Below, piece by piece: positions 1 through 64,000 of a stretch of 64,000 bases of DNA. The stretch is from a virus: the IMG/VR virus record IMGVR_UViG_3300007619_000129, positions 1-64,000 of that record; one strand, given 5' to 3'. Every line of letters starts with the position of its first letter. The first letter of the stretch is position 1. A program made the translations under genes and the position numbers. The notes under the pieces are model-generated. The model worked only from the letters and a program-made list of their open reading frames with translations. It searched no databases and was not told the DNA's origin.

Positions 1-316
1 CGTCTAACCACTCAATAGCTGGCAAATCATTATCTCTATGTATTTTTCCTTCTTTGTACCAACATTTTTCACCATCTGAATATTCAACAGCTGGCAAATC
101 ATTTTCCCTATGAAAAATGGCTTTACCCCAATCAAAATCTTTTATATCCAATTCTTCAGGATTCATTACCCAAACTTTAGTTCCTCTTGGAAATTCCAGC
201 ATTGTTGACTTTTCTTCAACAACTTTTCTTTCCTGCCCTCCACAACAAGTCAAACATGGACCATTTTCAAATAATCCAACATAAATCCCTGTTCCTTTAC
301 AGTCTTTGCAAATCAT
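1..316 (-). CDS. Partial zinc-motif protein with MORN-like repeats (C-terminus off window)
   Basis: An open frame starts with ATG at 316 and runs off the left edge without a stop; 105 codons are visible. The N-terminus has two Cys pairs (CKDCKGTG near residue 3 and CLTCCGG near residue 23), resembling a DnaJ-type zinc ribbon. The visible C-terminal part has two copies of a short repeat of the form HR(E/D)NDLPA(V/I)E followed by a Trp/Tyr-rich strand. That pattern is known from MORN-like/YwqK-type repeats (HRENGPAxxY) in phage and bacterial proteins of unclear function. It lies downstream of the thymidylate kinase gene in the same direction. Function is not known. Confidence 0.6.
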   Translation of the reverse strand, partial: MICKDCKGTGIYVGLFENGPCLTCCGGQERKVVEEKSTMLEFPRGTKVWVMNPEELDIKDFDWGKAIFHRENDLPAVEYSDGEKCWYKEGKIHRDNDLPAIEWLD

Positions 317-340
317 TTTAATATATGCTATCACATGTCC

Positions 341-943
341 CTATTGTTCGTTTAGTATTTCTTTACATTTTTCAACCAATTCAGACAAAATTATCTTTTT
401 ATCTCTATTTGCATTTACTGGCACCCCAATATCTTTATTATTTTTAAGCCAATCATTATAACAATTTCTAACCTTAAACTGAAAATCATTATCTGACTCA
501 TAACAATCGTCACCACGATCTTTTGTTTTAAACGATTTACCCTTAAAAACAAACACTAAATCTGGTATTACCAAATCCTCTGACAACATATTAAGAACAT
601 TGTCACTCAACCCAGAAGCCTTTCCATATACCCATCCCGAAACTGTCCATCTATCAAGTATCAAAAATTCTGTTCCACAACACTCATAATCTTTATACTT
701 CTCATTTTGCCATAAAAGCCTATTTGCATATTGTAGAGTCTGAAAAATCCTTGGGTATTTTGAAGCGTCTCCACTCTCAAGCATCTTATATATTTTTTTA
801 TATATATAACCATCATTATATGGTATTTCTACTGAATCACCATCTAAGTCCAAATCTCTCAATGCACTTAACAACAATTTCGTTTGCGTTTGTTTCCCTA
901 ATTTATCAGGACCTTCTATTACTATTATCTTTGGTTTTGACAT
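341..943 (-). CDS. tmk: Thymidylate kinase (dTMP kinase)
   Basis: Phosphorylates dTMP to dTDP with ATP, the step after thymidylate synthase. The 200-residue length is normal for the family. The N-terminal P-loop reads EGPDKLGKQTQ (residues 10-20), a variant of the usual EGxDGxGKST with Lys-Leu and Gln at less conserved places. A DRW motif near residue 97 matches the DR(Y/F) substrate-binding segment. The gene lies one base from the DHFR gene, and thymidylate synthase is close by, which makes a dTTP-supply cluster. The start is the only reasonable ATG. The substrate could be another deoxynucleoside monophosphate, but the neighbours favour dTMP. Confidence 0.85.
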   Translation of the reverse strand: MSKPKIIVIEGPDKLGKQTQTKLLLSALRDLDLDGDSVEIPYNDGYIYKKIYKMLESGDASKYPRIFQTLQYANRLLWQNEKYKDYECCGTEFLILDRWTVSGWVYGKASGLSDNVLNMLSEDLVIPDLVFVFKGKSFKTKDRGDDCYESDNDFQFKVRNCYNDWLKNNKDIGVPVNANRDKKIILSELVEKCKEILNEQ

Positions 944-944
944 A

Positions 945-1445
945 TTAACGACTCTTTTCTAAAATTTCAAATCTATGAGGAATATTTTTTTCATTCTTAA
1001 ACCAAGGTGTTTTAAGGGTTGATTTCCATAAATCATTTAGCTGTGGGAAAAAAGTATCTCCTTCAAATTTTTCCTTTATGTGTGTTAGATATATTTTACC
1101 AGCCACTGGAAGAAAAAGACGATAAATTTCTTGACCCCCAATAACCATAAGTTCAGAAGATCCAAATTTGTGGCTCGCTGAATATACTGCGTCCTCCAAA
1201 GTAGAAACAACTAAACAGTCTGGAGATTCATATTTTTTTTGTCTAGTCATTATAATATTTCTTCTGTCTGGCAACACACCCCCAATTGATTCGTGGGTTT
1301 TTCTTCCCATAACAACAGATTTTCCTTTTGTATTAAGTTTAAAAAATTTAAAATCTAATGGACACTTACCATTCCACGGTATGTCATTGTCATTTCCTAT
1401 AACCCTGTTTTCTGTTGACATTGCTACAATAAGTGATATTAACAT
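945..1445 (-). CDS. folA: Dihydrofolate reductase
   Basis: Reduces dihydrofolate to tetrahydrofolate with NADPH, regenerating the cofactor that thymidylate synthase oxidises. The 166 residues are close to the 159 of the E. coli enzyme. Visible motifs are the N-terminal strand and Met20-type loop (VIGNDNDIPW, residues 15-24), the acidic catalytic residue D31 in PLDFKFFK, and the NADPH-binding MGRKT (46-50). It abuts tmk and is separated from thyA by one small unknown gene. All family landmarks are present, so it should be active. Confidence 0.95.
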   Translation of the reverse strand: MLISLIVAMSTENRVIGNDNDIPWNGKCPLDFKFFKLNTKGKSVVMGRKTHESIGGVLPDRRNIIMTRQKKYESPDCLVVSTLEDAVYSASHKFGSSELMVIGGQEIYRLFLPVAGKIYLTHIKEKFEGDTFFPQLNDLWKSTLKTPWFKNEKNIPHRFEILEKSR

Positions 1446-1467
1446 TTTTATTCCTTTTGTTCTGTTT

Positions 1468-1704
1468 TTACTTTACTAGTTTTAAATTAACCACCAAATC
1501 ACACTCACAACCACAAGGAGTGTTGGTTATGTCTAATTCAGTAAATTCTAAATCAAAATCATCATATATTGCACTATTTATCTCTTCACTCCTTTCCGGT
1601 TCCTCTAACCAAAATTGGATATTTCCACATGACCTATGAGGACTACCGCTGATTATTTCTTTTTCGTATTTTTGAAGTTTTTTTATAAAGTCTTTTAGTT
1701 TCAT
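1468..1704 (-). CDS. Small hypothetical protein between folA and thyA
   Basis: A 78-residue protein of unknown function. It has a basic, helical N-terminus (MKLKDFIKKLQKYEKE) and an acidic middle, and ends with a Cys cluster (CGCECD near residue 66) that could bind metal. It sits in tight array between two nucleotide-metabolism genes on the same strand, which supports it being a real gene. No family recognised. Confidence 0.6.
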   Translation of the reverse strand: MKLKDFIKKLQKYEKEIISGSPHRSCGNIQFWLEEPERSEEINSAIYDDFDLEFTELDITNTPCGCECDLVVNLKLVK

Positions 1705-1735
1705 TATTTTTATACCCTTAAAAATTCTACATATC

Positions 1736-2539
1736 TCATACTGCTATTGGAGCCTTTATTCTAGATTGACATTTATAGTTCTGTAATTCAAAATCTTCAA
1801 ACTTAAAATCTTTTATATCTTTAACTTCAGGATTTATTTTCATTGTTGGCATAGGATATGGTTCTCTTCCTAATTGTTGCTTTACTTGAGTAAGATGATT
1901 AAGATAAATGTGTGCCGAACCCAAAGAATGAATAAACTTTCCAGGACTCAAATTGCAGACTTGAGCTATCATCATTGTTAAAAGTGCATAACTGGCGATA
2001 TTGAAAGGAATACCAAGGAACATATCAGCACTTCGTTGATATAATTTGCAATGCAATTTGTTATTTTGAACGTTCATTTGAAATAAACAATGACAAGGAG
2101 GAAGTTTCATATTTGGAATTTCCCTAACATTCCATGCTGAAACTATCATTCTCCTACTATCAGAACTGTTCTTAATTTCATTGATTAAATTACTTATCTG
2201 ATCTACTCCTCCCCAATTTCTCCATTGTGATCCATATATTGGTCCCAAATTTCCATTTTCGTCTGCCCACTCATCCCATATATGCACACCATTATCATTT
2301 AAATATTTTATATTTGTATCTCCCCCTAAAAACCAAATCAATTCATGAATTATTCCTTTCAAAAACATTTTTTTAGTTGTTAACAAAGGAAATCCTTTAG
2401 ATAGATCAAATTCCATTTGTGGACCAAATAACTCTAACATTCCAGTACCTGTTCTATCTCCCTTTTCTATTCCATTATCAAGTATTTTTTGCAAAAGATC
2501 TAAGTATTGTTCTTCTGAATGGTTCCGTTCTATAATCAT
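1736..2539 (-). CDS. thyA: Thymidylate synthase
   Basis: Methylates dUMP to dTMP using methylene-tetrahydrofolate. The 267 residues match the ThyA family (E. coli 264). Motifs include GDRTGTG near residue 27, the catalytic cysteine C149 in LPPCHCLFQ, the phosphate-binding [13 protein letters not shown] (168-180), and HIYLNH near the C-terminus, ending in API(A)V as is typical. It works with the neighbouring dUTPase (dUMP supply), DHFR (cofactor regeneration) and dTMP kinase. No intron or intein interrupts it. Confidence 0.97.
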
Positions 2540-2552
2540 GAAATATTATAGC

Positions 2553-2927
2553 TCATTCAATCCACATTCTATGGATAAAATGAGACCATTTTTTTTCAAT
2601 TCCAATATACTGAAGTATATAATCCGTAGTTTGATCCCTATCATATAAATTCTCTGAAAATATCTCTATACTAAATCTTCTCGTATCAAAATCAGACAAA
2701 ACATTAATATGTCCACTTTCTAAAAAGCAAAATGTTCTAACTTTATTACGTGACATTATGTCTCTTTGTGGTTTTGTTTTTATTTTTTCTTTTATTTTTT
2801 TTGTAACATCATCAAAAAAAGCAAGAACGAATTTTTCATTTCTTGCTTTCTCAATTGAGTCTTTTTTTATAATTCCATCTAAAATAAGGTGATAACCCAA
2901 ATACTCTAATGAATTACTTACCCACAT
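2553..2927 (-). CDS. Hypothetical protein overlapping the RNR tail gene
   Basis: A 124-residue protein with no family recognised. It has a Lys-rich helical middle (DDVTKKIKEKIKTKPQ) and mixed alpha/beta character after it. Its start overlaps the end of the ribonucleotide reductase C-terminal-domain gene by 10 nt, so translation is probably coupled. The thyA start lies 14 nt beyond its stop. Context places it among nucleotide-metabolism genes; no function is proposed. Confidence 0.6.
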   Translation of the reverse strand: MWVSNSLEYLGYHLILDGIIKKDSIEKARNEKFVLAFFDDVTKKIKEKIKTKPQRDIMSRNKVRTFCFLESGHINVLSDFDTRRFSIEIFSENLYDRDQTTDYILQYIGIEKKWSHFIHRMWIE

Positions 2928-3532
2928 TTAGAATACCCACAATCTAAACACAATAAACAACCTTCTTGATAAGTCATATTTTCCCCACTACAACTGTCGC
3001 ACTTTTTGTTAACTTTTGTTCCATCTTCAATGTATTTCTTTAATACTCTTGCTATGGTTTTATTAAAACTAAATAAATCTGCATCTTTATCTCTTCCTAA
3101 TTGTTCAGAAAGAAAATTTATTTGAATACCATGTCTTAAACTTAAGCTTATCATTCTTGTCATAACTGAATGATCTCCGTTGTCAAAAGTCTTGACGACA
3201 TCCTTGATTACCCACTTATCATCTCCATCCCCCAAAATCAAGTCATATTTTCCACCACTCTTAAATCTTCTCTTCTTTATTAGTCCATTTTCATACTTTT
3301 TAGGAATTTCAATTGTTTCTGATAGTCCACCAAATAACTCATATGGTTTGTTATTATAAATACCAACAAGAAAAAGCCATTCTTCTCCCTTCATTTTTGA
3401 TCGGTGTATTTCACACGGCAAATATTCTGGCCTCTTTGGAGAAGAATGGTGTATTATTTCATTTGGAAAATCTTTTTCAATTTTGTGAAAAGATATTATT
3501 TGTTTTTCGATTTTAATCTTCTTCATTTTCAT
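2918..3532 (-). CDS. nrdJ: Split C-terminal domain of class II ribonucleotide reductase
   Basis: The 204 residues resemble the C-terminal tail of adenosylcobalamin-dependent (class II) reductases. A TSCPD-like region (RPEYLPCEIHRSKMKGEEW, then VGIYNNKPYELFGG) is followed by a Cys-rich end, CDSCSGENMTYQEGC and LCLDCGYSKCG, which matches the family's terminal zinc/redox motif. In known reductases these cysteines pass electrons to the active-site disulfide. The catalytic core is encoded separately at 3946-6015, with two small genes between. I infer that the two chains assemble or interact in trans. The start used is ATG 3532; a second ATG lies two codons on. Confidence 0.75.
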   Translation of the reverse strand: MKMKKIKIEKQIISFHKIEKDFPNEIIHHSSPKRPEYLPCEIHRSKMKGEEWLFLVGIYNNKPYELFGGLSETIEIPKKYENGLIKKRRFKSGGKYDLILGDGDDKWVIKDVVKTFDNGDHSVMTRMISLSLRHGIQINFLSEQLGRDKDADLFSFNKTIARVLKKYIEDGTKVNKKCDSCSGENMTYQEGCLLCLDCGYSKCG

Positions 3533-3686
3533 TAGCGTAAATCGCCCTCTCTTGTCCTATTGCGTCTTTTTTTGTGTCGTGCTTTCCTAATATTTTTGAT
3601 CCGTCTTTAGTATATAAACACCATTTTGAACCACACTTCCTTATGGTTTCAGATATAAATCTTCTCAATAACTTTTTTAATTTCAT
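3513..3686 (-). CDS. Small hypothetical protein (57 aa) inside the split RNR locus
   Basis: ATG at 3686 and TAA at 3513-3515 give 57 residues beginning MKLKKLLRRFISE. A middle segment reads SKWCLYTKDGSKILGKHDTK, a short strand-turn-strand ending in Lys-rich helix, of the kind seen in many tiny phage proteins of unknown role. It overlaps the start of the RNR tail gene by 20 nt and lies 17 nt after the 81-residue gene. The tight packing supports reality. Function unknown. Confidence 0.5.
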   Translation of the reverse strand: MKLKKLLRRFISETIRKCGSKWCLYTKDGSKILGKHDTKKDAIGQERAIYANENEED

Positions 3687-3703
3687 AAAAAATTAATTCC
3701 TAT

Positions 3704-3949
3704 TCATAATATTTTTTCTTTTTTAGTAGCATAAAAATTTGGTACGGCTTCTACACAAATTGTAAATCTATATTTTTCTCCGGAAGGACATTTTACAATA
3801 ATTGGGTGTCCATTATCATAAATTCCGTCCATTAATCCGTCAGAATCTTCATCTGCATATTCTTCTGCTGCATATTCAGGGCAATAAGCCTCAAACGCAT
3901 CAGCACACTCTTCATCTGAATTCAACTCATCCCAAACTAAATATTTCAT
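3704..3949 (-). CDS. Small acidic hypothetical protein
   Basis: An 81-residue, strongly acidic protein (many Asp/Glu in residues 8-42, such as DEECADAFEAYCPEYAAEEY). It overlaps the stop of the class II reductase core by 4 nt (ATGA-type overlap), so it is translationally coupled to it. No family recognised. Its position between two parts of a split reductase makes a role in that complex possible but unproven. Confidence 0.6.
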   Translation of the reverse strand: MKYLVWDELNSDEECADAFEAYCPEYAAEEYADEDSDGLMDGIYDNGHPIIVKCPSGEKYRFTICVEAVPNFYATKKEKIL

Positions 3950-6015
3950 AAATCTAAAGCCTCTTTTAAATCTTCAACCTTAATTCTTTTATCGTTATAC
4001 TCTATAATTGTTCCTTCTTCAACGGACACTATGCTTCCATCTTCTAAAATAACTTCATACATCATTCCATTTGATTTATTGTCTTCGGAAATTTGTGTTA
4101 ATACACCATCTCTTGACCCCTCTCTATATACAGTAATCCCCTTAACCCCTGATTTCCATGCTTCTTCATATATTTCTTGTACTGTTTCCCAAGAAACATC
4201 TTCTGGAAGATTAACTGTAGAACTAATACTATGATCAACCCATTTCTGACAACTAGCCTGTAATTTAACTCTTGACAACCAATCTATTTCATAAGCAGTA
4301 GAACCAAAATAAGGAGATTTTTCAATTTCTTTATCTCCAGTTATTTCCATCCATTTTTTTAGTCCATTATGATAAACAACATATTCTATCCACTTATCCC
4401 CATTTGCATCAATTTTTTTATATTTTTCTCCATCCCTAACTTTTCTGCTTCTATTGTATTTTAGTAAATACACAGGCTCTATACCAGATGATGTTCTTGC
4501 TAATATTGAAGTGCTTCCAGTAGGAGCCGTTGTTAATAGAGCTATATTCCTTCTTCCATATTTCTTATAAATGTCATTTAACTTCTTGTCTTCTTTCATT
4601 ACTCTTTTTATAAAAGAATTATTTTTTTCTTTTTCATAAGAATAAATCTTAAATGGACCTCTGTCTCTTGCCATTTCACAAGAAGAATAATAAGCCCCCA
4701 AACAAAGTGTTTTATAAATTTTTTCTGCTATCTCTATACTCTCCTCTGTTCCATATTTTATTCCCAATGATGCAATCGTGTCTCCCAATGCAGTTATCCC
4801 TAAGCCTGTTCTTCTTGCTTCTTCACAAGTTCTTTTCATTCCTATCCAATGATCTTTTTCTATTTGTTTTATTTTTGGATCTTCAGGATCTTTTTCAATT
4901 TTTTCAATTATACGATCTATGTGTTCTGATTCAATGTCAACCAAATCATCCATTAATTTTTGTGCCTTTTTAGAAACTAAAAAGAATTTTTCAAAATCAA
5001 ATTCTGCACCTTTTGTAAATGGACTATTAACAAAGTTTAATAAATTTACCAATAATAATCTACATGAATCGGCAGTTAAGTCAGGAGATCCCATAAAGAT
5101 TTCACTACAAGGATTACTACTTGTAGATCTATACCCCTCATAAGATTCAGAAGGACAATATTTCTTAACGTTGTTCCAGAACATTAGTCCTGGCTCTGAT
5201 GAGTCTCTAGCCATTTTACAGATATCGTCCCAAAGCTCTTTAGCATCACACTTTTCACTGATGTCTGGATCATCACTTTCAACTGGCCACCTTAATTGAA
5301 ATTTTTTATTATTTTTAGCTGCATTAAGAAACTCATCTGTTAATCTAACTGAAACATTCGCCCCTGTTACTCTTGTTCTTTCTTCATGTCCACACTTTCT
5401 ACATTCTGTTTTATCGTCTTTAATTGAAATAAATTTTCTAATTTCTGGATGATGAACACTCAAACTTATCATAAGAGCTCCACGCCTCCCACTTTGTGCC
5501 ACTTCTCTTGTAGAATTTGAATATCTTTCCATAAAAATACCAATTCCATCTGTAGTCCCAGAAGCATTTTTAGTTGGCAGTCCTTTTGGTCTAATGTTTG
5601 AAATGTCAAATCCAACGCCACACCTTCGTTTGCATGCTTGAACCAAAAGTTGATCAACATACAATATTCCTCCATAGGAATCAACCGGTGGACTAACAAC
5701 TACACAATTAGAAGTTGATTCTATTCTATAGGGATTTCCTATAGCACTCATTGGACTACCCTGTGGAATAATATACCTAAAGTCTTTTAAATATCCATAA
5801 ATCTCATCTTCACTCATCGCATTTGGATATTTGGATTCAATACGAGCAAATTCTCTAGCCAACCTTCTATGCATATCGTCTGGTGTTTTTTCATAATAAT
5901 TTTTCCCGTCCGTTAAACAATATTTAAAAAAAACATCAGCTGCTAACTCATCACCATCAAAATATGCTAATGTAGCATTTCTAACTTCCTCTCTCGTATA
6001 TTTTTTCATGTTCAA
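3946..6015 (-). CDS. nrdJ: Class II (B12-dependent) ribonucleotide reductase, catalytic core
   Basis: Converts ribonucleotides to deoxyribonucleotides by radical chemistry. The 689 residues show the catalytic barrel: substrate-side cysteine in SNCVVV (C104), the RCGVGFDISNIRPKG segment (131-145), the thiyl-radical motif NPCSEI (N301, C303, E305), a second redox cysteine C318, and GITVYREGSRDGVL near the end. No small subunit or activase gene is seen here, and the CGVGFDISNIR-type sequence favours class II. The protein stops just after the barrel. The usual TSCPD/zinc tail is encoded apart at 2918-3532. Its start overlaps the helicase stop by 4 nt. Confidence 0.85.
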   Translation of the reverse strand: MNMKKYTREEVRNATLAYFDGDELAADVFFKYCLTDGKNYYEKTPDDMHRRLAREFARIESKYPNAMSEDEIYGYLKDFRYIIPQGSPMSAIGNPYRIESTSNCVVVSPPVDSYGGILYVDQLLVQACKRRCGVGFDISNIRPKGLPTKNASGTTDGIGIFMERYSNSTREVAQSGRRGALMISLSVHHPEIRKFISIKDDKTECRKCGHEERTRVTGANVSVRLTDEFLNAAKNNKKFQLRWPVESDDPDISEKCDAKELWDDICKMARDSSEPGLMFWNNVKKYCPSESYEGYRSTSSNPCSEIFMGSPDLTADSCRLLLVNLLNFVNSPFTKGAEFDFEKFFLVSKKAQKLMDDLVDIESEHIDRIIEKIEKDPEDPKIKQIEKDHWIGMKRTCEEARRTGLGITALGDTIASLGIKYGTEESIEIAEKIYKTLCLGAYYSSCEMARDRGPFKIYSYEKEKNNSFIKRVMKEDKKLNDIYKKYGRRNIALLTTAPTGSTSILARTSSGIEPVYLLKYNRSRKVRDGEKYKKIDANGDKWIEYVVYHNGLKKWMEITGDKEIEKSPYFGSTAYEIDWLSRVKLQASCQKWVDHSISSTVNLPEDVSWETVQEIYEEAWKSGVKGITVYREGSRDGVLTQISEDNKSNGMMYEVILEDGSIVSVEEGTIIEYNDKRIKVEDLKEALDL

Positions 6016-7478
6016 TGTACCACCTTTTCTCCATCAAGGGAATCTAATTTATTTAATTCTTTACTTTTTGCTTTTTCTCTAGCCCTTTTTATATTGTTTT
6101 TTATTTCTTTTTCTTGATCACCAAAAGCTTCCGGTAATTCTTCGTCTGATACCACTCTGAATCTCGAAACCCTTCTATCAATAAACATATTGAACAATAA
6201 TCCGTCAGCATTATCTCTACTCTTTGCTATATGAAGTTTACCAAATCCAAAGGACTTCTTTTTAAGATCCATACCGAAACCCAAAATTATGTCGGGATCA
6301 TCTGATCTGCTATATCCTTCTGCACAATGTTGAATTGTGATAATTAAATCACTTCCATTTGAACCGTCCTTATTAGACTGAAATGCCGTCCAGAGAGGAC
6401 AATTAAATTCCTTGGCAAGATTACGTAGATTTTGATTAATCCTTTTCAGTTCGTGTCTGGTTTGATTGGTGTCAAAATTTTCTGTAGCCCTCATATTGTC
6501 AGCATAGTCAACAACAATAAGGTCGGGAATAAAATTGTCTTTTAATTTTAATCTTTGTAAATGAGCCCTAAGGGTTGTTGAATTAACTTGACCTAAACCA
6601 TATTGAGCAATCTTAAGCCTTCCACATTTTTCTACCAACAATTCTTTTGTGTATATTTCAGCTACTTCATCTTTTCTTTCACAAATTTCTTTACTGTTTA
6701 TTCCAGTAAGCCAAGCATCATATCTTCTACCTACTTTAGTTTCGTCCATTTCAAAAGTATAATGAACAACATTATAACCCTTATATAGTGCATAAGCCCC
6801 AACCTGTACTAGCCAATGCGATTTCCCCACACCTTTTGGCGCCATAAAAACACCGAGCTCACCCCTGCCAAGTCCACCATCAAGAACATTTTTGTCATCC
6901 AATTCTGGAATTCCTGTAGGAATAGTGCTTCGATGCCCTTCAGACCATCTCTGTTCTTTATCTCTAAAAAAATCATGTCCATTTGGAATCTCCTGACCTA
7001 CAGTAACAGCTTTTTTAAACAACGTTTCTATTTCATCATATTTTCCTTGCTTCACCAAATCAACACATTGTTCAATAGCTTCAGCAAATGCTTGATTTTT
7101 ACAAAATTTATGAGATTGTTCTTGAACAAATGGTAAGTCTGACAATTCAGGATTGTTTCTAATCTCCTTGAAAAAATTTACTACTTTTTTTGTTAATTTT
7201 TTATCGTCTTCATCTTTTAATGATTCTTTTATTATTGTTTTAAGCATCCTTTGAGAAGGATATGCCCCATATTTCTTATAATATGAAAGGTGCTTATCAA
7301 CAATATACTGTAAATATTGTAAATCAAAATATGAAGCCTTCATCATCTCATAAACTTGTTCAGACCAATTATGATCAACAATCATTGCTTGTACAACTTT
7401 CTTTTGGAAGTCTTCTCCAAAATTGGCAAATATAGCTTCACCTTCATCTAAACCATTATCTTCTATGTCAATTGTCAT
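6012..7478 (-). CDS. Replicative DNA helicase, DnaB/T4 gp41-like
   Basis: A hexameric ATP-driven helicase that unwinds DNA at the fork. The 488 residues split into a helical N-terminal region (1-165) and a RecA-like motor. Walker A is APKGVGKSH (about 213-221), Walker B is LIVVDYAD near residue 328, and an arginine-rich strand near the C-terminus (FIDRRVSRFR) suits the DnaB C-terminal fold. The acidic/basic tail after residue 455 is probably disordered. No primase domain is fused and none is seen in the window. It is coupled to the reductase gene by a 4-nt overlap and follows the exonuclease by 6 nt. Confidence 0.85.
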   Translation of the reverse strand: MTIDIEDNGLDEGEAIFANFGEDFQKKVVQAMIVDHNWSEQVYEMMKASYFDLQYLQYIVDKHLSYYKKYGAYPSQRMLKTIIKESLKDEDDKKLTKKVVNFFKEIRNNPELSDLPFVQEQSHKFCKNQAFAEAIEQCVDLVKQGKYDEIETLFKKAVTVGQEIPNGHDFFRDKEQRWSEGHRSTIPTGIPELDDKNVLDGGLGRGELGVFMAPKGVGKSHWLVQVGAYALYKGYNVVHYTFEMDETKVGRRYDAWLTGINSKEICERKDEVAEIYTKELLVEKCGRLKIAQYGLGQVNSTTLRAHLQRLKLKDNFIPDLIVVDYADNMRATENFDTNQTRHELKRINQNLRNLAKEFNCPLWTAFQSNKDGSNGSDLIITIQHCAEGYSRSDDPDIILGFGMDLKKKSFGFGKLHIAKSRDNADGLLFNMFIDRRVSRFRVVSDEELPEAFGDQEKEIKNNIKRAREKAKSKELNKLDSLDGEKVVH

Positions 7479-7484
7479 ATATTT

Positions 7485-8465
7485 TTACACCGTAAAATGA
7501 GAAAATCCACCCATAAATAAATTTGTGTCTATTGCTTGTTCTAATTGAAATTTTCTCCTTACCTTGATTAATCTGAATTTGCTCTTCTTTGGCTTATATG
7601 AATCTATTATCTTGTTTATTTTATTTATTTGTTGAATAGACAACATCGCCGTATCAAGATACATGAGCTTCCAATTTCTCCTAACTATATCAGAATTACT
7701 TTTAATTCTTTGATGAATTTTTAATTTAGCCGCTTTCTTATCAGTGACCATCTTTTGTTCATTTAGTGTAAGTAGTTCCTCTACACTAGTTTCGTGGTCA
7801 CTTCCTAAAATTGGAAATTTTTTAGGCAAATTCTTGAAACCAACCCTATCAATTCCCTTAATGTTGTCAGATGAATCCCCACAAAATGCTTTTGCAACAC
7901 AAAAGTTTTTTGCTGTAATGTCAAATTCTTTTTTTACGTCTTCTTCATAAATAAAAATTTTCTTTCCAGGAGAATAAATCCAAGTATTACTATCTAATAA
8001 CTGATAATAGTCCTTATCAGAAGATACTATTATTTTTTTATTGTTTTTAAATCTATTTCTACACAAATACCCAATAACATCGTCAGCTTCACAATTGGGA
8101 ACGTATATCTGACAAACCGGAACTGTTTTCAATAATTTTACAGCAACAATTTTTTGTTGCATTTCATTTTCCGGAGAATCAGGAATGTCTTTTCCATAAA
8201 ACCTGTTCATCTTCTTAGGTTTTCTGTTTGCCTTATATTCAGGATATATTGCCCTTCTTTTTTTAGACCCACCTGACTCCCAAACCATATAAATATTTTT
8301 TGGCTTTAACTGTCTTGAAATCCTTGAAACTAAAGAAGCAGTTCCTACAGCACCACCCATTAATTCACCCTCAGTAGACATCAATGGATTACCAAGATAA
8401 TTTCTTGTAAAAACACTCAACCCATCAATTAATAAGATGGTTTCTTTATCGTCCGGAACTCCCAA
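7485..8465 (-). CDS. 5'-3' exonuclease / flap nuclease (T4 RNase H-like)
   Basis: Removes RNA primers and 5' flaps during lagging-strand synthesis. The 326 residues have the PIN/FEN layout: early Asp in LLIDGLSVF, YKANRK after the first strand, the acidic EADDVIGYL, SSDKDYYQLL, and the helix-hairpin-helix region AFCGDSSDNIKGIDRVGFKN. Those acidic residues bind the metal ions. There is no polymerase domain, so it is a stand-alone nuclease like T4 Rnh. It overlaps the dUTPase stop by 20 nt and precedes the helicase gene. Confidence 0.85.
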   Translation of the reverse strand: MGVPDDKETILLIDGLSVFTRNYLGNPLMSTEGELMGGAVGTASLVSRISRQLKPKNIYMVWESGGSKKRRAIYPEYKANRKPKKMNRFYGKDIPDSPENEMQQKIVAVKLLKTVPVCQIYVPNCEADDVIGYLCRNRFKNNKKIIVSSDKDYYQLLDSNTWIYSPGKKIFIYEEDVKKEFDITAKNFCVAKAFCGDSSDNIKGIDRVGFKNLPKKFPILGSDHETSVEELLTLNEQKMVTDKKAAKLKIHQRIKSNSDIVRRNWKLMYLDTAMLSIQQINKINKIIDSYKPKKSKFRLIKVRRKFQLEQAIDTNLFMGGFSHFTV

Positions 8466-8928
8466 ACCCCTTATCTCCTCTTTCGCTTTTTTCCTGCCAA
8501 TTTACCTCTTTTACGCAAACTTCATGAGCATCTGTATTCGCCAACACTAATTCAAAAACTATTTGAGCAACTTTGTCTCCCTCTTCAACCCAATACCCTT
8601 TTTTGCTTCCATTATATAAACAAATCTTAAAATCCCCACGATAACTCCTATCAATTACTCCACCAATAGGAAATATACTCTTTGTAGCCAATCCTGACCT
8701 TCCTTTTATTTGCGAATTTATTGAATATGGAAGATAAGGGTTGTTTTTATAATATGGTGTTGTGGCAAAAGATATTCCGGTTGATATTAGGGTTGTTTCT
8801 TGTGGTAGCAAATATTGTCTCGCTACTGAATATAAATCCCAACCTGAATCGTCTTTATTTTGTGTTGGCAATTTTGCTCTTTCGTCTAATTTTTTTATAA
8901 AAATTGTAGTTAAATGTTTTTTTATCAT
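8446..8928 (-). CDS. dut: dUTP diphosphatase (dUTPase)
   Basis: Hydrolyses dUTP to dUMP, keeping uracil out of DNA and feeding thymidylate synthase. All five trimeric-dUTPase motifs can be read in 160 residues: 1, DSGWDLYS; 2, GRSGLA; 3, GGVIDRSYRGDFKICLYN; 4, GDKVAQIVF; 5, RGDKGFGSSGR at the very end. The catalytic Asp of motif 3 is present. The gene overlaps uvsX by 4 nt upstream and the exonuclease start by 20 nt downstream. Confidence 0.95.
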   Translation of the reverse strand: MIKKHLTTIFIKKLDERAKLPTQNKDDSGWDLYSVARQYLLPQETTLISTGISFATTPYYKNNPYLPYSINSQIKGRSGLATKSIFPIGGVIDRSYRGDFKICLYNGSKKGYWVEEGDKVAQIVFELVLANTDAHEVCVKEVNWQEKSERGDKGFGSSGR

Positions 8929-10214
8929 GACAATTCCTCAAATGCACTATCAAGTTCATCAACTGATTCCCTTACTGCTCTAACCTCTTCAAAACTATTT
9001 GGATTAAGATCAGACGCCTCCTTGGCAGAAGATGCCTTCATTCTCTTGCTCATAATAGCATCTACACACTCTTTTACTATTTTTTTATGTTCCTTTAATT
9101 TTTCTTGTATATCAGGCTTTCTAAACTTATCATCCAATACAATCTTGTCTCCATTAGTTACAATAATTTTCTTCCAGGCAGCATTGCTAAACTCAACACT
9201 TCTACCATCACTCAACTCAACTGGAGAATTCTCAATTAACATTTCCCACTTTGCTTTCCAGTCTTTTATTCCAACCCCAAAATGAATTTCAAATTCACAA
9301 CTTCTGAATGGACTAGTTATTTTGTTTTTTATTGCCTTTGCCTTAACTCTAATTCCTATTGGGGGAATATTTTTTTTGCTTGCTTCTTTATGTTCCATTT
9401 CATCAGGATAAACATAAGCTTGCCCGCCGTAACGAGGATCAAGTTCTAATCTAATATCAGCAGCATATCGCAACTTCTTTCCTCCGCGGGTACTTGTTTT
9501 CTTCTCCCATCGTTCAGCCCCAATTATAGTATATTGTTGATTTATAACGACAAGCATTATGTCATTAAATCCTATTGTATTCTGAACCCTTGATATTCCT
9601 CTTGAAATTTGTTTAGCATTTACACCTGGCTGTTGAGCCATGTCCAGATCCTTTTCAGAATCCATCACTGAATCAATCCCCCCAACAGAATCCCAAATAA
9701 CACAAAGGGGAACATTTTTCCTAATATTTTCCGGAATTTTAGTTGTTTTCTTAACAAATTTTTCCATTGCACTAAAAACAGCCTCAATCGTATCTTGTTG
9801 CGTAAACCAAAATCTTTTTGTAAAATCAACCCCAAGCGACACCAAATTATCTTTTGCTGTTGCGCTTTCAGTGTCAATATAACAAACAATCCCCCCAAGA
9901 GCCTGAACACTTTTTGCAATTTGATAAGCCAAATGAGACTTTCCTATTGATTCTGGTCCTGAAACTTCAATAATTTTTCCTCCGGGAAATCCTCCATTTG
10001 GAATTCCTGAACAAATCCAATCTAAAAGATCGCTACTGGTAGAAGCCCACCACTTAACGTCAGTTGGAGCAGAATCTTTTTCCAAATTCAAAAATAACTT
10101 TGACCCCTCTTCTTTGTTCAATTCGTCCATTAATGTTTGTGAATATTCATCAATATTAGAAATACTCTCGTTAATCACACCTTTTTCTTCTTTATCCTTT
10201 TTCTTTTTTGCCAT
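8925..10214 (-). CDS. uvsX: RecA/UvsX-type recombinase
   Basis: Forms filaments on ssDNA and drives strand exchange, needed for recombination-dependent replication and repair in T4-type phages. From ATG 10214 the protein has 429 residues. Walker A is SGPESIGKSHL, Walker B is LCVIWDSVGG, and the DNA-binding L2 region is followed by TRGGKKLRYAADIRLEL. The frame is open to an ATG at 10262, but only the 10214 start has a purine-rich site (AGAGAGG, 4 nt spacing), and it gives the natural MAKKKKDKEEK terminus. A 6-bp GC stem-loop lies between this start and the SSB stop. Confidence 0.88.
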   Translation of the reverse strand: MAKKKKDKEEKGVINESISNIDEYSQTLMDELNKEEGSKLFLNLEKDSAPTDVKWWASTSSDLLDWICSGIPNGGFPGGKIIEVSGPESIGKSHLAYQIAKSVQALGGIVCYIDTESATAKDNLVSLGVDFTKRFWFTQQDTIEAVFSAMEKFVKKTTKIPENIRKNVPLCVIWDSVGGIDSVMDSEKDLDMAQQPGVNAKQISRGISRVQNTIGFNDIMLVVINQQYTIIGAERWEKKTSTRGGKKLRYAADIRLELDPRYGGQAYVYPDEMEHKEASKKNIPPIGIRVKAKAIKNKITSPFRSCEFEIHFGVGIKDWKAKWEMLIENSPVELSDGRSVEFSNAAWKKIIVTNGDKIVLDDKFRKPDIQEKLKEHKKIVKECVDAIMSKRMKASSAKEASDLNPNSFEEVRAVRESVDELDSAFEELS

Positions 10215-10235
10215 ACAGCCTCTCTGTATGATTAA

Positions 10236-10255
10236 GGGGAGCATGATAACTCCCC
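10236..10255 (-). promoter_or_regulatory. Stem-loop between SSB and uvsX
   Basis: GGGGAG and CTCCCC form a perfect 6-bp stem with an 8-nt loop in the short gap between the SSB stop and the preferred uvsX start. No U-run follows on the minus strand, so it is not a classic terminator. It may tune uvsX translation or mRNA stability. The GC-rich stem stands out in very AT-rich DNA. Confidence 0.4.
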
Positions 10256-10286
10256 CAATCATTAATTTAACAACATCTTTTATTTT

Positions 10287-11150
10287 TTATTCATCATCAT
10301 CGTCAAGATCGGCAAACGCTTCATCTACATCATCAAAATCATCATCATCGTCATCATCATCTTCAACAACTGTTGATGCTGTTTTCTTTGCTGCCTTTTT
10401 GCTTTTACTACTCTTCGTAGAGATTTTTTCGCTATCGTCGTCATCCTCGTCATCGTCGCCCTTTTCTTCTTCTTCGTCCTCTCCCAACATCTTATTTAGA
10501 TGACCCTCAAGCTCATCATAACTCATGACTGGATACTCCTCATCAAGATCGGGCAAGTTTTCTAGCCATTCATTTAGTTTTGACTTGCTCTTTGTCAATG
10601 GAGTTGGTCGTCCTCCACACTGTACAGTGGTTTCAGGATATTGTTTACCTTCTGGTTTTTTGGTCATAACCTTCATCCATCTACCTTCTTTAAAGTCCAT
10701 TGGATCTCCATATTCTTCTTCATCGTTTAAGATTTCAAGAAGCTGACTTTCCACAGTTACTCCGTATTCCCAATATTGTACTCCCTTTTCTTCTTGTCCT
10801 TCTACAAGAACAGGCGTAAAAGTTCTCTTACGTGGATAAAGGCGTTTTACTTCTGGATCGTTTTTTGCCATTCCGTCTTCCAAAAGTTGATCGATCGTTT
10901 CTTGAACCGGATCTTTTTTTCCATATTGCGAAGGAGCTGGAATACCCCATCTTGCAATATTATAATAAAAAGAAATGTCTTTGAACGGATCCCACTCATC
11001 TTGTGGATCGTTTGGATTCCAAGGAAGAACCCTAACTCTATATTTGGTTCCAAGTTCAGGTTTGAACTTTCTTTTACGTCTCTCTTGTTTTTCTCCGCTT
11101 TGTCGTTCTTTATTTCTTTTATATCTGTCTAATAATGCTTTTCGTTTCAT
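10287..11150 (-). CDS. 32: Single-stranded DNA-binding protein, T4 gp32-like
   Basis: Coats ssDNA at forks and recruits other replication proteins. The 287 residues have a gp32-like order: a basic N-terminus (residues 1-30, many Lys/Arg, for cooperative binding), a core with aromatic strands (YRVRVLPW; SFYYNIARWGIP), and a long acidic C-terminus (about 225-287) with runs of Asp. The usual Cys/His zinc set of gp32 is not evident. The gene has AGAGGA before ATG 11150 and sits behind a sigma70-like promoter and a 5' hairpin (11178-11196). uvsX follows directly, as expected for a recombination operon. Confidence 0.75.
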   Translation of the reverse strand: MKRKALLDRYKRNKERQSGEKQERRKRKFKPELGTKYRVRVLPWNPNDPQDEWDPFKDISFYYNIARWGIPAPSQYGKKDPVQETIDQLLEDGMAKNDPEVKRLYPRKRTFTPVLVEGQEEKGVQYWEYGVTVESQLLEILNDEEEYGDPMDFKEGRWMKVMTKKPEGKQYPETTVQCGGRPTPLTKSKSKLNEWLENLPDLDEEYPVMSYDELEGHLNKMLGEDEEEEKGDDDEDDDDSEKISTKSSKSKKAAKKTASTVVEDDDDDDDDFDDVDEAFADLDDDDE

Positions 11151-11177
11151 TTTTTCCTCTTTCTTTTTTTATTGTTG

Positions 11178-11196
11178 TGCCATCTTCGTCTTGGCA
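11178..11196 (-). promoter_or_regulatory. 5' leader hairpin of the SSB gene
   Basis: On the minus strand TGCCA and TGGCA pair across a 9-nt loop. The hairpin starts within a few bases of the predicted transcription start. It is followed by CAACAATAAAAAA and then the AGAGGA ribosome site. A diverged copy with compensating base changes precedes the HNH gene (11979-11998). A role in mRNA stability or translational control is inferred. Confidence 0.5.
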
Positions 11197-11204
11197 AAGT
11201 ATAT

Positions 11205-11233
11205 TGTATATCAAAAAATAAAGAATGTATCAA
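11205..11233 (-). promoter_or_regulatory. Sigma70-like promoter for the SSB-uvsX operon
   Basis: On the minus strand TTGATA (-35, 11228-11233), a 17-nt spacer and TATACA (-10, 11205-11210) with an upstream TG one base away give a good host-type promoter with an extended -10. Transcription would start near 11198, just ahead of the leader hairpin. A second possible -10 (TATACT) overlaps its downstream edge. Confidence 0.55.
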
Positions 11234-11239
11234 GAATTT

Positions 11240-11950
11240 TCAAAGAATTTTATTTCCCTTCTTTAAATTATCCTCCTCCCACAAAGGTTGTAAATTTTTA
11301 TAGTTAAAACATTCCTTTTGTTGTTTTGGATCTAAAAAATCAAACGATGAACACGGCATGATATGATCAATATGCCAACCTTTAAGTCCATAATTGTCCC
11401 AAGTCATACCTGGTTGAAACTGTTTTTGTAAATGTTTTTTTAAATAATCTACAGTACAACCAAGAAGATCTAATGTTGATTTGGATTTATTTTTGCCACT
11501 TAATACGAGATTCAGTCTTCTTCTTAAATTTCCAATTAATCTAAAAACTGGATCAATTTCTCTTCTTTTTTTAGAATAAAAAATTTGATTTTCTATTATC
11601 TTTTCTCTGTTTTCTTCATAATATTCTTTTTTCTTTTCTTTTATCTTTTTTCTGTTTTCTTCATAATATTCTTTTTTACAATCTTTACAACAAGATTGTA
11701 ATCCATCTTTTTTGCTTTTGTCTTTATAAAAACAATCTAATCTCTTCTCTTTCCCACAATTCAAACACCTTTTCTTTCCTTTTATCGTTTTTTTATTTTT
11801 TTCATAATTTTCTTTATTTTTTTGACGATGTTCTTTTTGATATTCTTTATTACACGATTTACATTTAGACTGTAATCCATCTTTTTTGCTTTTGTCTTTG
11901 CTAAAACATTTTAAATCCTGCTCTTCACTACACTTTGAACATCTTTTCAT
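11240..11950 (-). CDS. Free-standing HNH endonuclease with tandem zinc fingers
   Basis: The 236 residues begin with two copies of a Cys4 finger (CSKCSEEQDLKCF ... CKSC at 4-35 and CLNCGKEKRLDCF ... CKDC at about 62-93), each followed by a Lys/Glu-rich helix. The C-terminal HNH domain reads GWHIDHIMPCSSF and then FNYKNLQPLWEEDNLKKGNK, giving the His-Asn-His metal/catalytic set. Such genes are selfish homing nucleases in T4-type phages. It lies between unknown genes and the SSB operon, and its leader is a diverged copy of the SSB leader, suggesting insertion here. The related gene at 45652-46071 has one finger only. Confidence 0.8.
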   Translation of the reverse strand: MKRCSKCSEEQDLKCFSKDKSKKDGLQSKCKSCNKEYQKEHRQKNKENYEKNKKTIKGKKRCLNCGKEKRLDCFYKDKSKKDGLQSCCKDCKKEYYEENRKKIKEKKKEYYEENREKIIENQIFYSKKRREIDPVFRLIGNLRRRLNLVLSGKNKSKSTLDLLGCTVDYLKKHLQKQFQPGMTWDNYGLKGWHIDHIMPCSSFDFLDPKQQKECFNYKNLQPLWEEDNLKKGNKIL

Positions 11951-11978
11951 TTTATAAAATTTTCTCTTTTTTTATTGT

Positions 11979-11998
11979 TTTGCTATCTTCTTAGCAAA
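11979..11998 (-). promoter_or_regulatory. 5' leader hairpin of the HNH gene (copy of the SSB leader)
   Basis: TTTGCTA and TAGCAAA form a perfect 7-bp stem with a 6-nt loop on the minus strand, followed by ACAATAAAAAAA. The region aligns with the SSB leader, including the upstream TTTTTTG...AATATA(C/T)TTTG. The C-C/G-G pairs there are C-T/A-G here, so pairing is kept despite base change. Confidence 0.5.
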
Positions 11999-12037
11999 TA
12001 TATTTTACAACAAAAAATAAAAATATTATTACATTTT

Positions 12038-12712
12038 TTATTTTTTCATTTTTCCGCCACCAAAAGACTTAGCCATCTTTTCTATTCTATCATCGTCTTG
12101 ATTTCCCCCTGTTCCAAGAGGGGTTGTATATCCCGCTATTGCACCACCGCCCAGAGTTGAAACTTCATCAGTTTTTTCACCATCTTCTTCTATTTCTAGT
12201 TCGGTCATTGCACTTTCTACAATTTTTCTAATTAATTTTCTAAGATTATTCATTTTTACTTCCCTAACATGATGTGAATATTGTCCCATGTCACTTTCAT
12301 TTCCATTAACAATATAAGGAGGATCAAAGGCAGCATCCTCCCAATATTCAATATCCTCATCAGTCATATGTTGTTGTTGAATTTGTGACATAGTAACTGA
12401 TGGTGCTGACGAGGGATCTCCTGACTGTCCAGAAGACGGAAAGTCTCTTGGAACATTTCCTAATGTGTGTTTGTCATACCAAGTTTCAGGAGGACCGCCT
12501 GGTACAGCAATTCCCCTTCCTGAACGATAATCTCCCGGAGATACAAACGTTGCCGTTCTCTGCAAAATAAAATCTTTTACTTTGTTATTAGTAGGCACTA
12601 CTAATGTAATTAGTCTCACTTTTAATGGAAAACAAAAATTAAGAAAGGATATTTTTCTTTGTTTTTCCTTGAATTCTAACAATGTCAATACAATTTGACA
12701 ATAAAACTGCAA
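12038..12712 (-). CDS. Hypothetical protein, start uncertain
   Basis: The open frame from TTG 12712 has 224 codons, but the first part overlaps the HD-like gene by 74 nt and no clear ribosome site is visible. Real initiation is probably at one of the GTG codons near 12619-12598. The reliable part holds a Pro/Gly-rich segment (SPGDYRSGRGIAVPGGPP), a short basic helix (MNNLRKLIRKIVESAMTE), and a Gly-rich, Lys-terminated end (FGGGKMKK). The short L(I/V)RKI(V/I)-type helix recurs in several structural-region proteins of this phage. Function unknown. Confidence 0.5.
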   Translation of the reverse strand: MQFYCQIVLTLLEFKEKQRKISFLNFCFPLKVRLITLVVPTNNKVKDFILQRTATFVSPGDYRSGRGIAVPGGPPETWYDKHTLGNVPRDFPSSGQSGDPSSAPSVTMSQIQQQHMTDEDIEYWEDAAFDPPYIVNGNESDMGQYSHHVREVKMNNLRKLIRKIVESAMTELEIEEDGEKTDEVSTLGGGAIAGYTTPLGTGGNQDDDRIEKMAKSFGGGKMKK

Positions 12713-13241
12713 GATCTGGCTCTTTCATTCGATATCTATGATTTTCGGGATAACCAGGACCATAAGACAATAATATTGCTAACCATTCTTCTTCTGTTAG
12801 TTTAATTCCAAACTCTTGGATTAAAAATAAGCTTCTATGAGTAGTCGCCATAAAACTAATATCTTTATTGTATGTGTAAGGCTTACCCCTTTCAGTCCAA
12901 TATGCATCAGATTTTTCAAATAAGTCATCTTTTCTTGTTCCAACAATCCCTATAGCAAAAAATAAACAACAGATAATCATAGATCTTTTATCTACTTTTG
13001 TTTTTGTTACTTTGACCACATCTCTCATTCTTTTTAGAACAGACAATGAAAAATCAACAAGCCCCCCCTCATAAGAACCTCCATATTCACTGGAGAATGG
13101 GGCAATTGCTAATCTTTCTCCAAAAAATTCTACCATTTCCTTAAATTTTTCTGCTCTATTCCCTAAAGAATCACACAATTTTAAATAAACATTATAATTT
13201 GACTCAATTTTGTCAATTTCTTTTATCTCTTGACTCTTCAT
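12639..13241 (-). CDS. HD-domain-like protein lacking catalytic residues
   Basis: The 200 residues follow the outline of small phage HD phosphohydrolases: a helix with YEGGLVDFSLSV (57-68) where the family has HxGGLLxHSL, CCLFFAIGIVGT (91-102) where it has LLHDIGKVG, THRSLFLIQEFGIKLTEEEWLAI (134-156), and a closing CIDIVRIQ where it has ADMLAT. The first His, the HD pair and the later His are replaced by Tyr, Ala-Ile and Ser. I infer a pseudoenzyme or a regulatory relative. It overlaps the polymerase gene by 29 nt, so a replication-linked role is possible. Confidence 0.5.
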   Translation of the reverse strand: MKSQEIKEIDKIESNYNVYLKLCDSLGNRAEKFKEMVEFFGERLAIAPFSSEYGGSYEGGLVDFSLSVLKRMRDVVKVTKTKVDKRSMIICCLFFAIGIVGTRKDDLFEKSDAYWTERGKPYTYNKDISFMATTHRSLFLIQEFGIKLTEEEWLAILLSYGPGYPENHRYRMKEPDLAVLLSNCIDIVRIQGKTKKNILS

Positions 13242-14448
13242 AGTTTTCAGAAATTATATCATGTTTTGCCTCAAAATTGTTTTTAAACCCTTTAATCTTT
13301 TTCATTCTATTCATTTCTTCCTTAAGGGTATCCAATAAACTACTCTTAACGTCTATTAGTATATCATCATGAATAACTGCTACGGGATCTGCCCCTTCAA
13401 TATTAGAAAAATTAATATTGGAAAATCCTAACATATAAGCGTCAACAGCAGTTGATTGTATTTTCGCATTATATAACTTGTGAGGGGCTGGATCTTTTAT
13501 TCTAATGATTTTTCCATAAAAATTTCTTATAAACCCTAATTCATTATATTCATACAATAAGTCTTTTGTTATCTTTTGTACTTTAAAATATTCTTTTATT
13601 TTTGAAATGTATTGATATAAATCAATATTCTCTATTTTTGTAGATTTAGATAACAATTCTTTTCCTGCACCATACAAAATTGATAAAACTAACTGTTTCG
13701 TAATATCTCTACTAATTTTAGAATTAAAAAGCTCATTTGAAATGTCTTGATATATATCCCCCTCTTTCATCTCTCTACCTGCTAAAATCAAAGCAATTTT
13801 TGGCTCTATAGAAATATAATCAATTGATACTATCAATCCATTTTCATATCTTGATTTTATTATATTTCTATATTCTTTTTTTAACGTTAATATTCTTGGA
13901 CCCTTTTTTATTTTCATTCTACCAGTTAGAGTATTTCTAGAATATTTTATTTCCCCAGCCAAACCATCCTCAAGTGGAATAAAGCTTTTTAGGGACCCGT
14001 TTACATCTTTATCATTACTCAAATATTGATTCAGCACGTCATTATCAATACAACACCTTTTTAGGTGCCCCAGAACCTTTTGAGACGTACAATATATATT
14101 TTCATAATACTCACACCCAATTTCTTTTAAGTCTTTCCACATGGACGACACAAGGTTCTGAGCGTATTCCATCCATTGATCCTTGGGCATAAATTTTCTC
14201 CAAGGTATATATTCATCTTCACACCCCAATAAACTAATAACATTATCCCAGGCTAGATTTCTACGGGGAGATTCATTAATTTTAAGACCATTTACAAGAA
14301 ATAATTTTTTTAGATTATTCTTGTAGTTTTCACTATTGTTGTAAACCCAACAGTCGTCAGGAATAGAATTAGATTGTAATATTTTTTTTCCATCAAAAAC
14401 TAAATGCTTTTCATGTCCTATTATTTTATTTTCAATACAAATTTTCAT
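13213..14448 (-). CDS. Family A DNA polymerase, polymerase domain only
   Basis: The 411 residues carry the PolA palm/fingers motifs: TLTGRM (173-178), motif A SIDYISIEP (D210, E215; family consensus DYSQIE), motif B RDITKQLVLSILYG (R247, K251, Y259), the QSTAVDAYML helix, and motif C VIHDDIL (H360, D361, D362; usual HDE). The residue equal to E. coli Phe762 is Leu255. No 3'-5' exonuclease domain is visible; residues 1-165 match nothing I recognise. The protein is short for a replicase, so it may be the phage replicase or a specialised polymerase. It overlaps the HD-like gene downstream by 29 nt. Confidence 0.8.
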   Translation of the reverse strand: MKICIENKIIGHEKHLVFDGKKILQSNSIPDDCWVYNNSENYKNNLKKLFLVNGLKINESPRRNLAWDNVISLLGCEDEYIPWRKFMPKDQWMEYAQNLVSSMWKDLKEIGCEYYENIYCTSQKVLGHLKRCCIDNDVLNQYLSNDKDVNGSLKSFIPLEDGLAGEIKYSRNTLTGRMKIKKGPRILTLKKEYRNIIKSRYENGLIVSIDYISIEPKIALILAGREMKEGDIYQDISNELFNSKISRDITKQLVLSILYGAGKELLSKSTKIENIDLYQYISKIKEYFKVQKITKDLLYEYNELGFIRNFYGKIIRIKDPAPHKLYNAKIQSTAVDAYMLGFSNINFSNIEGADPVAVIHDDILIDVKSSLLDTLKEEMNRMKKIKGFKNNFEAKHDIISENYEESRDKRN

Positions 14449-15497
14449 AAAGTTCTATTATTTTGTCTACTAAATTGAATGACCTCAGAAAACATTTCTT
14501 TTAGTAGATAAGGTTCAATTTCTTGCCTCGTTTTATATTTTCTACCATCAATTTCTATTAAGATAATGTTGTTTTCTTTACAATAATTCCTCAACCACTG
14601 ATCTCTTTGTTGTTGCTTCTTAAATCTACCTTTTTCCTTGTGAAAAAACGAATTTTCTTTATAGTGTTGTTCTCCATTATATTCAACAAATATTTTATTT
14701 TTGTTTAATATAATTTTAAAATCAATTTCTACTGATTTTTGAATTGTCTCTCCAAATTCATTCGTTATTGGTTTTTTTAATTTATATGATGAAACTATCT
14801 CTTTATTAGAAAAATTTTCTTTTAATATTTCTCCTGTTATTGTTTGCGATTTATATAAACACTTTGGACAACTTCTTCCATTACTTTTTTTGTTTATTCT
14901 TGATTTCCACTCATGACCTTCTTTACATTTCCACCAAACTTTCTTTTCAGAACCTGCCGAATAACATTCAGGACCTTTTTCATTTTTATCATAATTCCAT
15001 TCTTTGCAAAGTTCTGGGTGAGTTGTTTTTAAATCTGTTTCTCCAATAATCGGATATCTTCCCGAACAATAAGGGCAACAACTTCCATTTGTTCTACCCC
15101 TATTATTTATTATTGCCTCCCATTCATGATCTTCTATACATTTCCACCAAACTTTCTTTTCAGAACCTGCCGAATAACAATCGGGACCTTTTTCATTTTT
15201 ATTATAGTCCCATTCTTTACAAAGTTCTGGATGAGTGGTTTTTAAATCTGTTTTCCCAATAATGGGATATCTTCCCGAACATTTTGAACAACAACTTCCA
15301 TTTGCTCTACTTCTATTATTTATTATTGCTTCCCATTCATGACCTTCTGTACATTTCCACCAAACTTTCTTTTCAGAACCTGCCGAATAACATTCAGGTC
15401 CTTTTTCGTTTTTATCACAGTTCCATTCTTTGCAAAGTTCTGGATGAGTAGTTTTTAAATCTTCCTTTTTATTATTTTTTTTATCAACATCATTCAT
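14445..15497 (-). CDS. Zinc-ribbon-array nuclease A (three repeats)
   Basis: Three tandem repeats of about 70 residues (DLKTTHPELCKEW ... KKVWWKC ... HEW ... CxxC) match the treble-clef zinc-ribbon family DUF4379. After them comes a PD-(D/E)xK/VSR-like nuclease domain with EIDFKI, FVEYNGEQHY, and RDQWLRNYCKENNIILIEI. The family is thought to be mobile DNA-cutting enzymes. The preferred start is ATG 15497 (MNDVDKKNN); a GTG at 15518 is in frame but lies inside the promoter-like motif. The stop overlaps the polymerase start by 4 nt, so the polymerase may depend on this transcript. Two close paralogues lie at 16892-18121 and 18149-19390. Confidence 0.75.
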   Translation of the reverse strand: MNDVDKKNNKKEDLKTTHPELCKEWNCDKNEKGPECYSAGSEKKVWWKCTEGHEWEAIINNRSRANGSCCSKCSGRYPIIGKTDLKTTHPELCKEWDYNKNEKGPDCYSAGSEKKVWWKCIEDHEWEAIINNRGRTNGSCCPYCSGRYPIIGETDLKTTHPELCKEWNYDKNEKGPECYSAGSEKKVWWKCKEGHEWKSRINKKSNGRSCPKCLYKSQTITGEILKENFSNKEIVSSYKLKKPITNEFGETIQKSVEIDFKIILNKNKIFVEYNGEQHYKENSFFHKEKGRFKKQQQRDQWLRNYCKENNIILIEIDGRKYKTRQEIEPYLLKEMFSEVIQFSRQNNRTL

Positions 15498-15508
15498 TAC
15501 GTTAAAAA

Positions 15509-15517
15509 ATTCTATCA
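15509..15517 (-). promoter_or_regulatory. Extended -10 element of nuclease A
   Basis: TGATAGAAT on the minus strand fits TGnTATAAT; the -10 hexamer ends 11 nt before ATG 15497. No -35 and no Shine-Dalgarno site are visible, so the transcript would have a very short leader. The same arrangement precedes the other island genes. Confidence 0.45.
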
Positions 15518-15569
15518 CAAACCAAAAAAATCCCTTGACTTTTTATACAGATGATGAGAACATCAGTAC

Positions 15570-16184
15570 ATGCTTAATACTAATACATTACAAAAACTGT
15601 CTAAACAAATAAAGAATATAAGAAAAAGATTTCATGAAAACAAAAATAGTGAAGTGGTCAATAAAAGACTTCCAAATTTAGTTTATCTAAACAAAACAAC
15701 ATCTCCACAACTAGTTTCCACTGAAATAGAGAAATTCATTTCATATTCTATGGGATTTTCTACTCTTGGAAATTTTAGTCCATTTGGTGATGCATATGAC
15801 ATTTTTACAGGTGAAACTGTTGAAATTAAACACAGAATTACATTTGAAGATGAACTAAAAACATTAGATTATCTTCAAATAAGAAATTTCATAGATGATC
15901 TTGAAAGATATATTCTTATTTGGTTTAATATAAAAAACAATAATAAAATTTCTATTTTATCATTTTCTCTAACCAAAGAAGAAATGGAATATGAACTTGA
16001 ACAAACAAGAAAGGTTTCAAAATCACATTCAGACAGTGAAGAAAAAACTGTTAGGTTAGACGTAAATGGTAAAGACTTTAATAGGTGGATTGAAAATTAT
16101 GGAGACTCCTCAGTATCCAGAAAACTAATACAACATACAACTCCTTCACTTAGAAGGTTTCTTGAGATCTATAAGGGAAGATAA
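15570..16184 (+). CDS. Putative restriction endonuclease (PD-(D/E)xK-like)
   Basis: One of only two plus-strand genes, 204 residues. A possible PD-(D/E)xK centre is GDAYD then ETVEIKHR (D77, E85, K87), in a mixed alpha/beta protein with no other recognised domain. The gene runs head-on into a DNA methyltransferase gene, overlapping its 3' end by 39 bp. That is a frequent layout for type II restriction-modification pairs and is my main reason for the call. TTGACT (15535) and TATACA (15544) lie upstream but at poor spacing, so its promoter is uncertain. A non-nuclease accessory protein is the alternative. Confidence 0.5.
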   Translation: MLNTNTLQKLSKQIKNIRKRFHENKNSEVVNKRLPNLVYLNKTTSPQLVSTEIEKFISYSMGFSTLGNFSPFGDAYDIFTGETVEIKHRITFEDELKTLDYLQIRNFIDDLERYILIWFNIKNNNKISILSFSLTKEEMEYELEQTRKVSKSHSDSEEKTVRLDVNGKDFNRWIENYGDSSVSRKLIQHTTPSLRRFLEIYKGR

Positions 16185-16868
16185 ACACCTATAATACCAT
16201 TCTTTATCGTTTTCAATTCCCATAAAGTCCCTATTCAATTCTTTACATGCTTTTCCAGTAGTTCCTGATCCCATACAACAATCTAAAACCATATCTCCTT
16301 CATTCGTATAAGTTCTTACAATATATTTCATAAGCTCTAATGGCTTTTGTGTTGGGTGTCCATTTTTTATTCTTGGATTAGATACCCTTATGACGGATCT
16401 AGCATGTCTATATCCGTCATTTTCTTTTTTGTTTTCTCTTTGTTTTCCGTAACCTTGTTCTTTTAGAGCTTTTCTACTTATTTTATATGGGCTTCCTTTT
16501 GTTTTTTGTTCATTGTATGTAGGTTGTTTTCTATAAAAAACTAAAATAGACTCATGAACCCTTAGTGGTTGTCTTTTTATATTTAATTGTCCAGAACCAA
16601 TTGTTTTTTCCCAGATTATCTCATATCTGAAATCTCTAATGTTTGACGATACCAGCATTGAAGTAAATGGTTGTGTAGCAGTAAAAATAAAAGGACAATC
16701 ATTTTTACCAATTCTGTAAAACTCTTTCCACAAAGGATCAAAAGGAATAATGATGTCCCATTTATTTTGACTTGTTCCATATGGGAGATCTACAATAACA
16801 GCATCAACACAGTCATTCTCTATAGACTTTAATAATTTTAAACAATCACCATAAAATATTTTTATCAC
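16146..16868 (-). CDS. DNA adenine/cytosine-N4 methyltransferase
   Basis: Transfers methyl from S-adenosylmethionine to an exocyclic amino group in DNA. In 240 residues the motif order is that of beta-class amino-methyltransferases: catalytic DLPYGTS (27-33), IWEKT, HPTQKP (171-176), then SAM-binding VLDCCMGSGTTG (194-205). DLPY in place of DPPY is a known variant in phage and type II enzymes. The start is GTG 16868, with an extended -10 box only 9 nt upstream and no Shine-Dalgarno site. It converges with the nuclease-like gene 15570-16184, so it may protect against that enzyme, or it may act alone as an anti-restriction methylase. Confidence 0.85.
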   Translation of the reverse strand: MIKIFYGDCLKLLKSIENDCVDAVIVDLPYGTSQNKWDIIIPFDPLWKEFYRIGKNDCPFIFTATQPFTSMLVSSNIRDFRYEIIWEKTIGSGQLNIKRQPLRVHESILVFYRKQPTYNEQKTKGSPYKISRKALKEQGYGKQRENKKENDGYRHARSVIRVSNPRIKNGHPTQKPLELMKYIVRTYTNEGDMVLDCCMGSGTTGKACKELNRDFMGIENDKEWYYRCLSSLIDLKKPSK

Positions 16869-16877
16869 AATATAAAA

Positions 16878-16886
16878 AGTATATCA
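16878..16886 (-). promoter_or_regulatory. Extended -10 element of the methyltransferase gene
   Basis: TGATATACT (TG-n-TATACT) ends 9 nt before the GTG start, predicting an almost leaderless mRNA. A TATAAT just upstream (near 16894-16899) could be an alternative. The same block stands before 18121. Confidence 0.45.
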
Positions 16887-16891
16887 CACCA

Positions 16892-18121
16892 TTATAATGT
16901 CTTATTTCTTTTATTAAATTGAATGATCTCAAATAACATTTCTTTTAATAAATAAGGCTCAATTTCTTCCTCCGTTTTATATTTTCTACCATCAATTTCT
17001 ATTAAGATAATGTTGTTTTCTTTACAATAATTCCTCAACCACCTATCTCGTTGTTGTTGCTGTTCAAACCTTCCTTTTTCCCTGTGAAAAAACGAAGTTT
17101 CTTTATAGTGTTGTTCTCCATTATATTCAACAAATATTTTAATTTTTTTGTTTAATGTAATTTTAAAATCAATTTCTACTGATTTTTGAATTGTCTCTCC
17201 AAATTCATTCGTTATTGGTTTTTTTAGTCTATGTTGTGAAACTATCTCTTTATTAGGAAAATTTTCTTTTAATATTTTTTCTGTTATTGTTTGAGACTTA
17301 TAAAGACATTTTGGACAACCACTTCCATTTGTTCTTTTGTTTATTGTTGCTTTCCACTCATGATCTTCTGTACATTTCCACCAAACTTTCTTGCCAGAAC
17401 CTGCCGAATAACACTCAGATCCTTTTTCGTTTTTATCACAGTTCCATTCTTTACAAAGTTCAGAATTCGTGGTTTTTAAATCATTATATCCTTTTAGTGT
17501 CTTTTGTCCAGAACAATAAGGACAACCTATTCCCTTTGTTCTTTTGTTTATTATTGATTCCCATTCATGATCTTTTTTACATTTCCACCAAACTTTCTTC
17601 GTAGAACCTGCCGAATAACATTCAGGTCTTTTTTTATTTTTATCATAATTCCACTCTTCACAAAGTTCAGAGTGAGTTGTTTTTAAGTCATTATACCCTT
17701 CTAAAACTTTGTTTCCAGAACAATAAGGACAACAGCATCCATTTGATCTACTAGCTATTATTGCTTCCCATTCATGACCTTCTGTACATTTCCACCAAAC
17801 TTTCTTCGTAGAACCTACCGAATAACATTCAGGTCCTTTTTTGTTTTTTACGTAATCCCATTCTTTACACAATTTTGGGTTAATTGTTTTTAAATCATTA
17901 TACCTTTCTAAAACTTTGTTTCCAGAACAATAAGGACAACCCATTCCTTTTGATCTGTTTTTTATTATTGCTTCCCATTCATGACCTTCTGTACATTTCC
18001 ATCCAACTTTCTTGTTAGAACCTTTTGTATAATACTCAAGACCCTTTTTATTTTTATCATAGTCCCATTCTTTACAAAGTTCTGGATGAGTAGTTTTTAA
18101 ATTTTTTTTTATCAACCTCAT
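16892..18121 (-). CDS. Zinc-ribbon-array nuclease B (four repeats)
   Basis: A 409-residue paralogue of nuclease A. Four DUF4379-type repeats (each L-C-EW, Y-x-G(S)-KKVxWKC, HEW, CxxC) are followed by the VSR-like nuclease domain (EIDFKI, FVEYNGEQHY, RDRWLRNYCKENNIILIEI). The frame starts at ATG 18121. A homologous ATG four bases upstream, equal to the start of nuclease A, is out of frame because of a run of nine A (near 18102-18110), so this N-terminus may be altered by an indel. The repeats differ at the residue before KKVWWKC (N, T, T, G) and in the loop before the last CxxC, as might be expected if each reads a different DNA site. Confidence 0.75.
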   Translation of the reverse strand: MRLIKKNLKTTHPELCKEWDYDKNKKGLEYYTKGSNKKVGWKCTEGHEWEAIIKNRSKGMGCPYCSGNKVLERYNDLKTINPKLCKEWDYVKNKKGPECYSVGSTKKVWWKCTEGHEWEAIIASRSNGCCCPYCSGNKVLEGYNDLKTTHSELCEEWNYDKNKKRPECYSAGSTKKVWWKCKKDHEWESIINKRTKGIGCPYCSGQKTLKGYNDLKTTNSELCKEWNCDKNEKGSECYSAGSGKKVWWKCTEDHEWKATINKRTNGSGCPKCLYKSQTITEKILKENFPNKEIVSQHRLKKPITNEFGETIQKSVEIDFKITLNKKIKIFVEYNGEQHYKETSFFHREKGRFEQQQQRDRWLRNYCKENNIILIEIDGRKYKTEEEIEPYLLKEMLFEIIQFNKRNKTL

Positions 18122-18134
18122 TCATTACATAAAA

Positions 18135-18143
18135 AGTATATCA
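18135..18143 (-). promoter_or_regulatory. Extended -10 element of nuclease B
   Basis: TGATATACT on the minus strand; the -10 hexamer ends 13 nt before ATG 18121. The block is nearly identical to that before the methyltransferase gene and lies just after the stop of nuclease C. Confidence 0.45.
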
Positions 18144-18148
18144 CGTTA

Positions 18149-19390
18149 TTATAATGTCTTATTTCTTTTATTAAATTGAATTATTTTACATAACACCTCT
18201 TTTAGTAAATAAGGCTCAATTTCTTGCCTAGTTTTATATTTTCTACCATCAATTTCTATTAAGATAATGTTGTTTTGTTTACAATAATTCCTCAACCATT
18301 GATCTCGTTGTTGTTGCTTCTTAAATGTACCTTTTTCCTTGTGAAAAAAGTAGTGTTCTTTATAATGTTGTTCTCCATTATATTCAACAAATATTTTAAT
18401 TTTTTTGTTTAATGTAATTTTAAAATCAATAAACAAATATTTTCTAATTCGTTCACCATCTTTACTAAAAGCTGAACACTTAAGAAAATAATGTGGACTT
18501 ATTTTTAAGTTGTTTGATAAAACATTTTTTAATATTATTTTTTTTATTATTTTTTCTTTTTTGTTTGAACCTTTAGAGCACTCTGGACAAGAGTTTCCAT
18601 AAACCCTATTATTTATAGAAGAATTCCATTCATGATTTTTTGTACATATCCACCAAACCTTTTTACCAGAACATTTTGGATAGTATTCAGGTCCTTTATT
18701 GTTCTTTACATAATTCCATTCTTTACACAATTTTGGATTAATTGTTTTTAAGTCATTAAATCCTTTTAATACTTTAAATCCCGAACAATAAGGACATCTA
18801 CTACCAGACGAAATATGACTTATACTAGTTTTCCACTCATGACCTTCTTTACATTTCCACCAAACTTTTTTATTAGAGAAAACAGAGTAAAATTCTGGTC
18901 CATATTTATTTTTTTCATAATTCCATTCTTCACAAAGTTCAGGATAAATTGTTTTTAGATCTGTTTTCCCAATAATCGGATATCTTCCCCGACAATAGGG
19001 ACAACCAACTTTTTTTATTGTCCTATCTGATACTCTTGCATCCCATTCATGATACTTTTTACATTTCCATCCAACTTTCTTGTTAGAACCTGCCGAATAA
19101 CATTCAGGTCCTTTTTTATTTTTATCACAATTCCACTCTTCACAAAGTTCAGAGTGAGTTGTTTTTAAGTCATTATATCCTTCTAAAACTTTCTTTCCCG
19201 AACAAAAAGGACAATTTCTTCCATTAATTCTTTTGTTTATACTCGCTTTCCACTCATGTTTATACTTGTAACATTTCCACCAAACCTTTTTGCTTGATCC
19301 GTGAGAAAAGTCTTTAGGGTTACCACCTATTGCGTAGTGCCACTCATTAATTAAACACTCTTTCCATCTGGGGTGATCTGTTAAATTCAC
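18149..19390 (-). CDS. Zinc-ribbon-array nuclease C (four repeats)
   Basis: A 413-residue paralogue with four more diverged zinc-ribbon repeats; the first begins HPRWKECLINEWHYA and has WKCYKYKHEW in place of WKCxxxHEW. The nuclease domain (LFIDFKITLNKK, FVEYNGEQHY, RDQWLRNYCKQNNIILIEI) is almost the same as in A and B at its end, but the linker before it differs (KISPHYFLKCSAFS). The start is GTG 19390, 7 nt after an extended -10 box. It lies next to the tail hub candidate gene, at the edge of the island. Confidence 0.75.
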   Translation of the reverse strand: MNLTDHPRWKECLINEWHYAIGGNPKDFSHGSSKKVWWKCYKYKHEWKASINKRINGRNCPFCSGKKVLEGYNDLKTTHSELCEEWNCDKNKKGPECYSAGSNKKVGWKCKKYHEWDARVSDRTIKKVGCPYCRGRYPIIGKTDLKTIYPELCEEWNYEKNKYGPEFYSVFSNKKVWWKCKEGHEWKTSISHISSGSRCPYCSGFKVLKGFNDLKTINPKLCKEWNYVKNNKGPEYYPKCSGKKVWWICTKNHEWNSSINNRVYGNSCPECSKGSNKKEKIIKKIILKNVLSNNLKISPHYFLKCSAFSKDGERIRKYLFIDFKITLNKKIKIFVEYNGEQHYKEHYFFHKEKGTFKKQQQRDQWLRNYCKQNNIILIEIDGRKYKTRQEIEPYLLKEVLCKIIQFNKRNKTL

Positions 19391-19397
19391 AAGTAAA

Positions 19398-19406
19398 ATT
19401 TTATCA
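19398..19406 (-). promoter_or_regulatory. Extended -10 element of nuclease C
   Basis: TGATAAAAT on the minus strand; the -10 hexamer ends only 7 nt before GTG 19390, so the mRNA may be leaderless. No -35 or Shine-Dalgarno site is visible. Confidence 0.4.
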
Positions 19407-19419
19407 CACTTTTTATTCT

Positions 19420-22335
19420 TTAAACATTTCCTGTTGAAACGTCTGTATTATCATCAGAAACTATTTTACTTAAAATGCTATTTGCACCGGCAATTTTATC
19501 ACTTAATGCCCTATAGGTCGGGTATGCGTCAGCAGGAGTAAATGAAATACTTGTATTAAATTCTCCAGCTCTAAATCTGTGAGTTAATTTTGTAACATTA
19601 TAAATGTTGTCAAACGTTGTGTAAGTTTGAAAATCAACAAAATAACTTTGCATAAACTCAATAATTGGACAACCAAAAATTTCCATATCCATTTGTGCAG
19701 GATGAACCCATAGCGGAATTCCTCCCTGCCCTGCACCCGATGGTGTTAGTGGCGAAGCATCCCCAGAACGTAACATATTAACAGTACCAAGTCTTGGATC
19801 ATGCATAGTTTTTAACCCAGCCTCATTTACGGCGGTTCCATTAGAAGAAAAAATTATACTTGGCATTGTATTTGAAATAAATTCTTTAACTTTTCTTGGA
19901 CCACCAACAAGTCTATATGAAGATCCAGATCCATCTACAAAATCAGCCTCAATAAGCCCCATGCTTTTAGCTTGTTGAATTATTTTTTTAGCTACCTCTT
20001 CATGATCAGACGTATTTCCCTCTCCCTCTTTTACATTACTTCTTGTTATTGACCCTATGTCTTCGTCTCTAAGTGCTCTTAGTAAATCACCTAATGAAGA
20101 AAACGGAGTAGCAACACGATCAAAAAAGTGAATTCTTAATATTGATCTATGATCATTTGAATTTTTAGAACCCTCAAGCGTTTCAGATGGAACACATTCA
20201 AAATAAACATCTAAATGAGCCATTTTAAATGTTCCGTTTGGAACACCGGACTCTCTTATTCTTTCTTCATATTCGTCTCTTAAGTCTGTTTTTTTCTGCC
20301 CTTTAGATTTTCTTATTAGTGACCTTGGTTCTTTACTTCCTGTTTTTTTATTTTTTTCATAGGTATAAAATCTTCTCATTCCATAATCAAGAGAAGCAGG
20401 ATCATCAAAAAAATTATTTGTCATAAATTGAACAAAGTCTCTAATGGACAAATCAATAGTTCTTTTACTATCTCTAATCTTTGCAAACTTTCTTTCGAAT
20501 CTTGATATTTCTATTGAAAAACTAGAAATATTTAAGTGCCTTGCAAAACCAGCACCATCATTAAACGGATAAAACAATAATTGTACTTCATCAAACTTTT
20601 TTGATGCTGCTAATGGTTGTCCAATAAAAAGAGTGGCTAACTTTCCAAAGGAAACATAATCACTTTTTCTAAAGTTATTTGCAAGATCAAATTCTTCTAC
20701 CCTATCTTCAAGTCCGTGAATCCAAGGATCCGGGGTCCTTTGACCTTCAGGAACTGTTTTTCCATCTGTAACCAACTTCATTCTTTCCTGAAACTCTTCA
20801 GCTATTGTCTTTAATAGCCCTGAAGCTAACCCGTCCTTTCCGTCCTTCCCATATAGATCCTGTAACATTCTCTTTAGTTCTCTAGCGTCATCTCCTGGAA
20901 CATTCTCAAGGGAAGAAAGGTTTTTTCTCAATTCCTTCCTTAGGTCTCTAGATAATGACAGATTGCTTGATATATCACTTGCTGCACTTAAAATTTGAGT
21001 TCCTCTCAATTCTTTTACAAAAGTTGATTGTTTATTGTATAACCTACTTTTTAATTCAGATATCCTTTTTTGTAAATTTACAACCTGTTGTTGGGTCTTT
21101 CCAACTTGTCCTCCATCATTTATTGTTGTGTTATATGAATCAAGGGCTCCCTTCATATATAACTCAAGTTCTATTTCTACCTGTCCATCATTTGTTATTC
21201 TTGCCTTGTGGTTCCTTATACTATATTTTTCTTTCTTTCGCATGGAATTCAAAAATTTCCCATAAGGACTTTGCAAATCGGGATGAGACCAGCCATATTC
21301 AATAAGCATTTCAATATTATGAAACCCTGTCATGTCTGGCTTAATAAATTCTGCAATTTCAGACAATCTTGATCTGTCATGTAATATAATCTTCATTGTA
21401 GCTGTTTTATAGCTCATAACACCCGTTGTTGGCACGACTTGAACCTCAAACTCTTCAATTGACATAAATGGCCTGAATTTATCAATAACAGGAGAAACTC
21501 TTGAAAGTTCACTATTGTCCGGGTCAGCATTCACTAGTGTTTGTGGAGAGGTAAACAATTCCATTCCCGAAAATCCAGTAGCCCCCCCGACTATAACGTT
21601 TCCCTGTTCATCTTTATCTGACCTAGCTTCAATGTTAGTTGGTTGAGCTGTATGAATAGAATTGTTTACACTATTATTTTCAAGATTATTAGCACCATCA
21701 AGAAACTTTATTAAACTCATTGTAAGTGGTCTTCCCGATATGTCAGTTGGTGGTCTTATAATTTGAAACTGAACATTCAAATAAGGAACACACCTGCTAA
21801 GCTCTATCGTTGGAACTGAATTTAAAAATATAGTTGCAGCACCAGTGTTTCTACTGGCAGGATTTACCCTAATTGTATTAATGTTATAAACCGCTAAAGA
21901 TGGACTGTCTCTAGACGGCAAATTGGGTGAATTATTTATTTCATCTCCCCTTGAACCAAGTATTTGTTTTATGGTTGGCAAATTAGGAAAAAAGAAATTT
22001 TCTTGATAAATAATAGGAATTCTATTCAAAAATTCTTTTCTCTCTTCAGCAACAACTTCCTCTCCAAACAACAATGTTATTTCGTCTATAATCTCTCTTG
22101 TAAATTTTCCGCCAGTTTGAGCATCAACAATTTTTTGTCCAATTATATTAAGAGAATTAGTGTCATCAACAATTAAGGAAATATTATTTTCTATTATTTT
22201 AGATTGACCACTGCCAATGTCTTGTTCGGGCAATCCAGCTAAAGCCAAATCCGCCCCAACAACATCTCTTAATGAATATAAGGCAAAATATCTTGAAAGC
22301 TCCTCAACAGCATTCTTTAGTTGGGGAGACGGCAT
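19420..22335 (-). CDS. Large baseplate protein, hub candidate
   Basis: A 971-residue virion protein candidate. The middle (about 290-400) has strands around FEVQVVPTTGVMSY and IEYGWSHPD, seen in large phage baseplate proteins. Residues about 400-480 are coiled-coil-like, rich in Gln, Lys and Ser. The C-terminus (TTFDNIYNVTKLTHRF, then FNTSISFTPADAYPTY) resembles the end of contractile-tail hub proteins (gp27/gpD type), where a short loop is followed by a threonine-rich strand. Position after the LysM protein, itself after the tape measure, fits the tube initiator-to-hub order. The hub identity is inferred from order and the C-terminal pattern only. Confidence 0.55.
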   Translation of the reverse strand: MPSPQLKNAVEELSRYFALYSLRDVVGADLALAGLPEQDIGSGQSKIIENNISLIVDDTNSLNIIGQKIVDAQTGGKFTREIIDEITLLFGEEVVAEERKEFLNRIPIIYQENFFFPNLPTIKQILGSRGDEINNSPNLPSRDSPSLAVYNINTIRVNPASRNTGAATIFLNSVPTIELSRCVPYLNVQFQIIRPPTDISGRPLTMSLIKFLDGANNLENNSVNNSIHTAQPTNIEARSDKDEQGNVIVGGATGFSGMELFTSPQTLVNADPDNSELSRVSPVIDKFRPFMSIEEFEVQVVPTTGVMSYKTATMKIILHDRSRLSEIAEFIKPDMTGFHNIEMLIEYGWSHPDLQSPYGKFLNSMRKKEKYSIRNHKARITNDGQVEIELELYMKGALDSYNTTINDGGQVGKTQQQVVNLQKRISELKSRLYNKQSTFVKELRGTQILSAASDISSNLSLSRDLRKELRKNLSSLENVPGDDARELKRMLQDLYGKDGKDGLASGLLKTIAEEFQERMKLVTDGKTVPEGQRTPDPWIHGLEDRVEEFDLANNFRKSDYVSFGKLATLFIGQPLAASKKFDEVQLLFYPFNDGAGFARHLNISSFSIEISRFERKFAKIRDSKRTIDLSIRDFVQFMTNNFFDDPASLDYGMRRFYTYEKNKKTGSKEPRSLIRKSKGQKKTDLRDEYEERIRESGVPNGTFKMAHLDVYFECVPSETLEGSKNSNDHRSILRIHFFDRVATPFSSLGDLLRALRDEDIGSITRSNVKEGEGNTSDHEEVAKKIIQQAKSMGLIEADFVDGSGSSYRLVGGPRKVKEFISNTMPSIIFSSNGTAVNEAGLKTMHDPRLGTVNMLRSGDASPLTPSGAGQGGIPLWVHPAQMDMEIFGCPIIEFMQSYFVDFQTYTTFDNIYNVTKLTHRFRAGEFNTSISFTPADAYPTYRALSDKIAGANSILSKIVSDDNTDVSTGNV

Positions 22336-22628
22336 TATCCAACAGCCTCCTCAACATCTTCAAGTATAGGGATTTTTATTTCGGTACCAGGGGGAACCTG
22401 TAAAGACCAACCAATTTTACTAGCAGCAGCTATTATCCAATAATAATCAGAACGACCATATTCTTTACCAGCAATACTATCAAGCCTTTCTCCACCCCTT
22501 AATTTCCTAGTTTCTTTTAACCTAATTCGTCCATCTTCAACACCTTCTCTAACAATTCGAGTTGAATTTGTTGTTCCCAACATTTTCCCAGCACGCAAAA
22601 TTGGTGCTCTTCCATATCTTCTTGCCAT
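22335..22628 (-). CDS. LysM-domain baseplate protein (gp53/tube-initiator type)
   Basis: A 97-residue protein whose second half is one LysM-like unit: GERLDSIAGKEYGRSDYYW, then IIAAASKI and VPPGTEIKIPI. In contractile tails such proteins (T4 gp53, P2 gpX) tie the tube base to the baseplate rather than bind cell wall. It shares its ATG base with the stop of nothing downstream but touches the hub candidate gene end to end (overlap of 1 nt). The basic N-terminus (MARRYGRAPILRAG) may contact neighbours. Confidence 0.7.
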   Translation of the reverse strand: MARRYGRAPILRAGKMLGTTNSTRIVREGVEDGRIRLKETRKLRGGERLDSIAGKEYGRSDYYWIIAAASKIGWSLQVPPGTEIKIPILEDVEEAVG

Positions 22629-22633
22629 TTATT

Positions 22634-25576
22634 TTATACTCCCTTACCTATACTTGTAGAAGCTTTAGCGTGATCAAATTCAAACTTCTCTGATCCATCA
22701 AAATCATAAGCATCACCCGAAATCAATTTTGATACTTGACCAACAGGATAAATAGGTGCCCTATTAAATCCTTCATTATCAAGTCCAGGAGAAATATCGT
22801 GTATAACACTAAATGTTAAATTAACTTGTATTATTTTTGGAGCCCTAGAACCATGTTCTGTTGTCTCCCATACAGAAGCATTCATTTCGGGAAACGATAA
22901 AGTATTTATCACACCAGCGAGACCTCTTCCTCTTGTTGAATTAAATGATTTTACTATTGAATTTTCACTATCTGACATAAATTCAGAGATTATGTCTAAT
23001 CTATCATCCAATGAATCAATTTCTTCATCTGGAATTCCACCACGAACAGCTGTAGCTAAAGACTTTAGATCGGGATACAAGTCCTGATGAGTAACTAACC
23101 AATTACCCTGCTGTTCGTCTCCTCCGGGATTTATTACCTCAACGGTATAATATGTTATCGGCTTACCACCATAATTTACTAAAAGTCCCCTATCATCTGA
23201 AGGGCTTTTTACAATCCTTACTCTTGTTGCTGCTGTTATTCTTAATCTTCTTGATTCTAAATTCCCAATCCTTCCATTAGAAATTCTTCCAATTATTCCA
23301 CGAGCAATAATTCCAGCCTTACCGGAAGCAAATGTTGCTTCAACATACCCCTTGTGTATTTTGGGCATCAACATAGCAACATCCCCAGAACGATATCCAG
23401 ATCTTCCGGTATGTCCTGAGGGTTCGTTTGAAGGATCAGTAGACATTCTAATTTTTTCTGCTTCAATTTTTTTCTTAAGATCTTGTAATTCACTCAAGTC
23501 ATCTTCAATTATTGCAATATCATTTTTGTCTGTTCCAAAACCAAATATTCTTGCAAGATTAAATTTAGAATAATTTGACTTAATAACATCACCGATTCTT
23601 ATCCTTATCAAAGGAGAGGCTTTTGGTATTTGTGAAAATGGCTGTATGAATTTTTTATTTCCCTCAACATTTCTTGACAAAACCTGTTGACCCTGAGACC
23701 ATTGAGGATACATATAAGAAGATAAGTGATTTATCTTCCACCACATTTCGTCAAAGTCTTCTTTATTTGTTGCTACTGCCTTAAAACCAACAGTTAATGT
23801 CCTAACAGTATTCTTATAGATTTGTATTGGGTCGACCCTTCCATAAGGTTCAGAAGAATTATAATTTGCCGAATAATTGTCGTCCAATGCAGTTAAAAAG
23901 GCGGGAAAAGAAACTATTTCATTAGTCCTAAGATCATGAAAATAAAACGGAACATATTCAGCGTCCAATTCGTCTTCTAGCTTTTGTACAACTAATGGAT
24001 CAATTCTATTATTTTTTATCTCGTCACTATTAGATGCGCGACCATTTAATCCAGCAATAGCTCCTAACGCTTTTGCGTCAGTTATACCATTCATCATTTT
24101 ATCTAATTTTTGAATCGTTGATGGAAATAAGTATTTTGATGGTGGTCCAGAATTTTGCCAAGATAATTTCATATCACCACGCCTACTTTTCATAACTCTT
24201 GTTGCTGCATTATCAACAAGCTTGTCAATAGTGGAGATCTCTTTATCACCAGATTCAAATCCCTGCGATTCAACCTCTAATGCTTTATCACCTATTTGAG
24301 CCATTACATTAAGAAAAGAAATAACTTTTGACCCCTTAAGGGTGTCCACTATACCAACTACTGATTGAGCAATCTCTAATGGGTTTCTATTCCTAAAACT
24401 AAATGCATCCTTTACGTCATTTACGATAAGGTTTCCACCTCTGATTATTGATCTAATTATCGTAACATAATATCCAGGAGATTGAAAATCAAACCTTAAA
24501 AAAATGTCAATTCCCTTATCAACAGCAGATAAAAAGTCCCTTTCTGTTGGCTGTATTCCTATACTCTTTAGTGTAAAAGGTCCATTTAGATCTGGTCTTC
24601 CAAACTCCCCCAAAATAAATGGTCCTCTTGGGGGAATTGAATTTTTTTCACTGTTTGGACTAACAACTAAACTTAATAAAGAAACTAATGAAGCAGCAAC
24701 AATTCTAAGAGAAACAATTAGAATTCCACTCAACGCAAGCATGCTTAAGGGAGCAAACCCATCAAAAGGTTCTGCATAATTGTTCAATTGCCCCCATGAT
24801 CCCATTCCCTTATTTTCTTTTAGATCTCCTTCTAGTCTTGATTTGCTAGGGGCTCCAAAAGCATTTTCAGCATACATATCTTGTGAAGATAATTTTGTTG
24901 CTCCCAATTGTGCTTCTCCCGGAATAAGAGAGCCAACACCTGATACAAAGTCATCTGGATCTCCTTCAAGAAAATTTCCAACAGCTTTTATTGCCATAGA
25001 TTTGGAAACTTTGGACAATTGTTCAAATGTTATATCTTTTCCTTTAGGGTTATAAACACCAAGTTGGTTTTGCTCAACTGCAACCACGTCAGGTGCTTCC
25101 CCTTCAGAAACATAGGGACTTTCACCTGATGGGTTAAATCTATTATTTGTCAAAACAGAAGATACTGCTCTTTGAATCTTTCCCTTGGGAAGGGGGGCAG
25201 TATTTGAGCCGTTTTTATTTGTATTTCCTGAAATCTTTCGTAAAGTATCGTGACCATCCTTACCTTTTTCAACAAAATCCGAAACTGAAGGCTTGAAAAC
25301 TAACCCACTATCAGAAATACCATTTAAGTGGTGGTCATTAGGAGCAAATGATTCTTTGGCTCCATTTTGTGGTTGTGAGAACGTATCTAATGTTGATTTT
25401 TTTGACCCTTCTTTGAGAACAAATCTATTATTTCCTTCTTTCGTTAAACAACTAAGATAATCCCCAATAGTTTTTTTAGTTGTTTCATGAAAATCATCTC
25501 CTTCTCTAAGAAGACCTTCAGGTCCACTACCCTCAAGAACAGCATCAACGCCGTTTATGTCAATATCTCTAGCCAC
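22634..25576 (-). CDS. Large tail/baseplate structural protein, function unknown
   Basis: A 980-residue protein between the tape measure and the LysM gene. The first 250 residues are Gly/Ser/Asn-rich and probably extended. A hydrophobic stretch (MLALSGILIVSLRIVAASLV near 280) could be a membrane-active or buried helix. Later parts are mixed strands with an RTLTVGFKAVATNKEDFDEM segment (about 600) followed by a SYMYPQW element like those of baseplate proteins that pack against the tube. It overlaps the 78-residue gene upstream by 8 nt. The family was not recognised; the virion role is inferred from place and size. Confidence 0.55.
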   Translation of the reverse strand: MARDIDINGVDAVLEGSGPEGLLREGDDFHETTKKTIGDYLSCLTKEGNNRFVLKEGSKKSTLDTFSQPQNGAKESFAPNDHHLNGISDSGLVFKPSVSDFVEKGKDGHDTLRKISGNTNKNGSNTAPLPKGKIQRAVSSVLTNNRFNPSGESPYVSEGEAPDVVAVEQNQLGVYNPKGKDITFEQLSKVSKSMAIKAVGNFLEGDPDDFVSGVGSLIPGEAQLGATKLSSQDMYAENAFGAPSKSRLEGDLKENKGMGSWGQLNNYAEPFDGFAPLSMLALSGILIVSLRIVAASLVSLLSLVVSPNSEKNSIPPRGPFILGEFGRPDLNGPFTLKSIGIQPTERDFLSAVDKGIDIFLRFDFQSPGYYVTIIRSIIRGGNLIVNDVKDAFSFRNRNPLEIAQSVVGIVDTLKGSKVISFLNVMAQIGDKALEVESQGFESGDKEISTIDKLVDNAATRVMKSRRGDMKLSWQNSGPPSKYLFPSTIQKLDKMMNGITDAKALGAIAGLNGRASNSDEIKNNRIDPLVVQKLEDELDAEYVPFYFHDLRTNEIVSFPAFLTALDDNYSANYNSSEPYGRVDPIQIYKNTVRTLTVGFKAVATNKEDFDEMWWKINHLSSYMYPQWSQGQQVLSRNVEGNKKFIQPFSQIPKASPLIRIRIGDVIKSNYSKFNLARIFGFGTDKNDIAIIEDDLSELQDLKKKIEAEKIRMSTDPSNEPSGHTGRSGYRSGDVAMLMPKIHKGYVEATFASGKAGIIARGIIGRISNGRIGNLESRRLRITAATRVRIVKSPSDDRGLLVNYGGKPITYYTVEVINPGGDEQQGNWLVTHQDLYPDLKSLATAVRGGIPDEEIDSLDDRLDIISEFMSDSENSIVKSFNSTRGRGLAGVINTLSFPEMNASVWETTEHGSRAPKIIQVNLTFSVIHDISPGLDNEGFNRAPIYPVGQVSKLISGDAYDFDGSEKFEFDHAKASTSIGKGV

Positions 25577-25805
25577 CTCTCTTAATAAAATCTCCTAATG
25601 TCTTTTTTGAATATATTTTTTTCAATTCTTCTGAAACTCTGGCATTGCCAAGTGCAGTTGATAATGGATTTAATAATCCACTTTCTAAAGTTTCCATAAA
25701 TCTTTTCATTTGCTCTTCTACTACTTCTCTTTCTTTTTCTGATAATCCCTCTATTATTTCTTTATATTTGTTATCATTAAGTAGTTGTCTGTATAAATCT
25801 GTCAT
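25569..25805 (-). CDS. Small helical protein after the tape measure
   Basis: A 78-residue, charged, helical protein (SEKEREVVEEQMKRFMETLE). It overlaps the tape measure stop by 4 nt and the next gene by 8 nt, so it is translated in series with tail genes. It could be a small baseplate or assembly factor; no family recognised. Confidence 0.55.
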   Translation of the reverse strand: MTDLYRQLLNDNKYKEIIEGLSEKEREVVEEQMKRFMETLESGLLNPLSTALGNARVSEELKKIYSKKTLGDFIKRGG

Positions 25806-28800
25806 TTTTGCATCCTTGGCCCAGCAGCAACTCTACCAGTCTCTAAAGTAGCATCAGCTACCTTTTTTGCATCCATTGAAACATTAATATGAAAATGTTG
25901 ATGAATTTGACCCTGTTTTATTGTAAACTCTTCAGTAGCACCCATCCCAAGCGCTTTTCCCAATTCTCTAAGCTTAACAGAAGCATTTAGCGCCTTTAAA
26001 TTGCTCAATTGTTCTGAAACTTCATTGGCTATAGTCACCATATTCGTAATTCCTTTCACAACTGGAGCCTCTAGTGCAGATGCGTCACCAGCAAACACTG
26101 ATACCTGTTGAGCAATACTATTAATCGTTGCCTCTACATCTCCTATTCTTTTTACTACTTTTTCTTTATTAAATTTTGCTCCCTCAATCGTTTTCATTGA
26201 ATTGGAAATATCAGCAACCCTTTTTGCCTTATCGGACAATCCAGACCCTTCAGATCCAAACTCTTTCCCTTTTGCTACAGGTTTCTTTCCTAATGATTCT
26301 AAATTCTTTTTCTTTTCTTCTTCTCTTGCAATATTTTTAAGCTCACTATTAACGTCCATTAAAACAGTTCCGCGCTTCCTAAGCTCTTCATTTATTCTTT
26401 CTTCAATTTTTATACGATCTTCAGCACTTGCCTTTCCACCACGACCAAGCTTGATTCCTTCTCTCTCTACAATCTGTCTGCTTAATTCGGCTTTAAGCTG
26501 GTCTTGTTTGAATCGGACTGCTTGTAAGGCTATTTTTCTATCCTTTAAAGATAAATCAATGTTTGTATTAAGAACACTTTGAATTCCACTCAATGCATCC
26601 TTTTCTTTACTTCTTAATGCATTAGACAATTCTTGATTTTTTACAATTGATGCTTGTTTTGAAATAAAATCAGGCATTCCAGCTTGCATTTTAGAAATGG
26701 CATCATTTACATTTTTTCTTAAATTTTCTGTTTGTCCAGTAATCCACCCAACCAACTTATCAATTTGCTTATCAAGCCCAGTTGCTTCAAGTAACCAAGA
26801 GGTTCCAAAATAAGCCGCCAACCCAACACCAATAGCCGATGCTATCGTAGCACCAAGAGTTCCCAAAATAGCTGTTAGTCCCCTAAATAATAATGACCCT
26901 ATTGATTTACCTGCCATAAGAAATTTTCCACCAGTCTTTTTTGCTATACCAGAAAATGAATCAGTTATTTTCTTAGCCATAGAAGAGTTTGTTATCTTTT
27001 TAAGAATCCCATCATTCATATTCTCTCCAACGACTTCTCCAATTTTTGATCCTGTTTTAGACTTTAAGACATGAGACCCTATTCCCAAAGCAACTTTTGA
27101 CATCATGTGTATTCCTGAAGCTATGACAGCTTTTATAATAGATGGACCAAATAATATTAAAGATATTATTTGTCCCACTTCATCAAAAGCAAGAAATTTC
27201 ATTCCCTTCTTTATCAAGCCCCATATACCCTGATTGTCTGTTATCTCATTCCATTTTTTTATTGCGAACTTCTTAACCTTATTCCACAATATACCGAACA
27301 AAGTTTGTGTAGCATCAACAAGAGCACCCCAAGATTTTCCCAAAGCTTCTTTAATTGCATCAATAAGTTTTCCAACCATTGTTTTTGAACCATCTTTTGC
27401 CTCTCCAAAAATTTTCATAAAAGCATCTGTAAATGGTGCTGGATCTAATACAACTTTTGTTATTTTTTTTATCCAGAAAGTGAATTGATCCATTATTAGT
27501 CGTAATCCCTGTAACGCGATACTTCCGATCGCCTTAAATATCCTTTTAAATCCAGAAACTATCTTTCCTGCTGGAGTTGTTTCCTTTCCTATTAACATTT
27601 TGAATGATTTTCGTAAGTTTTCAAAGAACCTACCTAAAGCATTTGAAGCCAATTTTGGATCTCCAAGATCTGAAAATAGTTGTCTAAAGTCATTTACAAA
27701 TTCTTGAAAAGGACCAATATTCATAAAGTCCCTTGAACCTTTCATGGTTGCAAAGAATTCTTTAAGTCCCTCTAAAGCAGTAGCAACACCAGGGAATAAT
27801 TTTGCAAAAGCACGACCAACTCTTCGACCAGCCCTTTCGGCAGCCCATAAAGATCTTTTAATGTTTCTAATCATCTTCCAAAAGTCTCTAGTCCAAAAAA
27901 GACCTTTTCTAAATCCCATCATGAATCTTTGAAAAAACCCACCTTGTCTATTTCCTTGCTTTACTAATCTCTCAATTGAATTAGTCAAACCTTTCAAAGC
28001 TTCAGCTTGACTTAATTGTGATTTTTCAGCATCCGCAGAAGCATTCTGCACTTCTTGATAACTTAATGCTTGATTTTTGGCTGCAAATGTAGCTTCAAGA
28101 GAAGCTCCCTCTAATCCAGTAGTTTGTGCTAATAAATTTCTTTCTTGCCTTGTCATTCCTTCAATGCTTTTTCCAGCATCAAAAAATGACTTACGTAACA
28201 TGTCAATTCTTTCTCCAGGATCTTGAGCTTTCATCATTTCAAAAGCATCAATATTGAGTCCAAATGATTGAGCTAATTTTGCAGCACTTTCAGCTGCATC
28301 TTCAAAATTATCAAACTTATCAACAATGCCAAGAAGCTCTTTGAAATCTGCACCTAATTTTCTCGCAAAAACCGATAATGATGCCATTTGTTTGGTTCCA
28401 ACACTTCCAAACGTTTTAAAATCTAAAACCATTTCCGATATGTCTCTAGCGATCACTTTTTGATCAATTCCAAACCTCTTTCCCATTTGAAGAGATTGGT
28501 TTGCAACCATTCTTTGTGAATCAGCTAATGTTGTAAAATGTTTATTGGCAAATATAGCCATGGCGCCCATTGCCTCATTTGTCATTCCCAACCCCTTTTG
28601 GAATTGCAAAACAGCTTCAGCATTTCTATAAATTTCACCACTAAATTGGTGAGCCACTGCCCCCATGTCCGTCATTAACTCTCTAACTAAATTTAGTCTT
28701 TCATATAAAAGACCAAAAACCCTATACGATCTAAGTCCAGTACCTTCAAGAGACCCCCTCAATTGTCGTGAAGCCCCAATTACATCCTTTGATACACCTG

Positions 28801-29380
28801 TTCGGAAATCACCAAATTGTTTTCTGATATCCTCAAACGCTTGCATTAGCTGCGTTCCGCCATGAAAAGAATTGGCAATATCTACAAGTCCATTAAATAT
28901 TTTAATTGGTATAGCCAAAATAGCTTTACCAATACTAAAAACAGTACCAGCCAACTCTCCCGCAAGACCAATAATTGTTTTAAGTGTTTTTCCAATAAAT
29001 CCACCAGTCTCAAACATTCCAGAAGCAAACGCTCCCCACCCAACAGCTAAAGTGCTTGTCTCTCTATTTGCTTGTTCTAATGACTCAACCCAATCAGAAA
29101 TCGTACTAGTCTCAAAAGATTCTCTAATTTTTTCTTCTAATTCTTCGTGAAGATCTTTTTGCTCCTCAATCTTTTCAGTTCCTTCCTGTACCGATTTATT
29201 AAAGTCTCTCGTTTGTTTTGTAGAATCATCAGGAAAATTAATTTTAGAAATTGACTCCCTAATCCGTTCAGCCATATCAGATTGACTCTCAAGCTCTTTA
29301 GTTTGTTTTTCTAAAAGCTTTTGCCTTTCCCTCATTGCCTCATTAATCTGTTGCTGAAGCTTTAGATTGTCTACTGCCAT
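25802..29380 (-). CDS. Tape measure protein
   Basis: The longest undivided tail gene, 1192 residues. The N-terminus (1-95) is a Gln/Lys/Glu coiled coil. Hydrophobic, Gly-rich helices follow (TGGFIGKTLKTIIGLAGELA, about 125-145, and others about 735-860), with long amphipathic helical stretches between, and a coiled C-terminus. This is the usual look of phage tape measure proteins, which set tail length and help DNA passage. The family rule of about 0.15 nm per residue would suggest a tail near 180 nm. It lies after the tail tube and gp26-like genes and before baseplate genes. Confidence 0.8.
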   Translation of the reverse strand: MAVDNLKLQQQINEAMRERQKLLEKQTKELESQSDMAERIRESISKINFPDDSTKQTRDFNKSVQEGTEKIEEQKDLHEELEEKIRESFETSTISDWVESLEQANRETSTLAVGWGAFASGMFETGGFIGKTLKTIIGLAGELAGTVFSIGKAILAIPIKIFNGLVDIANSFHGGTQLMQAFEDIRKQFGDFRTGVSKDVIGASRQLRGSLEGTGLRSYRVFGLLYERLNLVRELMTDMGAVAHQFSGEIYRNAEAVLQFQKGLGMTNEAMGAMAIFANKHFTTLADSQRMVANQSLQMGKRFGIDQKVIARDISEMVLDFKTFGSVGTKQMASLSVFARKLGADFKELLGIVDKFDNFEDAAESAAKLAQSFGLNIDAFEMMKAQDPGERIDMLRKSFFDAGKSIEGMTRQERNLLAQTTGLEGASLEATFAAKNQALSYQEVQNASADAEKSQLSQAEALKGLTNSIERLVKQGNRQGGFFQRFMMGFRKGLFWTRDFWKMIRNIKRSLWAAERAGRRVGRAFAKLFPGVATALEGLKEFFATMKGSRDFMNIGPFQEFVNDFRQLFSDLGDPKLASNALGRFFENLRKSFKMLIGKETTPAGKIVSGFKRIFKAIGSIALQGLRLIMDQFTFWIKKITKVVLDPAPFTDAFMKIFGEAKDGSKTMVGKLIDAIKEALGKSWGALVDATQTLFGILWNKVKKFAIKKWNEITDNQGIWGLIKKGMKFLAFDEVGQIISLILFGPSIIKAVIASGIHMMSKVALGIGSHVLKSKTGSKIGEVVGENMNDGILKKITNSSMAKKITDSFSGIAKKTGGKFLMAGKSIGSLLFRGLTAILGTLGATIASAIGVGLAAYFGTSWLLEATGLDKQIDKLVGWITGQTENLRKNVNDAISKMQAGMPDFISKQASIVKNQELSNALRSKEKDALSGIQSVLNTNIDLSLKDRKIALQAVRFKQDQLKAELSRQIVEREGIKLGRGGKASAEDRIKIEERINEELRKRGTVLMDVNSELKNIAREEEKKKNLESLGKKPVAKGKEFGSEGSGLSDKAKRVADISNSMKTIEGAKFNKEKVVKRIGDVEATINSIAQQVSVFAGDASALEAPVVKGITNMVTIANEVSEQLSNLKALNASVKLRELGKALGMGATEEFTIKQGQIHQHFHINVSMDAKKVADATLETGRVAAGPRMQK

Positions 29381-29433
29381 CTATTATTACACTCGTCTGT
29401 TTACTGTTTATTATCTGTTAAAAATAAAAAATA

Positions 29434-29796
29434 TTACTTAAGGGGCCAGGGTATTCCAAGAACCCTTTCAAATTCTCTTCCCTTAAGTCTTGAAAGGTTT
29501 AGTAAATTCATTACACTTTTTACAGTTGCTCCAGGCTTTTTTAATTCATCCTGAAACCTTCTCGAGGATCTAAGAGCATTCGCAATAGCTGTAACTTCCT
29601 GTTGAGTACCACGAACTCTCAAGTTAGAGGCTTTACCCACCATCCAAGCAGCTAATCCACCTAAAAATATCTTTCCTGTAGTGCTTAATTGAATTCCTTC
29701 TTCAATTAAATTGTTTTTTTTGTCTTTTTTAGATTCTTCTAAAGACTCTTTGCGATCCTCAACCATTAAAAATGGAAATTCACTTGATATGGGCAT
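29434..29796 (-). CDS. Hypothetical tail-region protein
   Basis: 120 residues with a good ribosome site (AGGAGA, 7 nt before the ATG). An acidic/Lys-rich start (DRKESLEESKKDKKN) is followed by a hydrophobic patch (GKIFLGGLAAWMVGKAS) and a basic helical end. Placed between the gp26-like pair and the tape measure, where tail chaperones are often found, but no such family was recognised. Confidence 0.55.
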   Translation of the reverse strand: MPISSEFPFLMVEDRKESLEESKKDKKNNLIEEGIQLSTTGKIFLGGLAAWMVGKASNLRVRGTQQEVTAIANALRSSRRFQDELKKPGATVKSVMNLLNLSRLKGREFERVLGIPWPLK

Positions 29797-29829
29797 TATT
29801 GTTCTCCTACGAAATAAATATGCCTAATG

Positions 29830-30075
29830 TCAAAAGTTAATTTGCTTCATATTTTCATAAATGGGGTTATTTTTTGGTTTTTTGTCAGAATTTTCAGAAT
29901 CGTTATCTTCTGGGTTGTTTTCGTCACTATTTTGTTTTTTTCTTTCTTTCGCTATTCTGTCCAAAAACCATCTTCTCGCATTGATCGGCAATTTATAGGC
30001 TTCTGTATACGAAAAATGTCCATATTCCATTAATAAAAAAATTGGCTCCCAAAATATTTCTTTATTCGGTGGCAT
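29830..30075 (-). CDS. Small tail assembly protein candidate
   Basis: 81 residues: an N-terminal half with LLMEYGHFSYTEAYKLPINA then RRWFLDRI, followed by a disordered Asp/Asn/Lys tail. The aromatic YTEAYxLP...RRWF pattern is common in small proteins that follow gp26-like genes and are thought to aid hub or tail assembly (compare T4 gp51). It overlaps the gp26-like gene by 14 nt, as expected for a coupled pair. The exact role is inferred. Confidence 0.5.
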   Translation of the reverse strand: MPPNKEIFWEPIFLLMEYGHFSYTEAYKLPINARRWFLDRIAKERKKQNSDENNPEDNDSENSDKKPKNNPIYENMKQINF

Positions 30076-30913
30076 TTGGATAAAGAAAGTCGATGCCTAA
30101 CGGCATCACAACCTCCTCTACATGAGTACATTCAGGACATTCAACTGATTGTTTCATATCAATACCTGGTTCATTATCTTGCATATATCTTCTAAGTGCA
30201 GAGGAATCCATAGCTCTCATTCTTCTTATCTTCTTTTCTAATTGTATTTTATTCTCAATGTTACCAATTTTTACAATAGAATATCTCAATTTATCAGTTA
30301 CATTTTCTTCTTTTCGGCTTTTTCCAAGGATTTTGCGCATTCTTTCTTTTGCTGTTGATATATCGTCCTGATCTTTAACTGTCAAAAATTTGAAAATAAC
30401 CTTCTCTTTAGAAACAGGAAGTGTATATTCAAATAAATTTTTTCCTACCTCTACGGGACTTATTTTTAATCTTTTAAGTTCCAATTCGTCTAATCTGAAG
30501 GTATGTTCATATATCTCTCCACAAGAAGAACACTCAACTCTTCCAGGATACTCAGAACCATATCCAATAATTCTCAAACCAACCAAAAGAGCATTATGAT
30601 CTCCTGCAATTAAGTCAGCATGATTTACTGTTTTATCTAAAACACAAGAACTAACAAGCTCTTCTAATACTGTTCCTCTTTTCATATATGCTGGATTAGT
30701 AAGAATGTTTTCTTCTTCTGCTGTCATAACTTTTACTGGGAGAGATTCTCTTTTGTGTAATGAAGTGCCAGATTCATATATAACACCATTTGATGGTAAT
30801 GGAATGTCCTCATAAGGAATCTCTTCCTCTTCACTAGTCACTTTATTTACCGGAGGAGATCCGCCAAAAGCTACTGCATTTTTTTCTTGTCGTTCTTCAT
30901 TTTCCATATACAA
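30062..30913 (-). CDS. 26: Baseplate hub subunit, T4 gp26-like
   Basis: 283 residues matching the T4 baseplate family in outline: the early IPLPSNGVIYESG (36-48), VKVMTAEEENILTNP, then GLRIIGYGSEYPGRV and the Cys pair CSSCGE, and a second pair CPECTH near the C-terminus. The two CxxC pairs may bind zinc. In T4 this protein is needed for the baseplate hub. The downstream 81-residue gene overlaps it by 14 nt. Length is greater than T4 gp26 (208 residues), mainly at the N-terminus. Confidence 0.7.
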   Translation of the reverse strand: MYMENEERQEKNAVAFGGSPPVNKVTSEEEEIPYEDIPLPSNGVIYESGTSLHKRESLPVKVMTAEEENILTNPAYMKRGTVLEELVSSCVLDKTVNHADLIAGDHNALLVGLRIIGYGSEYPGRVECSSCGEIYEHTFRLDELELKRLKISPVEVGKNLFEYTLPVSKEKVIFKFLTVKDQDDISTAKERMRKILGKSRKEENVTDKLRYSIVKIGNIENKIQLEKKIRRMRAMDSSALRRYMQDNEPGIDMKQSVECPECTHVEEVVMPLGIDFLYPNATE

Positions 30914-31029
30914 AAATCCTTATTAAACAATAAATTATAGACCTACTATACATTCTATAATATTGAATATAATCTGTTAAATCTTTTACTTTAATGACTC
31001 AACAATTCTAACTATATCAAAAACAAAAA

Positions 31030-31407
31030 TTATGGAATTTCCCATTTTATATAAGATTCTTTCTCTGGTAGTACAATAATCCCCCTCACCATTCCATTTC
31101 CAACATCTTTCATATCAATACTTTCAGGGGATAATCCAATACGAGACCAAGCACCATCCAACAAATTTTTAAGTCCTCTCAAAACGCTGTTTTTTATAGA
31201 GACCTCTCTTCTTCCTGGTAGATGAGCGTCTTTTCTTTGTATTATTATACTATATGTGGCTGGACCCATTTCTTCAAATTTATATATGCTCCAACCATAT
31301 TCATCAATAGCTAAGCCAGATTCGTCAATAGCATTTGATATTTTTTCCTGTAAATTATTCTGTTCTTTTATAACAAACCTAACAATTTTTTTTAGCGTTT
31401 CTCTCAT
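31030..31407 (-). CDS. Hypothetical tail-region protein
   Basis: 125 residues, mixed helix and strand, starting MRETLKKIVRFVIKEQN and ending with strands (VRGIIVLPEKESYIKWEIP). Lies between the tube and the gp26-like gene, behind an 11-bp stem-loop. No family recognised; a tail assembly role is possible from position. Confidence 0.55.
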   Translation of the reverse strand: MRETLKKIVRFVIKEQNNLQEKISNAIDESGLAIDEYGWSIYKFEEMGPATYSIIIQRKDAHLPGRREVSIKNSVLRGLKNLLDGAWSRIGLSPESIDMKDVGNGMVRGIIVLPEKESYIKWEIP

Positions 31408-31417
31408 CTTAAAATAA

Positions 31418-31449
31418 ATAATCTCCTTAAATCAATTCAAGGAGATTAT
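31418..31449 (-). terminator. Strong 11-bp stem-loop after the tail tube gene
   Basis: ATAATCTCCTT and AAGGAGATTAT pair perfectly (11 bp, 10-nt loop) in the gap after the tube stop codon. On the minus strand it is followed by TTATTTTAAG, a broken U-tract, so it may be a partial terminator or an mRNA end stabiliser. Its 3' arm holds AAGGAG, but 15 nt from the next ATG, too far for normal use. Confidence 0.55.
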
Positions 31450-31465
31450 AGAAACTAAAAATATA

Positions 31466-31954
31466 TTAATATTGCAAAATCCACTTATCGGCTTGGATAA
31501 CTAAAGCAATATCTTGAGCATCACTCGATGAATAGTCTAAATCGTTGAAATTAGCATCTTCGACCCAAGCTCCCCTTCCGTCCCACAGTTCTACAACATT
31601 GCCCATTGGATCAAGCAATTTCATTTGAATATTTCTTTTATAAAAATCGGCATAACCATCTCGTCCCGATACTGCTTCGCTTGTCAACCTTAGCCATTCC
31701 ATCAATTGTTGTGCTCCTGATGGTGAAATAGCATCATACATTGTTACTGATACTGTATCAAAACTCCTTTTTCCAGCGAGCCATCTTTTATCATTGATAT
31801 AATCAATTGTTATTTTTTCATGAGTAATATGTGGCCTTGCTGCTGTTTTCATCAAATAAGCATCAATTCCTTCAATTTGAAAAATCCATCGATATTTTCT
31901 TTTTGGCTCATATCGATTAGCCAACATATCAGTAACTCCAAGTGTTTCAACCAT
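31466..31954 (-). CDS. 19: Tail tube protein, T4 gp19-like
   Basis: Polymerises into the inner tail tube. 162 residues, the size of T4 gp19 (163). Features are KRKYRWIFQIEGID (18-31), the ARPHITHEK hairpin, YINDKRWLAGKR, VTMYDAISPSGAQQLMEW and the closing strand ALVIQADKW. It directly follows the two sheath genes, as tube follows sheath in T4. A shorter relative lies at 52147-52542 in the head region. The tube gene is followed by a strong stem-loop. Confidence 0.9.
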   Translation of the reverse strand: MVETLGVTDMLANRYEPKRKYRWIFQIEGIDAYLMKTAARPHITHEKITIDYINDKRWLAGKRSFDTVSVTMYDAISPSGAQQLMEWLRLTSEAVSGRDGYADFYKRNIQMKLLDPMGNVVELWDGRGAWVEDANFNDLDYSSSDAQDIALVIQADKWILQY

Positions 31955-32016
31955 AATAAAAAACTCCGCTATTATTAACTAACTATCATATAATATAAAA
32001 TATTACCCAAACAAAC

Positions 32017-34983
32017 TTATTGAATTTCAGCTCCTTGATTATTTACAACAAAGTCTAATGAAATAAACTCAAGAGATCTTACCGGTTTAAGTACGATTTG
32101 TCCCCTAATGACATTATTATCAACGTCAGCTTGTGTTGTTGTCTCCGTATTAATCAAAACTCTAAATTTATCAATTCCGGCCTGTTCTTGAATTCTTCTC
32201 AAAATAGGTCTTACTTGATTTGAGAATCTTTCAAGAGTTTCTTCTCTATTTGGCTCAAATAAGAAAGTTCGCCCAACTTCTCGAACCTTTCTTCTAACGT
32301 CCAAAAGCATTCTTCTTACATTAACCTTCTCAAGACTATTAGCTTCTGATAGGAGAGTATTCTGTCCCCAAATTGTAACTCCTGGACCACCTGGAAAAGA
32401 AACTATTGGATTAATATCCGCACTTTGAAGATCGTCCAACTTATCTCTTTTCAAACTTACTGTTGCCCTTTCAACACTTGACAATACTCCACGAGAAAAT
32501 CCGGCTGGAGCGAACCATGGGTGAGATAAAGCATCGTTCAGCGCCATTGCCCCAAGAGCCACAACAGATGGTGGAGCCTGTACTAATGCCCCACTGCTTG
32601 GATCGGTCATTACAACGTCTGGGAAATATGCAGCAGCAAAGCTTGAATCAAGACTTCTTGCCGAATGTGCTGTTACAGTATTGTTGACCGAAACATCCTG
32701 TAAAGAAGAAGTAACAACCGTATTCACTGTATCTTTCTCTTCAACGTCCATTAGATACAAAGCATCAAAACGACCTTCAGCAGTTAAAATAGCTGAATCA
32801 GTTATTACATTATGTCTAATTCCCGGAATGGCCATAAGATTAATGTCAACATCAGAAGTCTCTTCAAGAACCTCAAGAGCCTTTTTATATGTTTTAACTG
32901 TTGGACCATTATTTTGTCCTCTATCTGAAAATGACATTTCTTCTATGATTGCCCTATTGGACATATCTGATTCATTTTTGTTGAAGACATTAACTCCATC
33001 AAAACCACCCTGTAAAAATATACTAAATTTAGCAACAGTTCTAACTGCTGGAACCGACAAATCGGTTGAAACATCAAGACCCCTGGTTTTATTCGCTGCA
33101 TTGGAAGAAATTCCTCCCTGTCTAACATAGGTCCATTGATCAATTGTCTTAACGTCAGCCTTAGTATCAGAACCGGTTACAACCTGAACATTTTCAAGAC
33201 TAAAAGAATTGTTATTAAAAAGATCGGAATCAAGAACAGTTCCATTTGAATCTGCTGTTCCAGCATTATCCCCAACGTGAACATTCCTTAATGAGGTCAT
33301 GAAGTTAGGAAAATATTTAGTATAACTTCTAATGGTTTCGTCAAGCTTTACACTACTATTTGGTTCAGTAAGAGATGTTTTCTGCTGAAATTGAACTCCC
33401 CAATAGAAATTTTTATTTACTACCTGTTTCGGTGAAACCCCAACAGTCAAATTCTCTCTAAGTGGGATTGGATATTCCACTGTCTCCTTCAGTGGAGAAG
33501 CATCACCAGGAGCGGTCATTGGATCTGAACCTGATGTTACAAGATGCCTTGGCCCTCTGAACCCTACTGGAAGTGATTCCTGATCAATATCCGCATTTAC
33601 AACATCGTCCGGTAGTTTTACTCTAATTCTATTAGATTTATTTGGATAACTTCCTTCTTCTACTAGTTTTTGAGATCCTAATGCTTTATCAAAATCAAAA
33701 TAGATATTTTTATCACCAATTATTTTGGCGATAAACCGATCAGATGATGGATTTAATGACAACCCTCTATATTGTTCAAGAACAACTTTTTCGTCATCAT
33801 TATCACCAAAGTCTCTAACTACAACATCAAATTTTCCATATAAATCAGTATCAGATGTTGATGGAGTTACATTTTCAATAGAAACCTTCCACTTGTCGCT
33901 AGATACTGCCCCATCTGATCTGGAAACTAGTTTAAATAAATTTACAGTGGATCCACCAAACTTTTGTGAAGTAATCCAAGGAGTTTCAGCTGCTTGGAAT
34001 CTATCTTCAAAATTTTCATAGTTAGGAACTGTAGTAGTTCCGGCATTTCTTCCAGCTGATCCTGTAGTCAAGAATGCAATTTGCTCTTTACTTTCGGATA
34101 TTAGGTCAGAACTACCAGTTACACCAGCGATTCCTGTACCGGTTAATACCGCCTGTGAAGTGTGAATATCATAATGGGTATATAGTAGATATCCAGCATC
34201 TTGTAATTTTAGCGGATCTTCATTCAAGATATTTGGGAAATAATTTGGTGCAGTAGTGTCAAAACTAGCTGTAATGACATTTGGATAGCTTGGATCAAGT
34301 TCTTTATGTCCATTTAGTAATAAAACAAATTCCTGCTTACCAGCACTAAGGTCTACTGTTCCTGTAATGTGTCCTTTTCCACCACCTGCCACCGCTGCTG
34401 TAGAAGTACTTGGATCAGCTGAATCAACAAAACTTGAAGATAGCCTCAAAACTACCCCTGAAGCTGCCATTAAAACACCCCTTACAATTGGGTGTGGAGA
34501 ATCAATGGCAATGCCTGCATCAGAAAAAACTGTAGAGCCAGCTGATTCCGACATATATGCACCAAGAAAATATGTTCGCCCAAGTGGACCATTTTCCACA
34601 GCATCTGTATTAGAACCAAAATTTCCAGAATCGTTTGGTTGCTCTTCCCCAACAACAAACCCAGCACTTTCTACGCTTCCAATATTGTTGCCTGTTGTTA
34701 GTCTTTTTTCTCCCTTTCCAGCACCAAGAACTCGAAGATACGTTCCAGCAGTTGCGTTGCGTAACCACTCAAACATTGCCAACATTCCGTCTTTAGCGTC
34801 TGTATCTCCAAATACTGAAACAAGATCCTGCACTGAACCAACAGTTACAGGAACAAATGCTGGACCCTGATTAGCAGTACCAATTACGCCCGCTGGGACC
34901 CCAACCGGATCTACATTAGATGGACCGCTCTGATCAATCTCTCTTACGCTTACCCCAGCACTTTGCAATTTTAATTCGACCAT
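32017..34983 (-). CDS. 18: Tail sheath protein 1 (gp18-like paralogue)
   Basis: Forms the contractile outer tail. 988 residues. The N-terminal sheath motif (VPAGVIGTANQGPAFVPVTV, 27-46, then FGDTDAKDG) and the C-terminal domain (GGPGVTIWGQNTL, VNVRRMLLDVRRKVREVGR, RFSNQVRPIL) are the conserved gp18 parts. The long middle is Ser/Thr/Asp-rich and variable. Length is well above T4 gp18 (659). AGGAGA lies 5 nt before the ATG. It is a diverged tandem copy of the gene at 35024-38041; the pair may form a mixed sheath or one may cap the end. Confidence 0.9.
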   Translation of the reverse strand: MVELKLQSAGVSVREIDQSGPSNVDPVGVPAGVIGTANQGPAFVPVTVGSVQDLVSVFGDTDAKDGMLAMFEWLRNATAGTYLRVLGAGKGEKRLTTGNNIGSVESAGFVVGEEQPNDSGNFGSNTDAVENGPLGRTYFLGAYMSESAGSTVFSDAGIAIDSPHPIVRGVLMAASGVVLRLSSSFVDSADPSTSTAAVAGGGKGHITGTVDLSAGKQEFVLLLNGHKELDPSYPNVITASFDTTAPNYFPNILNEDPLKLQDAGYLLYTHYDIHTSQAVLTGTGIAGVTGSSDLISESKEQIAFLTTGSAGRNAGTTTVPNYENFEDRFQAAETPWITSQKFGGSTVNLFKLVSRSDGAVSSDKWKVSIENVTPSTSDTDLYGKFDVVVRDFGDNDDEKVVLEQYRGLSLNPSSDRFIAKIIGDKNIYFDFDKALGSQKLVEEGSYPNKSNRIRVKLPDDVVNADIDQESLPVGFRGPRHLVTSGSDPMTAPGDASPLKETVEYPIPLRENLTVGVSPKQVVNKNFYWGVQFQQKTSLTEPNSSVKLDETIRSYTKYFPNFMTSLRNVHVGDNAGTADSNGTVLDSDLFNNNSFSLENVQVVTGSDTKADVKTIDQWTYVRQGGISSNAANKTRGLDVSTDLSVPAVRTVAKFSIFLQGGFDGVNVFNKNESDMSNRAIIEEMSFSDRGQNNGPTVKTYKKALEVLEETSDVDINLMAIPGIRHNVITDSAILTAEGRFDALYLMDVEEKDTVNTVVTSSLQDVSVNNTVTAHSARSLDSSFAAAYFPDVVMTDPSSGALVQAPPSVVALGAMALNDALSHPWFAPAGFSRGVLSSVERATVSLKRDKLDDLQSADINPIVSFPGGPGVTIWGQNTLLSEANSLEKVNVRRMLLDVRRKVREVGRTFLFEPNREETLERFSNQVRPILRRIQEQAGIDKFRVLINTETTTQADVDNNVIRGQIVLKPVRSLEFISLDFVVNNQGAEIQ

Positions 34984-35023
34984 TCTTGTCTCCTATTACT
35001 CATAAATATAACAATCTCTAAAT

Positions 35024-38000
35024 TTACTCATTAAAAGTTACTCCGCTATCATCAATAACGAAATCAATTGAAATCTTTTCAGCTGTTCTTGTTGGAATTA
35101 GTTCAATTATTCCATTCATTTTATTAGCTTCTTCATCTTCTGCTGAATTATTTGAATCATTAGCAATGATATTAAATCCTTCAATTCCAGCCTGAAGTTG
35201 TACAAGAGACAATATCGGAGTAACAATAGAAACAAACCGATCTCTTTGTTCAGAAATTGGTTGTTCAAACACAAGTCTTCTTGCAGCATCACTAACGGTT
35301 CTTTTCACAGCAATTAGTAATCTTCTTACATTAACTCTGTCAAGTGCCGAAGCTGCTTGTTGTAATGTTCTTTGTCCAAAAATAACCTTTATCTGTGGTG
35401 GAAAATTAGCAATTGGATTAATCCGAGCATCATGTAAGGTTGCACGATCATCCTTTTTCAATCTAACATCAATACTTTCCACGAAATCAAGAGAACCACG
35501 ATTAAATCCTGCTGGAGCAAACCATGGGAATCCTACCTTATCATTGAAGGCAATAGCTCCCATAACCCCAACAGAAGGTGGAACTTTTACTGTTCTATTA
35601 TTTACTGAATCCGTGATTATTAGATCAGGAAAATAAGCAGCAGAATAATTGTTGTTTATTGCCCTTGAGTCAAATTGTTCTGCTGTTTTCTCCACATCTG
35701 GCTTATCACTACTAATGTCATAAAGCCTTGTAGTAGAATCGTCATAACCAGCAATATCCATAACATAAAATGCTAATCCATAATCCTTTGTAAGGTCTGC
35801 TACATAATCAGTAATAAAGCTATCTCTAATTCCAGGAATTGCTAATAATTGTACTCCAGGACCATTTCTCAAGTTAGCTGGACTTGTAAATGGATCTGTC
35901 ATTATTTTAGCAGCTGTTCTATAAGCTACAACAGAGTTGTTATTTTTACCGGTTCCGGCTGGATTATTAGACAATCCAGGCGCAGTAAATGCGCTAGCAG
36001 CTGAACCACCAGTGTCACTTGAAGACCCTTTGTCATTCATTCTTGCCGAATTCTTATCAAGAACATTAAGTCCATCCCATCCACCATACATCATATTGGT
36101 AAATTTATTATATGTAGTAAACTTATTGAATTTAGCTGAACCAGTTTCAGCCACTAATGTACCTAACGTTATTCTATTAGTAAGAACTCCGTCCGAAACA
36201 GAGCCAGAGAAATTTGGATTTCCATTTCTAATATAAGCCGCCTCTTTCATATGTGCCTGAGCGGTTCCAGTAATCTCAGAAACAGCAGCATTAGAAAATG
36301 CAACCCTTGCTAAGGTAAATTTATTTTCATTGAATGAATCGACTGTTGAGCCCGTGACAAGTACGTCTAACTTCTCAATACCAGCCAATTTAGCTAGTGA
36401 AGCAACTAATTTGTTTTGTTTCTTTGTTATATTTGGATTAAGTGGAGTAGTATTTCTTTCAAATTTAACTCCCCAATATAATCTACCATCAACCTCTTCT
36501 GATGAACCAGGATTACCAGCAAATCCACTAGTTGAAACTGAACCTCTTGTAACTTTAAATCTAAATGGTACTGGTGGAACAATTGAGCTTGTAAGCCCAA
36601 GTCCGCTTGATCCTACAATTCCAAGCCTTGAATCGCTTGAAGCCAAACTTCCAGTGTCAACATTATCTGGATTAGTTTTTAGAACACTAAGTCCCCTGAA
36701 ACCAAATGGTAAAGCTCTCGCTGGAACTTCCCTTCTTTCTACGGCTTCGTTCATTACAACTCGTACGATTCTTGATTTATTGGAGTATTTTCCTGTAATT
36801 TCAACCCGTCTATCATCTTCATCTTCAGCATCCCAAATATATTGAGCTTTTATGTCTCCAATTTTAGCAGCAACATAATCTTCTGATAATGGGTTTAAAT
36901 TACATCCTGTATATCTTTCAATAATTTCTGGAACTTGATCAGTATCGTCAAATCTACGAATAAGAACAGAAAAAGTTCCATATTCATTATTAGTTTCGTT
37001 TGACATTCTTACATCAGCAATTGAAACCTTCCACTTTTCATTGGTTTCTTCACCATCATCGAGAGCTTCGATGTAAAACAAATCAAATTCGGTATCACCA
37101 AAAGGTTGTGAAATAAAGTTTGTAGTTCTTGATGATCTGTATCTGGTATCAAAATGTCCATAAGCGTCTCTATATGGCATTGTGGTATTACCAGAAGAAT
37201 CAGAAGTGGCAGTAGAACCCGAAACTACCGCTACAGAAATTCCGTTTGTATCTACAGTAGCAATTTGGTTATCTACAGCAAAATCAGCATATAGTAAATG
37301 CTCTTTTGATGGAAAATTTTCTGGATTAGTATTAAGAATCTTTGAAATATAATTTGAACTATCAGGATCAAGGGATGCAGTTAAAACTGTTTGTTTAGCT
37401 GAAGACGAAACAATTAACTTAAATTCATTGTTTGACAATGAAGCTACATCATCAACATTTGATCCCAAGTTAGTTGGAGTGGCTTCATCTCCATTTAATA
37501 TCATTAGTCTTGTACCACTAGCAGTAAGAACTACTGCCCTTACAAGATTAACGAAATCCGAAGCTGAAGTGGCTACAAAACTATCATTATCAGTAAATAA
37601 GGGCATTCCAATTGCTTCATTTGTTGCCAAATCATGTCGAGCAACAATAAATTGGGTCGCACCCTGATGTCTTGGGTCTTGAGTATCAACAGTAGTTCCA
37701 GTAACTACAAAACCAGCATTTTTTACTTGTCCAGTTAGTCTAGTGTTGTTAATATCAGTAACAGTATCGTTTGCACCACCGCCCAATACTCTCATATATG
37801 TTACAGCGCTTTGGTGCTTAAGATATTCGTTTACAGCATATGGTCCTGCTTTTTTTGGATCAAGACCACCAAAAATTTGTTCAAAATCATTAGAAGAACC
37901 AACAATCATCGGAACAAAAGCTGGGCCTTGCTTAGCAGTGCCAATAATTCCGGCTGGGGTGCCTATGGGACCTGGAGTTGGTTGTACCAATACAATTTCT

Positions 38001-38041
38001 CGGTCTCGATATCCTGGCGCTCTAAAAGTTTGTTCAGCCAT
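35024..38041 (-). CDS. 18: Tail sheath protein 2 (gp18-like paralogue)
   Basis: 1005 residues with the same plan as sheath 1: IGTPAGIIGTAKQGPAFVP (20-38), FGGLDPKKAGPYAVNEYLK, and the C-terminal PQIKVIFGQRTLQQAAS, VNVRRLLIAVKRTVSDAARR, VSIVTPILSL. Start context AAGGAGAAATTATTAATG is good. The two sheaths are close in the conserved ends and differ in the middle, so duplication is old. The order neck, sheath, sheath, tube is otherwise T4-like. Confidence 0.9.
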   Translation of the reverse strand: MAEQTFRAPGYRDREIVLVQPTPGPIGTPAGIIGTAKQGPAFVPMIVGSSNDFEQIFGGLDPKKAGPYAVNEYLKHQSAVTYMRVLGGGANDTVTDINNTRLTGQVKNAGFVVTGTTVDTQDPRHQGATQFIVARHDLATNEAIGMPLFTDNDSFVATSASDFVNLVRAVVLTASGTRLMILNGDEATPTNLGSNVDDVASLSNNEFKLIVSSSAKQTVLTASLDPDSSNYISKILNTNPENFPSKEHLLYADFAVDNQIATVDTNGISVAVVSGSTATSDSSGNTTMPYRDAYGHFDTRYRSSRTTNFISQPFGDTEFDLFYIEALDDGEETNEKWKVSIADVRMSNETNNEYGTFSVLIRRFDDTDQVPEIIERYTGCNLNPLSEDYVAAKIGDIKAQYIWDAEDEDDRRVEITGKYSNKSRIVRVVMNEAVERREVPARALPFGFRGLSVLKTNPDNVDTGSLASSDSRLGIVGSSGLGLTSSIVPPVPFRFKVTRGSVSTSGFAGNPGSSEEVDGRLYWGVKFERNTTPLNPNITKKQNKLVASLAKLAGIEKLDVLVTGSTVDSFNENKFTLARVAFSNAAVSEITGTAQAHMKEAAYIRNGNPNFSGSVSDGVLTNRITLGTLVAETGSAKFNKFTTYNKFTNMMYGGWDGLNVLDKNSARMNDKGSSSDTGGSAASAFTAPGLSNNPAGTGKNNNSVVAYRTAAKIMTDPFTSPANLRNGPGVQLLAIPGIRDSFITDYVADLTKDYGLAFYVMDIAGYDDSTTRLYDISSDKPDVEKTAEQFDSRAINNNYSAAYFPDLIITDSVNNRTVKVPPSVGVMGAIAFNDKVGFPWFAPAGFNRGSLDFVESIDVRLKKDDRATLHDARINPIANFPPQIKVIFGQRTLQQAASALDRVNVRRLLIAVKRTVSDAARRLVFEQPISEQRDRFVSIVTPILSLVQLQAGIEGFNIIANDSNNSAEDEEANKMNGIIELIPTRTAEKISIDFVIDDSGVTFNE

Positions 38042-38117
38042 TAATAATTTCTCCTTGAATTACAAAAAAGTACAGTATTCTTGTAGATAACTATGATGTC
38101 CAAATGATAAAAGCACT

Positions 38118-39347
38118 TCATCTTTTAAGTACCTGAGCAATATCGTCTATGTGGTCTGCGCCTATTATTGTTTCTCCATTTCTTGGATTTTTAGACACCA
38201 CCTTAACAAATTTAGTGGTTTGTTTTCCAGATATTCTATCTTTTACTATGACAGATTTAAAAGTGTCTTTATTGCGCCCCGTTTTAGCATTGCCCTGTAC
38301 GTCTAAAGGGACTACGTCACTCAAAACAAATTTGTTGTGATCGCCACTTGGGTTTCTACTATTTGTTTCTGATGTTATTATGTCTGAATTTGACTCATAA
38401 ATTCCAAATGATATTTGTGGAGCAGACACATATCTTCTTATCGCAATTGGATCAGCATCATTTCTTTGAGCATGAGAATATGCTGGAACCCTTACTTTAA
38501 AAACATATTTTAATACCCTTTCCTCATCTGCAAAATCGTCTGAATTATCATCACCACTAATGCTATCATCAAAATAAGCCACAAACCAATATCCCTTATC
38601 CGTTTCAAGCTGAAATGTGTTTAATTGTTCGTCATAATTTGCAAAAATTCTTTCTATCATTTGATTTAAATGCTCTCTATATTGAGACCATAAAGTTACT
38701 TCATATTCACATACAAAAAAAGTAGGAAATGGAATGGTTATTATTTCAAATATATTATTTCCCAAATTATTATTTGATAATAATTCCTCCCCAAGTCCAG
38801 GAGCATTTCTTCTTCTAGAGGCTACTCTTCCTGGCAAATTTCCTGTTTCATTAGTAGAACTTTCAAAATTATTATCACTATCAACATTGTCCTGATTTTG
38901 TATGGACAATTTATTAACAAGAGACTGATATTGTCTATCGCTTGAAGATAATCTCTTTTTTATTACAATATCTCCAACATCAGTACCCATCCCCATACCA
39001 TTATTTTCAGGTCCTACCGGAGTTTTTTGACTAATTCCAGTTCCTACTATTGATATAATTGGCAATATAAGTTGTCCATTCTCATCTCTAATTGGGTTTT
39101 TTCTCATCCGTGTAGCAAATCTCTCTCCAGAGGCAAAAACTACTGGTACCTTTCCAGATGCTCCAGAATTCTTTATTGGTGTTACGTGGATAGGAACAAC
39201 TTCATCAAACAATTTAAATAATGCTATATCAACATCCTCTATTCCAACTGGTGCCACACTAAAATCTGTTGGAATATTAAGTCCCTCATAACCAGATAAA
39301 ATTCTATTACTAAGAGGTTCTCTACCTGCTCTTCTCTGTCTCGCCAT
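38118..39347 (-). CDS. Neck/tail-completion protein, gp15-like
   Basis: 409 residues. VPVVFASGERFATRMRKNP then LPIISIVG resembles the beta segment of T4 gp15, which caps the tail and joins it to the head. IPFPTFFVCEYEVTLW and LNQMIERIFANYDEQLNTF add the second part of that fold. The position between neck genes and sheath fits. Residues about 135-215 are a disordered Asn/Ser/Arg-rich insertion not found in the short T4 protein. It has no Shine-Dalgarno site; a 7-bp hairpin stands 19 nt upstream. Confidence 0.55.
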   Translation of the reverse strand: MARQRRAGREPLSNRILSGYEGLNIPTDFSVAPVGIEDVDIALFKLFDEVVPIHVTPIKNSGASGKVPVVFASGERFATRMRKNPIRDENGQLILPIISIVGTGISQKTPVGPENNGMGMGTDVGDIVIKKRLSSSDRQYQSLVNKLSIQNQDNVDSDNNFESSTNETGNLPGRVASRRRNAPGLGEELLSNNNLGNNIFEIITIPFPTFFVCEYEVTLWSQYREHLNQMIERIFANYDEQLNTFQLETDKGYWFVAYFDDSISGDDNSDDFADEERVLKYVFKVRVPAYSHAQRNDADPIAIRRYVSAPQISFGIYESNSDIITSETNSRNPSGDHNKFVLSDVVPLDVQGNAKTGRNKDTFKSVIVKDRISGKQTTKFVKVVSKNPRNGETIIGADHIDDIAQVLKR

Positions 39348-39366
39348 ATTTATAATTATTGTTGTG

Positions 39367-39384
39367 TTTTGATAAGAATCAAAA
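39367..39384 (-). promoter_or_regulatory. Leader hairpin before the gp15-like gene
   Basis: TTTTGAT and ATCAAAA form a 7-bp stem with a 4-nt loop, followed by CACAACAATAA up to the start codon. The ACAACAATAA string also follows the SSB leader hairpin. There is no ribosome site, and the plus-strand ORF at 39396 starts just beyond it. Confidence 0.35.
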
Positions 39385-39395
39385 ATACATATTAA

Positions 39396-39740
39396 ATGAT
39401 GTCTTTATTGAAGGATTTCTTCGTCAGATTCCTTCTAAAGGTGTTTTTTAAAAATGAAAATAATGTTTTAATGGTAAAAATGATTAATTCAAGAAATTTT
39501 TTACCACTAAGAGTAATATTCAAAAGTCCAAAGAATGACAATATGTGGCAAATGCAAATATTTGATATTAATATGGAACCAAAATTAGACTATCAATATA
39601 ATACGCTCTTGGAATGCATTCTTTGCCAATTAGAAATGAACTTTAAAATAAAAGAAATCCACACAAAATCACAAGCTCACACAAGCCACTCTCAGAAGAT
39701 TTTATTTCAGAACATACTAAGACTAATCAATTATTTTTAA
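39396..39740 (+). CDS. Plus-strand hypothetical protein in the neck region
   Basis: 114 residues (or fewer if ATG 39471 is used) in a 400-bp stretch where the minus strand has no gene. The sequence looks coding, with a mixed hydrophobic/charged core (FLPLRVIFKSPKNDNMW, LDYQYNTLLECILCQLE) and codon use like its neighbours. No ribosome site is seen. It opposes the flanking neck genes, which suggests a late insertion or an early-expressed gene. Function unknown; it could still be chance. Confidence 0.45.
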   Translation: MMSLLKDFFVRFLLKVFFKNENNVLMVKMINSRNFLPLRVIFKSPKNDNMWQMQIFDINMEPKLDYQYNTLLECILCQLEMNFKIKEIHTKSQAHTSHSQKILFQNILRLINYF

Positions 39741-39746
39741 ATGGAT

Positions 39747-40073
39747 TTAGGCTACCCTTTTAGCTCCAGGGGCTACTGGCAATTCGTGCTTTGGTCCACC
39801 CTTCATTTTTTCATCCATTACTACCAATTCATCAACGATCTGATTCCACAATTTCTCTTGTTTCAAAATCCATTGCAAATTTTCAGTAGCTTTCTTTTTA
39901 ATCATAGGGTTTTTAGATCTTTGAGCTAAATAAGACATAATATTACTAACTTTTGACATTCCATCAAATACATTTTTCATAGCATTATTTAATGGCTTTT
40001 CATATCCTCTTAATTCAGGAGTTTCTAACTCTTCAATCAAAAATACTTCTCGTAAACTTCTTTTTTTACCCAT
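39747..40073 (-). CDS. Neck-region hypothetical protein
   Basis: From ATG 40073, 108 residues, mostly helical (LNNAMKNVFDGMSKVSNIMS; KATENLQWILKQEKLWNQI). The frame is open to 40124, but the 40073 start lies just past the stop of the gp14-like gene and gives a cleaner MGKKRSLREVF terminus. Role unknown; the position suggests a head-completion or connector part. Confidence 0.55.
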   Translation of the reverse strand: MGKKRSLREVFLIEELETPELRGYEKPLNNAMKNVFDGMSKVSNIMSYLAQRSKNPMIKKKATENLQWILKQEKLWNQIVDELVVMDEKMKGGPKHELPVAPGAKRVA

Positions 40074-40077
40074 AATA

Positions 40078-40761
40078 TTATATATCTCCATCTCCATAAA
40101 AAGACGATCTTTTCGAATTGGCATTAGTTACACTTTTTGCCCTAGTTGAAACTTCGTCCGGTTTCTTTATTGTTTTGTCAATAACTCCTTGTTTCTCTAG
40201 ATCCCGACTATCTCCAGTAGGCCCAAGTCGATTATCAGCAAAACCCCTCTGTTGTACAAAGTCTTTTTGAACTGCATCATCATCTGAATATTTCTCATCA
40301 GTAGGTCCAAATATTTTGCTCTCAAATTGACTTTTTCTTGCCTGAACACCCTTAATCATTAATCCCATTTTATATTCAACTTGCCCATGAACAACGGTTT
40401 CTGGAACAACAGATGTAACTTCAAAAAATTTAGGTCCAAAACTAAAAAAATCACCCTCTTCTAATTTTATTTCTTTATCAATCATATCCCTTGACTGAAC
40501 ATAGCAAGTTATTTTGCTTTTATATTCAATTCCAAACCTGTTTGTTGAAGTTTCTGGACTTTCCCACTTAACAAAACACTCTATTTCCAAAGGATCATCA
40601 AAAATCTTTTCTGGACTTTCTTCATAAATTTCATGGACTTTTGTTTTTGTTACTGATATCGGGTAATAATAAATTTTCTGTCCAGCTACATCCTTAATTA
40701 GCTCTTTTACAGTATCATTAAAAAAATCAATACCTCGTGGTGTAAGAAATAATCGTGCCAT
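40078..40761 (-). CDS. 14: Neck protein, gp14-like
   Basis: 227 residues with strands (YYYPISVTKTKVHEIYEE; IECFVKWE) and the EEGDFFSFGPKFFEVTSV element, which match the pattern of T4 gp14-type neck proteins (a strand pair followed by EGDxxxFxxxxFEI). The C-terminal 70 residues are charged and disordered. It follows the gp13-like gene by 9 nt. Together these join the portal to the tail. Assignment rests on pattern and gene order. Confidence 0.6.
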   Translation of the reverse strand: MARLFLTPRGIDFFNDTVKELIKDVAGQKIYYYPISVTKTKVHEIYEESPEKIFDDPLEIECFVKWESPETSTNRFGIEYKSKITCYVQSRDMIDKEIKLEEGDFFSFGPKFFEVTSVVPETVVHGQVEYKMGLMIKGVQARKSQFESKIFGPTDEKYSDDDAVQKDFVQQRGFADNRLGPTGDSRDLEKQGVIDKTIKKPDEVSTRAKSVTNANSKRSSFYGDGDI

Positions 40762-40770
40762 TTATTATAA

Positions 40771-41940
40771 TTAGCCAGGCTTAATAAAATAACCATTAGG
40801 CATTGGCAGCAACCTAAGTTGTTTTAGCAAGTTTTCAGCTTTTGTGGCTTGTATTTCCACAATTGACTGATCTGTCAATTGATCAAGGGTTTCTCTTAGA
40901 GTTGTTATTAATTTGTCTTTGTCGTCCCTTCCACTTGATAAAAGATCTCCATAATTTAAAGTAACTTCTCCACCCGGAATTGGAATTGTATTAAATTTTC
41001 CACGAATATAACCTAAAGTTTCCATACATAACGATAAAGTATATTTTCTTATCCAATTTCTTCCCATAGAAGTAATTTCAGTATATGTCAAATTACCAAA
41101 TGGTACGTCAGAAATATTAGAAATGCCATCAATCGTATCGTCCGTATAAGAAGGGTTGAAAGGATCTGGGGGAAGCATTACACGAATCCATAATTTTTTT
41201 GTTTGTCCCTCAATAAATGTTGGCATTGGATATATTCTTATGCTTGATCCTCGTATATCATAAGAATAATTTGATCTCCTAACCCTTTGAGACAATTGCA
41301 TTTGTCCAGCCCTCAATAAATCTTCAAAAACAGGGAGAACATAAAAAATTGTCTCAGGAGTAAAGCTTTCAAAGCTAAACTCATTATTTAGATAATTAAT
41401 AGCTGAAGTTGAATCAAAAAATCTATAAGCAGCAAGAGGAGAAAAATGAAAAACTTCCATAATTCTCATTTTTCCAAAAGAACCCGTGGTTTGTGTCTGA
41501 AATAGTGCCGTTCCATCACCATTCTTCAGATCCGTTAAAAGATTATAGTCTTGTTGCCTTGAAACTAAATCAATAGAACCAGAAACATGTTGTTTATAAC
41601 CACTATATCCAGCTTCCATTGCATATGGTTCAGCTTGACGAATTAAATGATCAACACTTTCTCTAGGATATTGGTTTTGTACATTACTTCCTGTTGGTTG
41701 CCCTTTTAATAAATGAATTTGAGACTTAAATTGATATTCATTTACCAATTCGCTATATTGTAATGTAGCTTCCTCAAATGCTGCCCATATAGTCCTTTTA
41801 GGTAATGCAACAGATACAACATCATCTCCTAGCATCCGCCTAACAAACAAAACCATATTGTCAGCTTCAGTCTGAAACGCTGTATCTGCATCAAATATAC
41901 CAAATGGTGTGGGTGTAACCGTATTCGCAAATGTAACCAT
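40771..41940 (-). CDS. 13: Neck protein, gp13-like
   Basis: 389 residues. MVLFVRRMLGDDVVSVALPK then FEEATLQYSELVNEYQF matches the helical start of gp13-type head-completion proteins (xLRRLGxPxxxVExxxxxxxxxIxxALxxY). The rest is strands and helices ending in a Leu-rich helix (AENLLKQLRLLPMPNGYF). It comes first in the neck cluster gp13, gp14, gp15-like, sheath, tube, which supports the call. Confidence 0.65.
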   Translation of the reverse strand: MVTFANTVTPTPFGIFDADTAFQTEADNMVLFVRRMLGDDVVSVALPKRTIWAAFEEATLQYSELVNEYQFKSQIHLLKGQPTGSNVQNQYPRESVDHLIRQAEPYAMEAGYSGYKQHVSGSIDLVSRQQDYNLLTDLKNGDGTALFQTQTTGSFGKMRIMEVFHFSPLAAYRFFDSTSAINYLNNEFSFESFTPETIFYVLPVFEDLLRAGQMQLSQRVRRSNYSYDIRGSSIRIYPMPTFIEGQTKKLWIRVMLPPDPFNPSYTDDTIDGISNISDVPFGNLTYTEITSMGRNWIRKYTLSLCMETLGYIRGKFNTIPIPGGEVTLNYGDLLSSGRDDKDKLITTLRETLDQLTDQSIVEIQATKAENLLKQLRLLPMPNGYFIKPG

Positions 41941-42081
41941 TATGAATATAATTACATGAGATAAACTGTCTTTTTTATATTATTTATTTGATTTTTAAAA
42001 AAACGACGAGATTTACGGTTTTTGTCTTTTTTCGTATGAAACTCTAAAATCTCTTGTGAAGGTTTCTCATATAGAATGATA

Positions 42082-43089
42082 TCATACAGATGGAAGATTA
42101 GACATTAAATCTTCTGGACTCATTGATACCATACTCTTTAAAGTTCTATATGCATCTGAAACAGATGGGTGATTTGTTGCATTAACTAATCTACCTTTTG
42201 GATCAAAAGTTCTAAGTTGAGCTGAACCATCTGGCTTCTCTACCAATTGGGCTTTCCAGCCAGCAGATAAATCATATCTTATTCCCTTTCTTGCACCCGA
42301 ATCCCCAGGTACCATTTTTTCTTTCAATAAAGGTTTTGATTCAACTATTACAACTTCCATCAATTTTGTGGCTTGTTTTTTATTTAGTTTATTTTTCTGT
42401 AGTAATTTTATTACCTTTGACATTCCACTTTCAAGAAATCGAGAAGCACTTAACTTACTTTCAAACAAATTCAGACTTTTAAAAAGTCCAGTTAATTCCC
42501 ACTTTTTTACCAATTTGACGTTGTCAACCTCTTCTCTAACAATTCTCCCCAATTGCTCATCTGTAACAACGTTCTCATTCATATTTCCCATTAAAGCATC
42601 CATTTCTTCTCTTACGAGTTTTTTCAATTCCTTCTCTGTAATAGACTCTTTTTTTATATTTTTATCTTTACGCCTATAGTCTGTACCTAAAAATGATGCA
42701 GCCATTCCACTTGGCTCTTCAACTTTATATAATTCCCCATTTTTCCCCAACCTCATAAAAGTTTTAAGAGACTTATAAGCTCTTTGGGGAGTTTGAAGTT
42801 CTTCTCCATGAAAAAGTTCGCCTTTAGGATTTTTTAAGAAAACTCTATAAACCAATTTTCCATCTTCCGACATATGATCAGTCACAGCCTTATATCCACT
42901 ACCTAAATCAACTTCATCTCCCCACTTAAAATTATGTTCTTGCTGCAATTTTTTAAATGAATGTCCCTCAACATTTCCTAGTCCTGTAAATTTGCCAGAA
43001 GTGACACCACTACCATTTCCACCACCCCACGAAGCAAATCCAGGACCAAATGCAGATCCAACATGTTCTTTAATTGATTTTCTTTTCAT
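42082..43089 (-). CDS. Hypothetical protein with an internal duplication
   Basis: 335 residues from ATG 43089 (a GTG at 43107 is also in frame). Two related segments, DGKLVYRVFLKNPKGELF with QRAYKSLKTF (about 72-108) and DGSAQLRTFDPKGRLVNA with DAYRTLKSM (about 285-320), suggest a duplicated small fold. Between them are charged helices with L(V/I)REE(M/V) motifs like those in other virion-region proteins of this phage. A 16-nt palindrome, GTCTATAAATATAGAC (43092-43107), lies directly before the ATG. No ribosome site. Function unknown. Confidence 0.55.
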   Translation of the reverse strand: MKRKSIKEHVGSAFGPGFASWGGGNGSGVTSGKFTGLGNVEGHSFKKLQQEHNFKWGDEVDLGSGYKAVTDHMSEDGKLVYRVFLKNPKGELFHGEELQTPQRAYKSLKTFMRLGKNGELYKVEEPSGMAASFLGTDYRRKDKNIKKESITEKELKKLVREEMDALMGNMNENVVTDEQLGRIVREEVDNVKLVKKWELTGLFKSLNLFESKLSASRFLESGMSKVIKLLQKNKLNKKQATKLMEVVIVESKPLLKEKMVPGDSGARKGIRYDLSAGWKAQLVEKPDGSAQLRTFDPKGRLVNATNHPSVSDAYRTLKSMVSMSPEDLMSNLPSV

Positions 43090-43140
43090 GTCTATAAATA
43101 TAGACACTAAAACCGTTTTTTATTTTTTATATAAAAATTA

Positions 43141-43572
43141 TTATTTTCTATTAATAATTTTTTCGTTAGCCTTTTCAAGTTCACCAATTCTTTTTTTAAG
43201 ACTTTCTATTTCTATATTATTAAATTCTATAAATTTAAAATATATTTTCTTAATTTTGTCATGAAATTTTTCCGGCAAATAATCCAAAAAATCATCAAAT
43301 GACATTATTTGTCCCATAATATATACATCACTTATATTCGTGATAGACGCATGACAAAAAAAAGTAAGCCCACAAGGATGTTTAGCCTCAATTTCTACAT
43401 CAATACAATTATATATCAATGATTCTGATACTTCACTGATTAAGTTCCATGGATAATCATTTATATTTTTCGAATCTATTATAATGACATCATTTTTTTT
43501 ACCAAAAAGTGTACTAATGTGCTCAACGTTATTAACGTACCAATTATAGTGATTTTTTGATGATAATTTCAT
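43141..43572 (-). CDS. Hypothetical protein
   Basis: 143 residues; N-terminal Asn/Lys-rich part, a middle with HPCGLTFFCHASI, and a C-terminal coiled coil (IEIESLKKRIGELEKANEK). Lies between the 341-codon frame and the 112-residue gene. No family recognised. Confidence 0.55.
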   Translation of the reverse strand: MKLSSKNHYNWYVNNVEHISTLFGKKNDVIIIDSKNINDYPWNLISEVSESLIYNCIDVEIEAKHPCGLTFFCHASITNISDVYIMGQIMSFDDFLDYLPEKFHDKIKKIYFKFIEFNNIEIESLKKRIGELEKANEKIINRK

Positions 43573-43573
43573 T

Positions 43574-43912
43574 TTAATTTAATGTCCTAGTTGACTTATC
43601 TTCTTTAGAAGATTCCATTATTTCCCAACCAAAATCAAGAGCTTCCTGAACTTTTATTTCATACAATTCTAAAGAATCTAAATCCTCTTCAAATGTAAAA
43701 ATTTCAAATGAACTAAATTCATGATTCCAAATAACGTTATCAATAAACAAAAGTGCTTTAGCAAAATTAATCTCAAGACCTGTAATAGGAACAAAAGGCA
43801 AAAACAATTCCTTCGTCATAGATGTAAAAGTTTGTTCACTTTTGTTTTTCCCACCTTCCATGTTGTTGTCGTTCTTTATCTTTATCATTCTAAACAATAA
43901 ACATCTATACAT
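43574..43912 (-). CDS. Hypothetical protein
   Basis: 112 residues, with AAGGAA 7 nt before ATG 43912. Content is mixed, with an acidic, aromatic-rich second half (FEIFTFEEDLDSLELYEI). It follows the GNAT-methyltransferase gene by 1 nt and is probably co-transcribed with it. No family recognised. Confidence 0.55.
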   Translation of the reverse strand: MYRCLLFRMIKIKNDNNMEGGKNKSEQTFTSMTKELFLPFVPITGLEINFAKALLFIDNVIWNHEFSSFEIFTFEEDLDSLELYEIKVQEALDFGWEIMESSKEDKSTRTLN

Positions 43913-43913
43913 A

Positions 43914-45599
43914 TTATATTTCCTTTTTCTTCAAAATTAAAAATGGCTCCATTTTCATTAAGTTATCAGTTCCTACCTTTTTACTTAAGTGACTCTTACT
44001 AAATCTCATATAAAACGTATCAACATGTTTAAATCCTATCGAAATAGCTATTGATTTCATTGTATCTAATATTTCATAATTTTTATGTTTTTTGCATACA
44101 TTGAATATAAAAATACCATTATCATTTAGACAATTATAAATTTTTTTCACCGTATTGAACCAATACTCATTTATAAAGTATTCATAACCATTGTTATATG
44201 CTTGTTTTTTATCATTACTATAAACTTCTTTTGAAAAATATGGCGGAGAACTCATTGCCAAATCAACATTTTCAATGGGGTTGAAATTCTCTGACCTTTC
44301 CTCTATTAAAGATGCATTTTTCAATCCAAAATCTTCAATAATTTTTTTTCCATTATTTATTGTGGTTTCCCACGGATCTACTCCAATATATTTAATATTT
44401 CCACAAGACATTGCACCCAAAAGTCTTTGATTAAATCCTGAAGAAAAATCATAAACACTTCCGCCATTCGGTAAGAATTTTTTATATATAAATTTTGCAA
44501 CAGTAGGTCTAAAATTAGACGTAACTGGAACTAATCTCATACTTCTAAATCCTTGTCTTAACATATTCCCCGTCATTGTAAATGGATGAGAAACTCCTCT
44601 ATAATAAAAGGTTATTCCCAATCTATTTTTTATTACTTTCATTAATGTTTCATCATCATTAAATGCCTCAACCATACTTCTTGATTTTTTATTATCCTCT
44701 TTAACAAAAAAGAAATGTGGAGAATAAGTTTTAAAAATAAGGTTTCCTATTGTTGAACCAGAACTTATAATTTTCTTTTCTTTGTCAAATATTGATTCAA
44801 CATCAAAATTACACAACTTTTCCCAATCCTTATCTAATTCCTCTTTTGTATAGACCGGAAAGGGAAAATATCTAGATCGAAAATAATCAAATAAAAACTC
44901 AGCAACCTCTTCTTTTTTATTTTCACTCATTTCAAATATGTTTTTAACAGTAAGAGGAATGTTTTTATATCTGATTATATAATCAGTACCATATCTTGAT
45001 AAATCATTATTGTTTCTTGTAAATTTAGTTTCTTTTTTATTCCTTTTTAAAATACTTTCTGTGTTTGCCCTCACACTTTTCTTTTTTTTTGTTATTATCA
45101 TAGGCATTTTTAGTGCATTTTTATCAAAAAATTCTACTTTTTTGCCTTCCTCCATAAACAAAATCAACTCCATTGTATAAGTGGCATGTGTTTCCTCTTT
45201 AATAAAATTAAAACCATATTTCTTATAAAATTTTATTGCTATTTCATTAATTTTTGCTACTCTAAGACGAATATTTCTTTTTTCTTTTTTTGCTTTGTCA
45301 ATTAGGGCACTTAAAAGTTTTGAGCCAACACCTTTCCCGCGCACCGCGGAATCAATCGCCATTTTTTCAAGTAAAAAATATGGTTCCTTTTTATATCTTT
45401 TCCAAATCAAATAACCCACTATATTATCATTTTCACTAATAGCATAAATAACCCTGTCTTCATTTGTTCTTTTTACAATAGAAGAACGATATATTGGTCC
45501 CATTATTTTTTGCTTTGTATACGGTTTTGTCAAGTCAATTATTTTTTGAACCGTTTGATCGTTTTTAACATTGATTTTCTCTGAAATGTCAAAATCCAT
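43914..45599 (-). CDS. GNAT acetyltransferase fused to a DNA-methylase-like domain
   Basis: 561 residues in two parts. Residues 40-150 are a GNAT fold: FLLEKMAIDSAVRGKGVG holds the acetyl-CoA P-loop (RGKGVG, 87-92), and FYKKYGF (124-130) follows. Residues 365-560 are a class I SAM methyltransferase: VYDFSSGFNQRLLGA (382-396), YIGVDPW, then DLAMSSPPYF (446-455), an SPPY-type catalytic motif of amino-methylases. Residues about 230-360 belong to the methylase family seen in phages (FRSRYFPFP; EAFNDDETLM; TSNFRPTVAKFIY). The combination could modify bases in phage DNA; this is an inference. The start is 6 nt after a TGGTAATAT box, with no ribosome site. Confidence 0.7.
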   Translation of the reverse strand: MDFDISEKINVKNDQTVQKIIDLTKPYTKQKIMGPIYRSSIVKRTNEDRVIYAISENDNIVGYLIWKRYKKEPYFLLEKMAIDSAVRGKGVGSKLLSALIDKAKKEKRNIRLRVAKINEIAIKFYKKYGFNFIKEETHATYTMELILFMEEGKKVEFFDKNALKMPMIITKKKKSVRANTESILKRNKKETKFTRNNNDLSRYGTDYIIRYKNIPLTVKNIFEMSENKKEEVAEFLFDYFRSRYFPFPVYTKEELDKDWEKLCNFDVESIFDKEKKIISSGSTIGNLIFKTYSPHFFFVKEDNKKSRSMVEAFNDDETLMKVIKNRLGITFYYRGVSHPFTMTGNMLRQGFRSMRLVPVTSNFRPTVAKFIYKKFLPNGGSVYDFSSGFNQRLLGAMSCGNIKYIGVDPWETTINNGKKIIEDFGLKNASLIEERSENFNPIENVDLAMSSPPYFSKEVYSNDKKQAYNNGYEYFINEYWFNTVKKIYNCLNDNGIFIFNVCKKHKNYEILDTMKSIAISIGFKHVDTFYMRFSKSHLSKKVGTDNLMKMEPFLILKKKEI

Positions 45600-45605
45600 A
45601 TTTCT

Positions 45606-45614
45606 ATATTACCA
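45606..45614 (-). promoter_or_regulatory. Extended -10 element of the GNAT-methylase gene
   Basis: TGGTAATAT on the minus strand ends 6 nt before ATG 45599. No -35 or Shine-Dalgarno site is visible, so the transcript would be leaderless, as for other island genes. Confidence 0.4.
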
Positions 45615-45651
45615 CAATTTCCCCATACTTTACAAACAAAAAGTTTTAATT

Positions 45652-46071
45652 CTACCTAACTTTAACGTACCAATTTTGTTGTTTTGATGTTTTTTTCTTA
45701 TGACAATTAGCACACAATATTTGACACTTACTTATTTCTTTTAAAACCCTTTCCCAGCACCACTTTCCAATTGCCCACGAAATATTAACTTCCTTATCAA
45801 ATAAATGATCAAATTCAAGACATACTGGATCAGACTCTCCACAAATTACACATGGGTGTTTCAAAAGATATTGATATAATAGTTTTTTTCTTTTGTTAGC
45901 ACTATTTGTAGCATAATTTATATAATATTGTTTATTATTATTATAATATTTTTTCCTTAATTTCTTAGAACAATCTTTGCACCTATGAGAATATCCATCT
46001 TTTGATGATCTGTCCTTATAAAAATTATTCATCGTTTTTATATTTTTACATTTACTACAACTTTTGTCCAT
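45652..46071 (-). CDS. HNH endonuclease with one zinc finger
   Basis: 139 residues: a Cys4 finger (CSKCKNIKTMNNF ... CKDC, residues 4-34) and a Lys/Tyr-rich linker, then an HNH domain (CVICGESDP, LEFDHLFDKE, CQILCANCHKKKT). A free-standing homing-type nuclease, related to the two-finger gene at 11240-11950. It lies 5 nt after the larger endonuclease gene and is likely expressed with it. Confidence 0.75.
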   Translation of the reverse strand: MDKSCSKCKNIKTMNNFYKDRSSKDGYSHRCKDCSKKLRKKYYNNNKQYYINYATNSANKRKKLLYQYLLKHPCVICGESDPVCLEFDHLFDKEVNISWAIGKWCWERVLKEISKCQILCANCHKKKTSKQQNWYVKVR

Positions 46072-46076
46072 AATTT

Positions 46077-47531
46077 TTATATTTTCTTTTCATAAAGATA
46101 ATTTCCACACCCATATATCCTATATACACCATTTTCTTCCGCAACTTGCTTTTCTGTTTTTCCTGGTTGGGCTCGAAACATAAATCTATTATATCTTATT
46201 GTACCATCTGTATACCAAAAATCTATACCAGTATCTGAAACCCATTCAAATCCACAAGACCTATACACATTGCCGTCTCCCCACCTCAAATCAGAATATG
46301 TTATTATTTTTTTATATCCCTTATCACTCATCCACTTCTCCACACTTTTCATTAATTTACTAAATCCACCTATTACCTGGACATTTAAGGCTGTTGCGAA
46401 TCTTGATATTTCAATATTGTTTTTATATTTCTTATGGTTTGGCTTTCTAAGGGCTATTGCACAAACTAATTTATTCTCATAATAAAGTCCGAAACTTATT
46501 TTAGATCTTGTATAACCCGATATATGATTCTCTTCAAAAAATAGTTTAGAAATTTTTCTATGAATTTCTCTTATTTCACATTTTCTTGCACCAATTTTTA
46601 TATCGGTTAACCCTAATTTGTTTTTTATAATTGATTTTACTATTTCGTTCTTCTCAATCCATTCATCAGAAAATATCTGAATAAGATTTATTTTTTTCTG
46701 TCTGCACAACAACATTTTATCTCTATGAGAATTTTTGTCCCAATACTTGTTTTTATTATTATTATTTTCCATATGCCAATAAAGTCCGTGATATTCAATT
46801 CCAACCATTTTATCTGGAATAAAAACATCAATTTCTTTAGGGGCAATTGATTTTCTATCACTTTGTATTGTTTTTATGCCTAATGACTTTATAAAATCTA
46901 ATACCTCCACTTCAGCCCTGGAGGTTATACAAGGATAACATTTAATACACAAAGACTTTCTCTCAAACGCTTGTAAAGTTTTTCTTTGTTCTGTACCACA
47001 CTTTTTGCAAATAATATCAAGATATTGATGTTGTCTTGAATAATATTCACTATATTTTGTTTTAACTTCAAATTCTAAACCCCTTTCCAAAAGCCTTAAT
47101 TTATACTCTTCCTCACTAAGAGACTTCTTTTTCTTAATCTTATTAATAGATTCAGGAGTATGTTTTTTCCCATAAAATCCATTTTTCTCACCATAATGAA
47201 CGTGCTTTAATATTCTTGGATCGGTTTCTTTAGTTTTGTTTTTATTCCACGCTTCAGCTTTTCCACCAATCTTGCCACCTTCTGATGACGCCTTACAAGA
47301 ATGTTCCTTACAATATTTTTTATATGTGAATCTAATATATCTTGTTTCTCTTATGCAAGACCTTTCAGCACATATCGGTCTTTTGCCATTATAAAAATAT
47401 TTGTTTGTATATTCTAATGATGATATTTTGTGTTTCCTAAGGTGATAAGAAAATTCTTTCAAATCATTAAAAATAACATTACAGATATTACAAATTATTG
47501 GTGGTTTTCTTCCTTGATATTTTATAGTCAT
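46077..47531 (-). CDS. Homing endonuclease, EDxHD/VSR-like with NUMOD
   Basis: 484 residues. Order: a C2H2-like finger (CNICNVIFNDLKEFSYHLRKH, 14-34), further Cys/His sites, a NUMOD3-like segment (KNGFYGKKHTPESINKIKK), a zinc pair (CKKCGT ... CIKCYP), and a VSR-like nuclease (APKEIDVFIPDKMVGIEYHG, LYWHMEN, HRDKMLLCRQKKINLIQIF). This is the build of the I-Bth0305I-type EDxHD family. The end has GVYRIYGCGNYLY. It is the first gene after the capsid gene, where insertion disturbs little. Confidence 0.8.
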   Translation of the reverse strand: MTIKYQGRKPPIICNICNVIFNDLKEFSYHLRKHKISSLEYTNKYFYNGKRPICAERSCIRETRYIRFTYKKYCKEHSCKASSEGGKIGGKAEAWNKNKTKETDPRILKHVHYGEKNGFYGKKHTPESINKIKKKKSLSEEEYKLRLLERGLEFEVKTKYSEYYSRQHQYLDIICKKCGTEQRKTLQAFERKSLCIKCYPCITSRAEVEVLDFIKSLGIKTIQSDRKSIAPKEIDVFIPDKMVGIEYHGLYWHMENNNNKNKYWDKNSHRDKMLLCRQKKINLIQIFSDEWIEKNEIVKSIIKNKLGLTDIKIGARKCEIREIHRKISKLFFEENHISGYTRSKISFGLYYENKLVCAIALRKPNHKKYKNNIEISRFATALNVQVIGGFSKLMKSVEKWMSDKGYKKIITYSDLRWGDGNVYRSCGFEWVSDTGIDFWYTDGTIRYNRFMFRAQPGKTEKQVAEENGVYRIYGCGNYLYEKKI

Positions 47532-47540
47532 AATATTTGA

Positions 47541-47549
47541 AGCATATCA
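47541..47549 (-). promoter_or_regulatory. Extended -10 element of the EDxHD nuclease gene
   Basis: TGATATGCT on the minus strand, in the string GGTTTGTGATA that also precedes nuclease A (15509). The -10 hexamer ends 9 nt before ATG 47531. Confidence 0.4.
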
Positions 47550-47654
47550 CAAACCAGGATCTAACTCCCCGAAAGGGTGTCGGTACAAATCTCTTATTTG
47601 TTCAATGTTTACAGATATATAGACTTTTTTCTGTTGTTCTGTGAGATTTCTCAC
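47547..47654 (-). CDS. Possible small ORF (35 aa) after the capsid terminator
   Basis: GTG 47654 to TGA 47547-47549 gives 35 residues beginning VRNLTEQQKKVY and ending YRHPFGELDPGL. It looks protein-like but has no ribosome site, and its stop lies in the promoter motif of the nuclease gene. It may be the tail of a gene cut down by the island insertion, or chance. Confidence 0.25.
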   Translation of the reverse strand: MRNLTEQQKKVYISVNIEQIRDLYRHPFGELDPGL

Positions 47655-47681
47655 TAGTTTTACAGTGTGTAAAAATAAAAC

Positions 47682-47706
47682 AAAAAAGGGGTTTGAAAAA
47701 ACCCCT
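47682..47706 (-). terminator. Intrinsic terminator of the major capsid gene
   Basis: AGGGGTTT and AAACCCCT form a perfect 8-bp stem with a TTTC loop on the minus strand, followed by TTTTTTG. It lies 27 nt after the capsid stop codon. The plus strand lacks a U-run, so it works for the capsid transcript. Confidence 0.85.
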
Positions 47707-47732
47707 CTCTTGTGATAGTCTATTTCTATGAT

Positions 47733-49625
47733 TTAGATAGTATTCATGTCAAGAACAGTAACTGTTCCATAAAAATCGCTTCTTACCATCTTCTTACCAT
47801 ATCTCGTCATGACACCTTTGCGTGGCGTGAAATCTTCTGGTCCAAAGATTGTTGGGGTAACGATAAGTGGTACATATGGTGCATACACATATCCAGTTTC
47901 AAGATATGTTCCACCTTTGTATCCAAGTAGAACCTTATTTCGTGGGAAATATGGATCTTTATAGACCTGGAATCGTTGAGTTAGTGAACCAACTCTTTCG
48001 GCTCCGATTGAGAATGGAGTTGCTACTTGACCATTACCATCAAGGTTATAATTACTTCGGTATAGAGTGGTCTGTTCAAGGATTGTACAGACATCTGGTG
48101 AAGTTACAACAAAGTTGGCTGAACCACGAAGTGTTTTTCTGTGAATAGTGTTAGCAGCATCAATAATGGTCTCAACAAGAGTCTCGTACCATTCTCTAAC
48201 TGTACCAGTGAATGCTGGACCTGGATCAAGAGTGCTGGTTAGCTGTACTAGTGAACCATTTTCTTTGTTCACAAACTTACCCGGCGATCTACTCCAATAT
48301 AGGTTAGCTCCATTAGCTTCTGTTAGAAGATCATTAAGAATTTCTCTATCAATATCAACAGCAACCTGTTCAGATAGAATCTTAGTTAGCTCAACCTCAG
48401 CATCAAGACTGTGGAAAGCATTAAGATCCTGAGCAAGCTCTGGAGACCATCGAGCTCGTAGCTTTCGTGAAGTGGCTACAACGCTGATCTGTTCAATCTT
48501 AATGTCAATTTCAGGGATTGTTGGGGTTGGAGTCGCACCGAAGTCAGACTCAAAGCTTGGAATAACAAGAGTGTCACCATCAGTTCCACCAATATTATTC
48601 ACGTCAGACTTTACCATGCTTACGTGGATATTGTCTGAACCAATCTGTGGTACAGTTCCACCATTAGAAAGTCGTAGAACAAACTTAATGTGATCACCAC
48701 CAAGTGGGTCTGGTGTCCAAGTTGAACCGTCCCAATCTCCTCTCTCGTTTAGTCGACGAAGATTTAGAACTCCAGCACCAGCCTGATATTTCTCTCCCCA
48801 AGCAACAGCTCCCTGTACAGATGGAAGATCTGTAATGGTAATTTGCTTGACTTCCTGTAGATCGCCATTACTGATTTTGCTTGTAAGCTCAGCAGTACTG
48901 ATGAAAAGGAAAGTAAGATCAAGAACGTTGTCTTCAAGATCTCTCTGAATATCAGGGTCAAAGCCAGCCAAGCGAGCATTGGTACCTGTAAAGTCAGAGG
49001 AAGTATCAACAACTGAAGCTGATGTGAAGGCTTCGCTTGCGCCAGTGAAGGCACCAAGTCCAAGACCATCGCCAGCTACTGAACCAGTACCTACGGTTAG
49101 AGAACCGCTGTGTACTTTAGTATATCCAGTACCAACCAAGTCATATTGTCCACCTGTTGCAAGTGAACCTGAACGGACACCAGCACCAGCTGGATTGTTA
49201 TAAATTGACTGACCGGCTTGGTATGTATTGTCAGTAGCTGATGCTTCACCACCTACATTGTTACCATAAGTGTAATCAAGGTAGAAAAGTAATCCAGCTG
49301 GAAGACTCATTGGCTGAATTGACACAAGATCATTAGCCACTAGCCCACCGAATACTCGACGTACAATTGGGAACGCAACATTTGTAAAACCTCGGATATT
49401 GCCAGAAGATGTTAGGGCTCCTGCTCCGGTTGATAGGGATGAAGTCTCTCGAAGTAGCTCAGCAGCTTGGTTTTCAAGCAATCGAGCCATATTTTCTCGG
49501 TCATATCCCCCAAGATTTTTTAGTAGACCAGTTCTGGCCCATTTTTCAACAAGACGACGAGACTCCGCACCAACGTGCCGTTCTCTAATGTCTTCTGTTA
49601 ATTTCTCTAGTGAAAACTTACTCAT
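47733..49625 (-). CDS. 23: Major capsid protein, T4 gp23-like
   Basis: 630 residues. The start, LTEDIRERHVGAESRRLVEKW (about 9-29) and ARLLENQAAELLRETSS (47-63), matches the gp23 N-terminal part. A gp21-type cleavage site (L-x-E) occurs at E60, close to the T4 site at E65. NVAFPIVRRVFGGLVANDLV (81-100) and QPMSLPAGLLFYLDY are gp23 core motifs, and the end has FGPEDFTPRKGVMTRYGKK. The gene is visibly richer in G and C than its neighbours, as expected for a highly expressed gene. AGGAGA lies 6 nt before the ATG. Confidence 0.93.
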   Translation of the reverse strand: MSKFSLEKLTEDIRERHVGAESRRLVEKWARTGLLKNLGGYDRENMARLLENQAAELLRETSSLSTGAGALTSSGNIRGFTNVAFPIVRRVFGGLVANDLVSIQPMSLPAGLLFYLDYTYGNNVGGEASATDNTYQAGQSIYNNPAGAGVRSGSLATGGQYDLVGTGYTKVHSGSLTVGTGSVAGDGLGLGAFTGASEAFTSASVVDTSSDFTGTNARLAGFDPDIQRDLEDNVLDLTFLFISTAELTSKISNGDLQEVKQITITDLPSVQGAVAWGEKYQAGAGVLNLRRLNERGDWDGSTWTPDPLGGDHIKFVLRLSNGGTVPQIGSDNIHVSMVKSDVNNIGGTDGDTLVIPSFESDFGATPTPTIPEIDIKIEQISVVATSRKLRARWSPELAQDLNAFHSLDAEVELTKILSEQVAVDIDREILNDLLTEANGANLYWSRSPGKFVNKENGSLVQLTSTLDPGPAFTGTVREWYETLVETIIDAANTIHRKTLRGSANFVVTSPDVCTILEQTTLYRSNYNLDGNGQVATPFSIGAERVGSLTQRFQVYKDPYFPRNKVLLGYKGGTYLETGYVYAPYVPLIVTPTIFGPEDFTPRKGVMTRYGKKMVRSDFYGTVTVLDMNTI

Positions 49626-49668
49626 TTGTTTCTCCTATTATTATTATATATTCTCCAAAAAGTTAAAA

Positions 49669-49686
49669 ATGCATTGATTTATGCAT
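49669..49686 (-). promoter_or_regulatory. Hairpin at the scaffold stop / capsid leader
   Basis: ATGCAT-AAATCA-ATGCAT forms a 6-bp AT-rich stem whose loop includes the scaffold stop codon, with TTTTTAACTTTTT after it. This may be a weak terminator between gp22-like and gp23-like genes, which differ in required amount. TATATAAT (near 49643-49650) downstream could serve a capsid promoter. Confidence 0.4.
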
Positions 49687-51823
49687 CAAAAGCGAGTTTT
49701 TGCCAGCGCTGTACTTCAGGACTGACTGACTCATTGAGTGTTTTTTCAGACGAAGCGCCTGATTTGGTTGGTTTAGATGAAGACCCTCGAACATTTCCTT
49801 CACGAAGCTTTTTCTTTCCCTTATTGCTAAGTGCTTCGGTAAGTGCCTTATAGATCTTTCGTACTTCCTTCAACGACTCAGCTCCATCGATTGCATCAAT
49901 AACTTTCATGCGCATTTTCGGAGTAAGACTCTCGTTCTGGAGTAATTTGTTAGCGTGAACAATTTTTTCATTGAAAAGAGATTGCTCTGCTAGTTCTTTT
50001 CGTAGCTTGGCAGTATATTTTTTAAATTTGCCAATTGTTTCTTTAAGTTCACGATTCATGCGTGCACTTTCTTTTAATTTCTTTGTAAGGTTTTCTGTAG
50101 TAACATCAGCGTCAGATGTATCTCTAAAGGGTTCTTTCCAAACGTCTCCGCCACCATACTGGTCAGCTTTTGGATCGGTCATCTTGTCACTAACGTCATA
50201 AGCCTCATTTTTGGCTTTTCCTTTCATTCTCTTAAGTTCTCTTCGTAGAGCAGCTTCAGAAATCTCATAAACTTCACCTTCGCTAAGACCATCTTCTGAT
50301 TCCTTAACTTCCTCCCCGTCCATTTCCTCGTCTTCCATTTCGTCAAGTTCGTCAAGCTCGTCAAGCTCAGATAGTTCTTCTGATTCAGAAACTTCCTCTG
50401 ATTCGCTTGTATTTTCAGCTTCAGACATTTCGTCCTCTGATTCGGCCATTGATTCTAATTCTGCTACAATTTCATTAACATCCATTTCTTCTTCTCCGTC
50501 TTCATCATCAAGATCAAGATCAAGTTCTCCGCCTTCACTACCACCTTCAAGATCTTCACCGGCGTCGGCATCTTCGGCAGCAGCTTGGACGTCTACATTT
50601 ATTCCAGAAACATCAAGTCCTTCCTCGTCATCTCCTGGTAAATCAACTTGAAGTTCAGCATCCATTTCTCCATAAAGTCCTTCAACTTCTGGTTCACCTT
50701 CGTCTGTGTCTAAGTCTAAATCTAATTCTTCTCCGCCCATCTCGTCTCCCATTGGCTCGTCCATTGGATCTTCCATTGGAAGTTCCATTGGAAGTTCTTC
50801 TCCACTCATCCCCATCCCATCATCAACTGCTGGCTTAACTTCAACGTCAAGCTCTCCCAAATCTGTTTCGTCTGGAAGTCCCTTGAGTAGCAGGGTAAAG
50901 TCAGCTTCGCTTAATATATTTCTTGCCATTTTGTGTAGCTCCCTGTATAAGTTACTTATGTTGTTACAAACCCTTTTTACGTCTTGTGTTTCATTAATTT
51001 TTGATAATGACTTGGTAAATTTGAACAATTTCACTGATTCTCCAAGCATTCTTCCCAATGTTAAGGAAAGCTCTTTTGAAGATTCTTTTACCAAATTATC
51101 GCCTGATGCTTTGATTAGACGATTTATACCAATAGTTCTTTTCCCCAAATTAACGAAACCCTCTTCAATAACAGAAAGTCTCGCCGGTACATATAATTTG
51201 TTAATTTCTCTATAAATTGACTCAAGTTTTTTCTCTACAATTTCACAAGTTTCAGAAGAAATTTTATCTTCACCCTTTGATTCTTGTAGTTTTTTATACA
51301 ACTTTTCAGTTTCAACCTTAAATTGTCTTATTTTTTCTGAATATTTTACACTTTCTGAAATCAAACCTTTGTTTTTCTTAATTTTTGACAATTTATCAGA
51401 AAGCTCTAATACTCTTATTCCATAATAATCTGCTTCTGAATTAGCAATATCAACCAATGCCCTTAAGGATTCTGTCGTAAGCTCAACTGTTTCACCAGTA
51501 TCTTTAGTTACATTTACAACGGGACTATCAGCACGGACATCATCAACATCTAAAGTAACTTTTCCACTAGAGTCAGGAACATTCATTGGTAATGGTGGAC
51601 CGTCCCCTGAAAGAGTGTTCAACGCATCAATATCAGACATAACATCCTGCAATACATTTTTTTCATCCTCTTCTGAATCAGACGATTCTTCCATAAGAGT
51701 TTGTTCAATTAACCTCTTTACAGTAGGCGTAATTGACTTAATAATTGCATTTTTAGCATTGTTTGTTGCTACTTCTCTAAGTTGTTTGGCTTCTGCTAGC
51801 GCTTCCTTATGCAATAATGACAA
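49679..51823 (-). CDS. 22: Prohead core/scaffold protein, gp22-like
   Basis: 714 residues, the gene just before the capsid. The N-terminal half is helical. Residues about 335-520 are an acidic low-complexity run with Pro-Met and Glu/Asp repeats. The C-terminus (NRELKETIGKFKKYTAKLRK, LTPKMRMKVIDAIDG, LNESVSPEVQRWQKLAFDA) is the conserved part of T4-type core proteins. In assembly it shapes the prohead and is degraded by the gp21 protease. The start is TTG 51823, with GGGAGA 6 nt upstream. Confidence 0.7.
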   Translation of the reverse strand: MSLLHKEALAEAKQLREVATNNAKNAIIKSITPTVKRLIEQTLMEESSDSEEDEKNVLQDVMSDIDALNTLSGDGPPLPMNVPDSSGKVTLDVDDVRADSPVVNVTKDTGETVELTTESLRALVDIANSEADYYGIRVLELSDKLSKIKKNKGLISESVKYSEKIRQFKVETEKLYKKLQESKGEDKISSETCEIVEKKLESIYREINKLYVPARLSVIEEGFVNLGKRTIGINRLIKASGDNLVKESSKELSLTLGRMLGESVKLFKFTKSLSKINETQDVKRVCNNISNLYRELHKMARNILSEADFTLLLKGLPDETDLGELDVEVKPAVDDGMGMSGEELPMELPMEDPMDEPMGDEMGGEELDLDLDTDEGEPEVEGLYGEMDAELQVDLPGDDEEGLDVSGINVDVQAAAEDADAGEDLEGGSEGGELDLDLDDEDGEEEMDVNEIVAELESMAESEDEMSEAENTSESEEVSESEELSELDELDELDEMEDEEMDGEEVKESEDGLSEGEVYEISEAALRRELKRMKGKAKNEAYDVSDKMTDPKADQYGGGDVWKEPFRDTSDADVTTENLTKKLKESARMNRELKETIGKFKKYTAKLRKELAEQSLFNEKIVHANKLLQNESLTPKMRMKVIDAIDGAESLKEVRKIYKALTEALSNKGKKKLREGNVRGSSSKPTKSGASSEKTLNESVSPEVQRWQKLAFDA

Positions 51824-51884
51824 CTTAAATCTCCCTTATTCCTTACGAATAACTATTTCCCTAAAACTAAAAAAACTAACCACA

Positions 51885-52094
51885 TCATTTAGTGAATGTT
51901 TTTATTGAAAACGACGTATTGTCTTGTGTAGTAAAATCTTCTAATTCTTCTTCAGTCCATATGTAATCCCATGGTTTGCAACAAAATAAATCTTCTTTCT
52001 GTTCATTACTTTTTTTAGATAAATGTTTTTTGAGAAAGGACTCAAGCCTTTCTTCTCTAACTATTTTTCTTAATTTTACTGGACTTAATTTCAC
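51885..52094 (-). CDS. Small hypothetical head-region protein
   Basis: 69 residues. N-terminus MKLSPVKLRKIVREERLESF carries the K-L-R-K-I-V-R-E-E pattern seen in several neighbours, and an FCCKPWDYIW patch lies in the middle. Unknown function. Confidence 0.5.
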   Translation of the reverse strand: MKLSPVKLRKIVREERLESFLKKHLSKKSNEQKEDLFCCKPWDYIWTEEELEDFTTQDNTSFSIKTFTK

Positions 52095-52146
52095 AAACGA
52101 CCTTTCTTTTTATAAATAGCGCCGTAAAAATCAAAACATTAATAAA

Positions 52147-52542
52147 TTATAAAACTAAAGAAGCATCATGTACTCTCATTTTTACCTTTATTGTAATTGA
52201 TACATCCTCTAACTCATAGAGATTACCAAAATCTACTTCATATAAATCAACAATCATTTCCCACTTTTCAAGAACATCTCCATTTTCTGATAATAATCTT
52301 ATTGATGCCTTTCTTTTTTTATTAGTTTTAATAATTTCAATAACCTGTTTCGAACCACTAGGATCCACTGAGTCATACATCACAAAGCAAATATCACAAA
52401 TTTCCCAATTTCCATTATTTTGTTTTATAAATCTTGGTCGAGATGTCCTACAAATTAAGTCTGAATCAATACCGTCAACAGAAAGAGTCCACCTAAAAGC
52501 TTTTTTAAGTTCATATTTTTTTTCAATTTCTTTTTCTTCCAT
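52147..52542 (-). CDS. Short tail-tube-like paralogue in the head region
   Basis: 131 residues from ATG 52542 (a TTG at 52560 is open but weak). LKKAFRWTLSVDGIDSDL aligns with RKYRWIFQIEGIDAYL of the tube protein, RTSRPRF with AARPHI, VMYDSVDPSGSKQVIEI with TMYDAISPSGAQQLMEW, and the last strand with the tube's last strand. It is shorter than the tube (162) and lies among head genes, so it may be a connector, a tail terminator or a minor tube piece. Confidence 0.55.
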   Translation of the reverse strand: MEEKEIEKKYELKKAFRWTLSVDGIDSDLICRTSRPRFIKQNNGNWEICDICFVMYDSVDPSGSKQVIEIIKTNKKRKASIRLLSENGDVLEKWEMIVDLYEVDFGNLYELEDVSITIKVKMRVHDASLVL

Positions 52543-52563
52543 TTCAAAAATACATATCAAAAA

Positions 52564-53208
52564 TTATTTTCTTATTTCTTTATTTATCCTGGACTTTATA
52601 ATCTTTGAAAGTTCAGATTCTGTTATCTTAATTTTTGCTTCTTGAAAGTCAAAATATTGAACTGGGTTATCCAAATCATCTTCATCAACATCACCTTCGT
52701 ATGAATCCCACTGATCTTCGTCTCTTACCATTACAGACTTCAAAGTATAAGCAGGCTTTCTTCTTTTTGGTCTAACCGGATATTTTGGTGGTGTTGCTCC
52801 GGGCCAGGCATCATGACCCAAGCTATCGGGCTCAGAGGAAGCGCTACGCAATCTAAAAATATCTTCCAGTACAAGACCTACTATTTTTTTATAAGTCTCT
52901 GAAACGCCTCTGGTGCTCCCGTCAACGTAATGAAAGCGATCCCTAACCCACATACCGGCAGGATCGGAAGGAATTTTGGCATTTCCTACTTTATTTGAAA
53001 ATTTATTGATGCCATCCAAACCATCAAGTCCCAATTCTTCCGGATCCCAATCGTATGCCTCTTCCTCTGGTGGTTCCCACCCATATGGAAAATCATCATG
53101 AGCTTTACCTAATTTGTCATGTCTTGTTTTTGTTGTTCCATAGCCATGTCCAGTATCGTCATCTGGATTAAGCATATGAAAAAGATGTTCTTCAATTAGG
53201 GCTTTCAC
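52564..53208 (-). CDS. Hypothetical head-region protein
   Basis: 214 residues, Pro/Asp/Gly-rich and likely extended in its first half (WEPPEEEAYDWDPEELGL), ending with a helix (LSKIIKSRINKEIRK). A short helical stretch (YKKIVGLVLEDIFRLRS) lies at the middle. The family was not recognised. It overlaps the 51-residue gene upstream by 17 nt. Confidence 0.55.
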   Translation of the reverse strand: MKALIEEHLFHMLNPDDDTGHGYGTTKTRHDKLGKAHDDFPYGWEPPEEEAYDWDPEELGLDGLDGINKFSNKVGNAKIPSDPAGMWVRDRFHYVDGSTRGVSETYKKIVGLVLEDIFRLRSASSEPDSLGHDAWPGATPPKYPVRPKRRKPAYTLKSVMVRDEDQWDSYEGDVDEDDLDNPVQYFDFQEAKIKITESELSKIIKSRINKEIRK

Positions 53209-53347
53209 TATTTGTAATTATGGCTCTTTTTTTATTTCCATTGATAATAAACAGAATTTTAACACCCCAAGATTCATTTACCTCTGTTACATCAATGTCT
53301 ATAATTTTTATTTCACGATTGAACTTTTCTAAAGTATATTCTTGCAT
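53192..53347 (-). CDS. Small hypothetical protein (51 aa)
   Basis: ATG 53347 to TGA 53192-53194, 51 residues starting MQEYTLEKFNREIKI. Strand-rich middle (WGVKILFIINGNKKRAI) typical of a small beta protein. It overlaps the next gene by 17 nt, which supports coding. It begins just past an intrinsic terminator, so its own promoter or read-through is needed. Confidence 0.5.
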   Translation of the reverse strand: MQEYTLEKFNREIKIIDIDVTEVNESWGVKILFIINGNKKRAIITNSESPN

Positions 53348-53349
53348 TC

Positions 53350-53384
53350 AAAAAAAAAGACAGCATATTTTTACTAATACTGCC
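53350..53384 (-). terminator. Intrinsic terminator in the head gene cluster
   Basis: GGCAGTAT and ATGCTGTC form an 8-bp stem (with G-T pairs) on the minus strand, followed by nine T. It lies 46 nt after the stop of 53430-53816. It would end the terminase-portal-protease transcript before the scaffold/capsid genes. Confidence 0.65.
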
Positions 53385-53429
53385 TTTTCAACCCCGTCTT
53401 TTGGGCTATCTGATACGCAAACTCACTTA

Positions 53430-53816
53430 TTATACTGGAGAAGAAGATCCCTTAATAAGTTCTCCAATTTTTTGTCTTGAAATTCTTTCCGCCCCTTCCT
53501 TGGGATCATCTGTTGAGCCCGCTCCAGATGGTTCATATTCTGGCTTTGGCTCCACCTGATCTTCTGGGTTGTCTGAACCAGGACCTGGAGAGCTTGTATT
53601 TGGATACATGTCCCCTAACTCAAGGCTAGGTGATTCATTATAATCTAAATCCACAGGCCCAGTCTGATCATTTTCTGTAACAACACCATCTACCAAAATA
53701 CTTGAATCTGGCTCATAATCCTCAGTTGGACTAGCAGGATACATAGCTACCATTCGAGCCGTATCTGATCTACCCAATCCTCTTTGAGTTTTTTTTACTC
53801 TCTTATTAAGTGCCAT
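53430..53816 (-). CDS. Hypothetical protein, acidic and Pro/Ser-rich
   Basis: 128 residues: a basic start (MALNKRVKKTQRGLGR), then a long disordered stretch rich in Pro, Ser, Asp and Glu. Likely a virion or scaffold-associated part, by place only. Confidence 0.5.
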   Translation of the reverse strand: MALNKRVKKTQRGLGRSDTARMVAMYPASPTEDYEPDSSILVDGVVTENDQTGPVDLDYNESPSLELGDMYPNTSSPGPGSDNPEDQVEPKPEYEPSGAGSTDDPKEGAERISRQKIGELIKGSSSPV

Positions 53817-53824
53817 TTATTTAT

Positions 53825-54187
53825 TTATTTCCCTTGCTTTTTTGGTGTTTTTGGCTTTGGATCATTATTAAGTTTGCGTGTAGTCGAAACCTCTGAAATC
53901 AATTTCCGTAAATGTACTCTTTTATTACGTGCTTCTGCCATTTTTACAGCATATGATTTCATTTTCTTTTCAAAAGCCTTTTCTTCAGCCATTAACTTTT
54001 CATCAACTTTCTTTGCAGCTTCTTTTACCTTAGCAGCCTTTTCCCAATCAACACTTTGCTCAAGAGTTTCAGCATATTCATCAGCTTCTACCTCTTTAGT
54101 TTTATTAGTTTCTGCATTAATCTCTTTTTCATATTGCTTAACGTGTTCATAAATCTTTTTTTCTAGTTGTTTAACAGAAAGTTTCAT
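53825..54187 (-). CDS. Coiled-coil hypothetical protein
   Basis: 120 residues from ATG 54187, where AAGGAG lies 10 nt upstream; the frame is open to 54211 but without a site. Nearly all charged helix (KQLEKKIYEHVKQYEKEI, KAAKVKEAAKKVDEKL), a long coiled coil. It may be a core or scaffold helper. Confidence 0.55.
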   Translation of the reverse strand: MKLSVKQLEKKIYEHVKQYEKEINAETNKTKEVEADEYAETLEQSVDWEKAAKVKEAAKKVDEKLMAEEKAFEKKMKSYAVKMAEARNKRVHLRKLISEVSTTRKLNNDPKPKTPKKQGK

Positions 54188-54246
54188 TTTTAAAATTCTC
54201 CTTGCCTCCAATTGGCATAATCTAAAGTTAAGTATGTTTGTATTTG

Positions 54247-54771
54247 TTATTGTTCATCAAAAAAAGCAACAGTAGCCCAATGACTATCACCATCTATATC
54301 TGCACCCGAACCAATTGAGGCAACTCCTGCTGAATTCATTAAATTACTTTGGGGAATTGGGGCATTTCCATAAGCACCACCATACCCATCAAAACCTTCT
54401 TGTACATAACCCCCTTCACCTCCACCAGGGACTGAAAGCATCTCCATTGGTCTTGCACTCATTTCTCCCTTAGAGTTTTGATCTTCCATTGTTGATTTTG
54501 CTGAAAGTATCATCTCAGTCATTGTTGGTGGACTAATATGATTATGTTGCCTATGAATCGGCTGTCTACCTGCTATATTGGGATTTTTTACATTTCCCTT
54601 TTGCATTAGTGAGTTTAAAGATCTTTTATTGTTTCTTACCATTTGTTGAGTGGAACCTTTATTAATAGCAGAAGACATCATTTTCCTTTGGTTTGTCTCG
54701 CTTAAAAGAACTTCTCCAAAAATTTCAAGAAGACATTCTTTCACTATTGCTTTAAATTCTGATCTTTTCAT
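54247..54771 (-). CDS. Hypothetical head-region protein
   Basis: 174 residues. N-terminal helix (MKRSEFKAIVKECLLEIFGE) of the type common in this region, then an Asn/Gln/Lys part and a Gly/Tyr-rich, low-complexity end (GFDGYGGAYGNAPIP). No family recognised. Confidence 0.5.
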   Translation of the reverse strand: MKRSEFKAIVKECLLEIFGEVLLSETNQRKMMSSAINKGSTQQMVRNNKRSLNSLMQKGNVKNPNIAGRQPIHRQHNHISPPTMTEMILSAKSTMEDQNSKGEMSARPMEMLSVPGGGEGGYVQEGFDGYGGAYGNAPIPQSNLMNSAGVASIGSGADIDGDSHWATVAFFDEQ

Positions 54772-54776
54772 AAAAA

Positions 54777-55193
54777 TTATCCAATATTTGGAACAAATTG
54801 ATAATTTGAACCAGTTGTTCCCTGTAAAGAAGTAGAACCACTAATGTCAGGAAATGCATTTCTACTAATATTAGTTAATCCAGCAAGAAAATCAAATGTC
54901 GTTGAACCGTCCTCTGGCAATAAGTAAACATCTCTAACTCTCAAGTCAAAATCCATAATAGTACCAGTTGGAACAGTCATAAAATTACTTCCTGTCACAC
55001 CATTAAGGGTAAACCCAACCCTAAGATCTGAAGCCCCTAAATTTCTAACTGAAAAATATTTGCAAATATGACTCAACTCCATTTTTTTAGTTTCATTAAG
55101 AGAAATTGAAACAGAACCAGTTACCCACGGAACTCCTGGCACATGATATGCCGTGAACCAATTCATTCCACTATTTGGCCATTGTAAAGTCAT
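54777..55193 (-). CDS. Hypothetical virion protein
   Basis: 138 residues, almost all beta strands with Gly, Ser, Thr turns and few charges (VSISLNETKKMELS; GFTLNGVTGSNFMTVPTGTI). A small capsid-decoration or adaptor fold would fit, but no family is recognised. It directly follows the protease gene. Confidence 0.5.
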   Translation of the reverse strand: MTLQWPNSGMNWFTAYHVPGVPWVTGSVSISLNETKKMELSHICKYFSVRNLGASDLRVGFTLNGVTGSNFMTVPTGTIMDFDLRVRDVYLLPEDGSTTFDFLAGLTNISRNAFPDISGSTSLQGTTGSNYQFVPNIG

Positions 55194-55196
55194 ATA

Positions 55197-55853
55197 TTAT
55201 TTCCCCCACGATAGAATGTCATTTGCAATTCTATCTATTCTGTCAGATTTTGTAAAAACTTTGTTAAGATATTCATCAATGCCTTCTGTCAAATAAACAA
55301 AAGCACCTGGAGTAGAAGGTTCAGAAACAACATCCCAACAAACAAGTTGAAAGTCTTCCTGAACAACCTGATATCCGTTTGAGTCAGATTGTGTTGAACC
55401 AACCCCCCTTGAAGATATTCCTACAGTTATATTTTGTTTAATAAGTCCTTTTAACTCTTTACCGTTTGTAGTATGATTTAAAATCTCTAAACGTCCCCTA
55501 ATAATACCTTTGTTGTCCATCTCTGCCTCAACAATAACATGAGAAGCAGTTTTCAATTCAATTATTGAGTTGTCAGTATGGTCTAGTGCACCAAGTGCCC
55601 TTCTTTCTCTTATTAATTTTTGATAATTTCTTAGTTCTTTCTCCAGAATATCTCTTGGATAAATTCTTCCATTTTGATTTAGGGTATCTGCTCTTTGTAA
55701 AATTCCCTCTAGAAACATTACCTCTTCACCGTTCACCTGTTCCACAATTACTTTTTTGTCCTCTAAAGTACATCCCTCAATCAAAACACCTCTCTCTATT
55801 GGAGCAAAAGAAAGGTTAGACGAAACTGTATTAATTGTCTTTATTAACGACAT
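55197..55853 (-). CDS. 21: Prohead protease, T4 gp21-like
   Basis: Cleaves scaffold and capsid proteins during head maturation. 218 residues, close to T4 gp21 (212). FLEGILQRADTLNQNGRIYP (48-67), the catalytic His in LGALDHTD (H92), and the nucleophile Ser in VGISSRGVG (S147/S148) are the family landmarks. An end segment DFQLVCWDVVSEPS is also usual. It overlaps the 277-residue gene upstream by 10 nt. Confidence 0.9.
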   Translation of the reverse strand: MSLIKTINTVSSNLSFAPIERGVLIEGCTLEDKKVIVEQVNGEEVMFLEGILQRADTLNQNGRIYPRDILEKELRNYQKLIRERRALGALDHTDNSIIELKTASHVIVEAEMDNKGIIRGRLEILNHTTNGKELKGLIKQNITVGISSRGVGSTQSDSNGYQVVQEDFQLVCWDVVSEPSTPGAFVYLTEGIDEYLNKVFTKSDRIDRIANDILSWGK

Positions 55854-56677
55854 TCAATTTCCTCCCTTAGTTTAGATATGTCTAAAAACCTATCTACAAC
55901 CTCATCATTTACAATATCAGTATTTACTTCCATAATTTTTTCTTTTACTTGACTTAATTTTTTAACAAGGTACTTATCCGTTCCTTCGCTTAATAAATAC
56001 CTATCTAAACCTTCAAGAATAGAATCTTTAAGTGATTTAATGTGTTTTTTTACCTTTTCATGATTTTCTTCAAAAACATAAGACCTAATCAAGTCTTGAG
56101 ATTCTTCATTTAGAGTGCCGTATCTCTCATTTATTTTTTTTGTCATTAACTTTACGACTAAAGCATCAGAGGTAGTATCAATATGTTCTCTAATGTTTTC
56201 CCTCTTCTTTTCAGCCATTAGTTTCTTTTTAAGTTTATCCTCATACTTCGCCAATACTGCTAAGTCTGAACCTTCTCCATTTCTCCACTCATTCAAAAGT
56301 GTCTGAACCGTAGCATAATCTGTATAATCCTCTACTATTTGATTATAAAAATTTGGATCGTTCAATTCATGATTAATACTTCTTATCAATAAAGACTTTT
56401 CATAATCAAGCTTTTTTTTATCGTAATTTCGTGCAGCACTCTTTGCTTCAGTCAATATACTATTTGCTACCGATTCCGAACTTACTGTAGTAGAAACTAA
56501 AGCATTAAAAAGTCTAAATTCTTTATATAATTCAGTACCCTTTTTAAAGTGTTCCTTTACAATATTAAAAGACTTAAGTCTCTTTTCTTCATCTTTCTCT
56601 ACGATAGCATTGGCAATACACCTAGCAAGCCATTCATATAGTAGCCCAGTATTTCTTTTTTTGTTGTGTTTGGCCAT
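55844..56677 (-). CDS. Hypothetical head assembly protein
   Basis: 277 residues, all charged helices (LYEWLARCIANAIVEKDEEKR; LKKKLMAEKKRENIREHID). It sits between portal (4-nt gap) and protease (10-nt overlap), where T4-type phages encode prohead core and completion parts. A core component is plausible. Family not recognised. Confidence 0.55.
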   Translation of the reverse strand: MAKHNKKRNTGLLYEWLARCIANAIVEKDEEKRLKSFNIVKEHFKKGTELYKEFRLFNALVSTTVSSESVANSILTEAKSAARNYDKKKLDYEKSLLIRSINHELNDPNFYNQIVEDYTDYATVQTLLNEWRNGEGSDLAVLAKYEDKLKKKLMAEKKRENIREHIDTTSDALVVKLMTKKINERYGTLNEESQDLIRSYVFEENHEKVKKHIKSLKDSILEGLDRYLLSEGTDKYLVKKLSQVKEKIMEVNTDIVNDEVVDRFLDISKLREEIECR

Positions 56678-56681
56678 CGTT

Positions 56682-59600
56682 TTATTCTTCCTCTTTTTCC
56701 TCTTTTATAATGTGATCTAACTCATTTTCCACAATCAGATCATCTAATTTTTTTTCTCCCTCTTCTTCAAAAATTATCTCAATATCATCAACATCTCTAC
56801 TTTCTGATTCCTTAAGAATATTCCTCTTATTAATATTTAGGTCCTTTTTCATTGAATTAAGAGCTTTTTTAATTTCTTTAGTCATTCGTGCCTGCTGAAA
56901 CATCATCTTATCTAAGACATCCCTATTCGTTCTAGCATTAATTTCGTGAAAAGGCCCCTCTGCTTCAAACCTTTCATCATTAGCATCATAAGAATCACTC
57001 TCAAGAGAATTCATTCTTGACAAATCAGGCATAGAAGTAGCATACGGACCCTTACCATGCTTTAGTCTTTTTCTGTTGTATTGAACTCTTTGTGATTGAC
57101 TTATTGGATTTCTTTTTACAGGAACTTTTTCCTCTTCGCTTTCATCCAAATCAAATTCATCATCTTCTTCTTCAATGTCTAACATTAATGATTTTTTATT
57201 TTTTTCTTCTCCAGCGAAAAGGTCTTCTTCTTCCTCTTCTTCCCCTCCCTCTTCTTCTCCACCACCTGGACCTTCTTCACCGCCTAATCCCCCTAATCCA
57301 CCTTCTTCTTCACCACCAATTTCTTCTTCTCCACTCCCAAGAGCCTCTAATCCTGGACCTCCACCACCACCAAGTCCTCCACCCCCAAGTCCTCCACCAC
57401 CGCCTTCTCCACCAAGTGCTCCAGGTTCAGTAATTTGATCAAGGATTGCTTGTCTTTGTAGATCTTTTATCTGTTCTTCTTCTACTTTTTTAATTTCTTC
57501 TTTGGTTAAGTTAAAAACTTCACGATAAACATATCCATTTGATAACAAATTCTCAGGCTTTGATTGTGCAATCTCAAATCTACGACCAACAAGCTCCAAT
57601 TTTTGTTGTTGTGCTGTATTAGACGGATTAGATAAAGCAATTTTAAAATCAATTAAATCTTCTTCATCATATCCGTTAGCTGCTAAGTGAATTGCTGCTA
57701 TTTTATTTAATTCTGAAATTATAACTTTCTGAATAGCTTGTATAGCACGCGAGAATCTAACGTCCTCCTGAGCTAAATTCGCCTTCGAACTGTTATGAAC
57801 AATGTTTCCAGAAGAAGTGGCAAAATTATGCCATCTTTTAACGGTCAAATCATAAACCTCAATTGGAAATTTTAAATTAATGTCTCTAACACTTATAACC
57901 TTATGGTTATTTGGGGTTTTTTCTTTAAGTTTTGGAATTAAAATTTCTTTTTTAAAATCTCTCCACCCACTAAAACCATTTTCCTTTAATAAAGTTTTTA
58001 CATGTCGTAATCCAACTGGTGGAACTAAATCAAATCTTCCATCTCTATACTTGAATACGTCTCTATGAGTAAGATCATTTTCTACGCAGTAACCAATTAA
58101 CCAATCATAAGTGTAAGTTTTATACTTCCTCTTACTATGATGATTTTCTCCAAAAATTTTAGCCCTAACTTCAGGTCTTTGAAGTATTTCTTTATTTTGT
58201 TTAGTTTTAATTTTTCTATATTCAGAATCTTCCCAATTTTTCTTCATAACTTCAGACATAACATCTGAAATCTCATCTCCATGAATCCATTCATATAGTG
58301 GCCTACCAGGAGTTGTGGTTTCATATTTCATTTGCTTTGAAGACATTTCCTTATGATCTTCAGAACTAAGCCATTTTCTGTGAGCCTTTATACTTTTTTC
58401 TTCAACCCGAATATTCCTTAATAAATCATGACATTTCTCGCTATTAGCCCATAAAAGCTGATTTTTTCTTCTTCGCTCTTCTATTTCAGGATTGCCCATA
58501 ATATGAGTCATAAAATGGTTGGCATGATATTCAAAGTGTTCTTTCTTCCCCATTTCAACTAATAAATCAGGATTATTATTTCTTTTATTAAAAGAAGAAT
58601 GATGAATAACTCTATCATTCAAGGGCAATTTATAATTTTGTGTTGATTCAAAAACTAATTTATGGGTATAAATCCATTTTCCGTCTTGGAGAATTTGTTC
58701 ATAACCTTCAATTTTATCTCCTTTTTCTTTAGAAGAAATTTTTCTATAAAGTGGCATCAAAGACTCTCCAACCATAATCTCATCTGCCCTTTTATATTGC
58801 CCATTTCTTAATAAAAATGGATGATTTTCTGTACACAATATTTTTTCACCATTATCTAAAACAACTTCAGTTAATTTATTAACTGTTTTTGTTGGTCCTG
58901 CCCATTCAATTTCACCTGGTTTTATATTTCCCTGTAAATCAGATGAATAAACCCAATTTTTAATTCCATTTCTATATTCTTCAGAGATTTCTTTAATTGA
59001 CAATTCTCTACCGTCTAATAATGGAATTTTAGTGTCGGGATGTAAACAAAGCTGTTCATCAAATCCAATATATGCTTTTGGAACTTTAAGAGCAGCAAAT
59101 AACTTTTTCTGAATATATTCAACATCATCAATAGCAGTAGTGTTTGTACCACCGGGTAATGTGTCAATTCTTGTACCTCCTTCAGTACCTCGAATAGGAA
59201 TAAAATAATCAATATCTACTGACCAAGGATTATAACGAAGGTCTACTCGACCGGTATCTTTATCAATAACTTCTTGTGACTTAAGCTGTGTTCTTGCATT
59301 CTCAATGACATTTGGAACATCATCTGGCGGAATTCCAGCAACATCAATATAGAAAACTCTTCTTTCTGGAGCTCTGATAACCCTATAAACAAGCATTGCA
59401 TCTTCAATAAGAATAAGTTGTCTCCAAATTCTTCTAGCCGATTCCAAAATAGAAGAACCATAAGGTAAAAATGCATCATTCCCTTGTAATCTAAAGTGTG
59501 CAACTTGCCAATTTTGAAGAACTTGGTTTCCCACAGTTACCCACCTAAATCTTACGGACATTGGATCGTTTGGATCCCAACCCTCTTCTCTTTCTATCTC

Positions 59601-62462
59601 GTTTACAGGAATTGGATAAGCATTTATTACACCATATCCATCAGTAACATCAATAAAGATGAAAAAATCTCCATATTTGCATAAATTTCTCACCCAACCC
59701 AACAGTACGAATTCAATATTAAGTGTGTCGTAAAACAGTTCCTCAAGTAATTCTTTTATTTTAGCATTTTCTGAAAATATGTGAAGAGAACGACCCTTTT
59801 CATCAGGCGCTACCGATTCTTCCGCATGAACCTGAAGGGCTGATGCTATCTCAGGTGTATATTCCATTTCCGAATTTTTTATTATTACAAATTTTTGTGG
59901 TTCACAACTAAAATTCTCATAATTTAGATCGCAATCAGAACCAGCTGCAAAATTATGGTATTTATCTACAGTAAGGTTATAAACCATTTCCTTTTTATCT
60001 AAAAAATCTACACTTATAACTTTATGATTATTATAGTTTTGAACCCAATCATAATAAGACCTAAATCCTTCTTTAATAATTCTTGCTAAAATTTTATTTT
60101 GACTAGTTCCAACAGTGCTTGCCAATTCTCTATATGTCATTCCCTCTTTATAAGAATTACAAATATCCTGATAGGAAATTGATTGATCAATTAATTCTTT
60201 CCTTCCCACCCCTTCAACAACACTAAATCCATTATCTTCTTTAAGATTAGACCATGTTCCATAACCATGGGAAAAAATTCTTCTACGTATTGCATTTGGA
60301 GTACAAGATAATTTTTGACATAATTCATAAATGTTTTGACAATCTTTTGATTTTTCAATAATATCTTCTATTTCAGGACTTGTAGATTCTTTAATAATGT
60401 TATTGTCAGTTATGTGTTGTTGTATTTCATTTCTTTTTGACTTAAAGTCAACCCAATTTTTAAAGCCCCTTTCTCTTAATCTTCTTTTTATAACATTTTG
60501 ATCAACCTTAAGAGCTTTTTTTACCTTGCTCATTACAAAATTAAGCTCTATTGCTAACTCAAGAATTTTTTCAAAAGTAATATCAGTTCTTTTTGAAGGA
60601 TTATTTTCTCGCATCCATTTTGAATGCTTATTATTTGGTTTACCAAATTTATTTTTGTTATTAAGTTGAGCATGATATTTGTAATGCTCAATCCTATCCA
60701 TTATCATTAAATTTTCAAGTTTATTATTATCTTTATCAAAATCAATATGGTGAACAACCTCATTATCCTCTATTTTTCTTACAAAATGCTCTATAACAAA
60801 TCGATGTTCTCTCTGCCACCCCCCATATTTTTCCATTGTATAAATGTATTTGTATCCATTAGAATCTAATTTTTTAATTGTAAATGGCATAAGTGCCATT
60901 CCTGATTTTAGATCTTTTGCCTGAACATAATCTCCACCTCTCAATAAAAACTTATGGTCTAATGTAGAATCAATATGTCCTCCATCAAAATGAACTCTAA
61001 CTAATTTTTGTTTTTCTCCATTTCTTGAAAGTCTAGGACTATGAGCTTCTGCTATAACAATTTTGTTATTTTCATGATCGTAAGAATAAACATGAAATCT
61101 TTCACCATTTTTATATTTTTCCGAAAGCTCTTTAATGGTAAAAATACCATTAGTAGTATAAATTTTTGTATCTCCCCTTACACAAAAATCCGAATATCTT
61201 GAATTATGTACAATAATGCTATCTGTTGCGAAATTTTCATATCCATCTACTGTTAAATCTCCAACTTCTAATTGGTTAAATTTTTCAACAGAAACAACTT
61301 TATGATTATTTAATCTCAATTCTTTTTGTTTAAAATCAGACCAAGATTCATATCCCTGTTTTTTCAAATACTTACATAAAGTAAGTGGATTTATATCAAG
61401 AATTTCAGAAGCTTCTTTTTGGTTTAATGTACAACCATATCCAAAAACAGAAATAAGATTCTCAAAAGAACATACTAAATCAAAATTCTTATTTTTTCTT
61501 TGTTTTGCCTTTTTTGATATTTTATCTCTAATTTCACTTAAATTTGTTGGATTATTTTTTAATAAAAATTCTCTTCTTTTTTTGATTACATCTTCTCTTG
61601 AATTATTTTTAGCTACATTTTTTGCCCTAGATCCATCATCTCTTTCCCAGGCTTTTTTAATCCCATTTATCATTCTTTCTCTAATTTCTAAATTTTTCCA
61701 TTGTTCTTTAGTATTTTTTCCATGTAAAATTAAATGATCATGAGCATCCATAATTTGAAGGTTTTCTGGATTATTGTCTTGAGACAAAAAATTTATATGA
61801 TGAACATGTTCACTTTTTTTTATTTTTCTTTTAAAGAACCATTCAGCAATTAATTTGTGTTCTGACTGCCAACCATTCCAATTATTGTCTTTTCTATTAA
61901 AAGTTAATATACTTCTATAACCAAAAAATTTCTTTCCATCTTTATCCGATTTTCCTTCAAACCTTTTTCTATAAAAAGGCATCATAGAATCACCTGAACT
62001 TAAATTTTCCGCATCCTTATATGAACCATCTCTCATCATACACGGATGATCAGATGTACAAATCAAATATTTCCCATTATCAAAAGTAATTTTTACAGTA
62101 TCTTTAGTGCCTGAAATTCTTGGAGTGTGTGCCCATGCTGGAACAATACATCTCTTTTCATGATCATAAGAATAAACAATAAATTTTTCTCCATTTGGAT
62201 ATTTTTCTATTAACTCTTTTAATGTCAAAAACCCTTCAGGTCCAGGAATGGCTATTTTTGTATTAATATCAATACACAATCTATCGTATTGACCGTAAGC
62301 ATTTAGTGCATTCCCGTATACACCAGTAGTAGATTTTCGGAATACATCAAGGGCACTACTTGTGATTTCGCCTGTTCTAAAGCCTCTTACTTTTCGCTTT
62401 ACAATAGGTCCGGACCTAAATAGTCTTGTTAATCTTTTGAATAAATCGTTTTTTTGAGCCAT
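56682..62462 (-). CDS. 20: Portal vertex protein, gp20-like, interrupted by three inteins
   Basis: One 1926-codon frame. Removing three inteins leaves a 712-residue portal: residues 1-62, 421-426, 864-1138 and 1558-1926. The joined host sequence reads YGQYDRL/SRYSDF/SEMEYTPEIASAL and later YIGFDEQL/SSKANLAQEDVRFSR, which match unbroken T4-type portals. Key portal parts are EIASALQVHAEES, LGWVRNLCKYGDFF, AYPIPVNEIE and VPKAYIGFDEQL. The C-terminus (about 1640-1760) is an extra Gly/Glu-rich run, then helices. Ribosome site AGGAG lies 7 nt before the ATG. All three inteins have Cys1 and a Ser +1. The protein must splice for head assembly to work. Confidence 0.93.
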   Translation of the reverse strand: MAQKNDLFKRLTRLFRSGPIVKRKVRGFRTGEITSSALDVFRKSTTGVYGNALNAYGQYDRLCIDINTKIAIPGPEGFLTLKELIEKYPNGEKFIVYSYDHEKRCIVPAWAHTPRISGTKDTVKITFDNGKYLICTSDHPCMMRDGSYKDAENLSSGDSMMPFYRKRFEGKSDKDGKKFFGYRSILTFNRKDNNWNGWQSEHKLIAEWFFKRKIKKSEHVHHINFLSQDNNPENLQIMDAHDHLILHGKNTKEQWKNLEIRERMINGIKKAWERDDGSRAKNVAKNNSREDVIKKRREFLLKNNPTNLSEIRDKISKKAKQRKNKNFDLVCSFENLISVFGYGCTLNQKEASEILDINPLTLCKYLKKQGYESWSDFKQKELRLNNHKVVSVEKFNQLEVGDLTVDGYENFATDSIIVHNSRYSDFCVRGDTKIYTTNGIFTIKELSEKYKNGERFHVYSYDHENNKIVIAEAHSPRLSRNGEKQKLVRVHFDGGHIDSTLDHKFLLRGGDYVQAKDLKSGMALMPFTIKKLDSNGYKYIYTMEKYGGWQREHRFVIEHFVRKIEDNEVVHHIDFDKDNNKLENLMIMDRIEHYKYHAQLNNKNKFGKPNNKHSKWMRENNPSKRTDITFEKILELAIELNFVMSKVKKALKVDQNVIKRRLRERGFKNWVDFKSKRNEIQQHITDNNIIKESTSPEIEDIIEKSKDCQNIYELCQKLSCTPNAIRRRIFSHGYGTWSNLKEDNGFSVVEGVGRKELIDQSISYQDICNSYKEGMTYRELASTVGTSQNKILARIIKEGFRSYYDWVQNYNNHKVISVDFLDKKEMVYNLTVDKYHNFAAGSDCDLNYENFSCEPQKFVIIKNSEMEYTPEIASALQVHAEESVAPDEKGRSLHIFSENAKIKELLEELFYDTLNIEFVLLGWVRNLCKYGDFFIFIDVTDGYGVINAYPIPVNEIEREEGWDPNDPMSVRFRWVTVGNQVLQNWQVAHFRLQGNDAFLPYGSSILESARRIWRQLILIEDAMLVYRVIRAPERRVFYIDVAGIPPDDVPNVIENARTQLKSQEVIDKDTGRVDLRYNPWSVDIDYFIPIRGTEGGTRIDTLPGGTNTTAIDDVEYIQKKLFAALKVPKAYIGFDEQLCLHPDTKIPLLDGRELSIKEISEEYRNGIKNWVYSSDLQGNIKPGEIEWAGPTKTVNKLTEVVLDNGEKILCTENHPFLLRNGQYKRADEIMVGESLMPLYRKISSKEKGDKIEGYEQILQDGKWIYTHKLVFESTQNYKLPLNDRVIHHSSFNKRNNNPDLLVEMGKKEHFEYHANHFMTHIMGNPEIEERRRKNQLLWANSEKCHDLLRNIRVEEKSIKAHRKWLSSEDHKEMSSKQMKYETTTPGRPLYEWIHGDEISDVMSEVMKKNWEDSEYRKIKTKQNKEILQRPEVRAKIFGENHHSKRKYKTYTYDWLIGYCVENDLTHRDVFKYRDGRFDLVPPVGLRHVKTLLKENGFSGWRDFKKEILIPKLKEKTPNNHKVISVRDINLKFPIEVYDLTVKRWHNFATSSGNIVHNSSKANLAQEDVRFSRAIQAIQKVIISELNKIAAIHLAANGYDEEDLIDFKIALSNPSNTAQQQKLELVGRRFEIAQSKPENLLSNGYVYREVFNLTKEEIKKVEEEQIKDLQRQAILDQITEPGALGGEGGGGGLGGGGLGGGGGPGLEALGSGEEEIGGEEEGGLGGLGGEEGPGGGEEEGGEEEEEEDLFAGEEKNKKSLMLDIEEEDDEFDLDESEEEKVPVKRNPISQSQRVQYNRKRLKHGKGPYATSMPDLSRMNSLESDSYDANDERFEAEGPFHEINARTNRDVLDKMMFQQARMTKEIKKALNSMKKDLNINKRNILKESESRDVDDIEIIFEEEGEKKLDDLIVENELDHIIKEEKEEE
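57792..59048 (-). mobile_element. Portal intein 3 (HNH)
   Basis: Residues 1139-1557 (419 aa). Starts CLHPDTKIPLLDG; block B is TENHPFLLRNG; the HNH site is RVIHHSSFNKRNNNPDLL then HFEYHAN; a GFSGWRDF helix unit precedes NNHKVISV; it ends VYDLTVKRWHNF and IVHN followed by Ser. A long Lys/Glu-rich stretch lies between the HNH and the last unit. It sits in the conserved FDEQL/SSKANL motif of portal. Confidence 0.9.
59874..61184 (-). mobile_element. Portal intein 2 (HNH)
   Basis: Residues 427-863 (437 aa). Starts CVRGDTKIYTTNG; block B TLDHKFLLRGGDY; HNH site VVHHIDFDKDNNKLENLMIM then HYKYHAQ; three helix units (GFKNWVDF, GYGTWSNL, GFRSYYDW) and NNHKVISV; block F VYNLTVDKYHNFAAGS. Unlike the others, it ends with a long tail and FVIIKN, so the penultimate His is Lys. 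It begins only six host residues after intein 1. Confidence 0.9.
61203..62276 (-). mobile_element. Portal intein 1 (HNH)
   Basis: Residues 63-420 (358 aa). Starts CIDINTKIAI; block B TSDHPCMMRDG; HNH site HVHHINFLSQDNNPENLQIM then HLILHG; a GYESWSDF helix unit, NNHKVVSV, and the end LTVDGYENFA then SIIVHN followed by Ser. The HNH and the splicing blocks look intact. Confidence 0.92.
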
Positions 62463-62503
62463 TTTTGCTCCTATAGTGAATAGAAAGCTCTTCTATTTCA
62501 ATT

Positions 62504-62512
62504 ATTATATCA
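62504..62512 (-). promoter_or_regulatory. Extended -10 promoter of the portal gene
   Basis: TGATATAAT on the minus strand is a perfect TGnTATAAT. It lies in the 75-nt gap between terminase and portal. A leader of about 35 nt with AGGAG follows, unlike the near-leaderless island genes. No matching -35 is visible. Confidence 0.5.
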
Positions 62513-62537
62513 TATATGTAGCAATCAAATTTAATTA

Positions 62538-64000
62538 CTACTCAAGTAACCATTTCCATTTTTTTCCTAATCTTCCTTGGACCATACCTCTTTTGTTCAA
62601 GGAGCCGATTTTACTTGCCCCACTACCTGGAAGTGGTATAAATATTGAGTACTCTTCTTGTTTTCCTGTTGTAACGTCCGTATTTGATTTGATATCTTCT
62701 ATTTTAGTAGTTTTAACACCCATTGAATCAAGCATTATTTTTTTTGTTTCTCTTGCTCTTTTGTCAACTGTTCCACTTTCCCCAATAAGCCAAGAACCAA
62801 TAGCATAAGACATAACTAAATCATCATTATAACCCCTCATAGCTTCTGCTTTATCCGGGTTAGTCCAAACAAAGGTTCTCAGCTCTTTCAGTAGCCTTGT
62901 GCTGTATATTTTTATGGTTGTATTCCTAAGGGACTCTTCTAATTGAGAGATGGCCTGATTCCTTGTGCGTCCATTGGTGTCAAATCCTGCTTTATCCAAA
63001 TCTTGTCTATATGTAAATTCGTTTATTGAAATAATTTTGCTATCTCTATAAAAAATATTTGGATATTCTAAATCTCGTAACTTTATTAAGGATGCATGCC
63101 CATGCTGATTTCTTTCGGGTGCTACTAGTGCATTATTATATTTTCTTCCTACTTCATCTAATAATTCAGCAAATCTATCAGGGGCAATTTTTCCTTTATA
63201 TTCAGCAACACACTCACTTGAATCAAGATCTATAACAGGAAATGCTGAATAATCTTTTCCATATCCACTTGCGACATCTGCTGAAATCACATAGTAATGA
63301 CCTTTTACTGGATAATTCCAAATCCACAACCCACCATCTGATCCTTCTTTTCTAACTGGGTTTTTAGTTGATTTCTCAAGCATTTTCATAATGTGTGCAC
63401 TTACCAAAGTATCACCAGACGATAAGAAATCACATTCGTATTCTTGTGCGATTTCTTTTTCGTCCATATCTTTCGTTTGACTTTCAAACCATGCATCGTC
63501 TCTAGCGGGAACGCATCGCCAATCCAATTTGATTCCATTAAAGTTATTACACCCATCTTCTCCTGGTTTTTGGTTTTCCCATTTTTTTGCTGAGCTTTCA
63601 TATAATTTATGAAAAAGATTACCTACTCCTCTAGGTGTTGAAAGTAAAATACACCTACCTCCAGTAGAGATAGTTGGTTTAAGTCCCAACCACAGTTTAT
63701 CCATATTTTTAATAATGGCTGCCTCATCAACAATCAATAAGGAAAGGGCCTCTGAAACCCCTACATCATCCGATGTTGCTACAGCTTTTATAATTGATCC
63801 CCTGGATGATTCCATAGTATGTACAGATTCTTTTTCAACTTTCAGATATTGACGCATCCATTTAGGGAGGTTTGAAATAACAACCTTTACTTTTCTCAAA
63901 AGATTTTTTGCTACATCCTGTTTTGTAGCTACAATTAGTATATTTGCTGGTGGATGAAACAAAAACATCCAAGTAGCATATGCTGCTACAAGGGTTGACA
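62538..64000 (-). CDS. 17: Terminase large subunit, gp17-like (N-terminus off window)
   Basis: Packages DNA into proheads and cuts it. The frame is open to the right edge; the last codons read STLVAAYATW, which would directly follow the Walker A GK. Visible parts are the ATPase with VSEALSLLIVDEAAII (Walker B), the coupling strand CILLSTPRGVGN, then the nuclease with VISADVASGYGKDYSAF and GYNDDLVMSYAIGSW, which hold the metal-binding Asp residues. The C-terminal 60 residues are Lys-rich and less conserved. Gene order terminase, portal, protease, capsid is T4-like, without the tail genes T4 puts between. Confidence 0.92.
   Translation of the reverse strand, partial: STLVAAYATWMFLFHPPANILIVATKQDVAKNLLRKVKVVISNLPKWMRQYLKVEKESVHTMESSRGSIIKAVATSDDVGVSEALSLLIVDEAAIIKNMDKLWLGLKPTISTGGRCILLSTPRGVGNLFHKLYESSAKKWENQKPGEDGCNNFNGIKLDWRCVPARDDAWFESQTKDMDEKEIAQEYECDFLSSGDTLVSAHIMKMLEKSTKNPVRKEGSDGGLWIWNYPVKGHYYVISADVASGYGKDYSAFPVIDLDSSECVAEYKGKIAPDRFAELLDEVGRKYNNALVAPERNQHGHASLIKLRDLEYPNIFYRDSKIISINEFTYRQDLDKAGFDTNGRTRNQAISQLEESLRNTTIKIYSTRLLKELRTFVWTNPDKAEAMRGYNDDLVMSYAIGSWLIGESGTVDKRARETKKIMLDSMGVKTTKIEDIKSNTDVTTGKQEEYSIFIPLPGSGASKIGSLNKRGMVQGRLGKKWKWLLE

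Follow-up and report, generated by a model that had tools for sequence, protein, structure and literature searches.

What are three genes that each join a string of DUF4379 repeats to a nuclease domain doing beside a phage DNA polymerase gene, and does the repeat string read DNA? The question is raised by a 64,000-nucleotide stretch (the window) that forms part of an 88,566-bp (88.6-kb) virus record, on which lie the tailed-phage genes for a tail-sheath protein, UvsX/RecA, a 5'-3' exonuclease, DnaB and a short family-A DNA polymerase. A first, sequence-only reading took the three genes, here called A, B and C, for modular DNA readers, in which specificity would be built by adding, losing or swapping repeats in front of a nearly constant nuclease.

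The inserted island

The genes lie in an island that is bounded as follows:

13213..14448, minus strand: flanking gene, short family-A DNA polymerase (PF00476, E 2e-14)
14449..19419, no strand: the entire inserted island of 4,971 bp, which separates the 971-aa gene from the polymerase gene
19420..22335, minus strand: flanking gene for a probably structural protein of 971 aa (its homologue adjoins the polymerase in each of 7 related contigs)

The stretch between the two flanking genes is an insertion. Their homologues are only 17-51 bp apart in all seven related phage contigs (L038, L039, L040, L042, L043, L044 and L046, of which L042, L044 and L046 are mutually close), and this spacing identifies the island as a mobile insertion. 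Island-type genes are absent from that position in seven of seven, as expected of a site entered by free-standing homing endonuclease genes (HEGs). Downstream gene order agrees in the related contigs, and the complete records of L038 and L040 (G002 and G003) are free of DUF4379 matches. The island holds genes A, B and C together with an N6/N4 DNA methylase gene and a convergent 204-aa open reading frame (ORF), and the stop codon of gene A overlaps the polymerase start (ATGA).

That the DNA polymerase gene at 13213-14448 is split or broken was considered and ruled out, since the protein aligns end to end with homologues of 394 and 397 aa and is of equal length. The second IMG/VR contig that carries the island is a 100% identical copy and thus of no use as an allele.

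Repeat arrays, nuclease cores and exchange among the genes

The three genes and their domains are arranged as follows, all on the minus strand, with repeats delimited by Pfam:

14445..15518, minus: gene A, 357 aa as listed, 3 DUF4379 repeats and nuclease
15270..15437, minus: repeat A1
15057..15224, minus: repeat A2
14859..15011, minus: repeat A3
14502..14792, minus: nuclease domain of A
16892..18121, minus: gene B, 409 aa, 4 DUF4379 repeats and nuclease (conserved D318, E332, G335, H338, D359)
17921..18079, minus: repeat B1
17714..17872, minus: repeat B2
17504..17665, minus: repeat B3
17306..17458, minus: repeat B4
16946..17239, minus: nuclease domain of B
18149..19390, minus: gene C, 413 aa, 4 DUF4379 repeats and nuclease
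19193..19354, minus: repeat C1, divergent
18983..19147, minus: repeat C2, A/B-like, exchanged
18779..18937, minus: repeat C3
18572..18730, minus: repeat C4
18203..18493, minus: nuclease domain of C, with the recombination breakpoint near 18430

Pfam matches DUF4379 (PF14311) three times in A and four times each in B and C (E 9e-44 to 9e-65), with whole-protein scores of 148-215 bits against a gathering cut-off of 24.5, and all 11 copies in the 88.6-kb record fall within these genes. The arrays of 3, 4 and 4 repeats with one nuclease domain each, first read from the letters, are thereby borne out, as is the repeat length of ~70 residues by a period of 69-71. The repeats are of the treble-clef zinc type, and the single nuclease domain is C-terminal to each array. 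In an AlphaFold2 model of B (mean pLDDT 85), each repeat consists of a strand, a zinc knuckle, a second strand, a short helix and a CPxC knuckle, and the nuclease forms a beta-hairpin core with helices. The GTG at 15518 falls inside a leader motif described below, so the true start of gene A is probably the ATG that forms codon 8 of the ORF as listed.

Conserved D, H and D residues in a PD-(D/E)XK-like core give the nuclease an EDxHD/Vsr-like character. Among 33 homologues, the positions corresponding to D318 (32/33), E332 (33/33), H338 (31/33) and D359 (31/33) of B are kept, and G335 is likewise conserved. The glutamate of the EDxHD N-terminal helix is present in 29 of the 33 at a column where three sequences have S; the alignment there is uncertain, and B has an E five positions further on that may correspond to it. 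The label 'VSR-like' of the sequence-only reading draws weak matches from sequence and fold: DUF559 and DUF2726 in Pfam, and in a PDB search with the B model the EDxHD catalytic domain of I-Bth0305I (3r3p; E 0.84, TMt 0.55), the PDB holding no strong nuclease fold match. Strong PDB matches to this model came only from trypanosome mitoribosome proteins, and every solved DUF4379 protein found belongs to the trypanosome mitoribosome, as a component or as an assembly factor, and none is a known DNA binder.

Names from other collections point to homing. PHROGs matches include phrog_9084 'homing endonuclease' (E to 1.5e-14), phrog_559 'HNH endonuclease' (to 1e-34) and intron-encoded nuclease families. 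The architecture of B recurs in BFVD in giant viruses and Bacillus phages; the fold matches from Eldridge and Bobb, both Bacillus phages, bear the name homing endonuclease. Among the gathered loci, 153 ORFs combine DUF4379 repeats (1-13 copies) with an A/B/C-like nuclease, and Sporosarcina phage Lietuvens has one repeat-nuclease ORF between its helicase and primase genes. Elsewhere the repeats are coupled with another Vsr-type C-terminus (VYEFLGDFWHGNP) or with one that by eye seems NUMOD1-like, and such pairing with other C-terminal nuclease types is what a reader module would lead one to expect.

The three genes are mosaics. Their nuclease cores are 90% identical in DNA (dS 0.26-0.38, dN 0.07-0.08), and their repeats range from 51% to 89% identity, A1-A3 being mutually 85-89% identical. 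The description of the nuclease as nearly constant holds for these cores, but in C the near-identity starts only at residue 321 (IDFK), the 45 residues before it showing 52-53% DNA identity with A and B. Over all sequence left of this point C is 67-69% identical to A/B, versus 90% to the right, and residue 321 is the best single breakpoint with both partners, a result reached by 0 of 500 permutations; gene C exchanged its nuclease core there. Identity between A and B is 77% ahead of the last repeat and 89.5% from that repeat onward. With a dS of 0.40-0.68 to the A/B repeats, repeat C2 is nearer to them than C3 or C4, for which dS is mostly above 0.9. It also has the linker RYPIIGK in common with A1 and A2, and ~45 bp are shared at the C/B and B/methylase junctions. 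The affinity of C2, the breakpoint in C, the step in A/B identity and the likeness of A1-A3 together indicate that repeats and nuclease cores were exchanged or amplified as modules. This mosaic structure, with the breakpoint at residue 321 of C, is new here.

Companion genes, probable homing and known systems

The remaining features of the island are these:

16146..16868, minus: N6/N4 DNA methyltransferase, 240 aa (PF01555 E 9e-31, phrog_67 E 4e-66, PADLOC Type II MTase E 5e-68)
15570..16184, plus: ORF of 204 aa that converges on the methylase; its GDAYD...VEIKH motif alone makes it a candidate restriction endonuclease
19396..19407, minus: leader motif GTGATANAMTTT before C
18133..18144, minus: leader motif GTGATANAMTTT before B
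16876..16887, minus: leader motif GTGATANAMTTT before the methylase
15507..15518, minus: leader motif GTGATANAMTTT before the likely ATG start of A

The leader motif has four exact matches in 64 kb versus 0.22 expected, each just before C, B, the methylase or A, and this leader common to four island genes is new here. A fifth copy precedes the phage primase gene (named by eye), which weakens the idea of an island-only recombination scar and makes a promoter of this phage more likely.

A type II-like methylase inside the island, with a convergent ORF alongside whose GDAYD...VEIKH stretch resembles, by eye, a PD-(D/E)XK motif, suggests that the island could be mainly a restriction-modification or phage-exclusion cassette, in which A, B and C or the plus-strand ORF would cut competing DNA unprotected by the methylase; giant-virus relatives annotated 'restriction endonuclease' agree with this. 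Such a cassette is nevertheless improbable, because there are three paralogous nucleases to a single methylase, 922 records show the methylase family to be common among phages, PADLOC gives no nuclease match and the repeat-nuclease architecture is widespread in phages. Searches of IMG/VR, phages, plasmids and 200 Bacillota genomes brought up no relative of the plus-strand ORF, which matches no family and gave no usable fold by single-sequence prediction; its identification as a restriction endonuclease is conjecture.

Vsr repairs T:G mismatches at 5-methylcytosine sites. The adjacent methylase and the resemblance of the nuclease to the Vsr/EDxHD group would also suit Vsr-type mismatch-repair enzymes partnered with that methylase, yet this is highly improbable, since the island methylase is of the N6/N4 type, not a 5-methylcytosine partner, and Vsr has no repeat array and is not found as three copies.

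A, B and C are probably free-standing homing endonucleases of the EDxHD/Vsr-like type, set as a tandem array in the gap upstream of the polymerase. Three HEGs would have invaded the gap just upstream of the polymerase gene, with the DUF4379 string as the putative DNA-binding module and the PD-(D/E)XK-type nuclease as the domain presumed to cleave. The enzyme would cut island-free relatives near the junction of the structural and polymerase genes, and repair templated by the island-bearing genome would then carry the island across. Duplication would have given rise to the gene copies, which would swap pieces by recombination, repeats being amplified or swapped on a shared nuclease core; the methylase, behind its own copy of the leader, and the convergent ORF would ride along. 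We infer binding, cleavage and homing from the empty site in seven of seven relatives, the PHROGs names, the conserved active-site-like D/E/G/H/D residues and the 153 similar ORFs, together with the setting of the Lietuvens ORF and the names of the Eldridge and Bobb relatives. The same architecture is that of published HEGs (PMC12350094), a location by replication genes is typical of them (PMC10448857), and the breakpoint in C, the ~45 bp shared at junctions and the common leader also favour homing. It is weakened by the weak I-Bth0305I match, the uncertain alignment of the N-terminal glutamate and the mitoribosomal nature of the solved DUF4379 proteins, and by the second IMG/VR contig, which carries the island too and so provides no empty allele from within the population.

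The T5orf172 nuclease is GIY-YIG-like. HEGs that carry it have beads-on-a-string arrays of CapR/DUF723 zinc fingers, for which repeat recombination has been proposed to change specificity, and HEG islands lie near essential genes, a location by an essential replication gene being typical (PMC10448857, 2023). A, B and C resemble the T5orf172 HEGs in tandem zinc-finger repeats that recombine within and between HEGs and in clustering near replication genes, but have a PD-(D/E)XK/EDxHD-like nuclease and another repeat family (PMC10448857). HEGs of group I and II introns, like A, B and C, have 3-5 zinc-type repeats of ~60 aa (CapR/DUF4379/DUF723-like) and then one C-terminal EDxHD/Vsr-like nuclease of ~100 aa; they are reported with 'thousands of hits in UniProt', and a DNA-binding role has been suggested for the CapR/DUF4379-like repeats (PMC12350094, NAR 2025). 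Since both the joining of a repeat array to a nuclease and repeat shuffling are already published, the modular-reader idea is not new. Unlike the intron HEGs, those of the island stand free and as a tandem triple, their DUF4379 repeats are clear and a methylase lies among the copies; the island is also mosaic.

I-Bth0305I, an EDxHD phage homing endonuclease with a target of up to ~60 bp (reviewed in PMC3943268), likewise tethers its nuclease domain to a multi-part DNA-binding region (predicted in A, B and C), but that region is unlike theirs and the fold match is weak, as given above. The best BFVD fold match, Harvfovirus A0A3G5A1D6 (33% identity over 418 columns), belongs to the treble-clef zinc finger/putative restriction endonuclease proteins of giant viruses with eukaryotic hosts, whereas A, B and C come from a tailed phage. 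Chromosomal Clostridia proteins (for example L058 and L063) have ~8 DUF4379 repeats around a Vsr-like domain and vary at the same hypervariable columns as A, B and C; in proteins of this kind the nuclease is mid-protein, not C-terminal, the repeats number 6-13 and the hypervariable columns are constrained between close relatives.

Hypervariable columns of the repeats

The hypervariable patch was defined as the 12 of 56 repeat columns with the highest entropy, only on 174 repeats of other phages. In A, B and C these columns have a dN/dS of 0.99 (0.58-1.74) versus 0.19 (0.09-0.33) in the others, figures of which only the patch-to-rest ratio is relied on because synonymous sites saturate in AT-rich phages and absolute dN/dS is approximate. 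None of 1,989 random 12-column sets matched their dN. The 12 columns change at roughly five times the rate of the others, which is new here and substantiates the earlier impression that repeats differ mainly in a few loop positions; alignment of the repeats does resolve hypervariable positions. Mapped on the B model, they occupy positions ahead of strand 1, the first zinc knuckle, and the stretch from strand 2 through the short helix to the loop that precedes CPxC. Pairwise dN/dS of other phages involves a circular choice of columns and was not counted as evidence for selection. Positive selection on the repeats was ruled out, the overall dN/dS being ~0.33 and that of the hypervariable columns ~1, never clearly above 1.

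Each repeat thus presents a few hypervariable positions on a constant scaffold, as a modular reader would, and the uneven column rates fit that idea. A true reader, in which ~12 positions per repeat (knuckle, outer strand-2 face, short helix and following loop) would read a short base stretch, and in which phages would retarget by changing those residues and adding or swapping repeats on a shared nuclease core, is possible but rather unlikely. A somewhat stronger candidate, at a little under even chances, is relaxed constraint on exposed loops, the repeats binding DNA or RNA non-specifically and the nuclease setting the site. It accords with a dN/dS of ~1 and not above, with variation at the same columns family-wide (Spearman 0.60 between A/B/C and other phages) and with the mitoribosomal complexes to which solved DUF4379 proteins belong. 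Phage HEG homologues flanked on either side by homologous sequence preserve the hypervariable columns to no greater degree than HEGs at unrelated places, as relaxed constraint would have it, but the flanks have diverged in most pairs, so the targets have perhaps changed too. Against it, the patch columns have a median dN/dS of 0.13 in close chromosomal homologues (rest 0.08; 17 non-independent pairs) and so are not simply free to drift there, the hypervariable columns differ between repeats inside one protein, and the arrays vary in repeat number and occur with nucleases of different kinds.

Of the modular reader first proposed, the array on a constant nuclease, the addition and swapping of repeats, the hypervariable columns and the other nuclease partners stand; the absence of dN/dS above 1 and the behaviour of same-site homologues speak against it. 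Relaxed constraint is compatible with homing and rivals only the modular-reader part.

If the hypervariable columns, which we infer as a candidate reading surface, do read DNA, the three paralogues on their common nuclease core and hundreds of relatives with 1-13 repeats would be a ready data set for a specificity code, none being known for the DUF4379 zinc-repeat family. Even without a DNA code, the island would be a clear-cut example of homing endonucleases that have duplicated and recombine where they sit, with a methylase aboard, beside a replication gene.

Upstream motif and start of gene B

The motif GTGATANAMTTT lies directly upstream of four genes of the island that holds A, B and C, the three minus-strand genes joining DUF4379 repeats to a C-terminal nuclease, and, in the whole virus record, of a primase-like gene; it probably represents a previously unrecognised promoter class in this phage.

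Copies of GTGATANAMTTT and the genes directly downstream
Window 15507-15518, island gene
Window 16876-16887, island gene
Window 18133-18144, island gene
Window 19396-19407, island gene
Whole record (G000) 69156-69167, primase-like gene

Near the start of B (window 18100-18130), MNEVDKKK... is encoded out of frame, its counterpart in A being MNDVDKKNNKK. The original start of B seems to have been lost through a frameshift in a run of A residues, and the next in-frame ATG would now be used.

Chromosomal DUF4379 proteins and a possible SbcD-SbcC fusion

Clostridia and other bacteria encode on their chromosomes a large protein family, represented by L058, L063, L130 and ~75 further genome loci (L052-L131), in which a Vsr-like domain lies in mid-protein, flanked by 6-13 DUF4379 repeats; in L063, repeat blocks are internally duplicated and near-identical. 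Chromosomal DUF4379 repeat proteins of L083, L092, L100, L108, L116 and L123 have a C-terminus resembling a NUMOD1 DNA-binding motif, and the nuclease profile gave no match to them. In a separate locus (L183:1020-4241), a 1,073-aa ORF, read by eye, resembles a single-frame fusion of SbcD (Mre11-like) and SbcC (Rad50-like).

Other nuclease invasions

Nuclease genes beyond A, B and C
Window 11240-11950, minus strand, HNH/Endo VII-type, 236 aa (phrog_1035, E 2e-34)
L032:4578-8081, also L030, four genes in tandem, overlapping for the most part, same superfamily as the A/B/C nucleases
L040:17573-18439, different nuclease gene, Vsr-type by eye, in a related phage, flanked by recA and exonuclease genes

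The 236-aa gene, for which no homologue was found in the seven related phage contigs without the island, is a second invader of the phage. Its nuclease is unrelated to those of A, B and C but shares their habit of repeat duplication; its zinc ribbon is duplicated in tandem (CSKC..CKSC, CLNC..CKDC). The tandem genes of L032/L030, which sit in a 265-kb phage contig, are another homing-nuclease array. In L040 the nuclease gene that looks Vsr-type is inserted between recA and exonuclease genes; the window's phage group has been invaded repeatedly.
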